From positions 1-21,719 of the IMG/VR virus record IMGVR_UViG_3300045135_001367: a stretch of DNA of 21,719 bases. One strand, given 5' to 3'. Positions 1 through 21,719 of the stretch are shown here, piece after piece. This stretch comes from a virus. The notes below the pieces were generated by a model. The model ran no database searches, was not told where the DNA came from, and saw only the letters and a list, made by a program, of their open reading frames with translations. Made by a program: the position numbers and the translations under genes. Numbering within the stretch: position 1 is the first letter of the stretch; each line of letters opens with the position of its first letter.

Positions 1-2
1 AC

Positions 3-2270
3 TTAGAAATTAAAACCTCTAATCCACACATAAGACTTACTGATACTGATGGTGGATACACTGAGATATTTGGCGGTAGCGGCATCACCACTATTAACGC
101 TGACAAGGGGCAAAACGTAGCAGGCTCTGTATTAAAGTTAAGCGTCGATGCAACTGATGGTTTAACAATTGATAGTAGTCATAATGTATCTTTGCCGAAC
201 GGCAACCTTAACGTTACTGGTACAGCTGTAATAGAAACAGGTTCGGGCAACACATACCCAACTGCATCAACCTCTGCTGACAACCTTGTTATATCTGATA
301 AGACAGCATCTACACCAGTTGGTATTACAATTTTTAGTGACAATGCATCACAAGGAAATATTTTCTTTGGTGATGAAAACGATGCTGACAATGGTCGTAT
401 TGTGTATGACCACAACGGTAACGCTAATACCATGTCGTTTTATGCAAACGGTGCAGAACGTATGCGTATCGACTCTAGTGGTCAGGTAGGTATCGGTACT
501 AGCAGTCCCAACAGCATTGTTGATATTCGAGAAAACGCAACAGGCGGTCAAGCACGTCTTCGTTTGTTTAATATAGACCAAACTAACTCTACAGCACAAA
601 GTGCGTTGCTGTTTATGAGTCCAGACTTGCGTTCTAATGGCGTCGAAATAGAAGCCGTTAAAGAAAACGCAGATTTTTCTGCCGCCGCAGGCCGTGATAT
701 AGCAATAGTGTTTAAGCCTGTACTAAACAACGCCGCAACAGAACGCATGCGTATCGACTCTAGTGGCAACTTACTGGTTGGTGCAACTACAACAACTAAC
801 TTATCTGATGGCACAGGAAACGACGGTGTACAGCTAAACCCGTCAGGCACAATAGCCGCCGCAAGAACTTCTAATGTTACTGCTGTGTTTAATCGCCTTA
901 GCACTGATGGTGAAATTGCAAGGTTTAATAAAGACGGCACCACAGTCGGTAGTGTTGGTAGCTCTGGAAGCACAGGCGTATACTTCGGCTCTGGAGACAC
1001 TGGTTTAAACTTCCGTGCAGATTTAGATGCGATTTATCCTTGGAATCCTTCTTCAAACGCCGCTAGAGGATCTGCGGTTGATCTAGGATTTTCTACTGTT
1101 CCATTCAAAGACCTCTACCTGTCAGGCACTGCAATTGTAACTAGTGGATTGGAAGTTGGCAGTATTGGCAATATTGGCAATGTTGCAAATGATTTAGTCG
1201 CTTATAGTAGTAGTACTGGCCATAACGGATTAAGATTTCACGCTGATGGTATACTCCCCACAAATAACTCTGGCGCAATTATTGACGCTGACGCTGATTT
1301 AGGTCATCCCTCATATCGCTTCAAAGACCTCTACCTGTCAAGTAACATTACAATGGGGTCTAGCGCCCAAATTAACGCATCCAATGCCTTTTACCTTGAC
1401 AGTGACATTATTCACTTTAGACGTAATAACGAAACAGAAAGCGCAAGAATAGATAGCTCTGGCAACTTGCTAGTTGGTACTACTAATGTAAACCCTGCGG
1501 CAAACAATGTAACAGGTCATGCTTTAAAAGCTGGAGGATTAGCTGAACACGCTAACTCTGGTGCTGTCGTAATGCGTTTGAATAGAACTGACTCTGATGG
1601 TGATATTCTTCAGTTTTATAAAGGAACCGGCACAGTCGGTAGTATTGCTTCTGTAGGCGGCTTAGACATTAAAGTTGTCTTTTCTAGCGATGGCGACCAG
1701 TACATTACAGGTAACGCCGCTTCTAACTATTTGACATTTAGTTCTGCCAATGCAGAGCGTATGCGCCTTGATAGCTCTGGCAACTTGCTGGTTGGTACTA
1801 CTACAGCATCCTTAGCTACAGCTTCAGGTAGCGTTTTGTATGGTGCAGGGTCTGTTAAATTCTCTAATGGCGGTTTAGCAATAGAGGCTAATCGACATAG
1901 TTCTGATGGCGAAGTAATTAGGCTTACTAGAAATGGAACAGATGTAGGTTCTATTGACGTTACTACTTCTGCGACTACTTACAACACTTCATCAGACGAA
2001 CGCCTCAAAGACAACATCGTAGACGCACCTTCTGCTTCTGACGACATTGACGCTATCCAAGTGCGTTCGTTTGACTGGAAGGTTGACGGGTCACACCAGA
2101 AGTACGGCATGGTTGCTCAGGAGTTGCAGAGCGTTGCACCAGAGGCTGTGTCGCAGGGCGAAACTGAAGAAGACATGATGGGCGTAGACTACTCGAAACT
2201 AGTGCCTATGATGTTAAAAGAAATTCAATCACTACGTGCCAGAGTTGCACAACTTGAAGGAGAAAACTAA
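3..2270 (+). CDS. Tail fibre / tail spike protein with C-terminal S74 chaperone domain (5' partial)
   Basis: Open from the window's left edge, so the N-terminus is missing; 755 residues are visible. The body is a low-complexity Asp/Gly/Ser/Thr-rich repeat protein in which 'RMRIDSSGNLLVG'-like blocks recur four times and 'FKDLYLS' blocks twice, typical of trimeric beta-rich fibres. The last ~95 residues match the peptidase S74 intramolecular chaperone domain. The SDERLK motif places Ser664 five residues before Lys669, the spacing of the endosialidase Ser/Lys self-cleavage dyad. It is followed by the conserved pattern KYGMVAQE and a terminal helix with coiled-coil character (LVPMMLKEIQSLRARVAQLE). 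By family knowledge the domain trimerises the fibre and then cuts itself off. The fibre would sit at the tail tip and bind the host surface. The next gene starts on the last base of this stop codon (TAATG). Confidence 0.88.
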   Translation, partial: LEIKTSNPHIRLTDTDGGYTEIFGGSGITTINADKGQNVAGSVLKLSVDATDGLTIDSSHNVSLPNGNLNVTGTAVIETGSGNTYPTASTSADNLVISDKTASTPVGITIFSDNASQGNIFFGDENDADNGRIVYDHNGNANTMSFYANGAERMRIDSSGQVGIGTSSPNSIVDIRENATGGQARLRLFNIDQTNSTAQSALLFMSPDLRSNGVEIEAVKENADFSAAAGRDIAIVFKPVLNNAATERMRIDSSGNLLVGATTTTNLSDGTGNDGVQLNPSGTIAAARTSNVTAVFNRLSTDGEIARFNKDGTTVGSVGSSGSTGVYFGSGDTGLNFRADLDAIYPWNPSSNAARGSAVDLGFSTVPFKDLYLSGTAIVTSGLEVGSIGNIGNVANDLVAYSSSTGHNGLRFHADGILPTNNSGAIIDADADLGHPSYRFKDLYLSSNITMGSSAQINASNAFYLDSDIIHFRRNNETESARIDSSGNLLVGTTNVNPAANNVTGHALKAGGLAEHANSGAVVMRLNRTDSDGDILQFYKGTGTVGSIASVGGLDIKVVFSSDGDQYITGNAASNYLTFSSANAERMRLDSSGNLLVGTTTASLATASGSVLYGAGSVKFSNGGLAIEANRHSSDGEVIRLTRNGTDVGSIDVTTSATTYNTSSDERLKDNIVDAPSASDDIDAIQVRSFDWKVDGSHQKYGMVAQELQSVAPEAVSQGETEEDMMGVDYSKLVPMMLKEIQSLRARVAQLEGEN
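462..1802 (+). repeat. Direct DNA repeats inside the tail fibre gene
   Basis: Several near-identical segments recur in frame. ATGCGTATCGACTCTAGTGG is found at 462-481 and 747-766. GATAGCTCTGGCAACTTGCT is found at 1452-1471 and 1770-1789, and the match continues for about 13 more bases with one mismatch. A 21-base copy beginning TTCAAAGACC is found at 1104-1124 and 1320-1340. They encode the repeated fibre motifs. Near-identity at the DNA level suggests recent duplication or ongoing recombination rather than protein-level selection alone. Confidence 0.8.
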
Positions 2271-2587
2271 TGGCTACATGGACTATAGCTAACCTTGAGC
2301 GTAACGTGGCAGACGGCGGTGTAACCGTTGCACACTGGCGTGTTACTGAAGAAGAAACCGTAGGCACTGGCGACGACGCTGTGACTTACACTGCCTCTGC
2401 ATACGGCACGTGTGGCTTTACACCTGATCCTGATGCTGATGACTTTGTTGCTTACGACAGCCTGACAGAAGAAGTTGTTATGGGCTGGGTACACGCAGAG
2501 GTAGACCAGAGTGCTACCGAAGCATCACTAACAGCAAACATCGCAGGACAAAAGAACCCTGTGTCTGCTGACGGTATGCCTTGGTAA
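2270..2587 (+). CDS. Conserved-looking hypothetical phage protein, 105 aa
   Basis: Starts on the last base of the fibre stop codon, with GAAGGAGA just upstream inside the fibre gene as ribosome binding site, so translation is probably coupled. The protein is acidic and predicted mostly beta (MATWTIANLERN..., then Val/Thr-rich strands). It lacks membrane segments, signal peptide or catalytic motifs. It looks familiar as a small protein following tail fibres in marine phages, but I cannot assign a function. Position suggests a virion accessory or fibre-associated protein, for example a small fibre chaperone or decoration protein; this is inference only. Confidence 0.75.
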   Translation: MATWTIANLERNVADGGVTVAHWRVTEEETVGTGDDAVTYTASAYGTCGFTPDPDADDFVAYDSLTEEVVMGWVHAEVDQSATEASLTANIAGQKNPVSADGMPW

Positions 2588-2766
2588 AAACTCTTGTTCT
2601 GGTTTTGGTGTTAGAAGGAGGTACTTCAGCATACATAGGCAGACGAGTCGTTTACCACACAGTATGTGAATACAAAGAACTCTACACAGAATCAGATAAG
2701 CGGTATCGGTGGTATGTCCCAGGAATTTATGACTGTCCACCATATGTGAGATTTAAAGATGATTGA
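2581..2766 (+). CDS. Small hypothetical protein, 61 aa, TTG start
   Basis: The frame begins with TTG at 2581, overlapping the previous gene by 7 bp, and ends in a TGA overlapping the next start. It fills what would otherwise be a 171-bp gap in a tightly packed operon, which is the main argument for it. The first ~12 residues are hydrophobic (VKTLVLVLVL) and the rest is Tyr/Arg/Asp-rich with two Cys, so it could be a small secreted or membrane-anchored protein. No strong Shine-Dalgarno precedes the TTG. An AGGAGG at about 2617-2622 lies inside the frame without a usable start after it. Confidence 0.45.
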   Translation: MVKTLVLVLVLEGGTSAYIGRRVVYHTVCEYKELYTESDKRYRWYVPGIYDCPPYVRFKDD

Positions 2767-3217
2767 TCCGGTAACTGCCATCGCTGGAGCAACTAAAGCC
2801 TTTACGATGGTTAAGGCAATGGTAGAAGCCGGAAAGTCTGCTGAAGATACAATGATGCAGATAGGCAAGTGGTACGGTCACGCTTCGGATGTGATGTACG
2901 CTGAAAAGAAAGTTAAAAACGTAAACCCTTTTAAGCGGGTTGTTTTTAGCGGAAGTGTACAACAAGAAGCAATGCAGGCATTTGCCGCCAAGAAAAAAAT
3001 GGAGGCTCAGCAAAAAGAGCTTCTTTCTATAATAGGCATGGTCTATGGGAAGGAAGGATTGCAAGAGTTCCGTGACATGAGAAAGCAGATTGCAAGAGAG
3101 CGAGCAGATACGATCTATCGCCAGCAAGAAGCAAAAGAGAAAATGCTTGCGGGGCTTTTGGTTTTATTAGCAATTGCGATAGTGGTAGGTACAGCGATAT
3201 TTATAGTGAGCGGTTAA
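2759..3217 (+). CDS. Hypothetical protein with C-terminal membrane helix, 152 aa
   Basis: The N-terminal part (MIDPVTAIAGATKAF...) is a weakly hydrophobic amphipathic stretch. Residues ~65-130 are strongly charged and helical (EAQQKELL, RKQIARERADTIYRQQEAKEK). Residues ~130-150 form one clear transmembrane helix (GLLVLLAIAIVVGTAIFIV) ending two residues before the C-terminus. This tail-anchored layout, directly upstream of a holin, suggests a lysis accessory or virion membrane protein. I recall similar 'MIDPVTA...' proteins in marine phages, always without known function. The start overlaps the preceding small frame by 8 bp; the Shine-Dalgarno sequence is weak. Confidence 0.75.
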   Translation: MIDPVTAIAGATKAFTMVKAMVEAGKSAEDTMMQIGKWYGHASDVMYAEKKVKNVNPFKRVVFSGSVQQEAMQAFAAKKKMEAQQKELLSIIGMVYGKEGLQEFRDMRKQIARERADTIYRQQEAKEKMLAGLLVLLAIAIVVGTAIFIVSG

Positions 3218-3424
3218 ATGACACCAGCAGAAGAGGCATTAAAGCGTATCGAAATACATCAAGCAGAGTGCGAAATCCTTCGTAAGTCTATTGACGATCG
3301 GTTAGATCGTATCGAAAAAAGACTAGACGATGGCGGCTTACAGTTCAAAAGACTTGAGCGCATGATTCTTGCTAACAGTTTGTTGATCGTGGGTGTGCTT
3401 AAAGGTGCGGAGTACTTTACATGA
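3218..3424 (+). CDS. Small coiled-coil/membrane protein next to holin, 68 aa
   Basis: Begins immediately after the upstream TAA. Residues 5-48 are heptad-rich and charged (IDDRLDRIEKRLDDGG), and residues ~49-61 form a short hydrophobic segment (MILANSLLIVGVL). This layout resembles XhlA-type holin-associated proteins, which work with a holin in lysis. The gene overlaps the holin start by ATGA, so the two are probably translationally coupled. The XhlA resemblance is by architecture only, so it is a tentative label. Confidence 0.65.
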   Translation: MTPAEEALKRIEIHQAECEILRKSIDDRLDRIEKRLDDGGLQFKRLERMILANSLLIVGVLKGAEYFT

Positions 3425-3819
3425 TTGAAACGTTGATTGGCCCAGTAACGGGTCTCCTTGATAAGTTCATTGAGGACAAAGATCAGAAGGCTAAGTTGGC
3501 ACATGAGTTGTCAACGATGGCTGAACGACACGCTCAAGAACTAGCCAAGGCTCAACTAGAGATCAATAAAGTAGAAGCGGCACATAAGTCGCTTTTTGTT
3601 TCTGGATGGAGGCCAGCAGTAGGTTGGTGCTGTGTATTGGGTATGGTGGGTAACTTTATGGTTATTCCCTTCACTAACTTTGTTTTGGCTTTGTTAGCTG
3701 TAGATGTAGTTATACCGCTGATTGACTTAGAGACTATGATGCCTGTATTGATGGGTATGTTGGGATTAGGTGCAATGCGTTCGTATGAAAAAACTAAGGG
3801 CGTATCGAGGGAAAAGTAA
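3421..3819 (+). CDS. Holin, 3-TM gene-transfer-agent type
   Basis: 132 residues. Residues 1-58 are a charged amphipathic helix (DKDQKAKLAHELSTMAERHAQELAKAQ). Next comes the family signature GWRPAVGW (62-69), three hydrophobic segments (about 66-83, 84-101, 104-119) and the conserved closing motif RSYEKTKGV (120-128). This matches the 3-TM holin family described for gene transfer agents and many marine phages. Holins form inner-membrane lesions that time host lysis and let endolysin out. The start overlaps the previous gene (ATGA) and the stop abuts the next start. No endolysin gene is recognisable in the window. Confidence 0.85.
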   Translation: MIETLIGPVTGLLDKFIEDKDQKAKLAHELSTMAERHAQELAKAQLEINKVEAAHKSLFVSGWRPAVGWCCVLGMVGNFMVIPFTNFVLALLAVDVVIPLIDLETMMPVLMGMLGLGAMRSYEKTKGVSREK

Positions 3820-6800
3820 ATGGCTAGACGACCAAGAACAGGGCTATTAACAAACTACAAGGTTGCTCCTAAGACACCATCTACTGTTGTTGGCCGCCCC
3901 GCTACGCCTGTAAAAAAGAAAAAAGGTAAGGCTCCAGAACAAACCTATACAACCCAAACAACAGGAATGTTGTCTCCTGTAGCTGTAGCGCCTGCTGTAT
4001 CAACCGGCAACATTACAGGACGACCTGTTGCTACTCCTTCTAAACCTGCACCACCCGTTAAGCCATCGCCTACTACACCAACACCTCCAAGTGGATATGT
4101 TCCTATTAATTTAGGTAACTTAACTGGGCCAAGCGAATCTGAACTTGCTACGCCTCCCAAACAAATGCCTGGTGAAACTGGGCCATTTGACCCTAATGCT
4201 GAAGCGCCAGTTCCAACACCAGCCCCAGATGAGTATTCAGAGGTAGAACTTCCTCCGCCATCTGCGCCAGAAGAAGCCGAAGCACCTCCACCTACACCGC
4301 CCCCACCACCTCCGCCTTCAGAGCCAGAGGGTGTTACTACCTTTACATTCTTTGAGGGTGTTGAGCGTGGTGATGCCAATCCTAATGCCCTGTATGCAAG
4401 AGGTGAAGCCACGCAGGTAACAGAGGCTGAACTACGTGAGTACTTCAATGCTCAGGGTTCTGGGATGCTCAAACAAGCCTTTGGTGACTTTGATAACTAT
4501 CTTGCTTATATGACTGAGCGGGAGCAGTTAATTCAGTCTGGTGACTACGATGTAGGTAACTGGGATGAAGCTACTGGAGGATTGACTGAAGATCAGTTAA
4601 TGATCCTTGAGGGTGATGACCTTACTCAGTACTCCGATACCGATCAGGATGCCTATACAGAAGCGTATGGTCAACGGATGCAGGAGCAATCAGCCGCATA
4701 CGATAACTGGGTTAACTCCGAAGCTAATCAAGCACTCCTAGCTAAGTATGGCGTTGGCTCTACCATCTATAACAACGATGGTGATAAGTATGAGTGGAAC
4801 GGTTCTGCCTATGTAAAGACAGTTAAACAAGATCAAGCGGGTCTTGTTGACTATGTAAAGATGGGCATTGTTACTGCAATGGGCATTATGACGGGTGGTG
4901 CAGTATCTGCTGTTGCTCCGTCATTAGGCACTGTTGGCTCTTCTGTTGTAAGCAATGCTATTACCCAAGGAATTACTACTGGCTCTATAGATCCTGATGA
5001 GCTTTTGCAAACAGCCGCCACAGCAGGTTTTAGTCAAGCGCTTAATCAGGTTATTGGCCCCGAACTTAAAGAAGCTTTAAACGGCTTAGATATTTCAGAA
5101 ATAACTGGCATTGAAGAACTAGACAACGTTCTTAATGCAATGGGGCAAACAGCTATCCGTCAAGCAGTATTTGATGGCGAACTAGACATGGAAGGCATTG
5201 TTGCATCGGGATTGCTGACTGGTGCTCAAGAGGTTGTTGAGTTTTTATTTAGCGACCTTGCTGGGCAACAAGCAATTTCTGAAGAGCAACAGCGAGAGCT
5301 AGAAGAGCGATTTGCAGAATACGCGGCTATTGTTGATGAAGACACGATGGCTGAAGTTAACAGAGTCATGGGAAATACTGTTAACGAAGCTATAGCCACA
5401 CAACAAAACGAAGCAATGCGTAATCAGCTTCAAGCTTTAGCAGGAAACTTACAGTCTGTTTATGAGCAGGCTTATGACGTATCGCCTCAACCTAGCGGCC
5501 CTTCTTTAGAAGACTTTATGGCTAGTTCAGTTGATGATTCAGATTCAGAGCTTGCAGACACTACGGCTGATTTAACTACTGACACAACTGTTCAGCCTGA
5601 ACCTATGGCAGAAATAACAAACCCATTTGAAGGCAATGAGTTAATCAATGGCGTTTATTACAACGACGCTGGATTTCCTGTAGGCGTCAGTCCAGATGCT
5701 ACACCTGAGCAAATTCTTGAGCAGTTTGTTAATGACAAAAACGCATGGACTACAGCGTCTGGCGTTTCTGCTCATGGCTTACCTGATGACGCTCTAGCAA
5801 TCTTAATAGGCGATACAGTATCAGCAGATGGAACAACCGAAAGTCTTCAGGTGTTAAGCGATCTTTTAAAAGCCAACAATTTAGTTTTGGCTCAAGATTC
5901 CGCAGGTGCCTACATATTAATTTCGGGATCTAGTGATGTAACATCAGGGATTCATTCAAGCATTGATCAGGATGCTTTGTTAAACCTTGAGTTTGTTGGT
6001 GATCAACAATTTGTGCCACCACCCACTTCTTCAGAAAACAATCCTCTTTTAGACCCCTCAGACACAAGTGATGTTGCTTCAGAAATACGAGATATTTTGG
6101 TTGATATTCAAGAGGCTCCAGAAACTCCTTTAGAGGTAGAGGTTGAGGTAGAGCCGCTTGATTTTGAAGAGCAACCAGAGGTAACGCCTGAGCCACCACT
6201 TGAGCAAGAACCTATTGAGCCTGTAGAGCCTATTGAACAAGAGCAACCACAGCAAGAGCAAGGTGAAGAGGGTGCGCCCACCCCAACGCCAGTACCTACA
6301 GATCAGCCCGTACCAACACCTGTACCTCCGGCTCCAAGCCCTGTGCCTGCTCCAGCACCAGCACCTGCTCCCGCTCCAATGCCAGCGCCTGCTCCAGCGC
6401 CAGATAGAACTGCGCCACAGCAACCATTAGAAGCTCCGCCTGAAGGCTTACTAGGAGGTCTTCCTGCAACTCCGCCGCCTGCTGAAACGCCTGCAACTCC
6501 GCCTGCGCCGACTACTGAACCAGTTCGCCCTGTAGAGCCAGGATTAGAAATACCAACTCAACCAGTACAACCTGTTGAGCAACCGGCAGAGCAACCTGTA
6601 GAACAGCCTGTAGAACAGCCGCCAGAGGAAGTTTCGATTGTAGAAAACTTGTTCCCTGAGTTTTTCCCGCCGGCCACTCCAGAAGATCAAGTACCATTTA
6701 TGCCCCCAGAAGTTTCTTTGCCAGAAATGCCTAGTGCGCCAGAAGAAACACCAACAGGCGAAATTACTTTAGAAGATCTATTAGAAGAAACAAAAACAAC

Positions 6801-8007
6801 ACAGCCCGGGATATTTCCAATACCAGGAATTACAGCGCCAGAAACGCCATTAGCAGAGCCTCCACCTAAGGATGAAGGAATAGGAGTGCCTACACCTGTG
6901 GAAACACAGCCTGTTACTCCTGTAGAAGATGTAGGAGAGGGTGAAGGAACTGGCGTTCCATCTGGAGTAACACCTGAAGATGTAACCAATATTGTTAATG
7001 AGGCAATTGGTAACATTCCTCCTGGCATGACTCCAGAGCAAGTAACTCAAATAGTTAATGAGGCTATTGGAAACATACAGTTCCCAGAGGGAATGACTCA
7101 AGAGCAGGTTCAGCAAATTGTAGGATCGGCTATTGGCAATATTCAGTTCCCGCCGTCAGTTAGCCAAGAAGAGGTTAATCAGATTGTTGGCGGTGTTCAG
7201 CAAGAACTTCAAGAAGGCATTGCTGGTGTAGGTCAGCGCATAACCGATGTAGAGCAAAGCCTGCAAGAAGCTCTGGATGCTCAGGCGGCTGGTCAGGCTA
7301 GACAGCTAACGGAGGCTGAAGCTCGCTTATTAGAACAAATAACTGGTGTTAATGCTCAGACTCTCCAGCAACTATCAACAGTTGAAGGGGCGCTTAACAC
7401 TAGACTAACTAACTTAGGCACGACGATTGGCGAAGTGCAAAGTAGTTTGCAGGAGTCTGTTTCTGGTCTTGCCGCAGGTCAAGAAGCCGCAGAACAAGAG
7501 CGTCGTAATCTACAAGAAGCTCTTATTGCAGTAGGTGGTGATGTTAGTCGTTTAGATGAGCAGACCCGTGAGCAATTTGAACAGTTTGGCGAAAACGTCA
7601 ATGAGTTGTTTGCCGATGTAAACGTCGATATCGAAGCACTGCAAGAAGGTCAGATTAGTCAGGCTGAAGCACAAGAGGCATTCCAAACTAGTGTTGCCGA
7701 ACAGTTTGGTGATGTTACTGGACAGCTAGGTCAAATAGGCGGTCAGGTTGGTGGATTGATGTCTGAAGTATCTGGCATTGGTCAGGGCTTGGAAGGTTTG
7801 GGCCAAGGTATTGCTGGCATTGGAGAAGGCTTGGGTGCGGGTTTGTTAGGTCTTGCGGCACAGCAAGCTATGTTGCCTGGTCAAATAGCGGCGGCCACAC
7901 CTATCCAACCCCAAAAGTTTGAGAAGTTCCAGCGAGGTTTAACACGACGTAAGTTGGCTGACCCGTTACGGATTGGAATGTTTACTGGAGGCGCTAGAAG
8001 CGTATGA
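3820..8007 (+). CDS. Giant Pro-rich, coiled-coil virion-type protein, 1395 aa
   Basis: Not a family I can name. Layout: a basic N-terminus (RRPR; KKKKGK at 32-37); a Pro-rich linker with a polyproline run (~156-167); a mixed globular section (~175-345); a Gly/Ala/Val-rich hydrophobic stretch (~348-390); a helical region with acidic segments; a second very long Pro/Glu/Gln/Ala-rich linker (~760-1045, including VEQPVEQP and PAPAPAPAP runs); four ~20-22-residue repeats (~1049-1134); a long Gln/Glu-rich coiled coil (~1135-1300); a Gly-zipper-like section (~1301-1360); and a basic C-terminus. It lies between the holin and the connector genes on the late strand, so a structural role (tail, internal core or ejection) is likely. 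The stop overlaps the next start (ATGA). Confidence 0.8.
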   Translation: MARRPRTGLLTNYKVAPKTPSTVVGRPATPVKKKKGKAPEQTYTTQTTGMLSPVAVAPAVSTGNITGRPVATPSKPAPPVKPSPTTPTPPSGYVPINLGNLTGPSESELATPPKQMPGETGPFDPNAEAPVPTPAPDEYSEVELPPPSAPEEAEAPPPTPPPPPPPSEPEGVTTFTFFEGVERGDANPNALYARGEATQVTEAELREYFNAQGSGMLKQAFGDFDNYLAYMTEREQLIQSGDYDVGNWDEATGGLTEDQLMILEGDDLTQYSDTDQDAYTEAYGQRMQEQSAAYDNWVNSEANQALLAKYGVGSTIYNNDGDKYEWNGSAYVKTVKQDQAGLVDYVKMGIVTAMGIMTGGAVSAVAPSLGTVGSSVVSNAITQGITTGSIDPDELLQTAATAGFSQALNQVIGPELKEALNGLDISEITGIEELDNVLNAMGQTAIRQAVFDGELDMEGIVASGLLTGAQEVVEFLFSDLAGQQAISEEQQRELEERFAEYAAIVDEDTMAEVNRVMGNTVNEAIATQQNEAMRNQLQALAGNLQSVYEQAYDVSPQPSGPSLEDFMASSVDDSDSELADTTADLTTDTTVQPEPMAEITNPFEGNELINGVYYNDAGFPVGVSPDATPEQILEQFVNDKNAWTTASGVSAHGLPDDALAILIGDTVSADGTTESLQVLSDLLKANNLVLAQDSAGAYILISGSSDVTSGIHSSIDQDALLNLEFVGDQQFVPPPTSSENNPLLDPSDTSDVASEIRDILVDIQEAPETPLEVEVEVEPLDFEEQPEVTPEPPLEQEPIEPVEPIEQEQPQQEQGEEGAPTPTPVPTDQPVPTPVPPAPSPVPAPAPAPAPAPMPAPAPAPDRTAPQQPLEAPPEGLLGGLPATPPPAETPATPPAPTTEPVRPVEPGLEIPTQPVQPVEQPAEQPVEQPVEQPPEEVSIVENLFPEFFPPATPEDQVPFMPPEVSLPEMPSAPEETPTGEITLEDLLEETKTTQPGIFPIPGITAPETPLAEPPPKDEGIGVPTPVETQPVTPVEDVGEGEGTGVPSGVTPEDVTNIVNEAIGNIPPGMTPEQVTQIVNEAIGNIQFPEGMTQEQVQQIVGSAIGNIQFPPSVSQEEVNQIVGGVQQELQEGIAGVGQRITDVEQSLQEALDAQAAGQARQLTEAEARLLEQITGVNAQTLQQLSTVEGALNTRLTNLGTTIGEVQSSLQESVSGLAAGQEAAEQERRNLQEALIAVGGDVSRLDEQTREQFEQFGENVNELFADVNVDIEALQEGQISQAEAQEAFQTSVAEQFGDVTGQLGQIGGQVGGLMSEVSGIGQGLEGLGQGIAGIGEGLGAGLLGLAAQQAMLPGQIAAATPIQPQKFEKFQRGLTRRKLADPLRIGMFTGGARSV
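6961..7220 (+). repeat. Four tandem ~20-22-residue protein repeats
   Basis: Within the 1395-residue protein, four consecutive units follow the pattern 'x-T-P/Q-E-x-V-x-x-I-V-x-x-A-I-G-N-I-x-F/P-P-x-x', starting VTPEDVTNIV, MTPEQVTQIV, MTQEQVQQIV and VSQEEVNQIV. The first two are nearly identical and the last decays into the following coiled coil. Each unit predicts one short amphipathic helix capped by a Pro/Gly turn. The DNA has diverged more than the protein, so the repeats are maintained by selection or are old. Confidence 0.8.
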
Positions 8008-8651
8008 CATATTTAAACCTAATGAATAGCGTACTGCGTCGTCTTCGAGAAGAAGAGACCACATCCGTTACAAGCACCACCTACAACAAGATGGTGGGTG
8101 ACTTTATTAACGATGCTAAGACTTTGGTAGGTCAGGCGGCAGACTGGTCTGCACTTCGAGAAACACTCACGATCTCAACGACTGCTTCGGACAACACCTA
8201 TTCACTAACAGGTGGTGGCGATAACGTAAAAGTCATGTCAATGCTCAACGATACTCAGAACTGCTTTATGGAGTATCAGACTAAGGATTGGTTCAACGAT
8301 GCGCTGTACATTGCCAATGCTTCTGAGGGTGCGCCTAAGTACTTTACCTATAACGGTCTAGACGGTAACGGTGATACTCAAATCTTGGTTGGCCCTACAC
8401 CTGATGGCGTGTACAGCATTCGAGTCGATCTTGTTAAACGACAAGCAGACCTTTCAGCTAACACTGATTCATTGCTTATTCCTGCTCAACCTGTCATTCA
8501 TTTGGCGGTAGCGTTACTTGCGCGTGAGCGTGGTGAGACAGGCGGTACATCGACTGCCGAATACTTCCAGATTGCTAACCAGTATCTATCAGATGCCATA
8601 GCAATTGATGCGGCAAAGCACCCAGAAGAGATGTTATTTAGGACGGTTTAA
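8004..8651 (+). CDS. Head-tail adaptor-like protein, 215 aa
   Basis: The sequence (MTYLNLMNSVLRRLREEE..., 'FINDAKTLVGQAADWSALRETLTI', a beta-rich middle, then a helical C-terminal section 'IHLAVALLARERGE') has the build I associate with the podophage adaptor family (P22 gp4 / phage SU10 adaptor type). Those proteins form the dodecameric ring joining portal to tail. The N-terminal helix pair followed by a conserved 'DWxxLR' and a strand-rich half supports this. Its place directly before a nozzle-like protein matches P22 gene order 4-10. It starts by ATGA overlap with the giant protein. Confidence 0.6.
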   Translation: MTYLNLMNSVLRRLREEETTSVTSTTYNKMVGDFINDAKTLVGQAADWSALRETLTISTTASDNTYSLTGGGDNVKVMSMLNDTQNCFMEYQTKDWFNDALYIANASEGAPKYFTYNGLDGNGDTQILVGPTPDGVYSIRVDLVKRQADLSANTDSLLIPAQPVIHLAVALLARERGETGGTSTAEYFQIANQYLSDAIAIDAAKHPEEMLFRTV

Positions 8652-8652
8652 T

Positions 8653-10176
8653 ATGGCTCAACAACTGCAAAGCATTAATCTTGTAGCTCCGGCCTTTAAA
8701 GGTGTTAACACCGAAGACTCGCCGTTGGCACAAGATCCGTCTTTTGCTGAGATTGCAGATAACGCTGTAATCGACAAGCGAGGACGTATTGCCGCACGTA
8801 AAGGTCATACGGCTGTTACGACTAACAAGACTGTGCTTGGCACTGATTCTTTGCGAGCCATCAAAGAGTTTAGGGATGATGCCGGTAACACTAAGATCTT
8901 TTCTGTAGGCAACAACAAGATTATTAGCGGTACAACTACGCTAGTTGATGAAACGCCTGGTAGCTACACGATTACTGCTAACAACTGGAAGCTTGTAGAT
9001 TTTAACGACAAGATCTATTTTTTCCAGCGTGGTTATCAACCCCTTGTCTATGACAACGCAGGAGGCTCTGTAGTCACGCTCAGTAGCGTTTCTGGTGCGG
9101 CTGGTGTTACGAGTGCCATGTATGGCAACGAAGTTCTAGCGGCCTATGGTCGGCTCTGGACGGCTGACTTTAGCACTAACAAATCTACTATTTACTGGTC
9201 TGATCTACTTATTGGGCATGACTGGTCTGGTGGTACTAGCGGCAATATTGATATCTCAAAGGTCTGGCCTGACGGCTATGACGAGATAGTTGCGCTGGCG
9301 GCACACAACGGCTTACTGATTATCTTTGGTAAGCACAGCATCGTTGCGTATCAGGGAGCAGAAGCGCCTGCCACCATGTCACTTGCTGATACCGTAGCAG
9401 GTGTTGGTTGTGTTGATAGAGATACCGTGCAGTACACCGGCACAGACGTACTGTTCCTGTCGCATACAGGACTTAAAAGCTTTGGTCGAACAATCCAAGA
9501 AAAGTCTTTGCCGATTAGCAGTCTGTCTAACAACATTACGAAAGACATTATTGCCGCACTACAGAACGAAACAGAGTTCTTTAGGTCGGTATACAGCCCA
9601 GAAGAAGGTTTCTATCTTCTGACGTTTACAGGGCAAGACGTAACGTACTGCTTTGATGTGCGAGGCACGTTAGAGAATGGCTCATACCGTGTAACACGTT
9701 GGCCTTCTACAGGCTTTACTGCATACACAAGACTCGATAATGGCGCTCTTTATGTCGGTACTACTGATGGGATTAGCACGTACACGGGATACAGCGATAA
9801 CGGATCTGGCTATCGGTTTAAGTATTACAGCCCAAGCTTAACCTTTGGCGATAGCTCAAGGATCAAGATCCTTAAAAAACTAAAGCCCACATTGGTAGGC
9901 GCTAACAACGCGACAGTCTTTATGAAGTGGGCGTATGACTTTGATACAACATACGCTACGGCAGAGTTTACGGTAGGTACGCAAATTACTGGGTTCTACG
10001 GTGAGAGTGAGTACACGACAGTAGAGTTCACAGGTGGACAGCTAACTAACCAACGTAGTTTAAACACCACAGGATATGGGACAAGTGTTCAGGTAGGTCT
10101 GGAATCAGAGATTGACGGATCGCCTTTATCACTACAAGAAATTAACGTAATGGCTTTGATAGGTAAGCTACTTTAA
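8653..10176 (+). CDS. Tail hub/nozzle protein, P22 gp10 (stabilisation protein)-like, 507 aa
   Basis: A longer in-frame ATG exists at 8605, but I chose ATG 8653: it follows the upstream TAA by one base and gives a natural N-terminus (MAQQLQSINLVAPAFKGVNTED). The sequence is beta-propeller-like, with the family pattern 'A-D-N-A-V-I-D-K-R-G-R-I-A-A-R-K-G' near the N-terminus, then 'YQPLVYDN', 'RLWTADFSTNKSTIYWSD', 'GLLIIFGKHSIVAYQG' and 'LFLSHTGLKSFGRTIQ'. These are hallmarks of gp10-type nozzle proteins of podophages, which sit under the adaptor and form the DNA exit channel. The adaptor-nozzle order supports the call. Confidence 0.7.
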   Translation: MAQQLQSINLVAPAFKGVNTEDSPLAQDPSFAEIADNAVIDKRGRIAARKGHTAVTTNKTVLGTDSLRAIKEFRDDAGNTKIFSVGNNKIISGTTTLVDETPGSYTITANNWKLVDFNDKIYFFQRGYQPLVYDNAGGSVVTLSSVSGAAGVTSAMYGNEVLAAYGRLWTADFSTNKSTIYWSDLLIGHDWSGGTSGNIDISKVWPDGYDEIVALAAHNGLLIIFGKHSIVAYQGAEAPATMSLADTVAGVGCVDRDTVQYTGTDVLFLSHTGLKSFGRTIQEKSLPISSLSNNITKDIIAALQNETEFFRSVYSPEEGFYLLTFTGQDVTYCFDVRGTLENGSYRVTRWPSTGFTAYTRLDNGALYVGTTDGISTYTGYSDNGSGYRFKYYSPSLTFGDSSRIKILKKLKPTLVGANNATVFMKWAYDFDTTYATAEFTVGTQITGFYGESEYTTVEFTGGQLTNQRSLNTTGYGTSVQVGLESEIDGSPLSLQEINVMALIGKLL

Positions 10177-10189
10177 CTAGGAGACAACT

Positions 10190-11500
10190 ATGGTTGTTAA
10201 TCAACGCACAGGTAATGCCGCCTTATCAGGCCCTAGCAATGCTGGGGTTATTGGCATGGACGAGATAATGGGCATGGCTGGAGCTTCGGATCCTAGTGCT
10301 CTTGGTCAAATAGGGGTTGGATTAGGCGATATCTTTAGCGGTTTAATGGGTGCTGGACAATCCATCTTGTCTTCTCCTGATGCGCTTACGGGTATTGCTG
10401 GTGGCTTGCTAACCAGAGAAGCGTATGACCGTCTTAGTGGTATTGGCGAACAGGCTAGACGTGAAGCAATGGGGATTGCGGAGCGTGGTCAAATGGAGTC
10501 TGAGTTTAGGCCATTTACAGTAACGACTCCTACGGGCGCTATGTTTACTGCACGTATGGGTGGTCAGCCACAACCGTTTACACCAAGAATATCAGGGCCA
10601 ATGCCAGCGCCTACAATTACAGATCAACCTTCAATGGTGCTTCCTCAGCAACCTACTGTAGGCAAATCAGGAATGGAAAAGCCAACAGGAAGATTTGTTG
10701 GTCAACCTGTAAGCATAGGACAGCCAATACAGCCAATTGTTGATGTTCCACGTACAAGCTTGCCATTTTTACCACAGCCACCTATGGCACCGACTGGTGA
10801 AGGTCTTCAGATTGGCATGACGCTTTCCCCAGAAGAGCAAGCACTACAGCAACAACTGTTAGGCGGTGCCGGTGGATTCTTCGGCCAAGCAGTACAACCC
10901 ACAGTAGATCGAGAGCAGGCTGTATTTGAGCGTATACGGGCCGCACAGCGTCCTGAAGAAGAGCGGCAACGTCTAGCACTCGAAGAGCGTTTAGCAGCTC
11001 AGGGGCGATTAGGAACGTCCTCAGCGGCCTTTGGTGGCGCTACGCCAGAACTCATGGCGCAACAAACAGCCATCGGTGAGGCGCGTAATCGAGCAATGTT
11101 AAGTGCAATGCAACAGGCGCAAGCAGAGCAAGCACAGCAGGCGGCATTAGGTCAGCAATTGCTAGGTGCCGGTTACTTGCCACAGCAACAGCTAGTAGCG
11201 GCATTACAGCCTGGTTTGATTCAGCAGGAGCTTGCACAGCAGGCACAACAGTTTGGTACAGGACTCTTTGGTGAGACTGCACTGTCTGGTATCGAAGCGC
11301 AGTTACTTGCAGAACAGGCACGAGCCAACTTACTGGGCGGGATTGGTACTAACCTAATTACTGGTCTTATGAATCAGCAACGTGCCGCCGCCGCACAACC
11401 CTCAGGCGGTGGAGCATCAGGGTTAGGCGGTTTATTTGGTGATATCGTCGAGAATCTTGGTACTGTAGGCAAGGGCTTCGGACGACTCTTTGGAGATTAA
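10190..11500 (+). CDS. Probable virion/ejection protein 1, Gln/Ala-rich, 436 aa
   Basis: Good start: AGGAG at 10179-10183 before ATG 10190. Residues ~1-90 are Gly/Ala-rich and weakly hydrophobic. Residues ~110-200 are a Pro-rich linker (FTPRISGPMPAPTITD, LPFLPQPPMAPTGEG). Residues ~205-400 are helical and Gln/Ala/Glu-rich (EEERQRLALEERLAAQGRLGTSSAAFGGATPE, then Q/A repeats), and the protein ends in a short Gly/Phe tail (GRLFGD). No enzyme motif is seen. As first of three large genes after the adaptor and nozzle it is in the position of a P22-type ejection protein, which helical Gln/Ala-rich content would suit. Function is inferred from position only. Confidence 0.7.
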   Translation: MVVNQRTGNAALSGPSNAGVIGMDEIMGMAGASDPSALGQIGVGLGDIFSGLMGAGQSILSSPDALTGIAGGLLTREAYDRLSGIGEQARREAMGIAERGQMESEFRPFTVTTPTGAMFTARMGGQPQPFTPRISGPMPAPTITDQPSMVLPQQPTVGKSGMEKPTGRFVGQPVSIGQPIQPIVDVPRTSLPFLPQPPMAPTGEGLQIGMTLSPEEQALQQQLLGGAGGFFGQAVQPTVDREQAVFERIRAAQRPEEERQRLALEERLAAQGRLGTSSAAFGGATPELMAQQTAIGEARNRAMLSAMQQAQAEQAQQAALGQQLLGAGYLPQQQLVAALQPGLIQQELAQQAQQFGTGLFGETALSGIEAQLLAEQARANLLGGIGTNLITGLMNQQRAAAAQPSGGGASGLGGLFGDIVENLGTVGKGFGRLFGD

Positions 11501-11502
11501 TC

Positions 11503-12720
11503 ATGGCTAAGTTTTCACAGCAGTTTTTACGGGCAATGACTCAGCCCTCATATCAAGAGGGTTTGTTTACTGCCGCTAAAGAGTTAGGCGGTTTGCGTGG
11601 TCGTCTTAAAGAAGAAGAGCGATTAAAAGCAGAGCAAATTGCAGAAGAGCAAAGAAAGCGGGGTGTTACTGGCGGTCTTTTAGGCTTACAGCAAGCTATA
11701 GCTCAAGGCGAAGACCCATCAGAAGCTATAGGTTCGCTTGTTAATTTGGGCGCTACAGCAGAGCAAGTTGGTCAAGCACAGCAAACAGGAATGCAAAGAA
11801 GAGAAGAATTTCTTGCGGAGCAACAAAGGCAGCGAGAAGAGCAAGTAAGGAAAAACCTTGTTATTGCAGCGCAAACAAAAGCAACTAGCATGGGCAAAGA
11901 GCAACCTTTTAAAGATGCTTTAGCTACAGCTAGTGCAGAGGAGCTTCGCAAATACATCATGACCGATGTGGAGCCTAAGATTTCTATATTAAGCCCAGGC
12001 GCGGTAGCGATAGACGCGGAAGGCAAGGTTCTTTATAAAAATCCGTTTAAGCCAGCAGCGCCTAGAGTGCCATCAATAAAGACAGAAAAAACAGATAATG
12101 AAATTATTGTTCTTACAGATGGTGTAGAAACCAACAGAATAAAGATTAATAAAGGCGAATCAGAAGCCGCTGAAAATGCGCGATTAGATGTTGCTTACAA
12201 AACCGGCCAACTAATGCAAACGATTACAGACGCAAAAGAGGCGGTTTTAACAAGGTCTGGAACTGGAGAGCTTGTTGGGGGAGTTACTGCTAGTCTTTTG
12301 CCTGGATCTCCAGCCTATGAAATAACAAACGCTTATTACAACACCATTAGAGGGCAAGAGGCGTTTAGGGAAATTGACGAATTAAGAAAGTCTGCACGAG
12401 AGTATGGATCAACAGGAACAGGCTTAGGTCAAATTACTCAAATCGAATTTGGTGCATTGCAAGGAAACTTGGCTGGCTTGTCATCCGGTCTTAGCGACGA
12501 ACTCCAAATAAAACAGCTTACCAAAATTGAAAACAACCTAAAGGTTTTAAGTCAGTTAGCTCAAGGTGAGTCAATTGTTGATGTTGTTGATTGGAATAGT
12601 GAAACGTATACAAATCTTGGATACCTCAAGGATGGCGATGACCTCTTCTTTTATCCACAAGGGCCGTCAGGCAAAGAGCTAAAGTACAACAGAGCTACCG
12701 ATAAGTTTGAGGAGCAGTGA
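11503..12720 (+). CDS. Probable virion/ejection protein 2, 405 aa
   Basis: Starts two bases after the previous stop, with GGAG at 11492-11495. The N-terminal ~130 residues are charged coiled coil (RGRLKEEERLKAEQIAEEQRKR; RREEFLAEQQRQREEQVRK). Residues ~190-230 look like a small beta domain (NEIIVLTDGVETNRIKI). Residues ~283-353 hold a pattern I have seen repeatedly in marine phage virion proteins: a helix ending in 'ELRKSAREYGSTGTGLGQITQIE', then 'LQGNLAGL'. No catalytic residues are evident. It lies in the middle of the candidate ejection trio. Confidence 0.7.
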   Translation: MAKFSQQFLRAMTQPSYQEGLFTAAKELGGLRGRLKEEERLKAEQIAEEQRKRGVTGGLLGLQQAIAQGEDPSEAIGSLVNLGATAEQVGQAQQTGMQRREEFLAEQQRQREEQVRKNLVIAAQTKATSMGKEQPFKDALATASAEELRKYIMTDVEPKISILSPGAVAIDAEGKVLYKNPFKPAAPRVPSIKTEKTDNEIIVLTDGVETNRIKINKGESEAAENARLDVAYKTGQLMQTITDAKEAVLTRSGTGELVGGVTASLLPGSPAYEITNAYYNTIRGQEAFREIDELRKSAREYGSTGTGLGQITQIEFGALQGNLAGLSSGLSDELQIKQLTKIENNLKVLSQLAQGESIVDVVDWNSETYTNLGYLKDGDDLFFYPQGPSGKELKYNRATDKFEEQ

Positions 12721-12721
12721 A

Positions 12722-14464
12722 ATGACTAGCGAAGAAAGACGTAAGCGTCTTGCTCAGTTGCAAAGCGGTAGCGTTGCTCCGGTTGAAGAGGTAGAGCCAG
12801 AAGCTCCTCTGGACTCATCAAATGCTCGCAGAGAAAGGCTCAAGGTTATCCAGTCTAATAGCGCCTTAGCCCGTGAAAAACGCTTAGAGCGAGATCCTAC
12901 AGCCTTTGAGCGAATTGTCAGTGAGCCTTTTGGTCGCGCTGTAGAAAGACAGCAAGCAATATCAGAGCGTATGGGCGAAGGGTTTAGGGAGCTAGACTTT
13001 CTAGACCGCGATCCGATGCGCCCTTATGACCCTTCATTTGGCACTGACGTGCCTTCTGTTCTCGTTCAAACAGCAACCAACCCTATATCGCTTGCCTTTG
13101 ACATGGCGGGAAACGCTCTGCTGTTAGGCGCAGAAGAGGCCGTTAGCCTTGTTCTTCCTGATGAAATGGAAGAGGGCATGAAAAAACAAATGATGCAGTT
13201 TATGCAAACTGATATAGGGCAAAGGGCTATTGCGGCTATGACCTCTGGTGCAGAGGCTTGGGAGTCTTTTTCAAGAGCCTATCCAAATGAAGCCGCAAAC
13301 ATTGCCGGTGGTATGGATGCTTTTTTTGCTACGCCCACCAGAGTCATCAAAAACTTTAATCCTGATCTAAGGCCGGTAAAGGTTGAAAAGATTGGGCTTC
13401 GCAAGGTTGATAAGCCAATGGAAGGCATTGATAAAGATGTCTACAACATTGCGTATTCAAGGCCGAGCGGAAAGACCAAAGAGCAAGCAAAACTAACAAC
13501 CGGCCCTGAAGGGTTACTTAGAACTCAAAAACAACTCGCAACTGACGATCAGTTGGCCGTTGTTGATGAGCTTATTGCTGCTGGCGTTCGAGGCAACAAA
13601 ACACTTGTTGAGAATCTCATAGCAACAGATCAGTACCTTAATGCATTAGATGATTCGCTAATTAAGATGGCGAGAAGAAGAGAGATACCCACTGGGCCAA
13701 AGGAGCCGCCAATTAGGGTAAGGGTTGACAGACTTCGCGAAAATCTCAACCAATCCATTGACGATATGATTCAGCAAAACCCCGCAATATTTGAAAGCCC
13801 TGCCGCAGTCAAAAGGATGCAAACCTTGGTTAATCAGTATATGGCTAACCTTTCAAAAGAGGGGAATACCATTGAGGGCCTTATAAACGCACGACGTAAA
13901 CTTAACAGTGACTTAGAGCGCATGGGCGCTGACGTAGCAGGAACCAAGCTAAACGTAAACTCTATGGGTGGTGTTGCGATTAGAAGAGCCGTAAACAAGA
14001 CGATTGGCGAAGAAATGCCAGAGTCGTTAAAGATTAATGAAAAGATGTCTCGTATTCTTTCTGTTCAAGACAATATGGCAATAAAAGCGGCTGAAGAGGC
14101 TGGTAATTTTCTTGGTAGATACATTCAGCAACTTGGTCTTGATAGACTTGTTGGCGGTACGGCGGGAAGTATTTTGATAAGTGGTATTCCTGCGCTGGCT
14201 TATAGTGTGGCGGTCTCCCCTATTGCCCTTATCCGAAACGCTATGAAGGCAGAGATTCCTGCTCGAGGCAGAGCAAAAGTTAAGTATGCTCTTAGGGATG
14301 TTAAGGATCAGTTTAACAAAGCCCTAAAAGACCTCGCTAAACGAGATCCCCAAGCGGCTAAAGAGTTGCTGGCTCAAAAAGCAGTTGTCTATACGGCGCT
14401 TGATGCCGCCGCACAGAAGCTAGAAAACGAATATAAAGAGACTGTTAATCAAGATGATTCTTAA
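12722..14464 (+). CDS. Probable virion/ejection protein 3, 580 aa
   Basis: I chose ATG 12722 over the in-frame TTG at 12707 because GAGGAG lies about 8 bases upstream of the ATG and the start then clears the previous stop by one base. The first ~75 residues are charged (EERRKRLAQLQ, ARRERLKVIQ). A hydrophobic patch lies at ~117-145 and a hydrophobic segment at ~478-503 (GSILISGIPALAYSVAVSPIALI); the tail is charged helix. Third of three large unrecognised proteins after the nozzle, in the place of P22 gp16. A membrane-active C-terminal segment would fit an ejection protein, but this is inference. The gene end overlaps the convergent methyltransferase by 20 bp. Confidence 0.7.
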   Translation: MTSEERRKRLAQLQSGSVAPVEEVEPEAPLDSSNARRERLKVIQSNSALAREKRLERDPTAFERIVSEPFGRAVERQQAISERMGEGFRELDFLDRDPMRPYDPSFGTDVPSVLVQTATNPISLAFDMAGNALLLGAEEAVSLVLPDEMEEGMKKQMMQFMQTDIGQRAIAAMTSGAEAWESFSRAYPNEAANIAGGMDAFFATPTRVIKNFNPDLRPVKVEKIGLRKVDKPMEGIDKDVYNIAYSRPSGKTKEQAKLTTGPEGLLRTQKQLATDDQLAVVDELIAAGVRGNKTLVENLIATDQYLNALDDSLIKMARRREIPTGPKEPPIRVRVDRLRENLNQSIDDMIQQNPAIFESPAAVKRMQTLVNQYMANLSKEGNTIEGLINARRKLNSDLERMGADVAGTKLNVNSMGGVAIRRAVNKTIGEEMPESLKINEKMSRILSVQDNMAIKAAEEAGNFLGRYIQQLGLDRLVGGTAGSILISGIPALAYSVAVSPIALIRNAMKAEIPARGRAKVKYALRDVKDQFNKALKDLAKRDPQAAKELLAQKAVVYTALDAAAQKLENEYKETVNQDDS

Positions 14465-15443
14465 TCGCATGGCCTATTAGCTCTGGTATTTGCGGCACTA
14501 CCGCATTACCTAAGCATTTAAGTCTGTGTGATCGAGAGGGAACCCCATTAGCCACTCGACCCACGTCGGGTTCAGTCTCCCAGATTCGCCCTTGAACTCC
14601 ACTGAGTCGGGTAAGGAGTTGGTTTCTGGGTTTCTCCCCGTCTTCGCCATCGTTTCTGGTTTTCTCGCTCCCTTGTAATCCCTCGCGGCTGGGGTAGGCC
14701 ACATTTTTACAGCCTTGGATAGCGTGTTCTGATTGGCTGTGTCCATGTTCTTCCAGTCTGAATTCATTGGTGTCGGCCAGTAACTCCCTATGTGTCTCAC
14801 CTCGTCTACAAGATTGATTGAAGACTGTCCCGTCTCCTTGCTCTTCGCTCCCTGAGACCCGTTGAATGCAGCTGGCGTCCTCCAGAAGTGAGGCCGACTG
14901 TACCTCTCCTGCATTGAGGGAGCGCCCTGATTCGCTGTCGCTGTTGGGGTAGGCAATAATCCAGACCCTATCTCTGTGATGGTGGGCGCCAATCGCGGAA
15001 GCTGGTATACAGTGCCATTCCGCATCATACCCGATCGCGGAAATGTCTCCGAGTACTCGCTTAAACCAATCTCCCCGGTCTCCGTTAAGCAGGTTTGTGA
15101 CGTTTTCAAAGATAGCGTACCTGGGTCGAAGCTCCCCAAGAAGACGGGCGCACTCTGACCACAATCCACTGCGCTCGCCTTCAATACCTGCCTGTCTTCC
15201 AGCGGTTGAGATGTCTTGGCAGGGGAATCCTCCTGTGATGACATCAACTCCAATTCCGTCTGTAGCCAATCTGTCTGCTGTGATTGTTCTAACGTCGTCA
15301 TAAATTGGCACCTCCGGCCAGTTCTTCCGTAACACCTTTTGCGCGTATGGGTCTATTTCACAAAAAGCTACTGTTTCAAAGCCCGCTCTCTCTAATCCAA
15401 GCGTAAAGCCACCTATACCAGCAAACAAATCAAGCACTCTCAT
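14445..15443 (-). CDS. dcm: C5-cytosine DNA methyltransferase, 332 aa
   Basis: Transfers methyl from S-adenosylmethionine to cytosine C5 in DNA. All key motifs are present. Motif I is DLFAGIGGF (5-13) and the acidic SAM loop is FCEID (27-31). Motif IV is GFPCQDIS (72-79) with nucleophile Cys75. Motif VI is ENV (113-115), motif VIII is HHRDRVWIIAY (~155-165), and motifs IX-X are RVANGVPSRSHRLKCLGNAVVP (~296-317). The region ~166-290 is the variable target-recognition domain. No restriction enzyme is nearby, so it is probably an orphan enzyme protecting phage DNA or altering regulation. It follows the NinG-like gene by two bases with only a weak Shine-Dalgarno sequence. It contains a second long open frame in +1. 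Confidence 0.93.
   Translation of the reverse strand: MRVLDLFAGIGGFTLGLERAGFETVAFCEIDPYAQKVLRKNWPEVPIYDDVRTITADRLATDGIGVDVITGGFPCQDISTAGRQAGIEGERSGLWSECARLLGELRPRYAIFENVTNLLNGDRGDWFKRVLGDISAIGYDAEWHCIPASAIGAHHHRDRVWIIAYPNSDSESGRSLNAGEVQSASLLEDASCIQRVSGSEEQGDGTVFNQSCRRGETHRELLADTNEFRLEEHGHSQSEHAIQGCKNVAYPSREGLQGSEKTRNDGEDGEKPRNQLLTRLSGVQGRIWETEPDVGRVANGVPSRSHRLKCLGNAVVPQIPELIGHAIKNHLD
14510..15301 (-). CDS. Overlapping +1-frame ORF nested in the methyltransferase gene, 263 aa
   Basis: Runs 263 codons without a stop, wholly inside the methyltransferase gene (over its residues ~48-311), and ends in TAG. It starts with ATG preceded by GGAGGT at an 8-base spacing, a near-ideal ribosome binding site. 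The protein is not random-looking. It has SPAKTS (26-31, opposite the enzyme's GFPCQDIS), a 'LSLKTSQTCL' segment, 'SETFPRSGMMRNGTVYQLPRLAP', two LPTPTA/WPTPAARDYKG motifs and a C-terminal 'LNPTWVEWLMGFPLDHTDL' (opposite motif IX). From memory, these motifs recur in a group of phage proteins annotated as hypothetical or as methyltransferases. Function is unknown. It could be a genuine dual-coded partner of the enzyme, or a conserved shadow of its motifs. Confidence 0.55.
   Translation of the reverse strand: MTTLEQSQQTDWLQTELELMSSQEDSPAKTSQPLEDRQVLKASAVDCGQSAPVFLGSFDPGTLSLKTSQTCLTETGEIGLSEYSETFPRSGMMRNGTVYQLPRLAPTITEIGSGLLPTPTATANQGAPSMQERYSRPHFWRTPAAFNGSQGAKSKETGQSSINLVDEVRHIGSYWPTPMNSDWKNMDTANQNTLSKAVKMWPTPAARDYKGARKPETMAKTGRNPETNSLPDSVEFKGESGRLNPTWVEWLMGFPLDHTDLNA
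15310..15315 (-). promoter_or_regulatory. Internal ribosome binding site for the nested ORF
   Basis: Read on the minus strand this is GGAGGT, 8 bases before the ATG at 15301-15299. It lies inside the methyltransferase coding sequence (codons for Pro-Glu-Val). It is a stronger match to the anti-Shine-Dalgarno than the sequence before the methyltransferase's own ATG, and it is the main evidence that the nested frame may be translated. Confidence 0.55.
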
Positions 15444-15445
15444 TG

Positions 15446-15871
15446 TTAATCCCAGCTAACAAATTCCAACCACCCTGCCACCCCTGAGGCTCGTTCGTTC
15501 TCCATACGTGCGGCCTCAGTTTTATAGTGTTTAGCGATTAGCTTCTGTTCCTTGTTCATCCTCTTGCCAAGGTTGATGTCCTCTGCCTTTTCCCTAATTA
15601 ACTCCAAGGCACCTTCGCCATAGGTGTCAATATAGTGACGTACAAAGTAATCAGGGTTGCTACCGTACTTCTGGTGACAACCGTAACAGTGAGCGAAGGC
15701 ATTCATTGCATCGTACCGTATGCCCTTCTTTGACCGGCTGAAATAGTGAGAGCAGTGCAGTCCAGTGCTGTTTGACTCGTACTGTGCGCCACATCCTTGG
15801 CACTTGAAGTCATTACGTAGCCTGACGCACCTACTGAACCAATGATCTGCCGCTGTTCTTTTTAACTTCAC
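15446..15871 (-). CDS. ninG: NinG-like (lambda Rap-type) recombination protein / HNH-like Zn nuclease, 141 aa
   Basis: The start is GTG overlapping the ninB-like stop (GTGA), with AAGGA about 9 bases upstream. A zinc-binding core is visible: Cys24-x2-Cys27, then LHCSH (Cys40, His42), 'RSKKGIRYDAMNAFAHC', and Cys62-x2-Cys65-His66. It is followed by 'YIDTYGEGALELIREK' and a basic helical C-terminus. This matches lambda NinG (Rap/Orf-associated Holliday-junction/D-loop nuclease) and its HNH-like relatives in spacing and in the 'RYD..N..A.C..CH' pattern. It would act in phage recombination. Location next to a NinB-like gene, as in the lambda nin region, supports the call. Confidence 0.72.
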   Translation of the reverse strand: MKLKRTAADHWFSRCVRLRNDFKCQGCGAQYESNSTGLHCSHYFSRSKKGIRYDAMNAFAHCYGCHQKYGSNPDYFVRHYIDTYGEGALELIREKAEDINLGKRMNKEQKLIAKHYKTEAARMENERASGVAGWLEFVSWD

Positions 15872-16293
15872 TTCAATTCATCCTTTAGTTGTTGAGGGAA
15901 TGGCACATAGATCTGCTTGTTTTCTGAGAGCCACCTGATTAGCACCTCAGCGGTCTCTGAGAGTTCAGCAGGAGTAAGCTTGGTGGTGGTCTCTTTGTTG
16001 AACATGGCCTTTGCAGTGGGCTTGTAGAGCATCTCCTTTACCAGCACCTCAGTAAACGGTATCTCAAAGTTATCACTGAAGGGGTGCCGTACCCAGTAGC
16101 CAGCATCGTTTAGCTCGATGGCTATCTGCCTGAACCACAAATGCATGGCGTTGTTCTGCCGGTCACTGCGTGTGGTGTCCTTGATTGAGTACATGACGTG
16201 CTTGCCATCCTCGTACTGCTTCTTAACGAAGCTAATAAAGAACTTCAGTTTGTTTTTGTTATCGACTATCCAGCGATGTGCAGAGTCTGTCAT
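15868..16293 (-). CDS. ninB: NinB-like recombination protein, 141 aa
   Basis: The start has GGAG 6 bases upstream (AATGGAGACAATATG). The conserved pattern 'RSDRQNNAMHLWFRQIA' (42-58) resembles the 'R-S-x-x-Q-N' signature of NinB (lambda Orf). The C-terminal 'TTKLTPAELSETAEVLIRWLSENKQIYVPFP' resembles the NinB ending in which a Leu-rich helix is followed by a short strand. Lambda Orf is a recombination mediator that binds single-stranded DNA and SSB and can replace RecFOR. The call relies on pattern similarity and on the GTGA-coupled NinG-like gene downstream. Another small phage protein family with the R-S-x-x-Q-N motif remains possible. Confidence 0.58.
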   Translation of the reverse strand: MTDSAHRWIVDNKNKLKFFISFVKKQYEDGKHVMYSIKDTTRSDRQNNAMHLWFRQIAIELNDAGYWVRHPFSDNFEIPFTEVLVKEMLYKPTAKAMFNKETTTKLTPAELSETAEVLIRWLSENKQIYVPFPQQLKDELK

Positions 16294-16305
16294 ATTGTCT
16301 CCATT

Positions 16306-16350
16306 CAGTTTACCCAGTTTACCCAGTTTCCCCAGATTTCCTCTAATCCC
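16306..16350. repeat. Left array of five tandem 9-bp repeats
   Basis: Read on the plus strand the units are CAGTTTACC, CAGTTTACC, CAGTTTCCC, CAGATTTCC and TCTAATCCC with no spacers. This lies just upstream of the ninB-like start. Together with the array at 16419-16463 it forms an inward-facing pair around a 68-bp centre. Looks like an iteron or multimeric protein-binding site. Confidence 0.75.
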
Positions 16351-16418
16351 CGTAATTTAACCCCCTAGTTTGTCGCCGTAAGCTGGCTTCGGAGAATCAA
16401 CCCGCCCCCTAAAAGTGG
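16351..16418. other. Centre between the two repeat arrays, with small inverted repeats
   Basis: 68 bp without a gene. Contains the imperfect palindrome CCGTAAGCTGGCTTCGG at about 16376-16392 and part of a CCCCC...GGGGG hairpin (CCCCCTAAAAGTGGGGG, about 16405-16421). No promoter is clear. Could be the melting region of an origin or a spacer in an RNA stem. Confidence 0.4.
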
Positions 16419-16463
16419 GGGATTACCGGTAAACTGGGGATTCTGGGGATTCTGGGGATTACA
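16419..16463. repeat. Right array of five tandem 9-bp repeats
   Basis: Read on the minus strand from 16463 the units are TGTAATCCC, CAGAATCCC, CAGAATCCC, CAGTTTACC and GGTAATCCC. The outermost unit overlaps the last codons and stop of the helicase gene (stop at 16459-16461). One unit, CAGTTTACC, is identical to two units in the left array, and the orientation is inverted relative to that array. Confidence 0.75.
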
Positions 16464-17613
16464 TTGGAGCCCAGCGATAGAACTTTTTGCCATGTTCTCC
16501 GCGTCTTTCTAGCTGTAGGTTGTTACCCTTGAGCAGGTCAATGCAATTCAAAAGCGTCTTCCTCGTGCATCCATTGGGATTTATCTCTTCATCATTAAGC
16601 AGTGCAACAAGCTCAGACTGACTAAACATCTTGTTACTTTTCATTACACTGCTGAGTAGGATGTACTCATCCTCGTACTTGGACAGAGCCTTGCCGATAT
16701 TGATCTGCGCTCTCTGCTTTTCCTTTAACTCACTGATGTCATCGGTACTCATAAACTCCACAGAATCCACAGACTCTTCGTAGTGAACAACTGCGCTAGT
16801 TTGCTTGTACTTGAATCCACCCTCAAAGCTTATCTGGCTACGATCCTTTTCATTGATTACTAAAAGTTCTTGATAGGCGGCGAACTTATCGTTCACTGGG
16901 TCAAGGCCAAACATATTGTCTACGTCTGACTTCAGATCCCCTACACCTTCGTAGATCAAGCGACCGTCCATACTTCGGTGTTTGTTGCAGTGTCCCAACA
17001 GGATGACCGTACCACCTGCCGCCGCAAACTCACGGAAGACGTGTAGCACCTCCCGCATATCACCCTTGTTCAACACCGGAGCGAACTTCTTAAGCGTGTC
17101 ACAGATGACGATCTTGCCATCGGCATGACCCTCTTCACGTATCGCACTGAGTAGGCGTAACGCATCTTCGGTGTTTCTCAGCAAAGGATCTGGCGAGTTA
17201 GCTAGGGTGATCATGGTCATCCCGTGCTTCCTGCCCATCTTCGCCTTCTGGAGTACACCCTTAGCACCGTCATCTTCGTTAAAGTAGATCACGTCGGAGC
17301 CTTTTATGAGGTTATTCCGAATACTCTGGAAGAGGTTGCCCAGTATCCACACCGTCTTACCTGCGCCGCTGGGTGCGTACACAAGGGTGACTGTGCCGGT
17401 CGTAATCATGCCTGGAATCACGTCCCGCTCTTTGGCAAGGCGCTCTTCCATCTCTTCGATGCGGTCATTGACTGCGGCGTACATGAGTTTTGATAGTGCT
17501 GATGACGTTCCGTTTTGGTGGGTGGCTCCGTTGATATTCGGGGTGGATATTTGAGTGGGGTTTACTTGGATTTTATTAAGTTCTTCGCAGTACATTGCCC
17601 AATCATCCTGCAT
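16459..17613 (-). CDS. RecA-fold ATPase, RepA-like replicative helicase, 384 aa
   Basis: AGGAG lies 6 bases before the ATG. Residues 1-50 are an unstructured N-terminus. Walker A is APSGAGKT (80-87) and a 'VIYFNEDD' strand with acidic residues lies at 108-115. Walker B is IVICDTLKKF (168-177), followed by GTVILLGHCNK (201-211), the sensor-like motif with His typical of RecA/DnaB-fold helicases of the RepA (AAA_25) group. Residues ~305-384 look like a winged-helix domain ('FSQSELVALLNDEEINPNGCTRKTLLNCIDLLKGNNLQLERRG'). The protein is probably the hexameric helicase, or helicase loader, of phage replication. It opens the leftward operon helicase-ninB-ninG-dcm; a 9-bp repeat array lies at its 3' end. 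A non-replicative RecA-like ATPase is the alternative. Confidence 0.72.
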   Translation of the reverse strand: MQDDWAMYCEELNKIQVNPTQISTPNINGATHQNGTSSALSKLMYAAVNDRIEEMEERLAKERDVIPGMITTGTVTLVYAPSGAGKTVWILGNLFQSIRNNLIKGSDVIYFNEDDGAKGVLQKAKMGRKHGMTMITLANSPDPLLRNTEDALRLLSAIREEGHADGKIVICDTLKKFAPVLNKGDMREVLHVFREFAAAGGTVILLGHCNKHRSMDGRLIYEGVGDLKSDVDNMFGLDPVNDKFAAYQELLVINEKDRSQISFEGGFKYKQTSAVVHYEESVDSVEFMSTDDISELKEKQRAQINIGKALSKYEDEYILLSSVMKSNKMFSQSELVALLNDEEINPNGCTRKTLLNCIDLLKGNNLQLERRGEHGKKFYRWAPM

Positions 17614-17774
17614 TGGTGTCTCCTTTTTTTGGCCCAGAAAGCCTTTAACTTTGGCTCAGTTTTGCCCAACTGTCAAACATGATCTGAATGCTGTCACAAA
17701 TGTTTACAGATGTTTACATCTTTATACAACTTTAGTACACTCCATTACATCTCAACACAACAAAGGAGAGAGAG
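17614..17774. promoter_or_regulatory. Divergent control region between helicase and annealing-protein operons
   Basis: 161 bp between two divergently transcribed genes, so it must hold promoters for both. Toward the helicase, TTGACA (minus strand, 17676-17671) is a good -35, but the -10 at 17-base spacing (CAAAGT) is poor. Toward the right, TTTACA at 17703-17708 and 17713-17718 and TATACA at 17723-17728 are promoter-like, but the spacings are short. No confident promoter pair can be set. A 10-bp-phased repeat occupies 17689-17759. Confidence 0.6.
17689..17759 (+). repeat. Seven ~10-bp phased units ending in ACA
   Basis: Consecutive units are TGCTGTCACA, AATGTTTACA, GATGTTTACA, TCTTTATACA, ACTTTAGTACA, CTCCATTACA and TCTCAACACA. 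Each ends in (T/C)ACA, and all but one are exactly 10 bp long, so the motif falls on one face of the helix. The second and third share ATGTTTACA exactly. This lies immediately before the ribosome binding site of the annealing-protein gene. Candidate operator, activator-binding array or origin element. Confidence 0.6.
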
Positions 17775-18386
17775 ATGACAGGAACCGTCAAGATTCATGG
17801 CAAGGAATACAAGACTGTAGCCTTGCGTATTCAAGAGTTCAGGGAGAAGCATCCCGACTTTACTATTCAGACAGATCTGGTTGAGGCTAACGACACCTTG
17901 GTCGTTATGAAGGCCACGATATCTGCCGGTGGCATGGTCATTGCCACAGGTTATGCCGAAGAGGTCAGGACAGCCAGCAAGATCAACCGTACTTCAGCAT
18001 TAGAGAATGCAGAGACCAGCGCAGTAGGAAGAGCCTTAGCGTTCTTCGGCCTGGGTGGTTCTGAGATAGCTTCAGCGGATGAGGTAGCCAATGCCATTAG
18101 TCAGCAAAACAATCAGGCTTCTAACGAGGAGATGGAAAGGCTCATCGCTCATAACGAAGCGTGGCGTAACAACGTGCATTCTATTTACTTCATCAAGGAA
18201 TACATCGGTGATCCCATGAAGCCTTCTGACTGGGAGAATGTAGCTGAGGCATGGGGTGAGATTTCAAACGAAGACAAGCAGGCCTTGTGGCTGGCTCCTT
18301 CAAAGGGCGGGGTATTTACTACGGCTGAACGTGCCGCGCTCAAATCCGATGAGTTCAATGCCGCACGTAAAGTAATGGGAGAGTAA
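17775..18386 (+). CDS. Probable single-strand annealing / ssDNA-binding protein (Erf/Sak-like), 203 aa
   Basis: Strong ribosome binding site (AAAGGAGAGAGAG before the ATG). Residues 1-110 carry the widespread phage pattern 'K-x-Y-K-T-V-A-L-R-I-Q-E-F-R-E-K-H-P', a beta-rich middle 'TLVVMKATISAGGMVIATGYAEEVR', and NRTSALENAETSAVGRALA (71-89) followed by 'FFGLGGSEIASADEV'. The 'SALENxETSAxGRALA' helix is shared with Sak/Erf-type annealing proteins. The C-terminal 90 residues are a separate helical domain. It would coat or anneal single-stranded DNA in recombination-dependent replication. The neighbours (helicase, NinB/NinG-like, SSB-tail protein) fit. The exact family is uncertain. Confidence 0.6.
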   Translation: MTGTVKIHGKEYKTVALRIQEFREKHPDFTIQTDLVEANDTLVVMKATISAGGMVIATGYAEEVRTASKINRTSALENAETSAVGRALAFFGLGGSEIASADEVANAISQQNNQASNEEMERLIAHNEAWRNNVHSIYFIKEYIGDPMKPSDWENVAEAWGEISNEDKQALWLAPSKGGVFTTAERAALKSDEFNAARKVMGE

Positions 18387-18388
18387 CC

Positions 18389-18688
18389 ATGAGCGAAGAT
18401 GAGTGGGACTTTGTAGATAAAGATCTTACGCAAGCTTTAAATGGCGACAAAGACTACGGCTATTTACTAATAGATTTACGGTCTGGAATGATGGATGGAA
18501 TGTATATGCGGTTTGAGGATGCCAAGAGACTCAAGACGTACCTTGAAGAGCAATACAAAGGAAGTTTTTGGGACATCTTTAAGCCAATTCTTGGTAGGGA
18601 GGAATTTAAAGGAACCTTCCCGCCAGATCATTTATTTCATGCTGATGTAGCTGAGCGTTTTGGATATGAAAGAGAGGAAAAAATATGA
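18389..18688 (+). CDS. Hypothetical protein, 99 aa
   Basis: Two bases after the previous stop, with GGAGAG upstream, and overlapping the next gene by ATGA, so it is firmly in the operon. Acidic (MSEDEWDFVDKDLTQAL), with 'MRFEDAKRLKTYLEEQYKGSFWDIFKPILG' predicted helical. No membrane segment or known motif. Co-expression with an annealing protein and an SSB-like protein suggests a DNA-metabolism accessory role, but nothing in the sequence shows it. Confidence 0.75.
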   Translation: MSEDEWDFVDKDLTQALNGDKDYGYLLIDLRSGMMDGMYMRFEDAKRLKTYLEEQYKGSFWDIFKPILGREEFKGTFPPDHLFHADVAERFGYEREEKI

Positions 18689-18957
18689 GTGACCAAGAAA
18701 AAGTGTTTGTTGATGGCATGATCATCAAGAGTAAGTCAGAAGGCACACCAGACTGGGTAAAAGAGAAGATCTCTCTCAAGCTCGATGAGTTTGGCGCATG
18801 GGTTGCCGCACAGAAGAAGGCAGACCCAAGCCTTGAATGGATCAACATTGACATTAAGCAATCTCAGGGTGGCAAGCTGTATGCAGAGCGTGATATGTGG
18901 AAGCCCACCGCGCCTAAGGCGGAAGCGCCAACACAAAGCGACGACATCCCTTGGTAA
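18685..18957 (+). CDS. Small SSB-like protein with acidic C-terminal tip, 90 aa
   Basis: Starts by ATGA overlap, with AGAGAGG upstream. Residues 1-67 give a short strand ('KVFVDGMIIKSK'), a helix ('KLDEFGAWVAAQKKA') and strands ('EWINIDIKQSQGGKLYAERDMWKP'). They are followed by an Ala/Pro/Lys linker and end in SDDIPW. That tip closely matches the DDIPF tail with which bacterial and phage single-stranded DNA-binding proteins dock partner enzymes. At 90 residues it is too short for a full standard OB-fold SSB. It could be a compact ssDNA-binding protein, or a protein using an SSB-type tail to recruit host repair proteins. A strong terminator follows. Confidence 0.65.
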   Translation: MSDQEKVFVDGMIIKSKSEGTPDWVKEKISLKLDEFGAWVAAQKKADPSLEWINIDIKQSQGGKLYAERDMWKPTAPKAEAPTQSDDIPW

Positions 18958-18965
18958 GTTAAGTC

Positions 18966-18989
18966 CGTTGGTCTGGTTCCGTACCAACG
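18966..18989 (+). other. Perfect 7-bp hairpin upstream of terminator
   Basis: CGTTGGT (18966-18972) and ACCAACG (18983-18989) form a perfect 7-bp stem with a 10-base loop, starting 9 bases after the SSB-like stop codon. With the next hairpin it makes a tandem structure, which could protect the mRNA 3' end. Confidence 0.6.
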
Positions 18990-18995
18990 TCCATT

Positions 18996-19020
18996 GCCCC
19001 GTCCAGTGCGGGGCTTTTTT
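18996..19020 (+). terminator. Rho-independent terminator
   Basis: GCCCCG (18996-19001) and CGGGGC (19009-19014) pair as a 6-bp GC-rich stem with a 7-base loop, followed directly by six T's. It ends the plus-strand annealing/SSB-like operon. The next gene's Shine-Dalgarno sequence begins on the following base (19021), so that gene is either read through or has its own promoter. Confidence 0.88.
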
Positions 19021-19031
19021 AGGAGATTTAA

Positions 19032-19214
19032 ATGACAGAGCAAACTGAATACCTGTACTACCGCGACCTGTTTGACATCTTCAAGGTGTACCAGGTGCCA
19101 AAGCTGATCCGTATCTTGGATGAGCAGGGTATTAATTACTTTAAGGATGCAAGCGAGAAACCCTTCACGACAAGGGCCGCTATTGATGGTGCGCTAGAGA
19201 AGTCTGCTAGTTAG
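19032..19214 (+). CDS. DUF4224-like small protein, 60 aa
   Basis: AGGAG at 19021-19025 sets the ATG at 19032. The pattern 'LYYRDLFDIFKVYQVPKLIRILDEQGINYFKDASEKPFTTRAAIDGAL' has the shape of DUF4224: an initial helix, then 'K-x-I-R-x-L-x-E-x-G-I-x-x', then 'P-x-x-x-R-x-A-I'. These are small helix-turn-helix-like proteins that in phages often sit near integrase or regulatory genes. No integrase is visible here. It could be a small DNA-binding regulator. Confidence 0.6.
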   Translation: MTEQTEYLYYRDLFDIFKVYQVPKLIRILDEQGINYFKDASEKPFTTRAAIDGALEKSAS

Positions 19215-19219
19215 ATAAG

Positions 19220-19957
19220 ATGATCGTAGCTAGTTTTAGTGGCGGCAGATCAAGTGCCATGATGATAACTCAGATGGATTTATCTGATGTGACCGTCATA
19301 TTTTGTAACACCGGAAAAGAAATGCCTGAAACACTGGACTTTGTAAGAGATTGCGAAGTTCAGTGGGGCGTTCCCATTACTTGGCTGGAGTATAGAAGTA
19401 AGCGCGAATATGAAGTCGTTAACTATGAGACTGCCAGCAGAAACGGCGAGCCTTTTGAGCAGCTTATCGTTGACAAAAACTATCTGCCAAACATGGTGGC
19501 TAGATTTTGTACTAGCGAACTAAAGGTCTTAACGATTGAGCGATACTTAAAAGATCAAGGGATCACCGATTGGGAAACTGCTGTAGGAATACGGGCCGAT
19601 GAGCCTAGAAGAGTCGCAAAGATGCGACAGAAAGAAGGCTATCTAACGCCTTTAGCCGACAAGGGAATCACATCTAACGATGTTATCGAGTTCTGGAAAT
19701 CTCAAAAATTCGACTTAAACCTTCCTGTATCTGGCTTTTATTCAAACTGCGATCTGTGCTTTCTAAAGGGATACGGGATAAAACAGTCGCTAGTGAATGA
19801 AAATCCAAGCTTAGCCAATTGGTGGGCGGGTCAAGAAGAAAAAATAAACGCAAGGTTTAGATCTGATCAGCCAGCATACAAAGACATGATTGCTGTTTCA
19901 GGGACTCAAACCGATCTCTGGGGATATGAAAGCATAGAATGCTTTTGCGGTGATTAG
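19220..19957 (+). CDS. PAPS-reductase-like ATP pyrophosphatase (PP-loop), 245 aa
   Basis: Follows the previous stop by five bases. PP-loop SGGRSSA at 7-13, 'VIFCNTGKEMPETLDFV' (26-42), RFCTSELK (95-102), GIRADEPRR (123-131), a Cys pair CDLC (177-180) and a C-terminal CFC (241-243). This is the adenylyl-activating fold of PAPS reductases and DndC-like enzymes. The Cys set (97, 177, 180, 241, 243) could hold a Fe-S cluster or zinc. Phage homologues are common and usually of unknown role; sulfur or nucleotide modification of nucleic acid is a fair guess. True assimilatory sulfate reduction seems less likely without partner genes. Confidence 0.78.
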   Translation: MIVASFSGGRSSAMMITQMDLSDVTVIFCNTGKEMPETLDFVRDCEVQWGVPITWLEYRSKREYEVVNYETASRNGEPFEQLIVDKNYLPNMVARFCTSELKVLTIERYLKDQGITDWETAVGIRADEPRRVAKMRQKEGYLTPLADKGITSNDVIEFWKSQKFDLNLPVSGFYSNCDLCFLKGYGIKQSLVNENPSLANWWAGQEEKINARFRSDQPAYKDMIAVSGTQTDLWGYESIECFCGD

Positions 19958-19960
19958 GGT

Positions 19961-20037
19961 GCCGCGATTCTGTCTACCGGAACGCGGCCAACCGGCCAAC
20001 AGGCAAGAGAATGCCTCAGACTGCATCATCTTAGCAG
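19961..20037. terminator. Hairpin cluster between convergent genes, possible bidirectional terminator
   Basis: Three small stems lie in the gap: GCCGCG (19961-19966) with CGCGGC (19983-19988); AGGCA (20001-20005) with TGCCT (20012-20016); and CTGC (20021-20024) with GCAG (20034-20037), the last touching the end of the minus-strand gene. There is no U-tract, so this is not a standard intrinsic terminator. It does not fold as a tRNA by eye (no TTCGA-type T-loop). Confidence 0.4.
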
Positions 20038-20315
20038 TCACCATGCTCTCTTATGTACTGTTTTTCGTATCGGCAGTCTTGATATCCCTGCATATACGCA
20101 TCAGACGTACATAAATTAGAGCGATTCTTCATGCAATCAGACCAACCGTGCTTGTAATCACGCTCGATCATGTCGAGATAATCGTTCATGTAGAACTCGC
20201 ACGATCCTAGTTCTGGCTTCTGATCTACTTCATTGACTACCTTGATGTCTCTTAACATCTGAAGCGACTGCTCCAGCGAATCCATCGGTAGTTCTTTTGG
20301 CGCTTTAAACTTCAT
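20031..20315 (-). CDS. Hypothetical protein, 94 aa
   Basis: A longer in-frame start exists 17 codons upstream, but I chose the ATG at 20315 (MKFKAPKELPMDSLEQ). It has GAGAGGT about 9 bases upstream and overlaps the previous gene by 11 bp, whereas the longer start would overlap by 62 bp. Acidic to neutral, with a C-terminal half rich in Tyr/Cys/Asp (YMNDYLDMIERDYKHGWSDCM, GYQDCRYEKQYIREHGDC). No known motif. Last gene of the leftward cassette. Confidence 0.7.
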   Translation of the reverse strand: MKFKAPKELPMDSLEQSLQMLRDIKVVNEVDQKPELGSCEFYMNDYLDMIERDYKHGWSDCMKNRSNLCTSDAYMQGYQDCRYEKQYIREHGDC

Positions 20316-20610
20316 AGTGGTGCAACCTCTCGCATACGTCCTCAAAGTTAATGATGCTGTAGCCATTCCATGTACAGCTAATCACGTCGATGTACTCCTC
20401 GCGAAATACCGCAACCTGGCCCCATGCCTCATCGGTGTAGACCTCTTGCCGCGTGTTCATCTCTGCTTCGATCTCATCGAGGTCAACGATCAATGACGCG
20501 ACACCTGTATCTCTATCAAAGTCATCGATCTGTGCGCCCATAAAGTCGTCAGCGTCGTCATGTACTAGTGCCACGATTTTGATCAGTGCTTTATCTCTGG
20601 GTAGGTTCAT
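20305..20610 (-). CDS. Hypothetical acidic protein, 101 aa
   Basis: GGAGG lies upstream (ACGGAGGAAGGGCG before the ATG), a strong ribosome binding site. Very acidic, with predicted beta content (KIVALVHDDADDFMGAQIDDF, GVASLIVDLDEIEAEM, 'DVISCTWNGYSIINFEDV'). It overlaps the upstream gene by 20 bp and the downstream one by 11 bp. I do not recognise the family. Small acidic early phage proteins are often host-takeover inhibitors or DNA mimics, but that is only a possibility. Confidence 0.72.
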   Translation of the reverse strand: MNLPRDKALIKIVALVHDDADDFMGAQIDDFDRDTGVASLIVDLDEIEAEMNTRQEVYTDEAWGQVAVFREEYIDVISCTWNGYSIINFEDVCERLHHYEV

Positions 20611-20788
20611 CGCCCTTCCTCCGTTTTATGTAGTCCGTTATGGTCTCGTAGTGAGGGCCGGACTTGTAGCATCCGGCGATCTCTTCAGCGAACTTGTTTA
20701 ACCCTTCAACTGTGGGCCGCTCATCATCGAACTTGCACTTGTTGAAGTAGATTTGCAACAGTGTCTCAGGGTATAGCCGCTCCATCAT
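20591..20788 (-). CDS. Hypothetical protein, 65 aa
   Basis: Start by ATGA overlap with the upstream gene; two consecutive Met codons leave the exact start open by one residue. Sequence MMERLYPETLLQIYFNKC then 'FAEEIAGCYKSGPHYETITDYIKRRKG', helical and mixed charge. No motif recognised. The coupled start argues that it is real. Confidence 0.65.
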   Translation of the reverse strand: MMERLYPETLLQIYFNKCKFDDERPTVEGLNKFAEEIAGCYKSGPHYETITDYIKRRKGDEPTQR

Positions 20789-21114
20789 TTACCCCCATTC
20801 TCTCTCTGGAGGTACACGACGTTATTGCGTATTTCTAACTGTGTACGGGCCACTTCATCTGAGGCATCCGGTACGTTAGCCAGAATCTGATCAACTCTCT
20901 GAAGCAATTCTACGGCTTCCTGAATGGCCTCATGCGCCTTGGATGCCCTCCATCGGTACAACTCAGGGAACAAACCGCGAGAGGTCGTGCGTACTAGCTG
21001 GTCGTAGATGTCGTTCGGATGGTGCATATCCAGCAGGTGGTTCTTTAGTAGCTGGACTTCCCACTTGCCTAGCTCAGGGCAGAGTTCGCTGATGTACTTA
21101 TCACTAAACTTCAT
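20785..21114 (-). CDS. Hypothetical helical protein, 109 aa
   Basis: GAGGAG lies 8 bases upstream of the ATG. Mostly helical: 'SELCPELGKWEVQLLKNHLLDMHHPNDIYDQLV', then a coiled-coil-like C-terminal half 'AHEAIQEAVELLQRVDQILANV'. The middle 'LFPELYRWRASKAH' is Trp/Arg-rich. No family recognised. Confidence 0.7.
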   Translation of the reverse strand: MKFSDKYISELCPELGKWEVQLLKNHLLDMHHPNDIYDQLVRTTSRGLFPELYRWRASKAHEAIQEAVELLQRVDQILANVPDASDEVARTQLEIRNNVVYLQRENGGK

Positions 21115-21116
21115 GG

Positions 21117-21284
21117 CTATAGCTCCTCTTTCAGTAGATCAATGATTTCGTCGGAGTCCATCCCGACACGCTCGCACCAGTAGATCAGCGCGAGGATGTT
21201 TTGGGTTTCGGAATGAACGAAGTGGTCGACAGCATCGCGCACCTGCTCACCCATTTCGCCGTAGGCATATCTTGGTGTAGTCAT
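21117..21284 (-). CDS. Hypothetical small acidic protein, 55 aa
   Basis: A short frame running from ATG at 21284 to TAG at 21117, two bases before the next gene. Translates as MTTPRYAYGEMGEQVRDAVDHF, then VHSETQNILALIYWCERV, then GMDSDEIIDLLKEEL. A GAGAG ribosome binding site lies upstream. Helical and acidic. It fits the packing exactly and its last codons carry the next gene's Shine-Dalgarno (GAGGAG), so I consider it real despite its size. Confidence 0.65.
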   Translation of the reverse strand: MTTPRYAYGEMGEQVRDAVDHFVHSETQNILALIYWCERVGMDSDEIIDLLKEEL

Positions 21285-21328
21285 ATTGTTACTCTCTTTC
21301 GTTGATGTTTAATAAAGCTTACTTAGGT

Positions 21329-21357
21329 TAGATAGTGATGTCTGTGCAATGTGACAA
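21329..21357 (-). promoter_or_regulatory. Candidate promoter for the leftward small-gene cassette
   Basis: On the minus strand TTGTCA (21357-21352) is followed, after exactly 17 bases, by TATCTA (21334-21329), in the 82-bp gap before the 55-aa gene. The -35 matches consensus at five of six positions, the -10 at only three. The gap is the only non-coding stretch in this cassette, which favours a promoter here. Confidence 0.4.
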
Positions 21358-21366
21358 ATCTGATAA

Positions 21367-21564
21367 TTAAACTTCCCATATCTTTGAGACATCACTTAGG
21401 TTTTCATCCCATAGCCAGATCTCAAGGCTCCCGCCGTTCATATCGCATAAACAGTGATCGCCTGATCTAAAGGCATCTCTGTAGCTCTCGTATTCTGGCT
21501 CTGACGTGAACATCTCTCCGCCATCCCTATCGATGACGGTAAAGCCGAACAACTCCTTATCCAT
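21367..21564 (-). CDS. Hypothetical protein, 65 aa
   Basis: GGAGG upstream (GGAGGCTGAAAAAA before the ATG). The protein is acidic and probably alpha/beta: MDKELFGFTVIDRDGGEMF, 'EYESYRDAFRSGDHCLCDMNGG', 'SLEIWLWDENLSDVSKIWEV'. It overlaps the upstream partial gene by 8 bp. Unrecognised. Confidence 0.68.
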   Translation of the reverse strand: MDKELFGFTVIDRDGGEMFTSEPEYESYRDAFRSGDHCLCDMNGGSLEIWLWDENLSDVSKIWEV

Positions 21565-21718
21565 TTTTTTCAGCCTCCATAATCTCGCTAATCATTTGCA
21601 GCGCCTCCTTATTCTCTGTCATAACAAAAACATCTTGCTCTCGATCTTGAATTGAGGCTGATCTGATCTCAACCTGGGCCCAGGTGTCTGTGAATTTCAC
21701 AAAAACCTGCTTATCTGA
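21557..21718 (-). CDS. Partial hypothetical gene, C-terminal 53 residues
   Basis: Open from the right window edge to TAA at 21559-21557, overlapping the next start. The visible part reads SDKQVFVKFTDTWAQVEIRS, then ASIQDREQDVFVMTENKEAL, then QMISEIMEAEKNG: a strand-rich section, then a helix. Good codon structure throughout and a tidy overlap suggest a real gene whose 5' end lies beyond the window. Confidence 0.55.
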   Translation of the reverse strand, partial: SDKQVFVKFTDTWAQVEIRSASIQDREQDVFVMTENKEALQMISEIMEAEKNG

Positions 21719-21719
21719 G

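Follow-up and report, generated by a model that had tools for sequence, protein, structure and literature searches.

We propose that a 263-codon open reading frame, nested in the +1 frame of a C5 cytosine methyltransferase gene in the window (the whole stretch of viral DNA analyzed here, 21,719 nucleotides), is a real and separately initiated gene. Its product, beta, would pair with alpha, the protein of the overlapping frame, as the small and large subunits of a C5 cytosine methyltransferase made of two chains. In this enzyme the catalytic domain, with motifs I-VIII, and motif X would come from alpha, whereas motif IX and, presumably, target recognition by the PTP modules would come from beta. 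An active enzyme would form when both chains assemble, as has been reported for M.EcoHK31I. We consider this explanation, taken as a whole, to be quite probable. Our computations show that the beta frame is under coding constraint, that its start site recurs, that the motifs are divided between the chains and that modules are exchanged; we infer the translation of beta, the assembly of the two chains, the need for both and recognition by the modules.

The alpha chain (332 residues; positions 14445..15443, minus strand) matches PF00145 (7.5e-54) and phrog_363 (8.2e-82), and has motifs I, IV (PCQ), VI (ENV), VIII and X together in one chain. The beta ORF (14510..15301, minus strand) begins with an ATG (15299-15301) at base 143 of the alpha gene, that is, in its +1 frame, and both its position and its frame are those originally predicted. 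The ATG is preceded, at a distance of 8 bases, by a Shine-Dalgarno sequence, GGAGGT (15310..15315, minus strand; a match to GGAGGTG). Only GGGA is found 5' of the start of alpha, and the site of beta is the stronger of the two, as had also been claimed. Two motifs of the nested protein can be placed against alpha: SPAKTS (15209-15226) lies opposite alpha motif IV, GGFPCQDIS, with the catalytic Cys (15207..15233), and FPRSGMMRNG (15014..15043) lies opposite alpha GYDAEW, directly ahead of the motif VIII region, HHHRDRVWIIA (14952..14984), all on the minus strand. The phrog_1008 profile matches the window beta (7.4e-33) and all 57 of the aligned beta relatives. Near the pair there is also a gene resembling phosphoadenosine phosphosulfate reductase (19220-19957 of the window), and a similar gene is found at L167, from Phage C72C1 (3171-3845). 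The last 20 bases of alpha (14445-14464) overlap the 3' end of a converging ORF of 585 residues (12707-14464).

Conserved alpha residues together with codon bias could leave few stops in the +1 frame, in which case the nested ORF would be a mere shadow of the enzyme gene and would not be translated. When synonymous codons were permuted within alpha, with the protein and its codon usage kept, the stop-free run of 280 codons in the +1 frame of the window was matched by 1 of 1000 shuffles (null mean 94). For the window alone the p value is thus just 0.001, which favors the shadow, and the chance of about 3 in a million given by the original prediction is too strong for a single sequence. It is the relatives, beyond the window alone, that make an overwhelming case against a chance open frame. 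Among 131 distinct methyltransferase relatives, the +1 frame was open beyond the synonymous shuffles (p<0.05) in 129, and the +2 frame was significant in about 5%, as chance predicts. The loci L085-L161 were retrieved with the alpha protein alone, so that this set was not selected for beta; the +1 frame was significant (p<0.05) in 48 of its 50 distinct members. Stop codons in the nested frame of close relatives, named beforehand as a sign against a gene, did not occur, and the frame is open in the relatives.

The control was a search for all C5 enzymes in 16 bacterial genomes in which a pair occurs, and 30 loci were analyzed. None of the 20 canonical C5 enzymes of these genomes had a long +1 ORF (p 0.09-0.97), contrary to what a shadow would predict, whereas among the 10 paired enzymes the +1 frame was significant (p<0.05) in nine and matched the beta profile in all. 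Two canonical enzymes, L250 and L251, showed a weak beta-like similarity (21-22 bits) in the +1 frame opposite motifs IV-VI, which speaks for the shadow to the extent that part of the N-terminal resemblance is of this kind. We set aside a comparison of pairwise +1 identity with synonymous shuffles, since shared ancestry raises the +2 frame above the shuffles too.

Selection was assessed in 57 independent pairs with an OLGenie-type count written for this analysis, a kind of test that had been suggested with the original prediction. NN/NS was 0.66 in the +1 frame (bootstrap CI 0.60-0.71) and 1.21 in the +2 control (1.16-1.27). Changes that alter alpha are therefore rarer when they also alter beta, and the purifying selection is present in the +1 frame and absent from +2, which a shadow does not explain. 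Since SN/SS was saturated in the whole-gene count, raw region-wise proportions were used in its place. The proportion of alpha-synonymous, beta-altering differences was 0.69 in the part of alpha 5' of beta, 0.35 over motifs IV-VIII and 0.45 in the variable region; it fell to 0.15 at motif IX, where the constraint on beta is strongest, and rose again at motif X, to 0.51. Alpha evolves almost neutrally in the variable region (NN/SN 0.71 to 0.95 and NS/SS 0.61 to 0.87, depending on the alignment), where beta is constrained (NN/NS 0.55-0.63). That beta is conserved where alpha varies again runs against a shadow.

The alpha codons that lie opposite MMRNG of beta are fixed as beta demands, which is also at odds with a shadow. 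Alanine is encoded there by GCG in 102 of 113 cases, as opposed to about 25% in alpha codons 1-45; for tyrosine, TAT is used 83:21 as opposed to 25:49, and for aspartate, GAT is used 98:15 as opposed to 128:72. No codon bias was seen for the glutamate opposite MMRNG. We regard the coding overlap of the two frames as near certain, and the nested ORF is very probably a real gene; a shadow ORF is already contradicted, and we give it next to no weight.

The start site of beta also recurs. Between alpha codons 42 and 70, 51 of 131 loci have a beta-frame ATG with a Shine-Dalgarno match of at least 5 bases, where 14.6 would be expected (a 3.5-fold excess); the commonest position is alpha codon 47, as in the window. 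In about 60% of the relatives no ATG at the expected position has a strong site (at least 5 bases), and these relatives have weaker sites or other starts; as evidence that beta has its own start, the recurring site is thus supportive and not universal.

The enzyme frame had been predicted to contain every C5 motif. This needs correction, as canonical motif IX was not found in the alpha chain of the window, and occurs only in the nested frame. The C-terminus of beta, LNPTWVEWLMGFPxGWTDL, gives the beta profile its best local alignment with canonical C5 enzymes, at their motif IX; the motif is short and the match modest (P 0.0045 in one hhalign comparison). In the window this putative motif IX reads LNPTWVEWLMGFP (beta residues 243-255; 14537..14575, minus strand), and motif X, LGNAVVPQI (14487..14513, minus strand), is in alpha. 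Motif IX in the +1 frame with motif X in the alpha frame is the arrangement of 71 of 80 genome loci. Others differ. At L226, LNPDWVEWLMGFPIGWTE is in the alpha frame directly 5' of motif X, and the +1 ORF stops ahead of it. Gordonia phage CheeseTouch and Rhodococcus phage ReT1v-2 have motif IX as well as motif X in the alpha frame, and only the PTP repeats stay in the +1 ORF. Two further phages, Samy of Streptomyces and ArV1 of Arthrobacter, have an alpha that stops past motif VIII, and the +1 frame goes on alone with the repeats, IX and X, which speaks against a shadow; in these phages the nested protein is more than a shadow translation of the enzyme, the alternative against which it had originally been set. 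These arrangements bear out the assignment: motif IX of the enzyme can be written in either frame and, in the window, it is written in beta.

Beta lies nearly always +1 to alpha, and a +1 shift would complete the enzyme in Samy and ArV1. Programmed frameshifting could thus fuse alpha motifs I-VIII with the beta repeats and motif IX into a single chain. However, a separate ATG with a Shine-Dalgarno sequence recurs, and beta is constrained over motifs IV-VIII, far 5' of any useful shift site. Moreover, with motif X in the alpha frame in most genome loci, frameshifting needs a second shift. We find it very unlikely that the two frames are joined in this way.

A different possibility is that beta is real but is no subunit of the enzyme, being instead an overprinted regulator, a counter-defence protein or an inhibitor. 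Consistent with this, beta residues 1-110, with SPAKTS and PRSGMMRNG, do not match any known methyltransferase part, and neither Pfam nor NCBIfam has a family for beta. Yet at least part of an alpha gene accompanied beta in all the loci examined, and no full-length beta without any alpha gene was found when sought in about 80 genome loci. Beta also carries motif IX, which shifts between the frames among the relatives. A role outside the enzyme therefore seems unlikely to us, and it is likely that beta is a subunit carrying motif IX. The original prediction allowed for either a regulator or a partner of the enzyme; a partner is preferred because the nested chain carries motif IX, and a regulator is the poorer fit. 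In keeping with alpha as a C5 enzyme, the structure predicted by AF2 for the relative L226 matches M.HhaI (Z 23.8). The pLDDT at motif IX is near 60 in this model, and we do not rely on the packing of the motif there. Beta alone, modeled by AF2 with 57 relatives, gave no confident fold (pLDDT 55, pTM 0.26), a point against our reading, and a PDB sequence search with the beta profile returned nothing up to E 10.

We read beta as the small subunit of a two-chain enzyme by its likeness to M.EcoHK31I, a two-polypeptide C5 methyltransferase for YGGCCR. In that enzyme, the large-chain gene reportedly also encodes the small chain, in an alternative frame, much as beta is nested in another frame of the alpha gene. 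The window pair shares its division of motifs: alpha, too, has I-VIII and X without IX, and beta, like the small chain of M.EcoHK31I, carries IX (PMC3404938). As regards this division the window pair would work like M.EcoHK31I, to which we liken it by motifs and not by sequence. There are two differences. The window pair appears to be an orphan; it lies between ninG- and ninB-like phage recombination genes, and no restriction enzyme was recognized among the window ORFs tested. In addition, the predicted TRD of M.EcoHK31I was placed in the large chain (PMC3404938), whereas the pattern of selection in the window would put recognition in beta. M.AquI is also a C5 enzyme split into two chains past motif VIII, but its small chain holds X together with IX (PMC3404938), and so resembles the arrangement in Samy and ArV1; it differs from the window, where X is in the large chain.

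Beta has candidate target-recognition modules in a region of x-TP repeats (14672..14959, minus strand), opposite the stretch where alpha is nearly neutral. The window has the repeats LLPTPTA (14939-14959), FWRTPAA (14867-14887), YWPTPMNSDWK (14750-14782) and MWPTPAARDYK (14672-14704), all on the minus strand; beta proteins usually have one to three PTP units, and up to five. Such modules are common to divergent enzymes. The unit PTPxARDYKGARKPETMAKTGRNPxTNSLPDSVEF turns up again in enzymes with alpha identities down to 37% and, conversely, L049 and L110 are 94% identical over alpha residues 1-165 and 20% identical in the unit region. These comparisons show PTP modules being exchanged between enzymes in the manner of target-recognition modules. 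No conserved TRD was found in alpha, and the alpha stretch opposite the PTP units was left disordered by AF2 in a relative (pLDDT 30-45). That exchangeable cassettes stand opposite an alpha stretch that is unconstrained, and disordered in the model, suggests that beta, and not alpha, reads the target. On balance, we favor target recognition as the role of the PTP modules.

Phages and prophages from many bacterial phyla commonly have the overprinted arrangement. With the beta profile, the alpha/beta pair is found at about 80 loci in genomes of bacteria and archaea; the nested arrangement also occurs in about 130 viral loci. Its hosts include alphaproteobacteria, Paenibacillus and other Bacillota, Synergistaceae, Planctomycetota, Chloroflexi, Actinomycetota and an Alkanophagales archaeon MAG. 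Of 398 genomes drawn from a single phylum, 24 matched the beta profile, and plasmid searches gave few matches. We lean, with some reserve, toward the broader view that the two-frame, two-chain methyltransferase is a pan-bacterial class of phage enzyme, in which the overprinted chain would carry target-recognition modules swapped as cassettes while both frames stay open, and in which motif IX has moved between the frames in relatives.

In phage collections the nested ORF is annotated as a hypothetical protein, as a DNA methyltransferase or as 'g49 internal gene'. The last of these is gp50 of Paenibacillus phage Diva, a homolog of the window beta that is likewise nested in a cytosine methyltransferase gene, but was deposited as hypothetical, with no proposed function. 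The label of phrog_1008, DNA methyltransferase, conceals that the beta proteins matching it lie inside a methyltransferase gene, in another frame, and lack the catalytic motifs. Literature searches for overprinted phage methyltransferases returned nothing relevant; the kind is known from one enzyme, and its breadth and the module swapping appear to be undescribed in the literature searched. In bacteria and phages it is rare for a long, same-strand overprinted gene to be established with clear purifying selection. A beta-type gene has 200-300 codons, is conserved between phyla, and is missed by gene callers or labeled methyltransferase; if our reading is correct, these genes would form one of the largest and most widespread overprinted families in prokaryotes. 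They would also explain a large group of phage C5 enzymes that seem to have no target-recognition domain and no motif IX. The annotated gene alone, if recoded synthetically, is predicted to lose the second chain and to give an inactive enzyme. The alpha/beta overlap should also be a clean system in which to follow the joint evolution of two frames.

Several loci depart from the simple pair. In termite-gut Synergistaceae MAGs (L205, 2258-3600; L220, 1974-3200), alpha is broken by short, stop-containing insertions immediately past the catalytic PCQ and near its start (FSGI/GG), and the remaining alpha and the whole of beta are open. At L242 (1143-2790) and L209 (2083-3900), alpha is interrupted between motifs III and IV by an HNH endonuclease domain, and a further short insertion breaks the frame between the P and the C of PCQ; these insertions look like a homing element or its scar. 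Two E. coli prophages (L298 and L299, 3368-4129) have one and the same copy, with stops in each frame that interrupt alpha and beta at one spot. Tandem alpha/beta pairs are found at L195 (2723-4650), where the second alpha is degenerate, with motif X alone recognized, and the second beta frame is long and open; here beta may be outlasting alpha. Finally, the chromosome of a Roseovarius MAG (OX638333.1) holds five copies of one prophage-type alpha/beta pair (L188-L192).
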